Part shown: in pieces, positions 1 through 46,235 of the stretch
Layout of the letters: the number at the start of each line of letters is the position of its first letter
Numbering within the stretch: position 1 is the first letter of the stretch
Source: Actinomycetes bacterium
GTDB taxonomy: Bacteria; Actinomycetota; Acidimicrobiia; Acidimicrobiales; RAAP-2
Assembly: GCA_021781335.1 (NCBI GenBank)
Contig: JAJXXA010000023.1
Span: 1-46,235, forward strand
Length of the DNA stretch: 46,235 nucleotides
Reading direction: 5' to 3'
Position numbers and translations under genes: made by a program
The notes under the pieces: generated by a model
What the model was told of the DNA's origin: nothing
Databases searched by the model: none
What the model saw: the letters and a program-made list of their open reading frames with translations, nothing else

Positions 1-2
1 TG

Positions 3-1406
<1,404 letters not shown>

Positions 1407-1419
1407 GAAAGAAGGAAAT

Positions 1420-3900
1420 ATGGCACGAAAAGGTTCAAATTCAGGTGCTGACACACCACAAGACGATGGTGTTGTTGGTTATATAGAACCCATCGAGATC
1501 AATCTCGAGATGGAGAGGTCGTTCCTCGAGTACTCGATGTCGGTCATCGTGTCACGCGCACTCCCCGACGCTCGTGACGGACTCAAGCCCGTGCATCGGC
1601 GAATCCTCTATTCGATGTTCGACCAAGGTCTTCGCCCCGATCGGCCCCACACCAAGTGCGCGAAAGTCGTGGGTGAGGTCATGGGTACGTACCACCCACA
1701 CGGTGACAGTGCGATCTATGACGCCTTGGTGCGCATGGTGCAGGACTTCTCGATGCGCCACCCGCTCATCAGTGGGCACGGCAACTTCGGCGGCACCGGA
1801 CCCGACGAAGGCGCGGCCGCGATGCGCTACACGGAATGTCGCCTCGCCCCACTCGCCCTAGAACTCCTCGATTCCATCGACGAGGACACGGTGGATTTCG
1901 AGCCGAACTACGACAACTCAACCCAGCAGCCGACGGTGCTGCCCTCGCGGTTCCCGAACTTGCTGGTCAACGGCTCTCAGGGCATCGCGGTCGGCATGGC
2001 GACCAAGATCCCGCCACACAACTTGGGTGAGGTCATCGACGCCGCACTACACCTGTTGGCCCACCCTGAAGCCACTCCCGACGACCTGATGGCGTACGTG
2101 AAGGGACCGGACTTCCCGACGGGGGCCCAGATCCTGGGTCGACAGGGCATCCTTGACGCGTACCGGACCGGCCGTGGATCGGTGAAGATGCGTGCAGTCG
2201 CCGAGATTGAAGAGACCAGTCGTGACGTGCGCATCGTCGTCACTGAGTTCCCGTACGAAGTCTCGGTGGAGTCCATCGAAGAGAAGATCTACGACCTCGT
2301 GAAGAACGGCGACCTCGACGGGATCTCAGCGGTGCAGAATGATTCAGCGGGTCGACAGGCTCGACTCGTGATCCGACTGAAGCGTGACGCCAACGCCAAC
2401 GTCGTGTTGAACAAGCTCTACAAGAACACCTCGCTCCAGACCACGTTCGCCGTCAACATGCTGGCGCTGGTCGACGGAGTTCCTCGGACTCTCAATCTCG
2501 CTCAGGCGCTGACGCATTACATCGCTCACCAGATCGAGGTCGTGACTCGACGGACCCAGTTCCGACTGCGCAAGGCTGAAGCGCGCGCCCACATCGTCGA
2601 GGGTCTCTTGAAGGCGATCGACATGCTCGATCAGGTCATCGCCGCTATTCGCGGATCCGATGACCGCGGCGAAGCACGCATCGCGTTGATGGCCGCCCCA
2701 TTTGAATTCTCAGAAGAGCAGGCCAACCACATCCTGGACATGACCCTCGGGCGTCTTACGCGACTTGGTCGCAGTGAACTCGAAGACGAGATGGCTAAGT
2801 TGCGTGAGACCATCGCCGAATTGCAGTCAATCCTCGCGAGTGACGTCAAGCTTCGTGGGGTCATCGCAACAGAGATGACCGCGATTCGAGACAAGTACGC
2901 CAATGACCGCGTCACTCAGATCGTGAACGACCCGGGTGAACTCGGCGCCGAGGACCTCATCAAAGACGAAGAGATCGTCATCACGATGACCAAGGCCGGT
3001 TACGTCAAGTCCGTCGCTGCGGACTCGTTTCGAGTCCAGGGCCGTGGCGGGCGTGGCGTCCAGGGTGCCAAGTTGAAGGACGAGGATTTCGTCGAGCAGA
3101 TCGTTCACACCACGACCCACTCGTTCGTGCTCATGTTCTCGAACCGAGGTCGAGTGTTTCGCCTCCGCGGGCACGAGATTCCAATGAAGGAGCGCACGGC
3201 GAAGGGGACGGCGATCGTTAACCTGCTCAACCTTCAACCCAATGAGAAGATTCAGGCGATCGTCACCACGACCGACTTCCCGAAGGATAAATTCCTTGTC
3301 TTCGCAACCGCCAACGGTACCGTCAAGAAGACCGCCTTCAGCGAATATGACAAGTCTCGTCGCGAGGGTTGGATCGCCATCAACCTGCGCGAGGGAGATG
3401 AGGTGGTGCGGGTTGTTGCCACGAGCGGCACCGACGACCTCATGGTTGTGACTTTTCGCGGGATGTCGATACGTTTCAATGAAGAAGAGGTTCGCGAGGT
3501 CGGGCGCGACTCCATGGGGGTGCGCGGCATCAAGTTGAAGGACGACGACAAAGCAATCTCACTCGACGTCGTGCGAGATGACGCCGACCTGTTCATTGTC
3601 ACCGACACCGGATTTGGCAAGCGTGTGAAAGTGGAGCGCTTCAACCGACAAGGCCGCGGTGGCCAGGGCGTTCGTGCCATCAGACTGAGTGCCGCGCGCG
3701 GTTTCCTGGTCGCGGCCTTCATGGTGCATCTCGACGATGAGATTCTGCTGGCGTCGAGCGGGGGAGTGTTGATCCGCACCGCGGTGCGCGAAGTCTCCTC
3801 CCAAGGACGTGACGCCACGGGGGTTCGAGTGATGAACCTCGACGAGGGTCACACGGTGGCGACTGCGGCGGTGGTGGCGAGTGAGGACGACGAGGACTAA
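1420..3900 (+). CDS. gyrA: DNA gyrase subunit A
   Basis: DNA breakage-reunion subunit of gyrase, 826 aa, a full-length size. The N-terminal winged-helix domain carries [10 protein letters not shown], the quinolone-resistance region, with Ser and Asp at the positions of E. coli S83 and D87. This is the sensitive-type pair, whereas mycobacteria naturally have Ala at the first site. The catalytic tyrosine lies in [11 protein letters not shown]. The C-terminal beta-pinwheel carries the GyrA box QGRGGRG and a second box-like QGRGGQG, which mark it as gyrase rather than topoisomerase IV. The ATG start has a purine-rich AGAAGGAAA just upstream. The stop overlaps the convergent downstream gene by 4 bp. 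Confidence 0.98.
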
Positions 3901-4544
3901 TTCGCGCGGCGCTGCCAGGCGCGCTCGAGTCCCTCAAGAATCTTCTCAGTACCTTGGGCGCCGACGACCATGACTCGGTTGTCGATAAGCATCGAGGGAA
4001 CACCCGAGACCCCGAGTTCTTGAGCCCGAAGTTCGTCGCTGCGCACGTCGACGGCGAAGCGATCGTCGTTCCAGAGCCCTTCGGCGCCCGCGACTCCCAC
4101 CTCGCTAGCGAGACCGTTCAGTACTTCGCGGTCACTCAAGAGCAGTCCTTGACTGAAGTAGGCGAGGAAGAGGCGCTGGACCATTGGCTCACCGAGGTCC
4201 TGGGACGTGGCGAGCGCGATGAGTCGATGAGCGTCAAAGGTGTTGGTCGGGCGAGCGTTCGCCAGTGACCAGGTCATACCGAGCGTTCGCGCCTGCGCTT
4301 CGAGACGCTCATTCGCCGCGCGTGCGTGCTCCACTGACATGCCGTACTTCTGCGCGAGCAGTTCGGGCAACGAGACGTCGTAGTTGATCGGTGCGTGAGG
4401 GTCGAGTTCGAACGCGTGTGGGCGCGTGACGACCTGGTCGCGGTGCTCGAAGAGCGCGAGAGCCTCGCTGAGCTGGCGTGTGCCGAGGTAACAAAAGGGG
4501 CAGACGACGTCGCTCCAAATATCAATAAAGAAGGGTGTGGTCAT
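3897..4544 (-). CDS. DsbA-family (FrnE-like) thiol oxidoreductase
   Basis: Thioredoxin-fold protein of the FrnE/2-hydroxychromene-2-carboxylate isomerase-like DsbA family, 215 aa from the ATG chosen here. The redox motif CPFC lies at residues 15-18, right after the first beta strand. The conserved cis-proline loop is GVSGVPSML near residue 180. No signal peptide is visible, so it probably acts in the cytoplasm, unlike periplasmic DsbA. An in-frame ATG six codons upstream (4562) is possible, but homologues typically start close to the first strand. It is convergent with gyrA, overlapping by 4 bp, and divergent from the CoA-transferase with a 44-bp gap. The substrate is unknown. Confidence 0.85.
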   Translation of the reverse strand: MTTPFFIDIWSDVVCPFCYLGTRQLSEALALFEHRDQVVTRPHAFELDPHAPINYDVSLPELLAQKYGMSVEHARAANERLEAQARTLGMTWSLANARPTNTFDAHRLIALATSQDLGEPMVQRLFLAYFSQGLLLSDREVLNGLASEVGVAGAEGLWNDDRFAVDVRSDELRAQELGVSGVPSMLIDNRVMVVGAQGTEKILEGLERAWQRRAN

Positions 4545-4588
4545 CGAATAATCGTGCCACACCCTGTCTCGTCGGGCAGAATGTCTCG

Positions 4589-5887
4589 ATGACCGCTCGA
4601 GAGCTGTCCGCCGATGAGGCCGCGAGCCTGGTACGACCCGTCGATTCGATCGGGCTCGGACTGGTCACGTCGACGCCGGTCGGATTGCTGAAGGCGCTGT
4701 CTCGTCGTGACGACTGGCGTGACCTGACGTTCAGCGGTGGCCTCATCCTCGGTGTCTTTGATGTGTTCATGCATCCCAACGTCCACTATCGATCGAGCTT
4801 CTACGGTGGTGGCGAACGTCACTATCAGGCCAAGGGTGCCGACATCCAATACGTGCCGTCCTTCTTTCGTCATTACGGACTGCTCATCCAACACCTGCAC
4901 CCTCGCATCATGATGATGCAGGGTTCGATGCCCGACGCGCGCGGTCGGGTGAGTCTCTCGCTCTACAACGGTGCGCACTTCGACGAGTTCCTCGCCGCGG
5001 GACGCGATCCTGATCGACTTCTCATCGTTGAATGTTCACCACATTTTCCGCGCACTTTCGCGTTGGACGGTTTCGTCAACGACATCGCTCTGGAGGACAT
5101 CGACGTCGTGGTTTACACCGACGAGCACCCGACGGTGCTCGCGGGGGAAACGGGCACTCCGGAGGATTTCGCCATCGCTGATATCGCGGCTACGTTCGTG
5201 AAGGACGGCACCACGCTGCAAACCGGGATCGGGGCGGTGCCGAACCTGGTGGCCAGTGCCTTGGTGGAGCGAGACGGTGGTGAGTACGGCGTCCACTCAG
5301 AGATGTTCACCGACGGTCTCTTCGCGTTGTGCGCCGCGGGCAAGGTGACCAATTCGAGAAAGACGATCCACCGTGGGATGTCGGTGATCACGTTCGGTCT
5401 CGGTTCGCAGTCAATGTACGAATTCCTCCACGAGAACCCCACGGTTGGTTTCGCGCCCGTCCAATACGTGAACGACCCCTCAGTGATCGCGAAGAACCCA
5501 CGCATGGTGTCGATCAACTCGGCCCTCGAAGTCGATCTTCAAGGACAGATCGTGGCCGACACCATGGGTGCGAGACAGTACACGGGCGTCGGGGGGCACA
5601 TGGACTTCGTCGAAGGGACGAGTCTCTCGCTCGAGCACACCTCGCTGATCTGCCTGCAGTCGACCGCGCTGGTCAATGGTGAGCGAAAGAGCCGTATCAT
5701 TGGAGATATGACCCCGCGCTCTGTAGTCACCACCCCACGCCACTTGGCGGGTGTCATCGTGACCGAATACGGCGCGGCGGACCTACGAGGCCTTACCGTA
5801 AAAGAGCGAGCGCAGGCACTTATCGCCGTTGCTCACCCCGACTACCGAGACGAGCTCTCTGTCGCCGCCGAGTCACTGGGGCGCTAA
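4589..5887 (+). CDS. Acetyl-CoA hydrolase/transferase family protein (4-hydroxybutyrate CoA-transferase-like)
   Basis: Moves CoA between acyl groups through a glutamyl-CoA thioester. From the ATG at 4589 the protein is 432 aa, the usual length. GIGAVPNLV (213-221) and YGVHSEMFTDG (233-243) are the family's hallmark segments. Glu238 falls at the active-site glutamate position known in Clostridium aminobutyricum 4-hydroxybutyrate CoA-transferase. The C-terminal YTGVGGHMDF and EYGAADLRGLT blocks are also present. A GTG 18 codons upstream would add a non-conserved extension, so it was not used. Whether the substrate is acetate, butyrate, 4-hydroxybutyrate or succinate cannot be read from sequence. 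The ABC-F gene begins at the base after its stop, indicating cotranscription. Confidence 0.9.
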   Translation: MTARELSADEAASLVRPVDSIGLGLVTSTPVGLLKALSRRDDWRDLTFSGGLILGVFDVFMHPNVHYRSSFYGGGERHYQAKGADIQYVPSFFRHYGLLIQHLHPRIMMMQGSMPDARGRVSLSLYNGAHFDEFLAAGRDPDRLLIVECSPHFPRTFALDGFVNDIALEDIDVVVYTDEHPTVLAGETGTPEDFAIADIAATFVKDGTTLQTGIGAVPNLVASALVERDGGEYGVHSEMFTDGLFALCAAGKVTNSRKTIHRGMSVITFGLGSQSMYEFLHENPTVGFAPVQYVNDPSVIAKNPRMVSINSALEVDLQGQIVADTMGARQYTGVGGHMDFVEGTSLSLEHTSLICLQSTALVNGERKSRIIGDMTPRSVVTTPRHLAGVIVTEYGAADLRGLTVKERAQALIAVAHPDYRDELSVAAESLGR

Positions 5888-7486
5888 ATGCTTATAGTCC
5901 GAGATTTGGGTATAGAGATTGGTGCACGACGCATCCTGGACCCCGTGTCCTTCACCGTTGGTAATGGCGAGAAGGTGGGTCTCGTCGGTCGAAACGGCGC
6001 CGGGAAGTCGACGCTGCTTTCAGTCTTGCTCGGTTACACACCAGAGCACCTGCGTATCACCGGCTCCGTGCAACATCAAGGAAGGGTTAGTCACCTACCC
6101 CAAGAGCCGGTTGCGGGAGGACTGGGTGTCGAACCGATCGGACTCTCGCACGTGCTCTCTGCGAGGGGGCTCGACCAACTCGACGCCGACATGCAACACG
6201 CACGACACGAACTCGCCGCAGATCCCACCGAGGAGACCATCGAACGATTCACGGCGCTTGAAGAGGCATTTCGCGAGCGTGGCGGATACGAAGCGGAGTC
6301 TGAGGTCGCCCGTCTTGCCGCGGGGCTGGGCCTTGCGGAGGACCTGCTGCTCGAGGACCTCGATTCTCTCTCGGGAGGCCAGCGACGACGCGTCGACCTG
6401 ATGCGCGTGCTCTACGAACAGCCTGAGACGATGGTGTTGGACGAGCCCACCAACCACCTCGACAAAGCTGCGAAACGGTGGCTGTTTGACGAGCTGGAGC
6501 GTTTTCGCGGCACCGTACTCGTGATCAGCCACGACCTGCCCTTGCTCGACAAGTCCATTGACCGGGTCCTGGCACTACGTGATGGGCAGTTGCGAGAGTA
6601 CAAAGGCAACTACACCAAGTTCCTTGAACAAGAAGAGACACGTCGCCTCACCGAAGAGAAGATGGCGGCTCACCAGGGAGAACAGATTGACCGGATGAAG
6701 AACCTCGCGGACTCGATGCGTGGCCAAACCGCCACACGTGCGCGTCTGGCCAAGGTCCTCGACCGCAAGGTCGAGAAACTCGAAGAGAACCGGGTAGAGG
6801 TGACCAAGAAAGAGCGCAAGGTCACGTTCAAATTGCCGGCGCCACCGCGAAGTGGCGATGTGCCGATGGCGGTCGAGCACGTCGCTGTTCGCTACGGCAG
6901 TGTCGACGTCCTAAAAGACGTGAACTTCATCACTCGACGCGGCGACCGGATACTCATCGTGGGAAGAAACGGAGCCGGTAAGTCATCACTGCTGCGCTGT
7001 CTTGCGGGAACCCAGGGTGCCCAAGACGGCGTCGTCAAGTTTGGCGCCAACGTGAAGGTCGGCTACTTCGCCCAGGAGCACGAGCAACTAGATTTTTCGC
7101 GAAGTGTGCTCGACCATCTAGAGAACGCCACGGTGCAGACTGAGGTGCAACGCCGATCCCTGCTGGGAGCGTTTGGGTTGAAGGGTTCTGCAGCACACCA
7201 GATGCCTGGCACGCTGTCGGGAGGTGAGCGCGCAAAGTTGGCGCTCGCGATCCTGGCCGCTTCGGATGCGAACTTGCTCCTGCTCGACGAGCCCACCAAC
7301 AACCTGGACCCGGCAAGCGTCGAGGCGCTCGGCGCAATGATGCACCAGTGGACGGGGACGATCGTCGCTGTCAGTCACGAACGAGAATTTGTCGAAGCGC
7401 TTGAACCGACCCACGCCGTGCTCTTGCCCGAAGAGTACTTTGACCTCTGGCGTGACGACTATATGGACCTCATCGAACGAAGGTGA
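5888..7486 (+). CDS. ABC-F family ATP-binding protein
   Basis: Soluble protein with two fused ABC ATPase domains and no membrane segment, typical of ABC-F proteins that act on the ribosome as translation factors or in antibiotic protection. Domain 1 has Walker A GRNGAGKST (34-42), signature LSGGQ (161-165) and Walker B MVLDEPTNHLD. Domain 2 has Walker A GRNGAGKSS (359-367), signature LSGGERAKLAL and Walker B LLLLDEPTNNLD. The charged stretch at about 245-315 is the interdomain linker that contacts the ribosome in this family. At 532 aa it is in the normal range. It starts immediately after the CoA-transferase stop. Sequence alone does not separate housekeeping (EttA/Uup-like) from resistance subtypes. 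Confidence 0.95.
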   Translation: MLIVRDLGIEIGARRILDPVSFTVGNGEKVGLVGRNGAGKSTLLSVLLGYTPEHLRITGSVQHQGRVSHLPQEPVAGGLGVEPIGLSHVLSARGLDQLDADMQHARHELAADPTEETIERFTALEEAFRERGGYEAESEVARLAAGLGLAEDLLLEDLDSLSGGQRRRVDLMRVLYEQPETMVLDEPTNHLDKAAKRWLFDELERFRGTVLVISHDLPLLDKSIDRVLALRDGQLREYKGNYTKFLEQEETRRLTEEKMAAHQGEQIDRMKNLADSMRGQTATRARLAKVLDRKVEKLEENRVEVTKKERKVTFKLPAPPRSGDVPMAVEHVAVRYGSVDVLKDVNFITRRGDRILIVGRNGAGKSSLLRCLAGTQGAQDGVVKFGANVKVGYFAQEHEQLDFSRSVLDHLENATVQTEVQRRSLLGAFGLKGSAAHQMPGTLSGGERAKLALAILAASDANLLLLDEPTNNLDPASVEALGAMMHQWTGTIVAVSHEREFVEALEPTHAVLLPEEYFDLWRDDYMDLIERR

Positions 7487-7507
7487 CCTCGCGATGCGAC
7501 CAGCTCG

Positions 7508-8233
7508 CTAGTGTTCCGCGTTTGCGCTGGAATCTGGCAACGTGTAGGTCGTGAAGTTGGCGCGAAGTCTGAATCCCGCTTTGCTATAGACGCGTTGCGC
7601 CGCGACGTTGGCGTGATTGACGCCCAACGCGAGCCACGTGATGCCGCGCTCGCGCGCCCGCGCGATCATGCCCTGGACCAATTCTTGCGCGAAGCCCCGC
7701 CCGCGATACTCGCTCACGGTGACGACTGAAGCAATCACGTGGTACCCCGACTCCCAACGCACCAGGGCACCGAGCGAGATCAGGTTGTCGTGGGCGTCTC
7801 GCAGTCCGTACCACGCGACGATGTCGGAACGCCCGGGCCAGACTGACGAGTCGTTCGCGTGAAGGTGGAGGATCTCGGTGATGAGATCGTCATCATCGAG
7901 CACCTCGACGTCGCCGTCGACGTGCGTCTGCGAGGAGTCAATCGAATAGAAGTCCCAGTGGTCGCTCGCGCGAAGCTCGCCGACGTGGTCGACGCCACCC
8001 GCGTCGGCGAGGATACAGCGGGTCCACTCGGGGTGTCGAGGGGGGTTCGGACCGAGCCCGAGTCCAAAGAGCCCCTCGCCGGTGAGGGTGATGGAAAGGG
8101 CGTCACTCGTACGTTCTCCCGATGCGAAGCGATCGGGGGCGAGAAAGAATTGGATGGGATTTCCTTCGCCGAAGAGTTCCACCGACCAGCGAAGCGCAGT
8201 CACGGGGTTGGTAGTGGACGTTGGTTCCATCAC
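7508..8233 (-). CDS. GNAT-family N-acetyltransferase
   Basis: Probable acetyl-CoA-dependent N-acetyltransferase, 241 aa. The C-terminal half carries the GNAT core: the acetyl-CoA pyrophosphate loop YRGRGFAQELV (R-x-x-G-x-G/A), then WLALGVNHANVAAQRVYSKAGF, the usual beta5/alpha5 region with the Asn-x-x-Ala-x-x-x-Tyr pattern. The N-terminal 120 residues are divergent and may be a degenerate second GNAT fold. It is not obviously in an operon; the gap to rsgA (same strand, upstream) is about 65 bp. Substrate unknown. Confidence 0.85.
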   Translation of the reverse strand: MMEPTSTTNPVTALRWSVELFGEGNPIQFFLAPDRFASGERTSDALSITLTGEGLFGLGLGPNPPRHPEWTRCILADAGGVDHVGELRASDHWDFYSIDSSQTHVDGDVEVLDDDDLITEILHLHANDSSVWPGRSDIVAWYGLRDAHDNLISLGALVRWESGYHVIASVVTVSEYRGRGFAQELVQGMIARARERGITWLALGVNHANVAAQRVYSKAGFRLRANFTTYTLPDSSANAEH

Positions 8234-8298
8234 GACCGACAGTACCGTCTTCGACCTGTGAGGTCACCGTACATCCGAGTTCGTCGCGTGGACCCTTG

Positions 8299-9363
8299 TT
8301 ACTCGTCCGGGTCGTGGTCGTCGGGCTTGGGGGACGGTTTCGATCGACGACCGCGAGCCATCTCCTCGGGGCTTCGTCGATGTTCTTGGTGGGTGAGCTC
8401 ACTTTGGACCATCCGCCAACTCTCCAAGCGCTGGCGAGAGAGGGCGCCCGAGTTGACGGCCGCCTCCACCGCACACCCGAGATCGCCGCGATGGGCGCAG
8501 TCGCGAAACCGACAGTTGGCCGCCAATTCACCTATATCGGCGAAGGTCTCGTTGACACCTTCTTGACCCACCAGCAGGTCCAAGAGGCGGATGCCGGGGA
8601 TGTCGAGCAGGACGCCGCCCGCGCGAAGCCGATAGAGCTTGCGGGTTGTGGTGGCGTGACGTCCCTCGCCCCGGCGAGTGACACTGCGAGTGAGCTCAGC
8701 GCTGCCCTCGAGGGCGTTCAGGAGAGAGGTCTTGCCCGCGCCCGATGCGCCGAGCATTACTGCAGTCACTCCCTCGTGCATGAGTGTGCGCAGGTGCTCG
8801 ATGCCCTCGCCGCTTTCGGAACTTGTGGTGAGTATCTCGACGCCGGGCACGGCCAGTGCCGCAGCATCGATGAGCGCCGCGACATTGCGAGCCGCATCTG
8901 ACTTGGTGAGGACGACAAACGGCTGCGCGCCACTCTCCCACGCCATGATTGCGAAGCGCTCGAGCATCCGTATGTTGAGGCCTCGATTGATGGGCACGAC
9001 GAGAAGGACCAGATCGAGGTTCGCCGCGAGCACCTGGACGTCACGTCCGTTGGGGTCAGGGCGTCGCAGTGCGCTTCGTCGCGTCATGACGTCGGCGATC
9101 TGCTCGTTCACGAGCTTCACCCAGTCGCCGGCCACTGGTCGCGGCGCTTGATGGGGTGAGAGCCGACAGTCGTACGTGCGTTCGGCGCCCGTGTGGTCAC
9201 ACGAAATGACCTCGCAGTGCGCACCGTGCACGATGCTCACGCGCCCAACGACCACGCCCGAGTCAAGAGCGAACGTGTCCTTCGTGCTGTAGCCGAGTGA
9301 GCGCATCACATCGAGTACTCGCGCCTCGCGAGGATCCTTCGCTGGTAGTCTCGGCACATTCAT
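8299..9363 (-). CDS. rsgA: Ribosome small subunit-dependent GTPase A
   Basis: Circularly permuted GTPase that assists late 30S maturation. The motif order is G4-G1-G3, the signature of the YjeQ/YlqF group: TKSD (153-156) precedes the P-loop GASGAGKT (205-212), then the G2-like RHATTTR (235-241) and DIPG (254-257). An OB-fold N-terminus (about 35-95) and a C-terminal zinc finger (C284, C289, H291, C297) complete the RsgA architecture. Length 354 aa fits. ATG start. The lysine-rich tail ends the protein. Confidence 0.95.
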   Translation of the reverse strand: MNVPRLPAKDPREARVLDVMRSLGYSTKDTFALDSGVVVGRVSIVHGAHCEVISCDHTGAERTYDCRLSPHQAPRPVAGDWVKLVNEQIADVMTRRSALRRPDPNGRDVQVLAANLDLVLLVVPINRGLNIRMLERFAIMAWESGAQPFVVLTKSDAARNVAALIDAAALAVPGVEILTTSSESGEGIEHLRTLMHEGVTAVMLGASGAGKTSLLNALEGSAELTRSVTRRGEGRHATTTRKLYRLRAGGVLLDIPGIRLLDLLVGQEGVNETFADIGELAANCRFRDCAHRGDLGCAVEAAVNSGALSRQRLESWRMVQSELTHQEHRRSPEEMARGRRSKPSPKPDDHDPDE

Positions 9364-9530
9364 TGTTCAGCAAGTATCGCCTCAAACGCTCGCACCTCGC
9401 TGGCGACACGACGAGAAATCGGTAGAACCCTTGTGAACACGCATCACGTGGTCGGTGGTTTTGTTCTTCCAACACGACTCGTCACGTCGCAATTCCAAGA
9501 AGGAAACTCACCATCACCGGGGCATCATTC

Positions 9531-10688
9531 GTGAGCCAACGCACGGGATTGATGGACCGAGTACGTCAGCGTATGAGTCTTGCGTGGCTGCTCGGCGTCG
9601 TTGGGGTCGCTGCGTGTGCGGTGGCGTTTCTCGCGAACGGGCCCGACGCTCGAGCCGCCTCCGCCCAAGACTGGTCACCGTTCGTGCTCGTGACCGGTCT
9701 CTTGTTAGTGGGCCTGGTGGCCGACGACGACGGTCTCTTCAAAGCGGCAGGCGATCGCTTGGCGCGAACCTCGTCGAGTGGCCTGGTGCTCTACTTCGGC
9801 GCAACGCTGCTCGTCGGCGCGGTCACCGCGGTGCTCAACCTGGACACGTCAGTTGCATTTCTCACGCCCGTGCTCGTGTACGCGGCGCGTAGTCGCGGCG
9901 GCGGCGAGGCCCCCCTCTTGTACGGGTGTCTCTTGCTCTCCAACGCGGGCTCCCTCTTTCTACCGGGGTCGAATCTCACCAATCTGATCGTGCTCGGGCA
10001 TCTACACATGACGGGCGCGGGCTTCATCTCGCATATGTGGGCCCCGGGCCTCGTGGCGCTGTTCGTGACCGCGGGGGTGCTGGGGGTGCTGGAACGCCGC
10101 GAGCTCGCGCTTCGCTCATCACCAACAGCGTCGCCGACGCCGGTCGTGTGGGGACTCGGTCTCGTGGCGATCGTGGTGAGTGCGTTCTTCGTGCTCGTGC
10201 TTGCGGCCCCGGCGCTCGAAGTGCTCGCCGTAGGGGTGGTGTCGATCGTCATTCGCATTGCAAAGGGTCGCGACCACGTGGGCCACGTCGCCGAGGTGCT
10301 CGGTGTGCCACTGCTCATCGGCCTCTTTGGGATCGCGGTGGCACTGGGTACGCTCGGACGAACGTGGTCCTATCCCGGGTCAACGATGGCGCATCTCAAC
10401 GTGTGGGCGACCGGGGCGGTGGCGGCGGTGGCGTCGGTGATCTTCAACAACTTGCCCGCCGCCTCACTGCTCTCCGCGCACGCGCCGACCCATCCCTTCG
10501 CGCTCCTCATCGGTCTCAATCTCGGACCCAACCTTTTCGTCAGTGGTTCACTCGCGTGGCTGCTCTGGATGCGCGCTGCGCGCGTCGCCGGCGCCGAACC
10601 TTCACTCGCTCGAGCGAGCAGATTCGGCGTGTGGGCGGTGCCACTGTCGATCGCAGCGGCTCTCACGGCACTGGTGTTCCTTGGCTGA
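9531..10688 (+). CDS. ArsB/NhaD-like (ion transporter superfamily) permease
   Basis: Polytopic inner-membrane protein of 385 aa with about ten hydrophobic segments. NLDTSVAFLTPVLV resembles the first re-entrant motif of ArsB/NhaD/DASS transporters. SLFLPGSNLTNLIVLG resembles the ArsB-type GSxxNL segment, and the later NNLPAASLLSA is the repeat-2 counterpart, as expected for a two-repeat ion-transporter fold. Candidate substrates are arsenite, Na+/H+ exchange or a dicarboxylate. No ars regulator or reductase is nearby, so no substrate is assigned. It is divergent from rsgA. A GTG start at 9531 gives a short hydrophilic leader before the first membrane segment. Confidence 0.8.
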   Translation: MSQRTGLMDRVRQRMSLAWLLGVVGVAACAVAFLANGPDARAASAQDWSPFVLVTGLLLVGLVADDDGLFKAAGDRLARTSSSGLVLYFGATLLVGAVTAVLNLDTSVAFLTPVLVYAARSRGGGEAPLLYGCLLLSNAGSLFLPGSNLTNLIVLGHLHMTGAGFISHMWAPGLVALFVTAGVLGVLERRELALRSSPTASPTPVVWGLGLVAIVVSAFFVLVLAAPALEVLAVGVVSIVIRIAKGRDHVGHVAEVLGVPLLIGLFGIAVALGTLGRTWSYPGSTMAHLNVWATGAVAAVASVIFNNLPAASLLSAHAPTHPFALLIGLNLGPNLFVSGSLAWLLWMRAARVAGAEPSLARASRFGVWAVPLSIAAALTALVFLG

Positions 10689-10716
10689 AGTCGGTCGCAC
10701 GTTGTCGTGAGAAGCG

Positions 10717-12414
10717 CTAGAGCATTGTCTCGACCCGATTACGGCCCTTCAATTTCGCGCGGTACAGCGCATCGTCAGCCCGGGTGATCAACGCTTCATA
10801 GCCTTCGCGAGGGTGGCGCAGGGCAACGCCTACGCTGACCGTCACGGGTGGCAGGGTGGAGTTGAGACCGCCGACGTGGGTGCGAATCCGGTCGGCCGCG
10901 AGCATCGCGACCGTCACGTCGACCCCGGCGAGAAGCACCAGGAACTCTTCTCCACCGAATCGAAAGACAAGGTCTTCGGGTCGCACACTCTGGGTGATCG
11001 CGTGAGCGACCGCTCGAAGGACGTGATCACCTTGAAGGTGACCGAGCGTGTCATTGATCGCCTTGAAATGGTCGACGTCGATCATGAGCACCGCGACCTG
11101 GGAGGGAGAATGAGCGTCGTCGATCTTGAGGTGGTGCTGCATCAACTCTTCGAGAGACACCCGGTTGTAGAGACCGGTCAGCGTGTCGTGAATGGCTCTG
11201 GTGTGCCAGGTAGCGCGTTCGAGGTCGGCCGTGCGAAACAGCACCTCGCGTTCGAGCCCGACCTCGACGAGTCCAATGATCTGATTGATCACGGCCATCG
11301 TTGGTTCATTGAGGACGCGGGGCTCGTCGAAGCCGAGCACGATGGCACCGTCGACGCGACCGGGCCGCGCGTTGGGTGAACTGAGGGGGAGAATGAGTCG
11401 CCGGCCCTGCACGGGGGCGGCACCCGCCAGCACGAGTGCCACATCGGGCGCCGGCTCCTCCGCCCTCCCGCCATAGGCGTCGCTTCGATCGAAGCGCAGC
11501 GTGACGTTGTCCGTCGCGGCCCAGAGTTCGAGGTATTCGGCGCCGAGCGAGTGATTCGCGAGTCCCGCGAGGTGGGTCGCGATACCTGAAAAGTGTTGTT
11601 CCTTGACGAGGGTGTCGACGACGTCGTGCAGTGTCTGATTGGCGGCGAGTAGAAACGCGAGCGCCGGTTCGTCGCGGGCCAGGAGATGGATGCCGCACTC
11701 GATCTTCTCGAGCATGTTGAAGAGTGGTTCGACGAGTGCGTGGGGGACGACCTGTCCGCGTCGTGGCGCCACGCGCTGTACTGGCAACTCTCGCAACTTC
11801 TGTACAGCGTGCGCGAGAATCTCACGGCTGGGCATGTACTCCTCGTGGAATGTGCGAATACTGTCGAAGTAGCCAAGAGACGAGGCGAAGAGCGATGCGG
11901 CCTCATCACGCCCGCCAAGGATGTCCGACGAGAACAGGGTGCCCGTCGTCTCTTCAAAACTGACGAAGGATCCAGCGGAGTGCAGGTACGGAGTGAAGAC
12001 GAAACGCACTGCGAGATCGTCGAGCTCGAGTCTCCAGTCGTGATCCTCGATCCTCCAGAAGTCGATCGGCAAACCGCTGTGGGCGATGAGTGCCTCGGTG
12101 CGTTCATGGGTCACGATGGCGGCGTCTCGACGAAGACCATTCGACATCAGTGCGGGCAATGCGCCGATCACGTCGGGTTCGGCGTGAGAGCAGATCACCC
12201 AACGAACGTTGTGAAGACCGATCACGGCGTCGACCTTCCTGCTCACGTCCTCACTGGTGAGGGCCGACCCCGGATCAATCAGGACTGACTGCGCGTCTTG
12301 TTCGAGGAGATACGAGTGGTAGAGGACTTTGTTGTTCGAACTACGCGCGCCCACCCACCAGACACGCGGCGCGAGTTCAATGGCCCCTGAGGCGTCGAGA
12401 TGATCTGAGACCAC
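10717..12414 (-). CDS. Diguanylate cyclase with N-terminal metallo-beta-lactamase (ODP-like) sensor domain
   Basis: 565 aa, predicted cytoplasmic. Residues about 15-230 form a metallo-beta-lactamase fold like the oxygen-binding di-iron (ODP/FprA) group: H77-x-E79-x-D81, H145 in YLHSAGSF, D164 in SSD, and FHEEYMPS. Residues about 230-395 look GAF-like. The C-terminal GGDEF domain has GGEEF (487-491), so it should make cyclic di-GMP from two GTP. RPED (478-481), five residues before it, matches the RxxD product-inhibition site. Two expected metal ligands are missing: Val82 replaces the His after D81, and Arg219 in APRRG replaces the usual PxHG histidine. The signal sensed is inferred to be redox or oxygen. 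GGGAG precedes the GTG start. Confidence 0.88.
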   Translation of the reverse strand: MVSDHLDASGAIELAPRVWWVGARSSNNKVLYHSYLLEQDAQSVLIDPGSALTSEDVSRKVDAVIGLHNVRWVICSHAEPDVIGALPALMSNGLRRDAAIVTHERTEALIAHSGLPIDFWRIEDHDWRLELDDLAVRFVFTPYLHSAGSFVSFEETTGTLFSSDILGGRDEAASLFASSLGYFDSIRTFHEEYMPSREILAHAVQKLRELPVQRVAPRRGQVVPHALVEPLFNMLEKIECGIHLLARDEPALAFLLAANQTLHDVVDTLVKEQHFSGIATHLAGLANHSLGAEYLELWAATDNVTLRFDRSDAYGGRAEEPAPDVALVLAGAAPVQGRRLILPLSSPNARPGRVDGAIVLGFDEPRVLNEPTMAVINQIIGLVEVGLEREVLFRTADLERATWHTRAIHDTLTGLYNRVSLEELMQHHLKIDDAHSPSQVAVLMIDVDHFKAINDTLGHLQGDHVLRAVAHAITQSVRPEDLVFRFGGEEFLVLLAGVDVTVAMLAADRIRTHVGGLNSTLPPVTVSVGVALRHPREGYEALITRADDALYRAKLKGRNRVETML

Positions 12415-12577
12415 TTTGAACTCCCGTTGTCGATTACACCGACCCCCAAGAATTTTTACTCTACAAGATATCTATTGGGATCGACCTCGGAATTTTGAGT
12501 GACCGCGGATGACACCAGAACTGGGGACACCGCTGGTGGTGCGAGAGAAGTTGAGTGATTACTTTGTTCGAGAGACG

Positions 12578-13189
12578 TCAACGCCGTCGAAGCACTGTCC
12601 ACGCGAACGATTGAACGCTGTTGAACGGCGTGGTGTGATCTTGTAGTTGTGAGGTGACGAGATCGAAGTGCGAAGCGAAGAGTCGACCGATCTCTTCGGG
12701 GTCGTGTTGCGCAACGGGTAGTCCCGAGCACTGCGTTGGCCCCGACGAACTGAACGTGGCGATGACGAGTACTGCGCCGCTCTCGAGGGAACGGGCCGCG
12801 GTCTCGACGTACGCGCGTTGATCGAGCGTGGAGACCAAGAAGTGAAAGACGGCGCGGTCGTGCCACGCGCGATAGCGACGAGGGGGTGACCATTCGCGGA
12901 TGTCCGCTACGACGTAGGTGACAAGGGCTTCGGTCGCCGAGAGACGTCGACGCACCGCGGCGAGGGCTTCGTGCGACACGTCGAGCAAGGTCACGTCACG
13001 CCACCCGCGCTCGATGAGGTGGTCGACGAGTCGGGCGTTGCCCGCGCCGATGTCGATGAGCGGTTCCTCGGGCTGGGACCACCGCGCCAAGAGCTCGAGC
13101 GACGTCGTGGGTACGTCTTGGTACCAGCTCATCTCGTCATCGGACTTCTGGGCGAAGATCGTGTCCCAGTGTTCGCTCGCGTCTGACAT
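12578..13189 (-). CDS. Class I SAM-dependent methyltransferase
   Basis: Rossmann-fold methyltransferase, 203 aa. The N-terminus HWDTIFAQKSDDEMSWYQ is typical of a small bacterial methyltransferase group related to the thiopurine/tellurite type. Motif I is LIDIGAGNARLVDHL (about 44-58), the acidic motif II residue lies in VTLLDVS, and VADIREW is motif III. Substrate unknown. It is transcribed from its own promoter: a TACTCT -10-like hexamer on the minus strand ends six bases before the ATG, inside a 13-bp inverted repeat. Confidence 0.85.
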   Translation of the reverse strand: MSDASEHWDTIFAQKSDDEMSWYQDVPTTSLELLARWSQPEEPLIDIGAGNARLVDHLIERGWRDVTLLDVSHEALAAVRRRLSATEALVTYVVADIREWSPPRRYRAWHDRAVFHFLVSTLDQRAYVETAARSLESGAVLVIATFSSSGPTQCSGLPVAQHDPEEIGRLFASHFDLVTSQLQDHTTPFNSVQSFAWTVLRRR

Positions 13190-13202
13190 GTACTAAGAGT
13201 AC
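13190..13202 (-). promoter_or_regulatory. Inverted repeat overlapping the -10 of the methyltransferase promoter
   Basis: GTACT-AAG-AGTAC is a perfect 5-bp inverted repeat touching the ATG of the minus-strand methyltransferase. On the minus strand it contains TACTCT (13201-13196), six bases before the start codon, as expected for a leaderless transcript. A repressor bound here would block the promoter; none is identified. Confidence 0.4.
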
Positions 13203-13271
13203 GAGCATTGACGTATGTCGCAGTACACGTGGTGTGACGTCCATCAGGTCCTAAAGGGCGGGCGTGGCGTT

Positions 13272-14462
13272 TCAGGTGGTACGTGTCGGGTGCAGTTCAC
13301 TGACGGCGAACAGAACCAGTGCCGCAAGGGCGCAGAGTGACGCGAACGCGAAGGTCGCCCACGAACCAATCGTCGTCCAGAGGACCCCCCCGATGATCGA
13401 CGCGCCAACCAAGCCGATGCTCAGCACGGTTTGAAGGAGTCCAAAGATTCCCGCTGCTTGGGATTGATCGGTGACGAAGCTCGCGACGAGTGCCCGAGAG
13501 ACGCTGTCGGTCAAGGCAATGTAGAACCCGTAGACGATGAACAGTATCCAAACACCGCGCAGCGAATGATTGAGGGTGAATCCGATATAGACAGCAACGT
13601 ACAGGGCCACACCCACCGCGTAGACGCGCCGCGGTCCAAATCGGTCCGCTAGTAATCCTGCGGGGGTGGAAGCGAGGCTGTACACGAGGTTGTATGAGAT
13701 ATACGCGAGGACGACGAGCGAGAGACTAAGGCCAATAGATCGGGCCCGCAGTATCAAGAAACTGTCGGAGCTGTTGCCAAGTGAGAAGAGACCGCTGACT
13801 GCGAGGAAGATCTTCAGCTCGCGCGGAAGTGATCCCAAGTCGAGACGCGCAATCGCGGCGCGGTTGGTGGCAGCCGGGACCGAGCGTGCGACGCGTGGCG
13901 ATGAGTCACGAATGAAGCCGACCAGCATCACACCGATCACCGAGGGGATTATCGCGATGAAGAGAATCGTGCGAATTCGATCGGCGAACACTTGGAGCAG
14001 GATCAGCGCTATGAGCGGTCCGATGACCGCGCCCGCACTGTCGAGGGTCTGGCGAAAGCCAAAGATCAAGCCCCTCGTCGTCGGCGTCGACGCATCGAGC
14101 AACAACGCGTCGCGAGCACCGCTGCGCACGCCTTTGCCGAAGCGGTCACACACACGCGCGACAAAGACCAGTCCCCACGTCCTGGAGAGCGCAATGAGGA
14201 CCTTGCCAACGGTAGACGCGGCGTAGCCCGCGAGTACGAATGGCTTTCGTCGCCCACTGCGGTCAGACCAGCGCCCGAAGAACACTTTGAATATCGCAGA
14301 GCTACCTTCGGCGATGCCGTCAATCAATCCGAGTACCGCAACAGGCGCACCGAGGACACGTGTGATGAATATCGGCAAGAGCGGGTAGAGCATTTCACTC
14401 GCCACGTCATTGAAGAAACTCACCGCACCGAGCATCCACACCGAGCCCGGCAGTCTCTTCAT
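13272..14462 (-). CDS. Major facilitator superfamily transporter
   Basis: 396-aa polytopic membrane protein with 11-12 hydrophobic segments. The MFS loop 2-3 signature is visible as FFGRWSDRSGRRKPF, and its repeat-2 counterpart as LLADRFGPRRVYAVG. FNDVASEMLYPLLPIF in TM1 and GKGVRSGARDALL are typical of a widespread MFS subgroup of unknown substrate, often annotated as drug-efflux-like. It ends about 80 bp from the methyltransferase start on the same strand. It is divergent from the pbpA-like gene across 301 bp. Confidence 0.88.
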   Translation of the reverse strand: MKRLPGSVWMLGAVSFFNDVASEMLYPLLPIFITRVLGAPVAVLGLIDGIAEGSSAIFKVFFGRWSDRSGRRKPFVLAGYAASTVGKVLIALSRTWGLVFVARVCDRFGKGVRSGARDALLLDASTPTTRGLIFGFRQTLDSAGAVIGPLIALILLQVFADRIRTILFIAIIPSVIGVMLVGFIRDSSPRVARSVPAATNRAAIARLDLGSLPRELKIFLAVSGLFSLGNSSDSFLILRARSIGLSLSLVVLAYISYNLVYSLASTPAGLLADRFGPRRVYAVGVALYVAVYIGFTLNHSLRGVWILFIVYGFYIALTDSVSRALVASFVTDQSQAAGIFGLLQTVLSIGLVGASIIGGVLWTTIGSWATFAFASLCALAALVLFAVSELHPTRTT

Positions 14463-14763
14463 AACCGCCCTTTCTGCGCTGGTGGGAAGGGCCCTCTGTC
14501 AAAAGCACCACTCGCGTCCCATCGTAGGCATTGATCAACGGGTTACGAAAGCGGCTCACTTTACGATGGTTCGCTCACACATCAGGCTCGAGGACCCGCT
14601 CAAACAGACCTACCGTTACAATCAGGTGGTCATGGTTCTAGAGCGCGCGCACAGCCACCTCGGGTGTTTCGCCGAAGAATTTCCTTTGCGACCGTGGCCC
14701 GCTGGCTCGGTCGCTCGAAAGCTCCGTCATCGTCTCGACGCACGAGCGGCGAAGGCGTAGTCA
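14463..14763. other. 301-bp divergent intergenic region
   Basis: Separates the MFS gene (-) from the pbpA-like gene (+) and must hold both promoters. A 42-codon open frame (14632-14760) ends three bases before pbpA but has no recognisable features, and I do not call it a gene. No convincing -35/-10 pair, hairpin or RNA gene was seen. There is no trace of rodA or ftsW, which normally precedes pbpA. Confidence 0.5.
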
Positions 14764-16263
14764 GTGTCTCGTCGCCTCAGTGTCCTCGCGTCTTTCATCT
14801 TGATCCTCTTCGTCGTGGTCGCGGCGCAGTCCATGAACATCCAATTCTTTCGCGCGAAGGCGCTGGATGCGTCACCTCTCAATCCCAGGGTCTTCGCTTC
14901 ATCGGTAACCGCTCCGCGTGGTGAGATCGTGGCGGGCGACGGAACGATTCTCGCGCGTTCGGTGTCCATTGGGGGAACCCAGAACATCTACAAGCGCGTC
15001 TACCCACTCGGGGCGCTCACCGCCGGCGTCGTGGGCTTCTCGTCGCCAAGCTACGGGACCTGGGCGCTCGAGGCGGAGTACAACACTTATCTCACCGCAC
15101 ACGCGCAACCGGCCCAGAGCTTCGCCCAGGTGCTCGCTCCAACGAGTGCCGCTGACAACGTGAACTTGACGTTGCAGCCCTCGCTGCAACGCGTGGCACA
15201 AAAGGCCATGGGTGGCCTTGACGGGGCGGCGGTGGTCCTAGACCCACGCAATGGTGACGTTCTCGCGATGTACTCGAACCCCACCTACAACCCCACGCCC
15301 TTTACCTCCTTCAACTATCTCGTGGCCAAGGCCGCCTGGCTGAAGGACACGAAGAACAACTCCCACGGCTTCCCGCCACTTGGTCTGGTCGCAACTCAAC
15401 AGACGTTCCCGCCGGGCTCCACCTTCAAGATCGTCACGACCTCAGCGGTGGTCGTGTCCATGCCCCAGCTGATGACGAAGGTGTATCCAAAACTGCATTT
15501 CACCAAGTTGCCCAACACGAACAAGACCCTGTCGAACTACGCGTCAGAGCTGTGTGGTGGAACGATTCCTCAGATGCTGCCCCCCTCGTGCGACACGGGC
15601 TACGCCCTCGTCGGCCTCGACCTCGGTGGCACGAACCTCGCCAACGCCGCCGACAGTTACGGCTACAACGAAGTGCCACCGATCGACCTGCCCGGTGTCG
15701 CGGCGAGCTATTTCCCATCGGCCTCGAGCTTCACCTACAACCAGCCTCAATTGGCGTACTCGGCGATTGGTCAAGAGAACGTGAAGACCTCAGCACTGAT
15801 GAACGCACTCACGGCCGCGGCCGTGGCCAACGGCGGTGTGATGATGACCCCACACCTGATGAACTACATCACCGGCCCGGACGGGTCGATTGTGAAGCGC
15901 TACAAGCCCACCGTGTGGAAGACACCGCTGACGTCGTCCCAGGCCGCACAGATCGTGCCACTGATGGTTGATGTTGCGAAGTACGGCACCGCAGCCGGAG
16001 TCTTCCCTCCGGGCGATGACGTCGGGGCCAAGACCGGTACCTCCCAGGTGGGCAATGGCGTGCAGAACACCGATGACTGGATGATCGCGTTCGCGCCCGC
16101 GAGCCACCCGACGATCGCGGTGGCCGTGGTGATCCCCTTCCAGGTGACGTCGGCCACGGGTGCGTCGGTCGCGGGTCCGATCATGCGCTGTCTCGTGGAG
16201 GGCGCACTCGCCCTGCAATCGGGTCAACCCGCATCAGGGACATCGACGACGTGTCCCAGTTGA
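14764..16263 (+). CDS. pbpA: PbpA-type class B penicillin-binding protein (transpeptidase)
   Basis: Peptidoglycan DD-transpeptidase, 499 aa. A single N-terminal membrane anchor (about 6-25) is followed by the NPR...APRGEI segment typical of mycobacterial PbpA, a short dimerisation region, and the penicillin-binding domain from about 150. The active-site motifs are the nucleophile STFK in PPGSTFKIV, SCD (SxN position, here with Asp as in some PBP2 proteins), and KTGTS. It polymerises side-wall or septal crosslinks together with a SEDS glycosyltransferase. In most actinobacteria it sits between rodA and pknA/pknB; here it is alone, with no SEDS gene beside it. GTG start. Confidence 0.9.
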   Translation: MSRRLSVLASFILILFVVVAAQSMNIQFFRAKALDASPLNPRVFASSVTAPRGEIVAGDGTILARSVSIGGTQNIYKRVYPLGALTAGVVGFSSPSYGTWALEAEYNTYLTAHAQPAQSFAQVLAPTSAADNVNLTLQPSLQRVAQKAMGGLDGAAVVLDPRNGDVLAMYSNPTYNPTPFTSFNYLVAKAAWLKDTKNNSHGFPPLGLVATQQTFPPGSTFKIVTTSAVVVSMPQLMTKVYPKLHFTKLPNTNKTLSNYASELCGGTIPQMLPPSCDTGYALVGLDLGGTNLANAADSYGYNEVPPIDLPGVAASYFPSASSFTYNQPQLAYSAIGQENVKTSALMNALTAAAVANGGVMMTPHLMNYITGPDGSIVKRYKPTVWKTPLTSSQAAQIVPLMVDVAKYGTAAGVFPPGDDVGAKTGTSQVGNGVQNTDDWMIAFAPASHPTIAVAVVIPFQVTSATGASVAGPIMRCLVEGALALQSGQPASGTSTTCPS

Positions 16264-16469
16264 GCCGCTGATTCGTCGCGGTGGTAACAAGTCGTCCAGT
16301 GCAACGAAGACGTCAAAAGCCACGCGAGGGTGACAACCGTTAATGAATCCTTATTCAGGAATTAGTCTGGGTTCGAGTTGGTCGCAACCCGGTTGTTAGG
16401 ATGACTAGCGGACTTACGGCCCTTATGGTGCTGTAAATACGCACAAATCGAACAGAGATTGAGGTTGTT

Positions 16470-17243
16470 TTGAACTTGCCGGATGACCCACACTCCGTGA
16501 CCCCCGAGGATTCTTCTCCGGCGTCGTGGCGTAAGCGCCAAGGAACGAAGATCTCAATTCGCACGCAACGTCGAAAGTGGACCCATCGCGCTGACACGTG
16601 GGATCGCCACAATGACGTCGGCATGTCTAAGGTTGCGGCGAAAGCAATCGAGATGTCCGACGTGAAGCCTGGAATGGTCTGCGTTGACCTCGGATGCGGT
16701 GGTGGTCGCCTCGCACTCGAGCTGGCTCGTCACGGCGCCACAGTCATCGGCGTCGACGTGAGCGACGCCATGGTCCAACGTATGGAGGCGCAGGCGAAGA
16801 GCGAAGGACTCGACACGGTGACGGGGATGGTCTCGCCGATCGAACATCTCTCACTCCCGGCGGGCACCGTCGACCTCGTGATCAGTAACTACGCGTTACA
16901 CCACCTGCTCGACACCGATAAGGCGAAGGTCGTCAACGCAGCATACGGTTGGTTGCGCCCTGGTGGCATCCTCGTCAATTCAGACATGATGCTCGGTCGC
17001 GGAGCGACGGCCCAGGATCGCCAAGTGATAGCGAGCAAGATCAAAGTCATGGCCCGAAAGGGGATTCCCGGATACTGGCGAATCCTCAAGAATGCGGGTA
17101 GGTACCTCTTCAGGGTGCACGAACGCCCCATCACCCCCGAAGCATGGACGCGCCTCTATGAGGCAGCTGGATTCAAGAACATCCAGAGTGTGAACGTCGT
17201 CTCCGAGGCCAACGTCGTAAAGGGCGTCAAGCCCGCCCTCTAG
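16470..17243 (+). CDS. Class I SAM-dependent methyltransferase
   Basis: 257 aa, likely cytosolic. SAM-binding motif I is CVDLGCGGGRLALELA (about 68-83), the ribose-binding acidic residue is in VIGVDVSDAM, and the post-motif segment is LVISNYALHHLL, typical of the UbiE/type-11 methyltransferase group. The basic N-terminus (residues 15-45: WRKRQGTKISIRTQRRKW) is unusual and could bind nucleic acid or membrane. The TTG start at 16470 is supported by GAGG five bases upstream. It is monocistronic, with a 206-bp upstream region that contains GTTAGGAT as a possible -10. Substrate unknown. Confidence 0.82.
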   Translation: MNLPDDPHSVTPEDSSPASWRKRQGTKISIRTQRRKWTHRADTWDRHNDVGMSKVAAKAIEMSDVKPGMVCVDLGCGGGRLALELARHGATVIGVDVSDAMVQRMEAQAKSEGLDTVTGMVSPIEHLSLPAGTVDLVISNYALHHLLDTDKAKVVNAAYGWLRPGGILVNSDMMLGRGATAQDRQVIASKIKVMARKGIPGYWRILKNAGRYLFRVHERPITPEAWTRLYEAAGFKNIQSVNVVSEANVVKGVKPAL

Positions 17244-17317
17244 CCGGTGGCGTCCGACTTCTCGATCGACTGCTCGTCGCGTCATTACCACGTTCATCAG
17301 CCAGTCATGGATAATTT

Positions 17318-17812
17318 GTGATCATGCTCGAGTTGGTCCCACCTGACACAGCTCGTCACTCGGCCTGGTTGGCGTGTCATCGAGAATGGGGACCCGGCGC
17401 GCACGAGGACGGTTTCGGCCTCGCTCATGATGACGACGTCGAGACCCCGGAGGGCTTCTCCGCTTGGGTGGGACGACTTCGCGCGCTGCCCAGCGCGCGG
17501 ATGTGGTGGATAGTCGAGGGAGACGACGTCCTCGGAGGGGTCGCACTTCGCACTGAGACCAATGACAAGATTCAGCGGTTGGGACACGTCGGGTACGGTG
17601 TGCGTCCCTCAGCTAGGGGACGAGGGGTCGCGACGTGGGCGTTGGGCGCGGTCCTGTTACACGCACGCTCGCGGGGTTTGCGCCGAGTGTTGCTCGTGTG
17701 TCGCGATGACAATGTGGAATCCATCAAGGTCATCGAGCGATGCGCCGGAGTGCTGGAGGGAATCGTCCTTGAAGGTCACGACCCCGTGCGGCGCTACTGG
17801 ATTGAGCTCTGA
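17318..17812 (+). CDS. GNAT-family N-acetyltransferase (RimJ/RimL-like)
   Basis: 164 aa, RimJ/RimL-like acetyltransferase. The acetyl-CoA loop is VRPSARGRGVATWALG, followed by LLVCRDDNVESIKVIERCAGVLEG, a very regular GNAT beta5-alpha4 segment in which Asn-x-x-Ser positions the thiolate. The start could be GTG 17318 or ATG 17324. Monocistronic, followed by a hairpin at 17840-17880 and then the convergent hydrolase. Substrate unknown; small molecules and ribosomal-protein N-termini are known for the family. Confidence 0.85.
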   Translation: MIMLELVPPDTARHSAWLACHREWGPGAHEDGFGLAHDDDVETPEGFSAWVGRLRALPSARMWWIVEGDDVLGGVALRTETNDKIQRLGHVGYGVRPSARGRGVATWALGAVLLHARSRGLRRVLLVCRDDNVESIKVIERCAGVLEGIVLEGHDPVRRYWIEL

Positions 17813-17839
17813 ACTGAAAAGAGGGCGCCGTGGCCGCGA

Positions 17840-17880
17840 GGTGTCCTTGACGTTGCGTATCAGCGTCAACGTGCGACACC
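17840..17880. terminator. Hairpin between convergent genes
   Basis: The inner stem TTGACGTTG/CAGCGTCAA (17847-17855 with 17861-17869) is a 9-bp stem with one G-U pair and a 5-nt CGTAT loop. The outer arms GGTGTC (17840-17845) and GACACC (17875-17880) also pair. It sits 28 bp after the GNAT stop and before the convergent hydrolase stop, so it could end transcription from both sides. There is no U-tract, so intrinsic termination is uncertain. Confidence 0.5.
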
Positions 17881-17968
17881 GCGTCGCCCCGGTCGCTCGA
17901 AGCGGTGATTTCTCAGTGTCTGAGTGGCGCGACGCCCGACACCATGAGGTGGACCTCGCTCGTTGAAC

Positions 17969-19102
17969 TCACCCGTCGGGACACGTACCCGCGACGGGCG
18001 CGAGCGTGGTTTGACTTGTGATGGTCGAGAGCCCCGCGACATTGCCCGCAACGTGTAGCGCGGCCAGTGCGGAGGTGGAGTGTCGCAAGTACGCGTTGAG
18101 GAAATCAATGCTCACCTGGGTCACCACGTTCTGGGCTGGGCCCGGGGGCACGTATGCGCTCAGGTGGGTCTGGCCGATCATCGACAGGTAGTACTTGGGT
18201 TGCGTGGCTTCGTTGTACAACTGGACGCTGCACGTCACCGGATTCATTGTGAGGTCGTTGGTGCCCTGGACGACCAGCAGTGGCGTGTTGGGCGTCGTGA
18301 AATATGAACCATGGAACCAACTGAGTTCCGCACCCGAGAGGATGATGGCGGCTTTCACGCGCGGGTCACGACAACACGAGTTGGCGACCGCGGCGAGGGC
18401 GACGTCGCCGCCATCGGACTGTCCGATGACGCCTATCTCGTTCGCGTCGATGAGTCCCGAGAGAGTCCCGCTGGCCGCAGTGCTGTCTGCTAACAGCGAG
18501 GTGATCACGTAGCTGAGGTCCGCGGGATGATGAACAATGTCGGTGCGCACAACGCCCCCCGGGGCGTTTGGTGAGGTGAAGGGATAAGCGGGATCGGCGA
18601 CGACGTAGCCCGCCGCCGCCCAGGAGGTCAGCAGTCGCGCGTACGCCTCGGGTGAGATGTCAAAGCCCTGGGAGAACACGACGAGGGGGTAGGGCTTCGC
18701 CTCGCGCAGGGGCGGCGCGCCAACGATGTCGACGCCACCGGGACTTCCCGCTATTGGATAGCGAACGGTCGTGGGTAGTGTCCTGGCGGCCAGACCGTTG
18801 GCGGCGGGTTCGTTGATGTTAAAGGTGATGGATCCAACGGCGTAGGGGGCATGGGGTGGGACGGTCGTTGACGTCGAACTCGAACTCGAAGGGGGCGTTG
18901 AGGTTGCGGTGGAGGTCGGTGTCGAAGGAGAGAAGTGCTGCTTCACGGCCAAGACGGTGAGGACCACGAGCAACGCGACGAGAACCGCCACCACCCTCTG
19001 TCGGCGGCGCACATTGACTCGGCGGCCGTGCCTCGGTGATGACATCGGCGACAGCGTAGCAGCACCTTTCTCGCGAGGAGACGAAGACTGCGAAGCGTGC
19101 AC
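17969..19102 (-). CDS. Secreted or membrane-anchored alpha/beta hydrolase (dienelactone/PAF-acetylhydrolase-like)
   Basis: 377 aa. A basic N-terminus leads to one hydrophobic segment (about 38-54), then a Ser/Thr/Pro-rich linker (57-85), so the catalytic domain faces outside the membrane. The nucleophile elbow is IGQSDGGDVA (G-x-S-x-G). The acid is probably Asp in VQGTNDLTM, and the base His in IGQTHLSAYV. The oxyanion strand LVVFSQGFD resembles platelet-activating-factor acetylhydrolase and chlorophyllase-like esterases. The start at GTG 19102 or ATG 19045 (MSSPRHGRRV) is undecided; both leave the anchor intact. Substrate unknown. Confidence 0.82.
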   Translation of the reverse strand: MHASQSSSPREKGAATLSPMSSPRHGRRVNVRRRQRVVAVLVALLVVLTVLAVKQHFSPSTPTSTATSTPPSSSSSTSTTVPPHAPYAVGSITFNINEPAANGLAARTLPTTVRYPIAGSPGGVDIVGAPPLREAKPYPLVVFSQGFDISPEAYARLLTSWAAAGYVVADPAYPFTSPNAPGGVVRTDIVHHPADLSYVITSLLADSTAASGTLSGLIDANEIGVIGQSDGGDVALAAVANSCCRDPRVKAAIILSGAELSWFHGSYFTTPNTPLLVVQGTNDLTMNPVTCSVQLYNEATQPKYYLSMIGQTHLSAYVPPGPAQNVVTQVSIDFLNAYLRHSTSALAALHVAGNVAGLSTITSQTTLAPVAGTCPDG

Positions 19103-19185
19103 GCATCGAAGGTAGAATTGGCCATCGATACGACCCTTATCTCTCGACTGGTGCGCGTTAGCGCCGAAATGGCTGCATCACGACA

Positions 19186-19836
19186 ATGGTGAGTGTTCGC
19201 GCCCTCACCGAACGCGATCTCGATGCTGCGGTTGAGTTGCACCTCGAGGTGCTGCACATGGAGTTCCTCTCGCGCTTTGGCCCCCGGTTCATGCGTAGCT
19301 ATTACCACGCCTGGATCAGCTCGCCAGGTTCTCTGGCGCTCGCCGCAGTAGACGAGAGCGAATCGCTCCTCGGCGTGCTGCTCGGTGCAAGCGACCCCGC
19401 ACACCACGTGCGCGCAATGGTTCGCGACCATGGTCTCACAATGGGTGCGACATTGGTAGGTCATGCGCTCGTCCACCCTGGTCTCGCGAAGGACCTCATC
19501 GTGACGCGGGGGTGGCGTTATACGCGCGGCGTGGCGCGACTGGTGAAGAACCGGTTGTCGAGGAGACCCTCGACGAACCCACCGTCGTCGGGTCCGGTGA
19601 TCGGAGAGATCACACACGTCCTCGTCGATCCCTCATCCCAGGGCCGTGGCGTTGGCCGAGCGCTCGTGGAGGAGTCGGTACGAGAGGCACGCGCAAAGGG
19701 TGTGCAGGAGCTGCAACTCGTGACGCCGCCCGACATGGCGGCTCAGCATTTCTATGAGCGACTGGGGTGGCGCTCGAGCGGAGCGATGCAGAGCAGAAGT
19801 GGCGAGAACTTCCTGCGTTACAGCTTCACTCTCTGA
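19186..19836 (+). CDS. GNAT-family N-acetyltransferase
   Basis: 216 aa. The N-terminus MVSVRALTERDLDAAVELHLEVL is a standard GNAT strand-helix. The acetyl-CoA loop is VDPSSQGRGVGRALVEESV, and the C-terminal LVTPPDMAAQHFYERLGWRSSG is the beta5/alpha4 segment with the catalytic-type Tyr. An insert of about 40 residues in the middle (HALVHPGLAKDLIVTRGW...) is longer than usual. Its stop abuts the convergent SGNH hydrolase stop without overlap. Substrate unknown. Confidence 0.85.
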   Translation: MVSVRALTERDLDAAVELHLEVLHMEFLSRFGPRFMRSYYHAWISSPGSLALAAVDESESLLGVLLGASDPAHHVRAMVRDHGLTMGATLVGHALVHPGLAKDLIVTRGWRYTRGVARLVKNRLSRRPSTNPPSSGPVIGEITHVLVDPSSQGRGVGRALVEESVREARAKGVQELQLVTPPDMAAQHFYERLGWRSSGAMQSRSGENFLRYSFTL

Positions 19837-21600
19837 TCAACGACGAGGCGGGGGTCCCTTACGTGGTGGGGGAGGTGGCCGACGCTGGGGTGGACCTGTG
19901 CGTGGATAGTCGGGATGCCATGATGACCTGCGACGAATGGCACGTCTGCGGATAGCTCGACGTCGCGCCACACCAAGCAGGAGCAGCGTGAGCACGATGA
20001 GCACGATCAGCAAGTAGACGGCGTAGGTGCGTGCGTGTCCACCGAGAAAACCGGGCGCCTGCGTCGTCGTTGTGGCGGGCGTCGTGGTCGTTGTCGATGT
20101 CGTGGTGGTGGTCGTACCGGGGGTCGTGCCCGCGGCGAAGATCTGAGCCGCGAGTTGCGCGGCGGCACAATTGGCGGTTGGTGTCGCAGTGACGAGCAAG
20201 GGGAGTTGTGGGGCCTCAGGTAGGTCGAACAGGGTCGTGGGGACCGCGTCGGCCATGACGGTCTGACCCGCGACATTCGGGTGCAGGTGATCGGGATTGA
20301 AGTAAGGAGCGAAAGGGGTCGTGGACTGGCAGCTGCCGTTGTAGACATCAGCCATCACGGCGTTCAGATTGAGGACGCCATCAAAGCCGGAACTGGGTGA
20401 GAGCATCCACGTATTGACTGCATTCAGAATCGCCTGTTCGCCCGGTGTCCAGTTCTCCGCCAGGTCGTGGTCGGCGGCCGTCGACGTGGCGCGGGGCAGA
20501 AGGGTGATGCCGTACACCTTTATCCCGCGAGCGTGTGTGGCGGCAATGACCTGGCGCATACCCGCTTCGATGCTCGGTGCGGTGCCGTAGGGAGGTATGG
20601 GGTGAGCCTTCAGCCCACCCGCGCCGAACCAGATGTCGTTGGTGCCGAGCAAGAGGACGACTGCCTTCACACCGGGTAACGCCAGCGCGTCGTCCTGGAG
20701 ACGCGTCACTCCCGGTAACCCGCCCCCGCTCTTGTCAAACGAGGCATAAGGCGGAAAGGCCGTCAAGGTGTTCGCCGCGATGCCCTCATTGACCACCGAC
20801 ATCTGTTGGTTTGGGGGGAGTTGGTTGATGCGTGACTGCAACGCGTCGACCCAACTGAACCCGTTGTTCGTATAGCCGTACCCGTCGGTGATGGAGTCGC
20901 CGAAGGCGACGATGGTGCCCTGGGCCGGGGAGCCTCCGACCGCGATCGCCGAGAGCCACCGCATGGTCCAATTCGTCAGTTGCGGATTGAAGAGAGAACT
21001 CGTAGCCGCCGTGGTGAGGTTCCCCGCGCCGTTGCTGGTCGCGTACGAGTCCACACGACCCTGGCAGCAGTAATGGACGCTGACGGTCGCCGAACCGCGC
21101 ACGGCGATGCTGATCGCGAGCGACTCACCCGCGCTCACCGTCATGGCCACCGGGTCACTGGTCACTTGAGAGTACGGAGCGATGGTGACACTCGGACTGT
21201 TGTTGAACGTCACGGGAACGAAGGTCCCCGGGGTCACCGTGGCGCCAGATTGTTGCACGCCAACGGTGACGGCACTGAACGTCGTCGGGGTTGTGCTCCA
21301 GAGATTCGAGAACGTGAATTCAAGTGAACTTCCACCGACGGCGACGGTGGCGATGTCGCGCGTCGTGGAATTCGAGGTCACGCCGACCCCTAGGTCGGTG
21401 GGCGACGTCCAGGTCGTTTGCCAGGCGGGCGCGGAACTCGTAGTCGCCGATGCCGGTGGACTTGATGTTACGGCCCACCCCGTGAGGGTGAGGAGCAGCG
21501 CAAACATGCGTACGAACAGCCACCGGCCACGTGGAAATAGCCGAGTAGCAGCGAACACCGCGACACGCTTGGACCGAAAACGTTGTTTCGCCACGACCAC
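19837..21600 (-). CDS. Membrane-anchored SGNH/GDSL hydrolase with N-terminal beta-sandwich domain
   Basis: 587 aa surface esterase or lipase. A long signal sequence ends near ASA (50-52). Residues about 58-215 form a beta-rich domain seen in secreted GDSL hydrolases. The SGNH blocks are FGDSITDGYG (nucleophile Ser236), the conserved Gly around NEGIAANTL, LLGTNDIW (Asn) and DHLHPN (Asp-x-x-His). A Thr-rich linker, one transmembrane helix and a basic, Pro-rich cytoplasmic tail with two tandem RRRAI units follow. This sortase-like layout lacks an LPxTG motif, so it is probably simply membrane-tethered. The substrate may be an acylated cell-envelope polymer. GTG start. Confidence 0.88.
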   Translation of the reverse strand: MVVAKQRFRSKRVAVFAATRLFPRGRWLFVRMFALLLTLTGWAVTSSPPASATTSSAPAWQTTWTSPTDLGVGVTSNSTTRDIATVAVGGSSLEFTFSNLWSTTPTTFSAVTVGVQQSGATVTPGTFVPVTFNNSPSVTIAPYSQVTSDPVAMTVSAGESLAISIAVRGSATVSVHYCCQGRVDSYATSNGAGNLTTAATSSLFNPQLTNWTMRWLSAIAVGGSPAQGTIVAFGDSITDGYGYTNNGFSWVDALQSRINQLPPNQQMSVVNEGIAANTLTAFPPYASFDKSGGGLPGVTRLQDDALALPGVKAVVLLLGTNDIWFGAGGLKAHPIPPYGTAPSIEAGMRQVIAATHARGIKVYGITLLPRATSTAADHDLAENWTPGEQAILNAVNTWMLSPSSGFDGVLNLNAVMADVYNGSCQSTTPFAPYFNPDHLHPNVAGQTVMADAVPTTLFDLPEAPQLPLLVTATPTANCAAAQLAAQIFAAGTTPGTTTTTTSTTTTTPATTTTQAPGFLGGHARTYAVYLLIVLIVLTLLLLGVARRRAIRRRAIRRRSSWHPDYPRTGPPQRRPPPPPRKGPPPRR

Positions 21601-21759
21601 TTCCTACTTCGTGCGCCGACAGCGACGATCTGACGAGGCGGTGGCGCCCTCGACACGTGCACGTCGCTTCATAGACAGTCAATCCTACTGTCACTCTCTA
21701 CGCGACGGTGTTCCGCTCTCGCATCTTTGCGTCGTCGTGTTCAGCAATAGCGCTGGTTC

Positions 21760-21810
21760 GTGACACATGGGTGGTGCGAGTGATTTTCACACGCACCACC
21801 CATGTGTCAC
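21760..21810. repeat. Perfect 19-bp inverted repeat (hairpin)
   Basis: The left arm 21760-21778 (GTGACACATGGGTGGTGCG) is the exact reverse complement of 21792-21810, with a 13-nt AT-rich loop. It is one of the longest perfect inverted repeats I found in the window. It lies 55 bp past the stop of the minus-strand 58-aa microprotein and 159 bp upstream of the SGNH hydrolase start. It could be a terminator, an attenuator in the hydrolase leader, or a mobile palindromic element. No U-tract follows either arm. Confidence 0.8.
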
Positions 21811-21865
21811 CCGCTCGTTCGCTACGTGGGAGGCAACGATCGGGTCAGCGGCAATAACGAACTGG

Positions 21866-22042
21866 CTATGCCGCTAGTTCGAGTTTGGGGGTCTCAGCGA
21901 GCGCCGAGCCTTCCGGTGATGGTTCGACGCTTGGCGCGAGTGCCTCGTATGTGCGCTCGTATCGCATTGCGACGACCAACGGAACAACCGCGACCGCAAT
22001 CGCGAGAAGTGCAAATGGAATGGTGAGTAGGGCAATGATCAT
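21866..22042 (-). CDS. Small single-span membrane protein (58 aa)
   Basis: A short frame I translated on the minus strand: ATG at 22042, TAG ending at 21866. It starts with a clean hydrophobic helix of about 24 residues (MIIALLTIPFALLAIAVAVV...), then MRYERTYEALAP and an acidic, Ala/Pro/Glu-rich tail ending LELAA. This alternation of membrane span and soluble tail is unlikely by chance in a region of this composition. A weak GAAG lies upstream of the ATG. It is divergent from the two-component response regulator (185 bp apart) and followed by the 19-bp hairpin. No function can be assigned; small regulators of membrane complexes look like this. Confidence 0.55.
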   Translation of the reverse strand: MIIALLTIPFALLAIAVAVVPLVVAMRYERTYEALAPSVEPSPEGSALAETPKLELAA

Positions 22043-22215
22043 GTTGTCTTCGCCAGCGTGTCCCTCACACTGACTTTCTCCTTGATTCAGTTGTACCGGC
22101 GTTCAATTATCAAACGGTAAAGGGCCGAACAATTGACAGATAACTCGCAGTACCCTCTCGCGACATCGCTAACGACATCGTGCACCGAGGCGATGACGGC
22201 GCGAGTGCGCGTCGT

Positions 22216-22230
22216 TAGGCTTCGAACGTG
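22216..22230 (+). promoter_or_regulatory. Candidate leaderless promoter of the two-component operon
   Basis: TAGGCT (22216-22221) ends six bases before the GTG start codon at 22228, placing the transcription start on or near the start codon. The best -35-like sequence is TGACGG (22194-22199), 16 bp upstream. The same TAGGCT hexamer precedes pknB. Confidence 0.4.
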
Positions 22231-22902
22231 GACGCTCCTCGGATACTCCTTGTCGACGATGAGGTACCGCTGCGCGCGCTCGTGCGTCCGTATCTCGAAG
22301 CCGAGGGTTACGAGGTCCTTGAAGCCGCGACCGGCCCCGCCGGGCTCTCCCTTCTCGAGGCGGGTGACATTGACCTCGCGATCGTCGATGTGATGCTGCC
22401 CGGCTTTGATGGCATTGAGTTGGTGAAGCGTATACGCGTCACCTCTAGCGTCCCCATCATCCTGCTGACGGCACGTCGAGAAGAGGGTGAGCGTATCGCC
22501 GGACTTCGTCTCGGCGCCGACGACTATGTGACCAAGCCGTTCTCCGTTCCCGAATTGGTGGCGAGAGTCTCGGCGCACTTGCGACGTGCAAAAGTTCTCA
22601 CTGAGAGTGACGAGCGCGTAGTGCAGATGGGAGAGATCGTTATTCATCCGTCGTCGCGAACGGTCACTGTGAACGGCGCCGGAGTAGAACTGACGCGCCG
22701 AGAATTCGATCTCCTGATGGCGCTCGCACGTCATCCGAATCGCGCCATCAGCCGCACCGATCTCCTGCGTGAGGCGTGGCCCACGACCTACGTTGTTGAA
22801 AAGACCGTGGACGTCCATCTGGCGTCACTGCGCAAGAAGATCGGTCCCTCGCTCAAGGTGACATCGCTTCGAGGGGTGGGCTATCGCTTGGAGACGTCGT
22901 GA
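22228..22902 (+). CDS. OmpR/PhoB-family response regulator
   Basis: DNA-binding output of a two-component system, 224 aa. The receiver domain (about 4-118) has the acidic pair VDDE (9-12), phospho-acceptor Asp54 in AIVDVMLPG, the switch Thr/Ser in IILLTAR, and Lys103 in VTKPF. The C-terminal winged helix (about 128-222) has the typical LTRREFDLLMALARHPN and RGVGYRLE hairpin. The GTG start is supported by the receiver beginning at residue 5. It overlaps the kinase gene by 4 bp (GTGA), so both proteins are made from one transcript. Confidence 0.95.
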   Translation: MDAPRILLVDDEVPLRALVRPYLEAEGYEVLEAATGPAGLSLLEAGDIDLAIVDVMLPGFDGIELVKRIRVTSSVPIILLTARREEGERIAGLRLGADDYVTKPFSVPELVARVSAHLRRAKVLTESDERVVQMGEIVIHPSSRTVTVNGAGVELTRREFDLLMALARHPNRAISRTDLLREAWPTTYVVEKTVDVHLASLRKKIGPSLKVTSLRGVGYRLETS

Positions 22903-24242
22903 GAGACCCGATGTCAACGAGCCTTCGAACCCGAGTCGTCGCCGTCGGCGTCGCCACCACGATTGTCGCGCTGCTGGTCACTTTTTTCATCGTTGGATCG
23001 TTGGGTTCGAAGAACAACACGAAGAGTCAGCTCATCGAAGACGCCGCTATCGCGAGGGTGCTGGCGAACAACGTGGGGAGTCCGCCCTCGGCCGCGAACT
23101 TGAGGTCATTCCATCAACTGCTCATTGCGGAGAAGCAGCACGTGACGGTGCACAGCGCGTCAGGCACCTTCTCGCTAGGCGTGCCGATCGAGAAGGATGT
23201 GACATCGACCCGGGCTTCGGTCCCGATAGATGGCGGCACGCTGACGGTGACCAGTGCCGTCGACACGAGCCTCGATCCACCGATTGAGTTCGTCTACGTT
23301 GCGCTCGCCGTCTTGCTCGTCGTCCTCGCCAGTGTTGGCATTGCAGACCGCACTTTGAGTCGTGAGACGCGAGAACGAGTTGATCAGGCGGTGCTCGCCG
23401 CCGAGCGCGTTTCGCTCGGGGATTTCACCGTTCGCGTGGGTGGAGGTGGGCCCGAGCCAATCGCGCGTTTAGGACGCGCGTTCGACACCATGGCGAGCCG
23501 ACTCGAATCATTCGATCGCGACCAACGTGAGTTCCTGGCGGACTTGGCCCACGAGGTCGCCACGCCAATTCAAGCGATCTCGGGATTTGCCCAAGCGGTC
23601 ATTGATGGAACCGTGGCGAAGGACGTAGCCCAGTCCATGATCGAGAGTCAGACCAGCCGCCTTTCGGAGCTGCTTGATGAACTCACTCAACTCAGGAATA
23701 TCGACACGCCCTACGGCGCAGAACGCGAGGACATCGACATCGAAGAGATTTGTCGGTCCCTCTACCAGGAATTCACGACAACGGCGCAAGAGTCCGGTGT
23801 GGTGCTCGATTACCAGTGTGAGCACATGTCGCTGCGCACCGACCGACGACTCGTCGAGACGGTGATGAGGAACTTCTTGACTAATGCGTTTCGCTACACC
23901 CCCTCGGGCGAGAGCGTGAGTATTCGCGGTGAGAAGGTGCACGACCACGTGGTGCTGTCGGTGACCGACACCGGTCCGGGCATCGCGCCCGAGCACCAGC
24001 AGAGGATCTTCGATCGCTTCTATCGAACCGAGGAGGCGCGTGACCGCATTAGCGGTGGTACTGGTCTCGGACTGACCATTGCGCGTAGCGCGGCCTTCAG
24101 CCTCGGCGGCCATATCGAATTGGATAGCGCCATCGGTCGCGGGAGCACCTTTCGCCTCGTAGTGCCGATCGCTCACAACGCGCCCACCGCAGAGGTCACG
24201 ACCGACGTGTCGAAGTCCGACGACCCTCGAATCGCGTTGTAG
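22899..24242 (+). CDS. Sensor histidine kinase, HAMP-containing
   Basis: Membrane sensor partner of the preceding regulator, 447 aa. TM1 is at about 13-34, an extracytoplasmic loop of about 95 residues spans 35-130, and TM2 is at about 131-148. A HAMP domain (about 150-205) and the HisKA domain follow, with phospho-accepting His218 in DLAHEVATPIQA. The ATPase domain has the N-box NAFRYTPSG, G1 DTGPGIAPE, F-box FDRFYR and G2 GGTGLGLTIA. The start is GTG 22899 (overlapping the regulator stop) or ATG 22911. The small loop lacks a recognisable ligand domain, so the signal is unknown. Confidence 0.95.
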   Translation: MRDPMSTSLRTRVVAVGVATTIVALLVTFFIVGSLGSKNNTKSQLIEDAAIARVLANNVGSPPSAANLRSFHQLLIAEKQHVTVHSASGTFSLGVPIEKDVTSTRASVPIDGGTLTVTSAVDTSLDPPIEFVYVALAVLLVVLASVGIADRTLSRETRERVDQAVLAAERVSLGDFTVRVGGGGPEPIARLGRAFDTMASRLESFDRDQREFLADLAHEVATPIQAISGFAQAVIDGTVAKDVAQSMIESQTSRLSELLDELTQLRNIDTPYGAEREDIDIEEICRSLYQEFTTTAQESGVVLDYQCEHMSLRTDRRLVETVMRNFLTNAFRYTPSGESVSIRGEKVHDHVVLSVTDTGPGIAPEHQQRIFDRFYRTEEARDRISGGTGLGLTIARSAAFSLGGHIELDSAIGRGSTFRLVVPIAHNAPTAEVTTDVSKSDDPRIAL

Positions 24243-24278
24243 CGACAGTGCATTGACGATCGCGAACGGCGTCACGTG

Positions 24279-24404
24279 ATGGCCGTGAAATGGCGCGGCT
24301 CGTTTGAGACGCTCACGCTCGGGGAATGCCGGCGCGTGCTGAGGTGCGCTGGCGCCATTCAGCAGGTCGAATTTCTTAGTAGTAGCCAGGACTTATGCAC
24401 GTGA
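24279..24404 (+). pseudogene. Possible relic of a PNPOx-like flavoprotein N-terminus
   Basis: A 41-codon frame in the gap after the histidine kinase reads FETLTLGECRRVLRCAGAI, resembling the start of pyridoxamine 5'-phosphate oxidase-like F420/flavin proteins (L-x-x-x-E-C-x-x-L-L). It stops at TGA before any core fold. It may instead be a chance frame. Confidence 0.2.
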
Positions 24405-24430
24405 GTGCGAGAAATTGCCTGACACGTAGA

Positions 24431-24459
24431 TTGCACTACTACGTCTGACGTAGTACTCT
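24431..24459 (+). promoter_or_regulatory. Leaderless promoter with embedded PadR-type operator
   Basis: TTGCAC (24431-24436) and TACTCT (24454-24459) form a -35/-10 pair with an exact 17-bp spacer. Inside the spacer and reaching into the -10 is TACTACGT-CTG-ACGTAGTA (24437-24455), a perfect 8-bp inverted repeat. The -10 ends six bases before the GTG of the PadR gene, implying a leaderless mRNA. PadR repressors normally bind such dyads at their own promoter, so autorepression is the natural reading. Confidence 0.75.
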
Positions 24460-24465
24460 CTGATC

Positions 24466-24801
24466 GTGGCTAAAAACTCACAACACCTACTTCGTCGGCC
24501 CAACGATCCACCGACACTTTTGCTCACGAGTCTGGCTTCGGGGCCCAAGCATGGTTATGCACTCTTGCGAGACATCGAGGACTTTGCGGGTGTGACCCTA
24601 GGCCCAGGCACGCTCTACGGCGCGATTGCCCGACTTGAGGAACTCGGACTCATCGAACCAATGACGGGCGTTGATCGCCGCCGACCCTATCGGATCACGT
24701 CGTCGGGTGTAGCTGCACTGCGCGAAGCGAACGCGCAGATGCGACGTCTGGCAGAAGTTGGCGCAGCTCGACTTCGACTTGTCGGAGGGTCAACGACGTG
24801 A
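24466..24801 (+). CDS. PadR-family transcriptional regulator
   Basis: 111-aa winged-helix repressor of the short PadR-s2 type. Diagnostic segments are LLTSLASGPKHGYALLRDIE (helix 1-2), LGPGTLYGAIARLEELGLIE (recognition helix and wing) and RRPYRITSSGVAAL. The C-terminal dimerisation helix is short. The GTG start is fixed by the leaderless promoter immediately upstream. Its stop overlaps the next gene by 4 bp (GTGA), so the pair is translated together. PadR proteins commonly repress a cotranscribed membrane protein, as here. Confidence 0.92.
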   Translation: MAKNSQHLLRRPNDPPTLLLTSLASGPKHGYALLRDIEDFAGVTLGPGTLYGAIARLEELGLIEPMTGVDRRRPYRITSSGVAALREANAQMRRLAEVGAARLRLVGGSTT

Positions 24802-25730
24802 GACGCGATCGAGACGTTCTCTCAGTGCTGCGTTGGTACCCCAAAGAATGGCGTGAGCGCTATGGTGACGAGTTCGTGGCACTCGTGCACGAAGGCTTCG
24901 GCGAGGGACCGCTCCCCCTCTCGCTTCGTCGATCGATTGCCTTGTCGGGGTTACGTGAGCGTGGCCACTACTCAGGGTTGATCGGCGAACGCAGCTCACC
25001 GAACGTGCGGCGACGCACGGGATCATTGGTTGTGCTCGTCGCGTGGGCACTCACGTCCGTGGGGGTCATGAGTTTCTCTAAGAGCGCCGAGCACTTCTCG
25101 AACGCCTTACCCTCGAATTCGCGAACCCTGGCTCAGGTGGCGTACGACGTGGTGGCAGCGGCGGGACTCGTTGGATCACTCTTCGTCGCCGTCGGAGCTG
25201 GCATCGCGGTACCGGCATTCGTTCGTTTTCTTCGAGGTGGTGGTTGGCTGCGTGTGCGCCGGCTCTTCGCGGGACTGGCGCTAACGGGTGTCACGCTCGC
25301 GGTGGCCACCGCTGCGCTTGGTCTCTGGGCGCATCATCTGGACCAGGCCCAAAGAAACGGTGCAGACCACATGTACGTCGCTGCGTTCCTGCTCTACGCG
25401 TGCGCGGTGGTGTTCACCATCGCCGCCGTGACGCGGGGTGCGATTGTCGTCGTCACACAACTCGAGCTCAGTCCCGGGGTGCTGCGAACAGAGGGCACGA
25501 TTGCGCTTGCGGTGTGTGTCACGACGCTCGCCGTCGCGACGGGCGCTTCACTATGGATCGCGCAGATGAGTCTTCACGCCCCCTGGTTCTTTCAGGGCAC
25601 CACTCCCGGCGTAGCGGTGTCACCTTGGTCACCCCCTGTGGTGGTGACGCTCGGTGTGTTGATAGCGGCAACGACGAGTGCCCTTTTTGGCGCGTCTCGG
25701 CTGGCTAGGACATGTCGACGAATTCATTGA
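24798..25730 (+). CDS. PadR-associated multi-span membrane protein
   Basis: 310 aa of unknown function. The N-terminus LSVLRWYPKEWRERYGDEFVALV is the conserved cytoplasmic head of a family of actinobacterial membrane proteins encoded beside PadR regulators. After it come about six hydrophobic helices (near residues 77, 112, 153, 185, 230, 275). No transporter or enzyme motif is visible. Coupled to padR by overlap and probably silenced with it. It may take part in an envelope-stress or drug-response module, but that is inferred from context only. Confidence 0.75.
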   Translation: MRRDRDVLSVLRWYPKEWRERYGDEFVALVHEGFGEGPLPLSLRRSIALSGLRERGHYSGLIGERSSPNVRRRTGSLVVLVAWALTSVGVMSFSKSAEHFSNALPSNSRTLAQVAYDVVAAAGLVGSLFVAVGAGIAVPAFVRFLRGGGWLRVRRLFAGLALTGVTLAVATAALGLWAHHLDQAQRNGADHMYVAAFLLYACAVVFTIAAVTRGAIVVVTQLELSPGVLRTEGTIALAVCVTTLAVATGASLWIAQMSLHAPWFFQGTTPGVAVSPWSPPVVVTLGVLIAATTSALFGASRLARTCRRIH

Positions 25731-25921
25731 CGGCGACGTCCTTGGTCGAAGGACACTGTGTGCGTCGAGCGACCCGACTTCACCGCCGCACCTCGAACGT
25801 TCCTATGTCTTCAGCACGTGGTCTACGAGCATGTGGGTACTTCATGCACAGGAGCGGTCCCGGATGAACTTGGCGTCGCGAGGGGCCAAGATCAGTCTGT
25901 GACGGCCGTGACACGGATGTA

Positions 25922-25964
25922 GGGACGGGTCCCAGATGACGCGAGAAGAGGACTTTTGGCCTCT
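25922..25964. promoter_or_regulatory. Two dyads upstream of the FnIII gene, one DosR-box-like
   Basis: GGGAC-GG-GTCCC (25922-25933) and AGAGGACTTTTGGCCTCT (25947-25964) are inverted repeats 50-92 bp before the ATG at 26014. The second resembles the GGGACTTTNGGCCC half of DevR/DosR boxes known from mycobacteria. No DosR homologue is seen here, so regulation by such a factor is only a suggestion. Confidence 0.35.
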
Positions 25965-26013
25965 GTGGGTCCGTGTTATGACGGAATTAGAGCCACAGTG
26001 ATGGAGGTCCTCA

Positions 26014-26742
26014 ATGAGCAAGCCGTACTGGCAGCGTTCGACGGTGATCGCCACGGTGCTCGTGGTCCTCGCTGTTATCGGAGGTGTCCTGTTCTACGCG
26101 CTGCGTACGACGGCGTCGGTTCCTTCGGCTCCCCAATCGGTGCATGCGCTTGCGGGTGATGCGCGTGCGAAAGTGCAGTGGTCGGTCCCACGCACTGACG
26201 GAGGCGCGATGATCGAGCGTTACAGCGTCACGTCACAACCCGGTGCGAAGTCGTGCACCACCACCGGAACGTCGTGCACCGTGAAGGGTCTGGCGAACGG
26301 AACGTCCTACACCTTCAAGGTCGTCGCAAGAAATGTTGCAGGAGACGGTCCAGCGTCACTGGCTTCGAATGCAGTGACACCCACGGCTTCGCTCTTGGCG
26401 TGTTGGTCACTCGATACCTCTCCAGTGGTCGCGCTGGATCCAGCCGTGCGTGCGGTGGTCACCCAGTACTACGTTGAGAAGCATCTTGAGCCGGTCACGT
26501 TCTTCAAGAACCAAGAATGGGTGCTCAACGTATCCCAGCAGACAACGGGCGTTCACTACTGCAAGAACGCGGACGGATCAAAGAGCGGGTACGTCGGCTC
26601 AGTGCCCGCGAGCGCCAGCGCCGCGGTGATGGTCGAAGCAACACATAAGCCCTACCCGGTCGTGGGTTCCCCCACGCACTTCGTGACGGTGGCGAAGTTG
26701 GCGTCGGGTTGGCAGGTCGTCGCCGAGGGGACGGGTCCCTAG
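26014..26742 (+). CDS. Membrane-anchored fibronectin type III domain protein
   Basis: 242 aa. One N-terminal transmembrane helix (about 10-29) anchors an extracytoplasmic FnIII domain (about 36-126), recognisable by VPSAPQSVHALAGDARAKVQW, the YSVTSQPG strand and GLANGTSYTFKVVARNVAG. The C-terminal 110 residues (ACWSLDTSPVVALDPAVRAV... to GTGP) are unrecognised but contain a Cys pair that may form a disulphide. GGAGG six bases before the ATG is a strong ribosome site, in contrast to the leaderless genes nearby. Probably a cell-surface binding protein. Confidence 0.82.
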   Translation: MSKPYWQRSTVIATVLVVLAVIGGVLFYALRTTASVPSAPQSVHALAGDARAKVQWSVPRTDGGAMIERYSVTSQPGAKSCTTTGTSCTVKGLANGTSYTFKVVARNVAGDGPASLASNAVTPTASLLACWSLDTSPVVALDPAVRAVVTQYYVEKHLEPVTFFKNQEWVLNVSQQTTGVHYCKNADGSKSGYVGSVPASASAAVMVEATHKPYPVVGSPTHFVTVAKLASGWQVVAEGTGP

Positions 26743-26941
26743 CGCCTCGCCAGTCAATCACGTCATTCGCTGTTGCGCTGGTTCTCGTCGAGAGATCATT
26801 GAACGCCGTGCCATGTCCCGTCGATGGTACGAAAATCTTGGACCTCGGATGACGGCCAGACGGGCCGAATGGCTGGGATTCACATGCGAGGAACGAGGTC
26901 CTTCGTGTGGCGGTGCCGCGCTCGTGTGCTAATCAGAGAAC

Positions 26942-27337
26942 GTGAATACACCGAAAGCACAAGACACCCACACGCCCACGCAATTGATCGACGCACGAAT
27001 TAAGGCGTTGGATGACTGGCGAGGAGAGACACTGGCCCGTCTTCGTGCTCTCATCACACGAGCCGATCCCGAAATCGTCGAGGAGTGGAAATGGGAGAAT
27101 CCGGTGTGGTCTCATGGCGGAATCATCTGTACCGGGGAGGTCTACAAAAAGGTGGTGAAGATGACCTTCGCGAAGGGTGCCTCGCTGGACGACCCATCGG
27201 GGCTGTTCAATTCGAGTCTCGAAGGCAAGGTTCGACGCGCCATTGACGTCCGCGAGGGTGAATCCATCGACCCAGTCGCACTCACCGCCCTCGTACGCGA
27301 AGCCGTGAAGCACAATATCTCTAGTCGAAAGAAGTAG
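26942..27337 (+). CDS. DUF1801-family protein (YdhG-like)
   Basis: 131 aa, DUF1801. Family hallmarks are VEEWKWENPVWSHGGIICTGE (about 46-66), VVKMTFAKGASLDDPSGLFN and GKVRRAIDVREGESID. Related proteins include the Bacillus frataxin-like iron chaperone, but function in this subgroup is not established. TGTGCTAAT, a -10-like sequence, ends eight bases before the GTG start, consistent with a leaderless message. A second DUF1801-type gene lies convergently 176 bp away. Confidence 0.85.
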   Translation: MNTPKAQDTHTPTQLIDARIKALDDWRGETLARLRALITRADPEIVEEWKWENPVWSHGGIICTGEVYKKVVKMTFAKGASLDDPSGLFNSSLEGKVRRAIDVREGESIDPVALTALVREAVKHNISSRKK

Positions 27338-27513
27338 ACGACAGCTCCTGCAAGGTGGATGAACCACCAACACCACTTGACTACTTGCCGCGGTGGACCA
27401 CGACACTCACCTCGTCCTACTCAGCACACTCGTGAATCACGCCCACTTCACTCCGTCGAGCCTGTTGAATCGGGGACGTCGTTGCCTGAAGGGGGCGACA
27501 CCGGAAACGACGA

Positions 27514-27924
27514 TCAGCTGACCGCCTTCTTCAACAACTCCACCAGCTGCTTCTTTCCGGTGGTCGTCAACTTGGTGACCGCGTACGTGGTCGGCCAGAA
27601 ACTTCCCTCGTCCAGGTGCGCCGCGTCTTGGAAACCAACAGTTGCGTAACGGACCTTGAACTTGGCCGAACTCTGGAAGAACACGACCACCTTCCCTTCG
27701 CTATTCGTATACGCGGGCATGCCGTACCAGGTCTTAGCGCTGAGCTTTGTGTGCTTCTTCACCAATTCGTGGAGCGTTTCTGCCAATTCCTTGTCCGTGC
27801 CGGTCATGTCGCCAATGGCGCGAAGGCACGCCGCTTCTAGGTCCGCGCCCGCTTTGGCGGCCTTCTCTTCGGCTATCGCTGCCTTCATTGCGGCGCGCTC
27901 TTCTTTACTGAAAGTGGTGCTCAC
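27514..27924 (-). CDS. DUF1801-family protein (iron-chaperone-like)
   Basis: 136 aa from the GTG at 27924, chosen because GGAGG lies five bases upstream on the minus strand; the longer frame to 27996 would place this ribosome site inside the gene. An Ala/Lys-rich helix (about 8-24) precedes the DUF1801 core: KLSAKTWYGMPAYTNSEGKVV and VVFFQSSAKFKVRYATVGF. The C-terminus KKQLVELLKKAVS is helical. It shares its superfamily with the convergent gene at 26942-27337 but differs enough in length and sequence that recent duplication is unlikely. Function unknown. Confidence 0.82.
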   Translation of the reverse strand: MSTTFSKEERAAMKAAIAEEKAAKAGADLEAACLRAIGDMTGTDKELAETLHELVKKHTKLSAKTWYGMPAYTNSEGKVVVFFQSSAKFKVRYATVGFQDAAHLDEGSFWPTTYAVTKLTTTGKKQLVELLKKAVS

Positions 27925-28378
27925 GACGTCCTCCATTCCCGACGACTGCACGTTGTCGCGAAGATTACCGGACCCACCTGGAATCTGCTTCTCCATTTCG
28001 ACTCATTCTTCGCAGCGTCGCCTCACGACTCGTTCGTAGAGCGGGGCTGGTGGCCCACTGCGGCCGCGCGGCCAATGCGGCGACTGCGCGTGGTCGGTGA
28101 TTGCGAGGAGCCGGCGGACGGCTTGGAGACACCCGCCGGCGGGCTTCGCCGAACGGAACTGATCGGTTTACGACCAACCTTTAGTGGACCTTGAGGGACA
28201 CAATAAGAACCGATAGCCCACGTTCCCTGGAGCGCCATCGACGACCGCACTCAACAGAGCATTTGCGGAAGAGAATTGAATGCCTTTCGAAGGTGCCCAA
28301 GCGACGACCGTTGGGCTTCAAATGACAATCACGCCCCCGCAAGACCTGGAAAGTACATATTTGTACTATAGTGGCCAT
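27925..28378. other. 454-bp intergenic region between DUF1801 gene and XRE cassette
   Basis: Holds the divergent promoters of the minus-strand DUF1801 gene and the XRE gene. GCCGGCGG (28110-28117) and CCGCCGGC (28133-28140) form a perfect 8-bp inverted repeat with a 15-nt loop. The flanking DNA is locally GC-richer (28045-28145) and then turns AT-rich towards the XRE promoter. No intact gene is seen. Confidence 0.45.
28352..28369 (+). promoter_or_regulatory. XRE-gene promoter with overlapping dyad
   Basis: AGTACA-TATT-TGTACT (28352-28367) is a perfect 6-bp inverted repeat overlapping TACTAT (28364-28369), a good -10 that ends nine bases before the ATG. This is the arrangement expected for a self-repressed antitoxin promoter with a very short or absent leader. 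Confidence 0.6.
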
Positions 28379-28702
28379 ATGGTGACCGGAGACCTAATCA
28401 AAGAGGCTCGATTGCGGGCAGGCCTCACGCAACGCGAATTGGGTGCTCGCCTCGCCAAGGCTCAATCCGTGATCGCCCGCTGGGAACGAGACGAGGTCTC
28501 ACCGAGTCTTGAGACATTGCGCGAGGTGGTTCGCGCGTGTGGATTCGATCTCACATTCTTCATGTCCAAGTTTGATGATTCCAATGTGACGATCATCGAT
28601 CAGCATCTTCGAATGACGCCGGCCGAAAGATTCGCAGATCTCATCGCCCGTGTTCGGTTCCACGAACAGCGTGAAAAGGTGAAGGCGAGACGCCGTGCCT
28701 GA
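28379..28702 (+). CDS. XRE-family helix-turn-helix protein (putative antitoxin)
   Basis: 107 aa from the ATG at 28379. The HTH_3 domain fills residues 1-60: GDLIKEARLRAGLTQRELGA, then LAKAQSVIARWERDEVSPSL, with the recognition helix SVIARWE. The C-terminal half (MTPAERFADLIARVRF) is helical and basic and may contact the partner protein. An upstream in-frame ATG (28280) would place the promoter and operator inside the gene, so it was rejected. The stop overlaps the next gene by 8 bp, implying translational coupling with the nucleotidyltransferase. Probably represses its own promoter through the dyad at 28352-28367. Confidence 0.85.
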   Translation: MVTGDLIKEARLRAGLTQRELGARLAKAQSVIARWERDEVSPSLETLREVVRACGFDLTFFMSKFDDSNVTIIDQHLRMTPAERFADLIARVRFHEQREKVKARRRA

Positions 28703-29228
28703 CATGATCCCTTATCGTCCCGACGAAATCCTTGAGGTACTCGAGCGTCATCACGTTCTTTACGTCGTCATTGGTGGACTCGCCGCCGAGTTGCGCGGAT
28801 CCCCCTACGTCACTCGCGACGTCGACGTCACGCCGGCACGTACCCGCGAAAACTTCACGAGGCTCGCGGCCGCGTTGAAGGAACTTGACGCCAAGCTTCG
28901 AGTTCCTGATTTGGAAGAACCATTGGTGATACCACTCGATGAGCGAACATTCGGACAATGGACGACCTGGACTTTCGTGACCAAGCACGGTTATCTCGAC
29001 ATCGCACTTCTTCCCGATGGGACACGAGGTTACGACGACTTGCGACGTTCAGCTACTCGAGAGCAAATTACCGACACCGTGACGATCTTCGTGGCTGCGC
29101 TCGCCGACGTCATTCGTTCCAAGGAAGCAGCCGGCCGCGAAAAAGACCGTGCGGTACTCCCGATTCTCCGACAGGTCCTCGAGCGCTCGCATAGGAAGGA
29201 TCGTGGCGACCAAGGGATTGAACTTTGA
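28695..29228 (+). CDS. Nucleotidyltransferase-fold protein (putative toxin partner)
   Basis: 177 aa with a minimal NTase fold. VIGGLAAELRGSPYVTRDVDV supplies the GG loop and the D-x-D metal ligands; GYLDIALLP may give the third carboxylate. The C-terminal DVIRSKEAAGREKDRAVLPIL is the conserved helix of this NTase group, also found in AbiEii/MenT-like toxins, some of which add nucleotides to tRNA 3' ends. Overlaps the XRE gene and ends 181 bp before the 3' end of tRNA-Leu. All catalytic residues look intact. Toxicity and tRNA as substrate are inferences from relatives and context. Confidence 0.82.
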   Translation: MPDMIPYRPDEILEVLERHHVLYVVIGGLAAELRGSPYVTRDVDVTPARTRENFTRLAAALKELDAKLRVPDLEEPLVIPLDERTFGQWTTWTFVTKHGYLDIALLPDGTRGYDDLRRSATREQITDTVTIFVAALADVIRSKEAAGREKDRAVLPILRQVLERSHRKDRGDQGIEL

Positions 29229-29409
29229 CTCTCAGATGTAGCGAGACCCGTACATGAGCGCCGTTGGGACTCGACCGACAGTGGAGCTCGAGCGACAAAC
29301 GCAAGAAACCACGATCTTCACCCATTGCGGCTCCACGAATTTCAACTTCGAATCGAGCGTCTCGCACCTTCACATCCGTGGTCCACTAAACGGGACACGG
29401 GTCACGGAG

Positions 29410-29493
29410 TGGGCGAGGGGGGACTTGAACCCCCACATCCTTTCGAATACAGGCACCTGAAGCCTGCGCGTCTGCCAATTTCGCCACTCGCCC
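29410..29493 (-). tRNA. tRNA-Leu (CAG)
   Basis: Read on the minus strand, the 7-bp acceptor stem is GGGCGAG/CTCGCCC (29493-29487 with 29417-29411), with discriminator A at 29410. The anticodon loop TTCAGGT gives CAG between CAGGC/GCCTG stems. A long variable arm marks it as class II, and the T arm contains GGTTCAAGTCC. CCA is not encoded. It lies just upstream of fhaA and divergent from it, the same place leuT occupies in mycobacteria. Its 3' end faces the XRE-NTase cassette. Confidence 0.95.
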
Positions 29494-29580
29494 TGGGAAC
29501 ACGCAACAATACTCCAACTCTCAAAGCATTGTTACTCGGGCTCTACAGGTTTCGAACCTACCGGTACAGTTACAGATGTC

Positions 29581-30228
29581 ATGGTTTTGAGGAAAGTCGA
29601 AAATCGCCTGGAGCGAATCTTTGAGCGGACGCTCTCGCGTCCTTTTAAGAACGCGCTCCAGCCAGTCGAGATCGGGTCGCGCATCGTGCGAGAGGTGGAT
29701 CTGACCCGACGTCTCTCGACGCAGGGACCGATCTCACCAAATCAGATCCAAGTATGGATAGGCCCTGAAGACGCTCATAGGTTCGAAGGCTTTCAGAAGG
29801 CTCTGGTGAGTGAGCTCGAGGAGACCGTGCGCCAACACGCGGTGAGCGAGGGTTTCAGCTTTGTGGGCCCGGTCGTGGTCGAGATCTTCATTGACGATGA
29901 CATCAAGGTTGGTGACGTGGCGGTCAAGACCGAGTTTGTCGGTGGCGACAGCCAGCCCCGGCTCATCACGAGCGACGGGCGCAAGTTCCCCGTGGGTGAG
30001 CACCCCTTGATAATTGGTCGAAGCCCGGACGCCGCAATAGTCATCAATGACACCAACGTTTCGCGTCACCACGCTGAAATTTGGCGCACCGAGGACGGTG
30101 TGGCTATACGAGACCTGCAATCCACCAACGGGACCTTTGTCAACGGCCACCGGATCACCGCCGTGTCGCTCTCTCCTCGCGACGACGTCACGGTGGGGAC
30201 GTTGCACATTCGAATTGAGTTCGCTTGA
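29581..30228 (+). CDS. fhaA: FhaA-like protein (DUF3662 + FHA domain)
   Basis: 215 aa. The N-terminal DUF3662 domain (1-110: KVENRLERIFERTLSRPFKN... RIVREVDLTRRL) is diagnostic of actinobacterial FhaA. The C-terminal FHA domain (about 135-213) has the phosphothreonine-binding GRSPDA, SRHHAEI and STNGTFVNG motifs. In Mycobacterium FhaA binds phosphorylated MviN/FtsQ-pathway proteins and regulates cell-wall synthesis. It lacks the long Pro/Gln/Tyr-rich linker of the mycobacterial protein (527 aa there). First gene of the cluster; its stop overlaps fhaB in TTGA. Confidence 0.93.
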   Translation: MVLRKVENRLERIFERTLSRPFKNALQPVEIGSRIVREVDLTRRLSTQGPISPNQIQVWIGPEDAHRFEGFQKALVSELEETVRQHAVSEGFSFVGPVVVEIFIDDDIKVGDVAVKTEFVGGDSQPRLITSDGRKFPVGEHPLIIGRSPDAAIVINDTNVSRHHAEIWRTEDGVAIRDLQSTNGTFVNGHRITAVSLSPRDDVTVGTLHIRIEFA

Positions 30229-30677
30229 GTGGTTTCGTCGCTACGACGAACTACGCAGCAGTGGTACGTCCGCTGCAGGTTCTGGTGATGGCAATCGCCG
30301 TGTTGTTCTTTGCGCGCGTCTTGCGCGTGGCGTCCGTTGAGGCGCGACCAGTCGGAGAGGCCGGGACAGGTCGTCGTCGAAAGTCAATCGACCTGGCACT
30401 CGAATTCATTGAACCACTTGAGCGCGAGAGTGAACGGATTGACATCGAGACAGCGATTGTGATTGGGAGGAGTCCCGAGTGCGATCTTCGACTCGACGAC
30501 AACTTTCTCTCGTCGCGTCACGCACGGGTTGCGAATGACGGCGGCGACCTCTCGATCGAGGACCTCGGGTCGACGAACGGCACATACGTGAACCAAGAGC
30601 TGGTGAAGGGGCGAGTCCACTTGGAACGGGGCGACATCGTCCAGGTCGGTGGTGTCTTGTTCGAGGTGGTTCGTTGA
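30225..30677 (+). CDS. fhaB: FhaB-like protein (TM + FHA domain)
   Basis: 150 aa. One N-terminal transmembrane helix (about 13-33) and a cytoplasmic FHA domain (about 72-150) with IGRSPECDLRL, SSRHARV and STNGTYVNQ. FhaB (FipA) links the Ser/Thr kinases to the septal machinery in mycobacteria. Starts with TTG in a TTGA overlap with fhaA and overlaps pstP the same way, so the three genes are translationally coupled. No TxxE-type phosphosite equivalent to mycobacterial T36 could be picked out. Confidence 0.9.
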   Translation: MSGFVATTNYAAVVRPLQVLVMAIAVLFFARVLRVASVEARPVGEAGTGRRRKSIDLALEFIEPLERESERIDIETAIVIGRSPECDLRLDDNFLSSRHARVANDGGDLSIEDLGSTNGTYVNQELVKGRVHLERGDIVQVGGVLFEVVR

Positions 30678-31885
30678 CGCGTTGGCGTTACGCCGCCGCA
30701 ACTGACACCGGCCTGGTTCGAGAGAGTAACCAGGACGCAATCTTTGTCGACGACTCGCTCGCAATTGTGGCTGACGGGATGGGCGGTCACGCGGCAGGTG
30801 AAGTCGCATCAGCGTTGGCGGTCGAGGTGATCTACGACGGCTATCTGAACGATCCAACGGTCGAGGGCCTGCACAGCGCGGTGGAAGCCGCCAACCGTGC
30901 GGTGCTGCGAGAGGCGCGAGAGAACCCGGAGCACTTCGGCATGGGCACGACCGCCATCGTGCTCGGTCTGACGCACGACGAAGCGGGCGTTGTCTCACCC
31001 ACTTTGTTCCACGTCGGAGATTCGCGCGCGTATCAGTTGCGAGACGGCGCCCTACGTCAATTGAGCGAGGATCACAGCGTCGCCGAGGAGTGGGTGAGAA
31101 TGGGTCGTCTCACACCCGAAGAGGCGGCGACCCATCCACGACGTCACCAGCTCACCCGCGGTGTTGGTGTCGAGGAGAGCATCGACATCGACGTCATGAG
31201 CGTCATCGCCATGCCCGGTGACCGAGTCTTGTTGTGCAGCGACGGACTCTCGAACGAACTCTCCAACGAGGAGTTGGCTCGCCTCGCCAGTTCGCCGGTC
31301 CCGCTCGACGAAGCGGTGACACATCTGATCGCGGCGGCCCGACACGCGGGCGGCCGGGACAACATTTCGGTCGTCCTCCTCGAGTTTGATGAGGTGGAGG
31401 TCACCTCGGCACCCATCAAGAAGACACTCGTCGCTCCCGTGCCGCCGGTCGCGCAGAGTGCGAAGCCCAGCCTCTCTCGCTCTCGTCGCAGGCGCTTCAC
31501 GTGGCGCGTGTGGCTCGGCGTGGCGTTCTTTCTCGCCATCGTCGCGGGCTTCTTCGCCGTGGTGCACTGGTACGCCTACTCGACCTACTACCTGGCGAAC
31601 GACAACGGGAAGATCGCCGTGTACCAAGGACAGCCCAACGGTGTCCTGTGGTACAAGCCGATCAAGATTCTCGACACGCCGTACCTGTCGCGCCAGCTTC
31701 GAACCACCGATCAAATCGCGCTGGGCGCGACGATCAGCGAGCCGTCACTGACGGCGGCGATCAATTACGCCGGTTCCTTGCACGACGCGTGGCAACTCGG
31801 TCAGAGCACCACCACCACCTCGACCTCGGTCCCCGCGACGACGACGACCGCCCACGTCACCCCAACCACCTCGAAGGCTGGCTGA
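30674..31885 (+). CDS. pstP: PstP-like PP2C Ser/Thr protein phosphatase
   Basis: 403 aa. The metal-dependent PP2C domain (about 5-240) shows ESNQDA, VADGMGGHAAGE, GDSRAYQL, SEDHS, CSDGLSNEL and GGRDNISVV, covering all the metal-binding aspartates. A transmembrane helix (about 280-300) follows, then an extracytoplasmic tail of about 95 residues ending in a Thr-rich stretch. It reverses phosphorylation by PknB and its targets. The extracellular tail resembles that of mycobacterial PstP. TTG start in a TTGA overlap with fhaB. In most actinobacteria rodA comes next; here a 182-bp gap leads directly to pknB. Confidence 0.95.
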   Translation: MTRWRYAAATDTGLVRESNQDAIFVDDSLAIVADGMGGHAAGEVASALAVEVIYDGYLNDPTVEGLHSAVEAANRAVLREARENPEHFGMGTTAIVLGLTHDEAGVVSPTLFHVGDSRAYQLRDGALRQLSEDHSVAEEWVRMGRLTPEEAATHPRRHQLTRGVGVEESIDIDVMSVIAMPGDRVLLCSDGLSNELSNEELARLASSPVPLDEAVTHLIAAARHAGGRDNISVVLLEFDEVEVTSAPIKKTLVAPVPPVAQSAKPSLSRSRRRRFTWRVWLGVAFFLAIVAGFFAVVHWYAYSTYYLANDNGKIAVYQGQPNGVLWYKPIKILDTPYLSRQLRTTDQIALGATISEPSLTAAINYAGSLHDAWQLGQSTTTTSTSVPATTTTAHVTPTTSKAG

Positions 31886-32067
31886 ACGTGAGCGGTTCTT
31901 TGGCGTCGGGGTGGCTGATTTGCGGCACGACGATCATGACCGGAACCGTTTGGGTTCGAGTGGCGGCACCGATGGGGACTCGTGTGGGTGTCGTAACCGA
32001 ATCGTCACCTGGGCGACGGGCTCCACGAATGATGGACTTCGGGGCGAGGGCCTAGGCTAGAGCGGAT
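31886..32067. other. Gap where rodA-pbpA-pknA would be expected
   Basis: 182 bp between pstP and pknB. A 55-codon open frame (31888-32055) has no recognisable homology or ribosome site and I do not call it a gene. No remnant of a SEDS protein, transpeptidase or second kinase is seen. TAGGCT (32053-32058) nine bases before the pknB ATG is a plausible -10. Confidence 0.5.
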
Positions 32068-33981
32068 ATGGAGCCCGTTAGCGACCCCAGGATCTACTCC
32101 GATCGATACCAGGTCACGCACCTCATCGCCCGAGGTGGCATGGCGCTTGTTTATCGTGCGCAGGACCTGTTGTTAAACCGCCCGGTGGCGCTCAAAATTC
32201 TCTATCCCGAGCTGAGTGCCGACCCTCTGTTCGTCGAGCGCTTTCGTCGCGAGGCTCAAGCGGCCGCCAATCTTTCACACCCCAACATCGTCCCGGTCTT
32301 TGACTGGGGTGAGGATCGTGGCACGTATTTCATTGTGATGGAACTGATCGAGGGTACATCGCTCGCTGATGTGTTGCGTGGTTCTAAGACCCTCACGCCT
32401 TCGCGTTCGACGCAGATCATCGCCCAGGTCGCTGCGGCGCTCGGCTACGCGCATCGTAACGGTGTTGTTCACCGTGACGTGAAGCCGGGCAACATCTTGA
32501 TCACGAGTGACGGTCAGGTGAAGGTGACAGACTTCGGCATCGCTCAGGCGGTCGCGAGTGAGGATCATCTCGCCGAAGCCGGATCGGTGATGGGTACCGC
32601 TACGTACTTCTCACCTGAACAGGCCGAGGGCGCTGCGGTCGATGGACGCAGTGACGTCTATTCGCTGGGTGTGGTGTTGTTCGAGATGCTCGTCGGTCGA
32701 CCTCCCTTCATCGGAGACTCGCCGGTGGCCGTTTCAAGTCAACACGTCCACGGAACGGTGCCACACCCTTCTGAGTTCAACGACACGGTGCCACGCGACC
32801 TCGAGGCAATTGTCATGTACGCCTTGGCCAAATCGCCCAGCCAGCGTTACCAGTCCGCCGACGAGTTCCGCGCGGACCTCCTGCGATTCTCCGAGGGACA
32901 ACCCGTGCGCGCCGCAGGATACGAAGGCGCCTTCTTCGGTGCCGACGCCACCCGGGCGGTCTCGGCGGTCTCAGCGGGCGAGCGCACCCAGTCGGTGCCT
33001 GTGATGAGCGGACCTCGCACCGATGTTCGTCGACGTCGTGGGAACCGTTCGGGTATCACGTCGGTCGTCGTCATCTTGTTGATCGCGATTGCGGGACTGA
33101 GTTACTACCTCTTGACCAACAAGACGACCACGATCACTTCAATGCCCAATGTCATCGGTCAGTCAATCTCCTCGGCCACCTCGACGCTGCGCTCCAACGG
33201 TCTGCAGATCGGTGAAGTGAAACTGATCCAATCGAATCAGCCCAAGGGCACCGTCGTGTCAACCACACCCGGCGCCGGCAAGAAGGTCTCCTCGGGCGAG
33301 TCGGTGTCGCTCAAGGTGAGTTTGGGCACTTCGACGAAACCGGTCACGGTGCCCAACGTCACCAATATGTCGTTGAGTGCGGCCGAGACGCTTCTCCAGC
33401 AGAAGAACCTTGCGTACTCCGTGACACAGACCACGACCTCCACGAGTGGTGCGGCACCCAATACGGTGCTCTCCCAGTCGCCAGTGGCCGGCACCAGTGC
33501 GAGGACGGGTGACAAGGTCGTGCTCACGATCCTCGCCCCGACCACCACCTACGCGGTGCCACCGGTAGCGGGTCAGACCCAGGTTGCCGCGACTCAGACA
33601 CTCGTCCAACAGGGTCTGAGCGTGAGCTCCACCACCAGCACGAAGTGCTCGAACACCGTGGCGTCGGGCCTCGTCGTCGGCACGAATCCGGCGGCCGGAA
33701 CCCAAGTAAAGGCTGGCACGTCGATCACGCTCGTGACCTCATCAGGGGTGTGCAACGTATACGTCCCCGATGTGGTCGGCTCAACACAGTCCGCGGCCGT
33801 CTCGACAATGCAGTCGCAGGGTCTGCAGACCTCAGTCTCGTCGGCCGACCCCACGTTGTGTTCGCCCAGTCAGATCGGGACCGTGTTGTCACAGAACCCG
33901 TCGGGTGGCACTTCGGTCCTCTACAACTCGACGGTCGATTTGTCGGTGTGTGATACGAGCACGCAACCGGGCAGCGGCTGA
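32068..33981 (+). CDS. pknB: PASTA-domain Ser/Thr protein kinase
   Basis: 637 aa. The kinase domain (about 13-275) has the glycine loop ARGGMALVY, Lys43, HRDVKPGN (Asp137) and DFG (155-157). One transmembrane helix (about 330-349) leads to four extracytoplasmic PASTA repeats from about 355, each beginning like MPNVIGQ, VPNVTNM, VPPVAGQ or VPDVVGS. PASTA repeats sense muropeptides or lipid II. The activation loop reads DHLAEAGSVMGTATY: the T-x-T pair phosphorylated in mycobacterial PknB is A-E-A here. Repeats 3 and 4 each carry Cys residues not seen in 1 and 2. It is the only kinase in the cluster. Confidence 0.96.
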   Translation: MEPVSDPRIYSDRYQVTHLIARGGMALVYRAQDLLLNRPVALKILYPELSADPLFVERFRREAQAAANLSHPNIVPVFDWGEDRGTYFIVMELIEGTSLADVLRGSKTLTPSRSTQIIAQVAAALGYAHRNGVVHRDVKPGNILITSDGQVKVTDFGIAQAVASEDHLAEAGSVMGTATYFSPEQAEGAAVDGRSDVYSLGVVLFEMLVGRPPFIGDSPVAVSSQHVHGTVPHPSEFNDTVPRDLEAIVMYALAKSPSQRYQSADEFRADLLRFSEGQPVRAAGYEGAFFGADATRAVSAVSAGERTQSVPVMSGPRTDVRRRRGNRSGITSVVVILLIAIAGLSYYLLTNKTTTITSMPNVIGQSISSATSTLRSNGLQIGEVKLIQSNQPKGTVVSTTPGAGKKVSSGESVSLKVSLGTSTKPVTVPNVTNMSLSAAETLLQQKNLAYSVTQTTTSTSGAAPNTVLSQSPVAGTSARTGDKVVLTILAPTTTYAVPPVAGQTQVAATQTLVQQGLSVSSTTSTKCSNTVASGLVVGTNPAAGTQVKAGTSITLVTSSGVCNVYVPDVVGSTQSAAVSTMQSQGLQTSVSSADPTLCSPSQIGTVLSQNPSGGTSVLYNSTVDLSVCDTSTQPGSG

Positions 33982-34012
33982 GTCACCTCAAGGTTCGATA
34001 ACATCGGTCCTT

Positions 34013-34288
34013 ATGGCAAAGTCCCAGTCCAAGCAGAGCAAAGCAAAGACTGTCGGGCGTTACGTCACCGCTGAAAAGCGGGGGCGCGTCACCACCAAAC
34101 GACCGCCAAGCGCTGACCACAGTCCCCATTGGTACGGCTGGCTCCTCGTTGACCTCATGGTCTTTGGACTGCTCGTGATCACGCTCAACTACCTGCAGGT
34201 GTTGCCGGGCTCTACGTCGTCGTGGTACTTGGTTCTCGGCCTGGTGTCGATGTTCAGCGCGTTCTATCTCGCTACCCAGTATCGCTGA
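34013..34288 (+). CDS. crgA: Cell-division protein CrgA
   Basis: 91 aa from the ATG at 34013; a longer upstream frame overlaps pknB out of frame and was rejected. A basic N-terminus (MAKSQSKQSKAKTVGRYV) precedes two transmembrane helices (about 44-64 and 72-89) joined by a short LPGSTSSW hairpin, the typical CrgA form. In Mycobacterium CrgA recruits FtsI and other divisome proteins and lies near the same kinase cluster. TAACAT eight bases before the ATG suggests a leaderless message. Convergent with the thiolase, only 6 bp apart. Confidence 0.93.
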   Translation: MAKSQSKQSKAKTVGRYVTAEKRGRVTTKRPPSADHSPHWYGWLLVDLMVFGLLVITLNYLQVLPGSTSSWYLVLGLVSMFSAFYLATQYR

Positions 34289-34294
34289 GCTCGC

Positions 34295-35473
34295 CTAGCC
34301 CAGACGCTCGATGATGGTGGCGTTGGCGAGTCCGCCGCCTTCACACATGGTGATGAGACCGTAGCGACCCTGGGTGCGCTCGAGTTCATTCAGCAAGGTC
34401 GCGCACAATTTCGCGCCCGACGCGCCAAGAGGATGACCCAATGCAATTGCTCCGCCGTTGACGTTCACCTTGTCAAGATCGACCTTGTGCTCTTTCTGCC
34501 AGGCGAGCACCACCGACGCGAACGCTTCATTGATCTCAACCAGGTCAATATCGTCCATGCTCAGTCCGGTGCGTTCAAGAATCTTGGCAGTGGCGGGGAT
34601 GGGACCGGTCAACATCGTCACCGGATCAACACCCGCGAGGGCGAAGGCGTGGAATCGTGCGCGCGGGGTGTAGCCGAGTTCTCGGGCCTTCTCTTCGCTC
34701 ATGATGAGTACCGCCGAAGCACCGTCGGTGATCTGTGAGGAATTGCCGGCGGTCACTTTGCCGTTCTCTTGGAATGCGGGTTTCAAGGTGGCGAGCGTCT
34801 CGACGCTCGAGTCGGGCCGGATGCCTTCGTCGCTGGCCATCAGATCACTCGTGAGTTCACCGTTTTCGTCGCGCACGTAGATGGGGATGATCTCGTGTTC
34901 GAAACGCCCCTCGGCGGTGGCACGCGCGGCGCGGCGATGGCTCTCAGCGGAGAACGCATCGAGTTCCTCGCGAGAGATGCCCCATTGGTCCGCGATCATC
35001 TCGGCGCCGATGCCCTGGTTCTTCAATCCCCCGACTGGTTCGTAGCGCTCGTGCACTCGAGGCCCGAAGGGGAATCCGGAGTCCTTGCCAATGGATGAAC
35101 CCATGGCCACGCGACTCATCACCTCGACACCCGCCGCCACCACGATGTCGTACGCGCCCGACATGACGCCCTGCGCGGCGAAGTGCAACGCCTGCTGGGA
35201 GGAGCCGCATTGTCGGTCGATGGTCGTTGCGGGCACGGACTCGGGCCACCCGGCGGCGAGTACGGCGTTACGTCCGACGTTGAAGGCTTGCTCACCGACC
35301 TGCGAGACGCAGCCCATGATGACGTCGTCAATGCGCGCGGGGTCGAGGTTGTTGCGGCTGGCGAGTGCGCGAAGCACCTCTGAGGCCAGATCGACCGCAT
35401 GCCAGTTCTTGAGCTTCCCATTTCGCTTGCCCCCCGGGGTGCGAACTGCATCAACTATGACCGCTGTGTGCAT
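34295..35473 (-). CDS. Acetyl-CoA acetyltransferase (thiolase)
   Basis: 392 aa, the normal length for a type II thiolase. Catalytic residues are Cys89 in TIDRQCGSSQQAL, His347 in GHPLGASGA, and Cys377 in MCEGGGLANA. It condenses two acetyl-CoA to acetoacetyl-CoA or performs the last step of beta-oxidation; direction cannot be told from sequence. No beta-oxidation partner is adjacent, but a hotdog thioesterase is divergent (74 bp) and others follow. Confidence 0.95.
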   Translation of the reverse strand: MHTAVIVDAVRTPGGKRNGKLKNWHAVDLASEVLRALASRNNLDPARIDDVIMGCVSQVGEQAFNVGRNAVLAAGWPESVPATTIDRQCGSSQQALHFAAQGVMSGAYDIVVAAGVEVMSRVAMGSSIGKDSGFPFGPRVHERYEPVGGLKNQGIGAEMIADQWGISREELDAFSAESHRRAARATAEGRFEHEIIPIYVRDENGELTSDLMASDEGIRPDSSVETLATLKPAFQENGKVTAGNSSQITDGASAVLIMSEEKARELGYTPRARFHAFALAGVDPVTMLTGPIPATAKILERTGLSMDDIDLVEINEAFASVVLAWQKEHKVDLDKVNVNGGAIALGHPLGASGAKLCATLLNELERTQGRYGLITMCEGGGLANATIIERLG

Positions 35474-35547
35474 GGAACTACCTTTCTTCGAGCGCGGGAA
35501 ATCCCCACCGCGGAGCCTAGACGTGGTGTGGGAGTAGCGTCGAAAGC

Positions 35548-35997
35548 GTGAGTGGCACCAAGAACATGGATCGCTGGCTGGGTAACGGGGGGATGGCCAT
35601 CATCGACGCACTCGGTGGCTCTTTCGAAGAGTACGGCGTCGACGGGGAGGATCTGGGCTGGGTGACCGGCACCTTCACGCCGCCACAGCTCGCCTGCAAC
35701 CCCCACGGTTCGGTGCAGGCTGGCGTGCATTCGGTGCTGCTCGACGCGGCGATGAACTTCGCGATCAACAGCGCTTTATCGGGCCGCGATCGTACGCAGG
35801 CGACAATCGAGATAACCACCGAACTGCTTCGACCGGCCATGCAGGACACGCGTTACGCGCTGCGTGGTGAGGTGGTGCGACTCACTCGTCAGGTCGCCTA
35901 CGCCGAAGCGACGATCACGAGTGAAGAGGGCAAACTTGTCAGTCGGGCCACCGGCACCTTCTTGGTGCACCGTGACGGATCGGTCACATCGAATTAG
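35548..35997 (+). CDS. PaaI-like hotdog-fold thioesterase
   Basis: 149 aa, single hotdog domain. The helix-containing HGSVQAGVHSVLLDAAMNFAINSA segment (about 52-75) matches the PaaI/4HBT-II core, in which an acidic residue on the long helix and the HG turn form the active site. RATGTFLVHRDG is the terminal strand. Probably hydrolyses an acyl-CoA or aryl-CoA. Start taken as GTG 35548. Overlaps the convergent pirin gene by 4 bp. Confidence 0.87.
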   Translation: MSGTKNMDRWLGNGGMAIIDALGGSFEEYGVDGEDLGWVTGTFTPPQLACNPHGSVQAGVHSVLLDAAMNFAINSALSGRDRTQATIEITTELLRPAMQDTRYALRGEVVRLTRQVAYAEATITSEEGKLVSRATGTFLVHRDGSVTSN

Positions 35998-36950
35998 ATG
36001 TGATCGGCCGGTATCTGGCCGAGTCGGCCCGCCTGGTAGTCCTCGAAGGCCTGCTGGAGTTCTGCTCGTGTGTTCATGACGAAGGGGCCATACGCCGCCA
36101 CCGGTTCGCGTATCGGCTCGCCACCGAGGATCAGAACCTCGAAGGCTTCCGTGCGTGAATCCTGAGTCTCATTGGCCGACAGGACGACCACGTCACCGTC
36201 GACGTGCACAGCCATCTGCCCCTCTTCGAGGGCGTCGCGCTCGAGGCCGGCCGTGCCGCGGCCACTCAGGACGTACGTCAGCGCGTTGTACTCGCGATTC
36301 CACGGCAGTACCAGTTGCCCTCCCGGCAAAAGAGTGGCGTGCACCAGTGTGATGGGGGTGTGCGTGGAACCAGGGCCTTGGACGTCGCCGAGCGATCCCG
36401 CAATCACGCGAATGATGGCGTCACCGTTCTCGTTGGTCAACAATGTCACCGCGTTCGACCCGATGTCCTGGTAGCGCGGTGAGGTCATCTTCAACTTCGA
36501 AGGAAGGTTGACCCAGAGCTGGATACCGTGGAAGAGTCCACCCGAGTCGATGAGCGCGTCTGGTGGTCGCTCGATGTGCAAGATGCCCGCGCCGGCGGTC
36601 ATCCACTGGGTTGCGCCGTTTTGGATCATTCCGCCGCCACCAATGGAGTCCTGATGCAGGAACGTGCCTTCGATCATGTAGGTGACGGTCTCGAACCCGC
36701 GGTGAGGGTGCCAAGGCGTACCTTTGGGCTCGCCGGGTCCGTAATCGATCTCGCCCATCTGGTCCATGTGGATGAAGGGGTCGAGTTCGGCCAGGTCGAT
36801 GCCCGCAAACGCTCGACGGACCGGGAACCCCTCACCCTCGAGTCCACGGGGTGCGGTGGTGATGGACTTGACCCGACGAGCACGATCGTCGGGCTTCGCG
36901 GCGACGAGACGTGGTAGTTCGAGTGGATTATCGACAGAGACAGCGGGCAT
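35994..36950 (-). CDS. Pirin-family protein
   Basis: 318 aa, bicupin. Iron ligands match human pirin: H81 and H83 in WHPHRGFETVTYM, and H125 and E127 in AGILHIERP. The conserved HMDQMGEIDYGPGEP loop and C-terminal cupin (LTYVLSGRGTAGLE) are intact. Bacterial pirins include quercetinases and redox or metabolic regulators; role here unknown. The next gene upstream on the same strand ends 2 bp before its start, so the two may be cotranscribed. Confidence 0.93.
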   Translation of the reverse strand: MPAVSVDNPLELPRLVAAKPDDRARRVKSITTAPRGLEGEGFPVRRAFAGIDLAELDPFIHMDQMGEIDYGPGEPKGTPWHPHRGFETVTYMIEGTFLHQDSIGGGGMIQNGATQWMTAGAGILHIERPPDALIDSGGLFHGIQLWVNLPSKLKMTSPRYQDIGSNAVTLLTNENGDAIIRVIAGSLGDVQGPGSTHTPITLVHATLLPGGQLVLPWNREYNALTYVLSGRGTAGLERDALEEGQMAVHVDGDVVVLSANETQDSRTEAFEVLILGGEPIREPVAAYGPFVMNTRAELQQAFEDYQAGRLGQIPADHI

Positions 36951-36952
36951 GA

Positions 36953-37726
36953 CTACAGCCTAATGACGGTGTTCCTCATTTGAGACGAAGCCCGTCGAGC
37001 GAGCAGCGCCACGTTGATGACAATGAGCAGGGTTAGCGCCATCGCGACATTCCCCGGGCCCCAATCGAGGCCACCGCGTAGTGTCGAGACGCCGAACCAG
37101 TCGGCGAAGGATGCGCCGACGGGACGCGTGAGCACGTACGCGAACCAGAACGACGCGATGGCGTTGTTGTGGGTGAGCGCGAAGTAGAGCGCGGGAAGCG
37201 CCAGCAGGACGCTGAACCACACGGCTGAGCTGAAGAAGCCGAGATTCAGCGTGTACGCAGTCATGTCGCCGGCGGCGGTGCCCAGAGCGAAGGTGGCGGT
37301 GACAGTCGCCCAGTAGAAGAGTTCGCGTCGTGTTGTCGTGATGCTGTGGATCGAGAGCGTCGACTCGAAGGCGCGCCACGTTACAAAGATCGCGGCGAGT
37401 GCGAGCGCGAAGCAGGCGGCGGAAACGACGTAGGGGACGCCGAGACCTACGTGAACGGCGTCGGCACACATGGTGCCAAAGACGCTGACCATCACGACCG
37501 CGAACCAGTAGGTCGTGACGAGGTAGCGCGGCGCGCGAAGTTGAGCGTAGAGCGCGACACTGAACACCGCGCCGCCCGCGAGCACCGCGAGCACCGGCGA
37601 GAATCGGTGTACGAAGAAGTCCGAGGTCGACTCGCCCATCGCGGTCGTGAGGATCTTGAGGAACCAGAAGTCGGCGGTGGTGTTGGGTACTTTGCTCGAG
37701 CGAAATCTGCGGGTCAGTGACAACAT
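36953..37726 (-). CDS. COG4705/DUF347-type membrane protein
   Basis: 257 aa, about seven to eight membrane helices. KVPNTTADFWFLKILTTAMGES near the N-terminus and ELFYWATVTATFALGTAAGD in the middle are the two copies of the DUF347 repeat, with the family's TAMGE and GTAAGD signatures. ALTHNNAIASFWFAYVLTRPVGASFADW is the other conserved block. Proposed roles for relatives are in metal tolerance but not firmly established. It lies 2 bp from pirin and probably shares its message. CAT at 37726 is the assumed start. Confidence 0.85.
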   Translation of the reverse strand: MLSLTRRFRSSKVPNTTADFWFLKILTTAMGESTSDFFVHRFSPVLAVLAGGAVFSVALYAQLRAPRYLVTTYWFAVVMVSVFGTMCADAVHVGLGVPYVVSAACFALALAAIFVTWRAFESTLSIHSITTTRRELFYWATVTATFALGTAAGDMTAYTLNLGFFSSAVWFSVLLALPALYFALTHNNAIASFWFAYVLTRPVGASFADWFGVSTLRGGLDWGPGNVAMALTLLIVINVALLARRASSQMRNTVIRL

Positions 37727-37747
37727 GGCGGGAATTACTGCGTCACC

Positions 37748-38395
37748 TCACGAAGTGGCAGAGGAGAGTCGATCGAGGAACTTTTGCGGGTCAACGGCGA
37801 TAAAGAGGGCATTGGCTTCGGCGATCACCAGCGTCCCCGCCTCGACTTTGGCCGAGATCGAGAGTTTGCGGCCGTCTCGCTTCGCGAGCCACGCACGCGC
37901 CGTGATGGGCTGATTGATCGGCGTCGGTGCGACGTAGGTGATGTCCAACTGTGCGGTAAAGGCCAGTTCCTCATTGATGGCGAGCACGAGACCCATCGTC
38001 TCATCGATGAGCGCTGCAACGATGCCTCCGTGGGCGCGTCCGGGGGCTCCTTCAAATGCGTCGCCCAGGGACACCTCCATCACCGCGACATCCCCTTCGC
38101 GCCACAGTGAAGCGCCGAGACCCATGGGGTTGGCTCCCCCCGAGACAATGGAGTCGCTGAAGAGTTGGTGTCGTTCGCGCTGGCCCTCGACGGGTACCGC
38201 CATCTTGAAGTCCTCGAGTGAGCCGACCGGCAGGGTGCGTTGACGCGGCTCACCCGCACTCACGAGTTGGAGCACCTCATTGATCCGCGCTTCGATCTGC
38301 TCGAGTTCTTCTTCGTCGAGCTCACGCGAGACGAATTCGTGGCCGAGCTCGCGAAGCCGCGACGCCACTTGAATCCTTCGTTGATCGATGCTCAC
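37748..38395 (-). CDS. Acyl-CoA thioesterase, hotdog fold (THEM4/PaaI-like)
   Basis: 215 aa from GTG 38395. A helical N-terminus (REL...DEEELEQIEARINEVLQ, about 15-43) precedes the hotdog domain with GRAHGGIVAALIDETMGLVLA, the HGG plus helix-borne Asp/Glu pattern of the THEM4/PaaI group. The frame is open further upstream (to 38545) inside the aminotransferase, but the GTGA overlap with that gene's stop makes 38395 the natural start. Coupled to the aminotransferase. Acyl substrate unknown. Confidence 0.85.
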   Translation of the reverse strand: MSIDQRRIQVASRLRELGHEFVSRELDEEELEQIEARINEVLQLVSAGEPRQRTLPVGSLEDFKMAVPVEGQRERHQLFSDSIVSGGANPMGLGASLWREGDVAVMEVSLGDAFEGAPGRAHGGIVAALIDETMGLVLAINEELAFTAQLDITYVAPTPINQPITARAWLAKRDGRKLSISAKVEAGTLVIAEANALFIAVDPQKFLDRLSSATS

Positions 38396-39738
38396 TTGGT
38401 TCCGGTGTAGTACTTGTCGGCGACGGCGAGCGCGCGGTCGAGACGCGCGAGGCCCTCCCTCGCCTCTTCGTCGGTGATCGTGCACGGCGGCACTACGTGC
38501 AAGCGGTGGTAGTTCGAGAAGATGAGGAGGCCTTCGTTGCGACACGCCGCCACGATCTCGTTCATCGCGCTCGACGTTCCTCCGTAGGGCGCGAGGGGCT
38601 CTTTGCTCGAACGGTCAGTGACGAGTTCGAGGGCGAAGAACACGCCCACCCCGCGCACGTCACCAATGACGTGATGACGCTGTGCGAGTTCGTTGAGTCC
38701 AGGTCGTAGGACTTCGTCACCTATCCGCTTCGCGTTCTCGACAATGTGCTCATTCTGCATTGCTTCGATTGAGGCAACTGCCGCAGCGCAGGCGAGGGGG
38801 TGGCCCGAGTATGTGAGACCGCCCGGATACACGCGGTCGCTGAACGTGGCGTTGATGGCCTCGTTCACCACCACGCCACCCAGCGGGACGTAACCAGAGT
38901 TCACGCCCTTGGCGAAGGTGACGAGGTCGGGAGTCACGTCGTGCTGTTGATACGCGAACCACGAGCCCGTACGACCGAAGCCGGCCATCACTTCATCGGC
39001 GATGAAGACAATGCCGTAGCGGTCGCAGATCGCGCGTACGCCTTGCAGGAAGCCCTTGGGTGGGATCATGATCCCCGCCGTGCCCGGCACCGTCTCGAGG
39101 ATGATCGCCGCGATGCTCGAAGGTCCTTCGAAGAGGATCGTGTTCTCGAGGTTCTCGAGCGCGCGGTCGCGCTCTTCTTCCTCGTTGGTCGCGTGGAACA
39201 CCGAACGGTACAAGAACGGCCCAAAGAAGTGCACGACGCCAGCGGTCCCGTTGTCACTGGGCCAGCGGCGAGGGTCACCCGTCAGGTTGATCGACGTGGA
39301 CGTGCCGCCGTGATAACTGCGGTAGGCGGACATGATCTTGTGGCGACCCGTGTGCAGTCGCGCCATTCGAACGGCGTGTTCAACGGCCTCGGTCCCGCCG
39401 TTGGTGAAGAAGACTTTGGCGGCGCCGTCAAAAGAGTGATCGAGGATCAGTTCGGCGGCCCTATACCGAGCCTCGTAACCGTGCTGCGGTGCGATCGTGC
39501 ACAACAGCCCCGCTTGGTCTTGAATCGCCTTCACGACCGAGGGGTGTTGGTGACCGATGTTGGTGTTCACCAATTGAGAGGAGAAATCCAGATAGACCTT
39601 GCCACTCTCATCGGTGACATAGACCCCTTTGGCGTCTTTGATCATGAGTGGATTGATGGTGGATTGCGCCGACCACGAGTGGAACACCGATGCCTTTTCA
39701 CGCTCGAGGCTGGTCAACGAAGAGCGGTCTTGTGCCAT
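38392..39738 (-). CDS. Class III pyridoxal-phosphate aminotransferase
   Basis: 448 aa, fold-type I, omega-aminotransferase group. Schiff-base Lys277 is in LVTFAKGVNSGYVPLG, and Asp248 in FIADEVMAGFGRTG holds the PLP nitrogen. NGGTEAVEHAVRMAR (113-127) is the phosphate-binding region. Closest in pattern to taurine/beta-alanine or 4-aminobutyrate-type enzymes that use pyruvate or 2-oxoglutarate; amino donor not predicted. First gene of a two-gene operon with the thioesterase. Confidence 0.93.
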   Translation of the reverse strand: MAQDRSSLTSLEREKASVFHSWSAQSTINPLMIKDAKGVYVTDESGKVYLDFSSQLVNTNIGHQHPSVVKAIQDQAGLLCTIAPQHGYEARYRAAELILDHSFDGAAKVFFTNGGTEAVEHAVRMARLHTGRHKIMSAYRSYHGGTSTSINLTGDPRRWPSDNGTAGVVHFFGPFLYRSVFHATNEEEERDRALENLENTILFEGPSSIAAIILETVPGTAGIMIPPKGFLQGVRAICDRYGIVFIADEVMAGFGRTGSWFAYQQHDVTPDLVTFAKGVNSGYVPLGGVVVNEAINATFSDRVYPGGLTYSGHPLACAAAVASIEAMQNEHIVENAKRIGDEVLRPGLNELAQRHHVIGDVRGVGVFFALELVTDRSSKEPLAPYGGTSSAMNEIVAACRNEGLLIFSNYHRLHVVPPCTITDEEAREGLARLDRALAVADKYYTGTK

Positions 39739-39842
39739 ATCACGTCCTTTAGATACCTACCAAAGACCGTAACGCATCGGCGCCTTCGCCCAAAATTCGG
39801 CGCTCCATGTCCAAGGCTTGCGTGGGTTGCTAGCTTCTGGCC

Positions 39843-40115
39843 ATGGGTAGTCAGCGAGTCCCGGGTGGGGTGGTCCACAGATTGCCGGTGGATCTACGAG
39901 AGGCGTTGACCAAGAATTCCGTTGCGCTTGCCGCGTGGCGCGATATCACGCCATTGGCTCGCAACGAATTCATATGTTGGGTGGAGGATGCCAAAAGAGA
40001 TCTCACCAGGGAACGTCGAATTCGCCGCACACAAGAGGAACTTGAAGACGGTCTGCGCCGACCCTGCTGCTGGCCGGGTTGCCAGCACCGAGAACGGACA
40101 GGTTCAGCGCGGTAG
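39843..40115 (+). CDS. YdeI/OmdA-like domain protein
   Basis: 90 aa, matching the C-terminal YdeI/OmpD-associated (OmdA) domain: VHRLPVDLREALTKNSVALAAW, LARNEFICWVEDAKRDLTRERRI, then RPCCWPGCQHR. The CCWPGC tail is typical of a short actinobacterial subgroup and could bind metal. Lacks the N-terminal DUF1905 domain of longer relatives. TAGCTT six bases before the ATG suggests a leaderless start. YdeI is linked to resistance to antimicrobial peptides in Bacillus; the role here is unknown. It is the last gene before repeat copy A. Confidence 0.8.
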   Translation: MGSQRVPGGVVHRLPVDLREALTKNSVALAAWRDITPLARNEFICWVEDAKRDLTRERRIRRTQEELEDGLRRPCCWPGCQHRERTGSAR

Positions 40116-40133
40116 CGTCGCATCTGGATGTCG

Positions 40134-40275
40134 CCACCACAGTCTCGTGGTGGGGGATTCACGAAAGTGAAGAGCCAAGGGGCACTTGGGCTCTGAAATT
40201 GACCCACGACGCTCGATTGAATCTGGACGGTAAATAAATAGGGGCAGCGTTAACGGAGGGGCCTTTGATCAGGAA
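40134..40275. repeat. Repeat copy A
   Basis: 40146-40168 is a 23-bp sequence identical to 44464-44486 (core GGTGGGGGATTCACGAAAGT). Downstream both copies keep a hairpin-forming GCCAAGGGG...GGGCTCTG block, then GCGTTAAC and GATCAGGAA, so the homology spans about 130 bp with drift. CCACCAC (40134-40140) pairs with GTGGTGG (40147-40153). No transposase is nearby. Confidence 0.7.
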
Positions 40276-40334
40276 TTCTTCTGTCGCAGCCACTCTCAGA
40301 GCCCTGTTTGGAGCTCTTAGTGTCTGAATTCTGG

Positions 40335-40347
40335 TAATCTATTGGCT
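40335..40347 (+). promoter_or_regulatory. Candidate leaderless promoter of the Phd-like gene
   Basis: TAATCT (40335-40340) ends seven bases before the ATG at 40348. No convincing -35 is seen at 17 bp. This spacing supports ATG 40348 over the TTG at 40342. Confidence 0.4.
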
Positions 40348-40863
40348 ATGTCTTGGCAACTGAGTGCCTCTTCGTGGGCAACCGACACTGTACGACGCAT
40401 GTCAAGCACGCCCCCCCAACACCGCTTCCGCAAGTCGCAGCTACGTGACCCGAAGGTTCTGGCAATGGCCTCTCGCGAAGTTGTCGAGATCATCACCGGA
40501 GACGACGACGGGGTGGCGATGCTTCCCTGGCGGGCCTATATCAACCTCAAACGAGTTCTCGACTATGCCGCCGGCTTCGTCCAGCTGAGCGTCGCCGCAG
40601 TGCACCCCGACACCCCCCGCGCACTGCTGGGGGACTACGCGTTTTTCGCTGACTTCGACCAGGGTGATCGAGCGCGCTTCATGGAGGCGTTCGGCGAGGC
40701 AGTTGCTGAGTCCATCCGGCTTGGAGATCCTCGACCGGTGGAGTTCTTAATCAATGCCTATCGAACTGTCGCGAAGGGACTCACAGTGAGCAGCGCAGTC
40801 TTCAGCGGCGAGATGAGCCCGGAGGTCGAAGAGAGGTTGTCCGCGAAGGTACCTCGTAGGTGA
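40348..40863 (+). CDS. Phd/YefM-like putative antitoxin
   Basis: 171 aa from ATG 40348. Residues about 28-85 (FRKSQLRDPKVLAMASREVVEI, VAMLPWRAYINLKRVLDYAAG) follow the Phd pattern, with a SxLR...S/A-x-x-V DNA-binding half and a strand-helix, seen in long actinobacterial prevent-host-death proteins. The C-terminal part (DYAFFADFDQGDRARFMEAFGEAV) is helical and acidic, suitable for wrapping a toxin. Its stop overlaps the GNAT gene in GTGA. Similarity is moderate, and I judge it by layout as much as sequence. Alternative: a regulator unrelated to toxin-antitoxin systems. Confidence 0.6.
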   Translation: MSWQLSASSWATDTVRRMSSTPPQHRFRKSQLRDPKVLAMASREVVEIITGDDDGVAMLPWRAYINLKRVLDYAAGFVQLSVAAVHPDTPRALLGDYAFFADFDQGDRARFMEAFGEAVAESIRLGDPRPVEFLINAYRTVAKGLTVSSAVFSGEMSPEVEERLSAKVPRR

Positions 40864-41303
40864 CCGTTCGTCGACTGGGCGCCGGCTCCTTCTGGGTGCT
40901 CGCCGACTTCGTCTCGCCGGAACCGAGAGATCCGTGGGTGCGTGAGTCCGAGGACTTCCTGGCGATAGTTGCACCGACCCAGATGGGTGACGCTAGTGGC
41001 TCTACCATCGTGCAAGTCAGCGATGCCGAGGGCGAGTTGATCGCCGCAGCGGCGTATCGCCCACATCAGCGGCTCTACGCTACGCACTTGCAGTGCTTCG
41101 TCGTCGCTCCGAGGCTGCGCGGTCACGGCTTCGCGCAGAGGTCATTCGAGGAGCTGCTCGAGTGGCTTCGGACGCAGGGTGACTCGCCCGACTTCGTGAC
41201 CTGGGCGGTGCGCGAAGAGAACGCCCCGATGCTCCGAGTGTCGTCTCACCTGGGGGAGGGGACTCCACCCGCCAGTGGACTGATCCACTTTCATCATCCT
41301 TGA
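40860..41303 (+). CDS. GNAT-fold protein, putative toxin partner
   Basis: 147 aa. The GNAT core is LQCFVVAPRLRGHGFAQRSFEELLEWL (acetyl-CoA loop R-x-x-G-x-G/A, about 79-105), then FVTWAVREENAPMLRVSSHLG. GNAT toxins known from type II systems (TacT, AtaT) acetylate aminoacyl-tRNA but are usually paired with ribbon-helix-helix antitoxins; here the coupled partner is Phd-like. GTG start inside the GTGA overlap. It could equally be an ordinary acetyltransferase cotranscribed with a regulator. Confidence 0.7.
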   Translation: MTVRRLGAGSFWVLADFVSPEPRDPWVRESEDFLAIVAPTQMGDASGSTIVQVSDAEGELIAAAAYRPHQRLYATHLQCFVVAPRLRGHGFAQRSFEELLEWLRTQGDSPDFVTWAVREENAPMLRVSSHLGEGTPPASGLIHFHHP

Positions 41304-41363
41304 GTGGTTTCGTGGGCGGGACTTGAGATGGCCGGTGAGCCGTGAACTGGAGACCCCCCTTTT

Positions 41364-41392
41364 TGTAATGACGAGGGCGCCCGTGACGTATA
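41364..41392 (+). promoter_or_regulatory. Candidate ECF-sigma autoregulated promoter
   Basis: TGTAAT (41364-41369), 17-bp spacer, CGTATA (41387-41392). This resembles the TGTAAC/CGTATC-type promoters recognised by several actinobacterial ECF sigma factors. It ends four bases before the GTG and seven before the ATG of the sigma gene, so the transcript would be leaderless. Confidence 0.55.
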
Positions 41393-41399
41393 GAGAGTG

Positions 41400-41915
41400 A
41401 TGGTGACAATCAGGCCAGTGGGCAACGACGGGCGATTCGAGGAGTTCTTCCGAACGCACTACGAGCGCGTTCGGCGCTACGTGGCGCGGCGCACGTCCGC
41501 CGGTCTGGTCGATGACGTGACGAGTGCAGCCTTCACCGTGGCCTGGCGCAAGTTCGACACCGTTGACGAGCCCTCGATCGCCTGGGTCATCCGAATCGCC
41601 AGCCTCGAATTGGCCAACGTCCGTCGCAAGGAACTACGGCGACAGAGCCGTGAACGTTCGTGGTTAGAGCGCCCCGCCGGGCCGGTCGCGACGACTGATC
41701 ACGAGGCGCTCGTCGCCGCACTCGACGACCTCTCTGACATCGATCGCGAGATCGTGCGTCTGGTCCACTGGGATGAACTGGCCCGCAGCGAGATCGCCGA
41801 GGTCCTCGGCATCAGTGTGGGTGCGGTCAACGTCCGCTACCACCGCGCCCTGAGCCGGCTGGAGGCTCGACTTCACGCTCACGAGACAAACACAACACAG
41901 GAGGTTCCCCGATGA
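41400..41915 (+). CDS. ECF-type RNA polymerase sigma factor
   Basis: 171 aa. Sigma region 2 (about 10-75: FEEFFRTHYERVRRYVARRTS...DDVTSAAFTVAWRKF) binds the -10 and core polymerase. Region 4 (about 108-160: LDDLSDIDREIVRLVHWDELARSEIAEVLGISVGAVNVRYHRAL) is a clear HTH for the -35. No region 3, as in ECF factors. Start ATG 41400; GTG 41397 is possible. Coupled by ATGA overlap to the following membrane protein, which occupies the anti-sigma position. Confidence 0.93.
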   Translation: MVTIRPVGNDGRFEEFFRTHYERVRRYVARRTSAGLVDDVTSAAFTVAWRKFDTVDEPSIAWVIRIASLELANVRRKELRRQSRERSWLERPAGPVATTDHEALVAALDDLSDIDREIVRLVHWDELARSEIAEVLGISVGAVNVRYHRALSRLEARLHAHETNTTQEVPR

Positions 41916-43030
41916 CGCACGACCTGGACCGCATGATCCGCGAGCTAGACCCCGCGCGGACACTCGACACTGGTGACGTCGACGCCGCCTGGCGCGACCT
42001 GACGAGTCGTGTCGCCGTTGCGGCGCCCACACGACGCCGACGTACTCGTCCGCTCATTGCCGTCGGGTCAATTGGCACACTGGTGACCGCGGGGGTCCTG
42101 TTGGTGAGCACTCTCACGACGAGCCCGCTCTCGGCCGCGGCGGCGACACTGTCGCGAGCCGCCCACCTGGACGCGGCAGCCGCAGCCTTGCCCGCGCTCT
42201 CGCCGGGCCAGTCCTACCACCAGCTCGAGTCCGTCGCGGCGACCTGCCAATTCGCGTCGCCCGTGATGCCCGCGGGGTCGGCGCCGATCACGTACCGCTC
42301 AACGGGCACAGTCGAAAGTTGGACAAGTTCGAGCGGCGCGACGTACGTCACCATCACTCCGTCGCCCGTCGCCCTGAACGGTGGGTTCGCCTCGGCGACC
42401 GACCTGGCTCGCTGGGAGTCACTGGGTCGACCTTTCATTCCCTGTGCGCTGGGCGGTAGCGACAACACGCTCAACGCCAATCCGGCGAACGCGAACCCGG
42501 GCGCGTACGGGGGTTTTTCGGCCACCGTGGTGGGCTGGTCAGGCTTTGGATTCAACCTCGGCTCGAGTGTGACCTCGATCACTCAGGACGTCGCGCGGGT
42601 GAACGCGCTCCCGTCAGACCCGAACACGCTCGCGGCGATGCTCGCCGCCGGAGAGATCGCCCCGGACGGGACCGTGTCCTCCACGCCACAGAGCTGCCCC
42701 GTCGGCGCGAGTGCTTCGGGCAGTGGTTGCAGCCCGGTTCAGCAGGTCCAAGTCATCGCCCAACTCCTCCAATTACCCGACGCCTCGGCCAAGCTCGGCT
42801 CGGCGCTCTACCAGGTAGCGGCCGGTCTGCCGGGAACGAGTTTGATCGGCACCGTGACCACACCGCTCGAGGCTACGGGTACGGCGCTCAGCGTGCCCCT
42901 CTCCTCGACCGAGACCTTGGAGCTAGTCATCGATCCGACGACGGGCGCGTTGCTGGAGGCTTCGGCCCTCAGCGGTGGTTCATTGTTGGCCTCGATCAGT
43001 TACGGCCCGATTGCCGTCGTGAACCGATGA
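41912..43030 (+). CDS. Putative anti-sigma-position membrane protein (CU044_5270-like)
   Basis: 372 aa. A short cytoplasmic N-terminus (1-45: LDRMIRELDPARTLDTGDVDAAWRDL) is followed by one transmembrane helix (about 48-70) and a large Ala/Ser/Thr-rich extracytoplasmic domain with two Cys pairs. Encoded in ATGA overlap with the sigma factor, with AGGAGG ahead. The layout is that of an anti-sigma factor, but no zinc-binding HxxxCxxC motif is present. It may bind sigma through another fold or be a lipoprotein-like sensor. The extracytoplasmic part resembles proteins annotated CU044_5270 that follow ECF genes. Confidence 0.75.
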   Translation: MTHDLDRMIRELDPARTLDTGDVDAAWRDLTSRVAVAAPTRRRRTRPLIAVGSIGTLVTAGVLLVSTLTTSPLSAAAATLSRAAHLDAAAAALPALSPGQSYHQLESVAATCQFASPVMPAGSAPITYRSTGTVESWTSSSGATYVTITPSPVALNGGFASATDLARWESLGRPFIPCALGGSDNTLNANPANANPGAYGGFSATVVGWSGFGFNLGSSVTSITQDVARVNALPSDPNTLAAMLAAGEIAPDGTVSSTPQSCPVGASASGSGCSPVQQVQVIAQLLQLPDASAKLGSALYQVAAGLPGTSLIGTVTTPLEATGTALSVPLSSTETLELVIDPTTGALLEASALSGGSLLASISYGPIAVVNR

Positions 43031-43102
43031 GCATCGTCGCGTCACTCCTGAGGTTCCCAGAAACCGCAGGATTCCAAGCGAACTCGAGGTGAGGATGCTC
43101 CG

Positions 43103-43363
43103 GTGGGATTTTTGACTCGACTCTTGATTCCAAGGAGCGTGCGGCGAGGCGCACACCCAACGAGGGTGGTGAAGAGCGCCTTCACGCCCAAGAGCATCAA
43201 GAGCGCTCGACGGGTGCTGCACCCAGTTAGCGCTGCCACCTATGCCCTAACGCGTTCCCTGAATACGACACGACCATCACGGGCGCCCCACTATCGTCAC
43301 GGGACGTGCACGGTGCGGCACCGAACGCGAGAAGCGGCGGCCAAGTGCAAGCGCACCTTCTAG
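43103..43363 (+). CDS. Small basic conserved-type protein
   Basis: 86 aa, strongly basic. The N-terminus GFLTRLLIPRSVRRGAHPTRV and C-terminus HGTCTVRHRTREAAAKCKRTF resemble a family of small actinobacterial proteins with a conserved HG-x-CTVxHRT block. GTG start with GAGG upstream. Monocistronic. The Cys/His content hints at metal or nucleic-acid binding; function unknown. Confidence 0.65.
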   Translation: MGFLTRLLIPRSVRRGAHPTRVVKSAFTPKSIKSARRVLHPVSAATYALTRSLNTTRPSRAPHYRHGTCTVRHRTREAAAKCKRTF

Positions 43364-43467
43364 TCACAATTCTGATCAGGTATTAATTTCAGTGGAGTAC
43401 ACCCGACCGCATGGGCGTCGCAGTCAGACATAACCGGATTCACTTACCTAGACGTTCTAGAGGGAGG

Positions 43468-44181
43468 CTAACGGCTTGCTGGGAGCAGAGTCCACGTCTG
43501 CCCCCCATTGACCGACTGGTACTGAGCGCGTGAGATGACGACGCCTGTTCGCTGACCGGTGCCGGTCCGAGCGACGTCCACGATCATGGCTCGGCGTGGG
43601 AGTGCTGGAGTGATCCACCACTCGAGCAAGGGTGGTTCCACGGCCTCGATTGCGCCAAGTCGGTCCGCGAGGAACCAGTGATGGCCGGCGTCGGTGGTCA
43701 CGTAGAGCCACTGGTTGCCGTAGGCCACGGCGGTGGACGCAGAGTAGGCGTTGATGTAGACCGCGCCCGCGCCCGCGTCGGCCCAGGGACCCGACCAGTA
43801 GGGACTGTCGATTCTCCAAGTCACGCCGCCATTGGTGGACCTCAACGGATACTCGAAGCCGTTGAGGTAGGTCAACGCGTATCCCACGTCGTTGGAGAAC
43901 GACGCGGTCCACGAGTAGTACTTCTTCGCTCGCGCGATCTCGCTCGTACTGACAACCGAACCGAAGACTCGACTCGGCGGATTCGTTCCGCGAAATAGGG
44001 TCACGAGATGTCCCGTAACTCGCGGAGCCCAGTTATTCGTTGTCGCAGCTCGTTGGCGAGCGTGGCTCGTTAATGCGGAGCTGGTGTTGGGTTGAGAGGC
44101 CACGAACGTGATGGTCGCGACGAAGGCAACGCCAATGACGCTCAGGACAACACGGGTCCGGTGCACTAGTCTCCCTCTCAT
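43468..44181 (-). CDS. Secreted BNR/sialidase-like repeat protein
   Basis: 237 aa from ATG 44181; a longer frame to 44355 adds a non-signal leader. A signal peptide or anchor (about 8-29) precedes a domain with Asp-box-like motifs: LRSTNGGVTWRIDSPYW, VTTDAGHHWFLAD and QSVNGGQTWTLLPAS, each Ser/Thr-x-(Asn/Asp)-x-Gly-x-x-Trp. These form beta-propeller blades in sialidases, Ycf48 and related proteins. Only three boxes are seen, so the propeller is short or incomplete. Catalytic sialidase residues are not recognisable. Surface binding protein of unknown role. Confidence 0.72.
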   Translation of the reverse strand: MRGRLVHRTRVVLSVIGVAFVATITFVASQPNTSSALTSHARQRAATTNNWAPRVTGHLVTLFRGTNPPSRVFGSVVSTSEIARAKKYYSWTASFSNDVGYALTYLNGFEYPLRSTNGGVTWRIDSPYWSGPWADAGAGAVYINAYSASTAVAYGNQWLYVTTDAGHHWFLADRLGAIEAVEPPLLEWWITPALPRRAMIVDVARTGTGQRTGVVISRAQYQSVNGGQTWTLLPASR

Positions 44182-44332
44182 AACGGCGTGAAGCACGGCT
44201 ACTCGGCGACAGTCTTGCTGTTTCGGACGGATCCAACCATAGACGACTTTCGATGGATTTTCTTTCGGCCCAGCGGACGCAACATCGCCGATGCGTCTAT
44301 CGCTCCTGGCTGCAAGCACGAGACCGCTTCGA

Positions 44333-44410
44333 TCAAATGGACACCCAGGCCCCAATGATTTTGATTCCGAGGGCCAGCGCGAAGCCGACGAGGGATTCTG
44401 GACTGCTCAT
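44333..44410 (-). CDS. Candidate 25-aa membrane microprotein
   Basis: ATG at 44410, TGA ending at 44333: MSSPESLVGFALALGIKIIG..., one hydrophobic span with a lysine in the middle. GGAG lies eight bases before the ATG. It starts 11 bp from the left edge of repeat B. It could be a type I toxin-like peptide, or chance. Confidence 0.3.
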   Translation of the reverse strand: MSSPESLVGFALALGIKIIGAWVSI

Positions 44411-44420
44411 CCTCGCGTCT

Positions 44421-44582
44421 CCGGGACTTTTGTGAACAGTCCGGGCGATTTTTGTGACTGCTCCGTGGTGGGGGATTCACGAAAGTCAGGGGCCAAGGGG
44501 TCCCTGGGCTCTGGGGCCGCGTCGGTGGGCCCGCTAACTGGAAGTCGGCGCTGCGTTAACTGGCGAGGCCCGTGATCAGGAA
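44421..44582. repeat. Repeat copy B
   Basis: Shares 23 identical bases (44464-44486) and drifted downstream blocks with copy A. Its first 53 bp (44421-44473) align without gaps to 46066-46118 beside tRNA-Ile, 40 of 53 identical by hand count, with most differences in one 9-base patch. Contains ACTTTTGTGA (44426-44435), ATTTTTGTGA (44448-44457) and the inverted TCACGAAAGT (44477-44486). Such clustered short motifs occur at the ends of some insertion sequences. Confidence 0.7.
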
Positions 44583-44682
44583 CGTTGCCTTGGCTGGGTG
44601 CGTTGAACCTGCCGAGGGCCGCCCAGATCCGTCATTGCGCAGAATCCCGATGGATGTGTGCCGCGGGTCCGGCGCTCGGCAC

Positions 44683-44693
44683 TATGATAGTAA
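44683..44693 (+). promoter_or_regulatory. -10 element of the second XRE gene
   Basis: TATGAT (44683-44688) five bases before the ATG at 44694; no clear -35. Spacing predicts a leaderless transcript. Confidence 0.45.
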
Positions 44694-45287
44694 ATGTCGT
44701 ATCAAGCAGAGGAGAGAGAAGTGACGATCGCCCGGCTACTCCGAGAGACGAGACGTGCCCGAGGGTGGACTCAACGCGCCCTAGCGGCCCACGCGGGCGT
44801 CGCACAACCGGCGCTCGCCGCTATCGAGAGCTCCGAGCACGACACACGCGGGGCGACGCTCGAGCGGCTGGTAGGCGCGTCCGGGTACCGCCTCTTCGCC
44901 CTGCCAACGAAGGCTGGATCCGCTGCCGATTGGGCGGATGAGATCTACCAGGAGTTGAGGTCGAACCGGCGAAGCCCGGCAGTCGTGTTCAGAGCCATCA
45001 TCGGGTTGAGCGACGATCTCGCCGCTGCTGAACCGGCCGTACGCGTCGCCCTCTGTGTGGCGCCACCTGCCCCTTGCGGCGACCTTCGGTACGACGCCGC
45101 CATCGCGGCGGTGGCGGAGCATCACCTAGAACGGGACTCTCTTCCGGTCCCTGGGTGGATTCACGAGAGCCCGCGAGTGCTGACCAGTCCCTGGGAGGTG
45201 ACGATCGGCGTCAAGCCGGGTGAGGTGCCCGCAGCATTTCGCCGCCACGGTGTCCTCCTCGCCGAGTCTGAACTGGCGAGCGTGTGA
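44694..45287 (+). CDS. XRE-family helix-turn-helix protein (putative antitoxin)
   Basis: 197 aa. The HTH_3 domain covers residues about 10-66: VTIARLLRETRRARGWTQRAL, AAHAGVAQPALAAIESSEHD. The long C-terminal region (70-197) is unlike the first XRE protein in the window and includes WADEIYQELRSN and a Cys-containing VALCVAPPAPCGDL. The XRE part plus ASGYRLFALP at 60-70 is the standard hinge of this antitoxin type. Overlaps the NTase gene by 4 bp (GTGA). Likely autorepressor. Confidence 0.83.
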   Translation: MSYQAEEREVTIARLLRETRRARGWTQRALAAHAGVAQPALAAIESSEHDTRGATLERLVGASGYRLFALPTKAGSAADWADEIYQELRSNRRSPAVVFRAIIGLSDDLAAAEPAVRVALCVAPPAPCGDLRYDAAIAAVAEHHLERDSLPVPGWIHESPRVLTSPWEVTIGVKPGEVPAAFRRHGVLLAESELASV

Positions 45288-45823
45288 GCAGTCTCTTCTC
45301 GGTCGATGACGTTCGCGGGGCACTTCGCGAGTTGGCCCAGGATCTCCGGGACGCGGGTATCCCCGCCCGGATCCAGGTCGTGGGCGGGGCAGCTGTAGCC
45401 CTCCAGGTCGGACGAGAAGCCTTGACTCGGGATGTGGACGCCCTGCATCCCCCTACCCGGGAGTTTGCGGACATCGTTCAGCGCATCGCCGACAGGAGGG
45501 GGTGGCCAGACAGTTGGCTCAACGATGCGGTCAAAGGCTTCGTTAGCCACCATGACACCGATGACGACTGGGAGGCGCTCGACGACGACGGTGTCGTGAC
45601 CGTACTTGTCGCTCGCCCCCAACTCCTCCTTGCGATGAAGCTGCTGGCCGGTCGAGGAACTCGCGACCGCGAAGACATCGAGCGCTTGTTAGACGCCTGT
45701 TCGGTCACTAGCGTCACTGAGGCCGTCGCGATCTTCGACCAGTACTACCCCACCGAGACGATGAACCATAGGGCTTACGCTCTGCTTGAGACCCGATACG
45801 AAACCAAACCCACGGGAAGCTAG
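45284..45823 (+). CDS. DUF6036-type nucleotidyltransferase-fold protein (putative toxin)
   Basis: 179 aa. The NTase core is VVGGAAVALQVGREALTRDVDA (about 32-53), the GG loop plus D-x-D. VLVARPQLLLAMKLLAGRGTRDREDIERLL is the diagnostic helix of the DUF6036/AbiEii-like group (MK-x-x-AgR-x-RD-x-xD). GTG start in a GTGA overlap with the XRE gene. Distinct in sequence from the first NTase (28695-29228) but identical in gene order and coupling. Transcription is followed by a strong hairpin at 45945-45970. Confidence 0.85.
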   Translation: MSSLFSVDDVRGALRELAQDLRDAGIPARIQVVGGAAVALQVGREALTRDVDALHPPTREFADIVQRIADRRGWPDSWLNDAVKGFVSHHDTDDDWEALDDDGVVTVLVARPQLLLAMKLLAGRGTRDREDIERLLDACSVTSVTEAVAIFDQYYPTETMNHRAYALLETRYETKPTGS

Positions 45824-45944
45824 ACCTCACACTTGGCCAGGGCGGCCGACGTCTCACCTACCGTCAGTTCGTCATCGACGCGAAGGCCTCGAAGGTCGTT
45901 CTGCGCACCTGAGGCGCAGCTGAGCCTGAGCTGACGCAGTAGAT
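45824..45944. other. Short gap with a possible gene relic
   Basis: One frame reads LTYRQFVIDAKASKVVLRT then TGA at 45912. It has no start and could be the end of a lost gene or chance. CTGCGC (45901-45906) pairs with GCGCAG (45914-45919). Confidence 0.2.
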
Positions 45945-45970
45945 GACCCCCGCACGCCCGCGCGGGGGTC
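45945..45970 (+). terminator. Hairpin terminator after the NTase gene
   Basis: GACCCCCGC (45945-45953) pairs perfectly with GCGGGGGTC (45962-45970), 9 bp, loop of 8. Followed by TCGTCACGTCT, a weak T-rich stretch. Ends the XRE-NTase operon. Confidence 0.75.
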
Positions 45971-46040
45971 TCGTCACGTCTGCGGCGGGAGCTTCACCAC
46001 GACGGGGCCGATCGACGCCATCGCCGGCCCAAGAAAGCCG

Positions 46041-46075
46041 AAAGTCCCGGCTCGCAGTGCGCGAACCGGGACTTT
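46041..46075 (-). terminator. Terminator hairpin of tRNA-Ile
   Basis: AAAGTCCCGG (46041-46050) pairs with CCGGGACTTT (46066-46075); after one mismatch, TCGC pairs with GCGA around a 5-nt loop. On the minus strand it lies 36 nt after the tRNA 3' end, as expected for a tRNA terminator in actinobacteria. Confidence 0.75.
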
Positions 46076-46118
46076 TGTGACTTTGGAAGCCGACTTTCGT
46101 GACTCCCCCGTGGTGGGG
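46066..46118. repeat. Repeat copy C, overlapping the tRNA-Ile 3' end
   Basis: Direct repeat of 44421-44473 (40 of 53 identical). Contains ACTTTTGTGA (46071-46080) and ACTTTCGTGA (46093-46102), and ends inside the acceptor stem of tRNA-Ile. A site reaching into a tRNA 3' end is typical of attachment sites. Confidence 0.65.
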
Positions 46119-46187
46119 CTAGTAAGAATCGAACTTACGACCTCGTCATTATCAGTGACGCGCTCTAACCGACTGAGCTATAGCCCC
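46111..46187 (-). tRNA. tRNA-Ile (GAT)
   Basis: Minus strand. Acceptor GGGGCTA/TAGCCCC, D arm TAGCTCAGTCGGTTAGAGC, anticodon loop CTGATAA (GAT) in a CGTCA/TGACG stem, T arm with GTTCGATTC. Discriminator A at 46114 and an encoded CCA (46113-46111). Class I, 77 nt with CCA. Corresponds to ileT, which follows gyrA in mycobacteria. Its 3' end faces the second XRE-NTase cassette. Confidence 0.97.
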
Positions 46188-46235
46188 TAAGGGGTACCAA
46201 TCTACACCAGACCCGCTTACTCCTCTGTGGGCACA

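Follow-up and report, generated by a model that had tools for sequence, protein, structure and literature searches.

How a small repressor gene may be governed by its own product, with hardly any DNA to spare, is the question raised by padR (24466..24801, plus strand) in the window, that is, the whole stretch of 46,235 nucleotides of an Actinomycetes contig that was analysed. The gene starts with GTG directly behind a putative promoter whose spacer is occupied by a palindrome, and an earlier reading of the letters (the sequence-only reading) had taken this for a compact leaderless promoter with the operator built in. Our comparisons suggested that padR probably represses itself and the neighbouring membrane-protein gene via this palindrome over its own promoter, and we put the probability of an autorepressed leaderless promoter at roughly 0.85. 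The surroundings include a protein resembling GDSL lipases, whose final part contains a threonine-rich stretch (19837-21600), response regulator and histidine kinase genes (22228-24242) ending about 220 bp before padR, a DUF1801 protein (26942-27337), a helix-turn-helix gene (PF01381) overlapping the start of an open reading frame without a Pfam match (28280-29228), and the minus-strand genes of tRNA-Leu (29409-29493) and tRNA-Ile (46111-46187). We take the pair at 28280-29228 to resemble a toxin-antitoxin type arrangement.

At the locus itself, a -35 hexamer, TTGCAC (24431..24436, plus strand), is separated by a 17-bp spacer (24437-24453) from a -10 hexamer of the TAnnnT form, TACTCT (24454..24459, plus strand), and six bases, CTGATC (24460-24465), lie between the latter and GTG, as had been counted earlier. 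The putative operator is the dyad TACTACGT-CTG-ACGTAGTA (24437..24455), which is present just as first reported, with two perfect 8-bp arms (24437-24444 and 24448-24455) around the loop CTG, and which spans the entire spacer and shares the first two bases of the -10 hexamer. The sequence-only reading had gone further and superimposed the repressor and polymerase sites on the start codon; the operator does overlie the promoter, but it stops ten bases (24456-24465) short of GTG. A lone extra half-site, ACGTAG (24424..24429), of uncertain significance is located upstream of the -35 hexamer. The start of padR is well constrained, because an in-frame TAG (24451-24453) lies upstream and GTG 24466 is the sole in-frame ATG, GTG or TTG before residue 19, where the PadR domain begins. 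The first T of TAnnnT (24454) is positioned 12 bp 5' of this GTG, like the TANNNT about 12 bp before the start that a genome survey presented as a mark of leaderless genes in Actinobacteria, a survey whose available part does not address repressors or operators (PMC3160421). From this position, and from a distance of 7 nt past the -10 hexamer, transcription is predicted to start at the G of GTG (24466, plus strand), give or take 2 nt. The promoter had also been called well formed, which overstates the quality of the hexamers, each of which shares only 3 of 6 bases with the E. coli consensus (TTGACA/TATAAT) and is weak on that consensus; a sigma-70 scan of 23800-25400 called no site. The promoter call therefore rests on conservation, and TTGCAC and TACTCT agree with the TTG and TAnnnT pattern conserved among relatives.

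The product of padR, with 111 aa, is a repressor of PadR-2 size. PF03551 was matched at E 8e-12 (45.4 bits against a cut-off of 27), and the nearest solved chain is 4ejo_A (E 7.2e-08). Both the length and the absence of a second domain agree with the size rule for PadR-2 proteins (about 100 residues, no second domain) taken from an excerpt of PMC6457526, and the PadR-2 signature tyrosines are present as Y31 and Y51. Y51 is invariant in all 26 aligned PadR proteins and Y31 is not; by position, Y51 corresponds to a DNA-contacting tyrosine of LftR (same excerpt), and residue 52 directly follows it within TLYGA. Four alignments were used in this work, comprising 26 of 27 padR proteins (A1), 33 of 38 partner proteins (A2), 44 of 56 plus the window (A3), and 40 of 80 loci plus the window (A4).

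By itself, the dyad is weak evidence. With arms of 8 and loops of 0-10, and with nested readings of one dyad counted repeatedly, the 46-kb window holds 19 perfect dyads against 15, 12, 9, 13 and 7 in five first-order resamples, which is not beyond chance, and at least one perfect dyad occurred in 4.4% of 2000 resampled intergenic regions. That perfect 8-bp dyads are so common in 46 kb is what could be said for a chance palindrome. The specific 19-mer is far rarer, with one match in the window at up to three mismatches against 0.03 in shuffles. A search for the dyad elsewhere in the genome, which the sequence-only reading had proposed, was run on the organism's own assembly (2.02 Mb, 88.8% complete) and found no second 19-mer site with fewer than three mismatches, so that the simplest regulon would be the padR operon alone. 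As the window alone would not decide, the comparison with relatives carries the case.

A protein search of 61 genomes found padR relatives in 49. At 14 loci with proteins 59-82% identical (L010-L023), the dyad was present within two mismatches immediately before the start in every case, and at one further locus (L024, 62% identical) it was not found. In one of the 14 (L017) the dyad is lengthened to perfect 19-bp arms around 3 bases and extends to the start codon. In genome G020 (L032), the padR match is spread over two frames and the dyad has decayed to four mismatches, and operator and repressor seem, from their sequences, to decay together. A pattern search of 80 same-genus genomes revealed a site within two mismatches in 33. 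Exact sites were directly 5' of padR in 21 of 21 cases and sites within one mismatch in 25 of 26, as opposed to only 4 of 14 two-mismatch sites. Sites within two mismatches were not enriched when summed over the 80 genomes (37 against 31 for a reversed-pattern control), and the functional support from dyad sites thus lies in their exactness and placement only, not in their number. The remaining 10 of the 14 two-mismatch sites were considered as further PadR targets and treated as chance, since the control pattern was equally frequent.

The single exception within one mismatch (L070, G029:C16) had been given as padR by an automated count; inspection revealed a MarR-like gene, divergent from another gene and with TACTACGTCGCACCTACTA just 5' of its start, and it was left out of the padR count. 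At this locus, a nearly identical dyad may be recognized by another regulator. If other winged-helix proteins may read similar sites, the dyad at padR could in principle be bound by another regulator, such as the OmpR-type response regulator (22228-22902) of the two-component system just upstream, with PadR acting elsewhere. We consider this very improbable, given that nearly all sites within one mismatch precede padR and that the recognition-helix residue and the operator type change together. The dyad travels with padR across genomes, which supports its earlier designation as a PadR binding motif.

That joint change concerns residue 52. This residue is G in all 74 proteins with the TACTACGT-N3-ACGTAGTA-type operator, whereas in a group of 12 proteins with a TATCG-N5-CGATATA dyad (counted at up to two mismatches; a loose limit of three gives 22) six have E, four have Q and two have G at this position. 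G alone does not define the operator type, since 23 of the 40 proteins lacking the first operator have it too, and the E or Q at this position may trace to few events through shared ancestry. For 7 of the 10 E/Q proteins, TATAGT overlaps the dyad 6-7 nt before the start (read by eye), indicative of relatives in which the operator is changed and the layout kept. Judged from the covariation of residue 52 and from the placement of the site, the padR product is the probable binder of the dyad.

Conservation around the dyad was then analyzed at 28 dyad-bearing padR loci, with L085 left out for having too little upstream sequence and with the nearer of two overlapping dyads picked by hand at L063. 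The arms hardly vary, except for C/G at base 3 and some T/C exchange at base 8; the three positions between them are unconstrained, and the flanking columns are near background. The hexamer starting at the dyad's last TA ends in T in 25 of the 28, and is followed by the start after 6 bases in 18 and after 7 in 9, the remaining locus (L072) being leadered though its dyad is kept. TTG at a spacing of 16-18 bp was observed in 14 of these 28 relatives, compared with a mean of 0.97 in other three-position windows. Because part of this set had been found through the dyad, the test was repeated on loci chosen by protein alone.

For this purpose, genome contigs were scanned with the PadR alignment, with no selection on DNA, and the best 80 of at least 580 loci were retained; these are chiefly from Acidimicrobiaceae and Acidimicrobiales, and also from Mycobacterium, Thermoleophilia, Streptosporangiaceae, Chloroflexi and others. 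Among these best 80, the dyad occurs within two mismatches at 62 loci and is lacking, at that limit, from 18. A chance palindrome, conserved in this way at loci chosen regardless of DNA, is in effect refuted, and we regard its probability as negligible. In 56 of the 62 dyad loci, an in-frame start follows the hexamer after 6 (38 loci), 7 (17) or 8 nt (1), and the other six (L138, L144, L145, L147, L159 and L165) bear the dyad without leaderless spacing; 17 of the 56 have additional in-frame starts, for which the one at 6-8 nt was taken. Within these 56 leaderless-type loci of the best 80, the TAnnnT hexamer is present in 52 and TTG at exactly 17-bp spacing in 26. As the relatives share ancestry, and as some genomes are in both the genus set and the protein-selected set, these counts are not independent. 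Judged from sequence, many related actinobacteria share this compact arrangement, in which the gene lacks an untranslated leader.

Of nine Shine-Dalgarno-like 5-mers looked for at -20 to -5, not one occurs at the 56 loci of leaderless type (best 80 of at least 580), an absence partly forced by the dyad and hexamer filling that stretch, and such a 5-mer precedes at least one candidate start in 11 of 16 other loci looked at. These data bear on a rival explanation that accepts the dyad as the PadR operator but has padR expressed mainly from a leadered transcript begun upstream, either at another promoter or by read-through from the histidine kinase gene (end 24242). The weak hexamers and the empty sigma-70 scan are compatible with it, as are leadered relatives, namely the same-genome paralog L001 and L072, with at least 15 nt from hexamer to start and a Shine-Dalgarno-like sequence. 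It is nevertheless unlikely, since a TAnnnT 6-7 nt before the start and a TTG at 17 bp are kept though the flanks are not, and since those 56 loci are uniformly free of the 5-mers. The leaderless start is thus favoured by the conserved TAnnnT and by TTG at 16-18 bp, and the laying of the operator over the promoter by the conservation of the dyad together with the TAnnnT overlapping its right end; on both points our comparison sided with the sequence-only reading.

The paralog L001 (contig C26, about 17814-18101, minus strand) is another padR of this genome, likewise paired with a gene of the partner type; its TAGTCT hexamer lies 19 nt from GTG with GGGAGGGG in between, and its dyad has diverged. 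At more distant PadR genes (L031, L035, L037 and L038), inspection by eye showed CTAG-containing repeats surrounding a TAGAGT or TAGGCT that lies about 8 nt upstream of ATG, and other branches of the PadR family may commonly have leaderless starts as well.

Two features went beyond what had been claimed before. The first is a second dyad, CTACGnnTTGCGTAG, found within two mismatches over the -35 in 18 of these 56 loci with leaderless spacing (best 80 of at least 580); as the -35 is inside this dyad, each promoter hexamer would sit within its own putative operator. At the corresponding position, the window has the lone ACGTAG half-site only (24424-24429). In Acidiferrimicrobium sp. IK (L111), several tandem TACGTCTTGCGT units are located upstream of the promoter dyad.

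The second feature is that padR forms a two-gene operon together with the gene of a conserved membrane protein. The partner gene (24798..25730, plus strand; 310 aa) starts with a GTG overlapping the padR stop (GTGA), and its product begins with a three-helix domain (24798..24974, plus strand) marked by LLRWYPxxWRxRYGxE, whose profile matches after padR genes. With the A4 profile, this domain was found after 78 of the best 80 of at least 580 padR genes, and after 38 of the 40 among them not used for the profile. The misses are L122, where just 23 bases of contig are left, and L114, with 2500 bases left. Beyond the N-terminal domain, the partner sequence is variable. A model of the whole partner is all-helical, with three short helices and then long ones (mean pLDDT 94.4), the domain helices covering residues 2-13, 16-34 and 41-59; modelled alone, the domain again forms three helices (mean pLDDT 75.9). 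No convincing match to the partner was found in Pfam, NCBIfam, PDB sequences or PDB folds, the best being DUF6050 (E 0.0061, in one of 33 partner proteins) and GlnII (E 0.021), both rejected as too weak. Neither HAAS nor DUF1700 is among the 22 families listed for the 33 partner proteins at E of 1 or below, and the partner alignments contain no conserved columns corresponding to the GxP motif of the third helix.

Taking these observations together, we infer the following mechanism. RNA polymerase would use TTGCAC and TACTCT and start RNA at or beside the G of GTG 24466, so that padR would be translated without a leader or Shine-Dalgarno sequence, and translation of the membrane protein would be coupled to that of padR through the overlapping GTGA. 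Bound to TACTACGT-N3-ACGTAGTA, a PadR dimer would cover the spacer completely and reach onto the margin of the -10, making repressor and polymerase mutually exclusive and keeping the operon low until a signal frees PadR. In the preferred route of release, the partner's cytoplasmic three-helix domain would contact PadR, as has been proposed for HAAS-PadR pairs, and release would turn on both genes. This signalling step, drawn by analogy, is the least certain part, and we hold it at somewhat less than even odds. It competes with the possibility that a small ligand bound in the dimer pocket of PadR itself brings about the release, as in LmrR and LftR, with the membrane protein as an effector and not a sensor; this rival touches the signalling step only and leaves the promoter reading as it is. 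According to the accessible excerpts, the small PadR proteins LmrR and LftR do respond to compounds (PMC4235314, PMC6457526), and a ligand of this kind is a serious possibility, if also short of an even chance. What is conserved in the partner, however, is a short domain at the N terminus, attached to C-terminal parts that vary, and this suits docking or signalling more than a role as effector.

The locus resembles several known systems, compared here from excerpts of the cited papers. In the acuR-acuI-dddL operon of Rhodobacter sphaeroides, the autorepressor AcuR is encoded by the first gene of a mapped leaderless transcript, the promoter is overlapped by an inverted repeat whose arms are 8 bp long, and mutating the repeat leads to constitutive expression; translation of the leaderless first gene is lower than that of the other operon genes, and the layout is conserved in other bacteria (PMC3017554). 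The padR locus is similar in layout, with the repressor first in the operon, an inverted repeat over the promoter and no leader predicted, and to that extent may work like AcuR. AcuR, in contrast, belongs to the TetR family, with arms 6 bp apart, soluble catabolic partners and acrylate as co-inducer (PMC3017554). As its repressor is a PadR and not a TetR protein, the padR locus is not a member of an AcuR-type class. LltR of Listeria monocytogenes is a PadR-type repressor of its own operon with a membrane-protein gene adjoining, an arrangement like that proposed for padR, but its partner carries a DUF1700 domain, for which the padR partner has no match among the families listed; no palindrome or leaderless start is described for LltR in the available part of that source (PMC6624303). 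HAAS-PadR pairs, in which a stand-alone PadR is coupled to a helical domain on a membrane protein, have been proposed as an alternative to two-component systems; padR is likewise followed by a membrane-protein gene whose product begins with a short helical domain (three helices modelled; 78 of the best 80 of at least 580 loci), unlike the HAAS proteins in having neither a HAAS or DUF1700 match among the families listed nor a conserved GxP (PMC11237479). With these marks missing, the padR-partner pair may work like HAAS-PadR without being a member. LftR controls an efflux pump, unlike padR with its membrane partner. This PadR-2 protein of about 110 aa has two signature tyrosines and binds a partly palindromic operator in its own promoter region, much as the padR product has 111 aa, two tyrosines and a palindrome in its own promoter, and the available part of the LftR source reports no leaderless layout (PMC6457526). 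The elements, namely a leaderless autorepressor, PadR autorepression and a PadR-membrane protein pair, are thus known, and their combination was not found in open-access print; likewise, no description of this PadR operator or of the padR-partner module was found in the open-access literature.

A broader reading, which we offer tentatively and would not back at even odds, is that these loci form a widespread, undescribed module of Actinomycetota and beyond, in which a membrane-sensing partner with a new three-helix YPxxWRxRYGxE domain pulls PadR off the DNA, so that one protein pair would stand in for a two-component system. At its most complete, this module would nest each promoter hexamer in its own operator, with one dyad at the -35 and one at the -10, switching between leaderless and leadered starts would keep the operator on the -10, and residue 52 would help to set the operator type. 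For the family, the analysis provides an operator that is precise and can be tested, in a clade of PadR proteins for which neither targets nor signals were found described in the open-access literature. In addition, the same repressor-partner pair would be available for comparison in naturally occurring leaderless and leadered forms. As a partner domain with no family model accompanies nearly all of these padR genes, the signal that relieves repression becomes a direct question.
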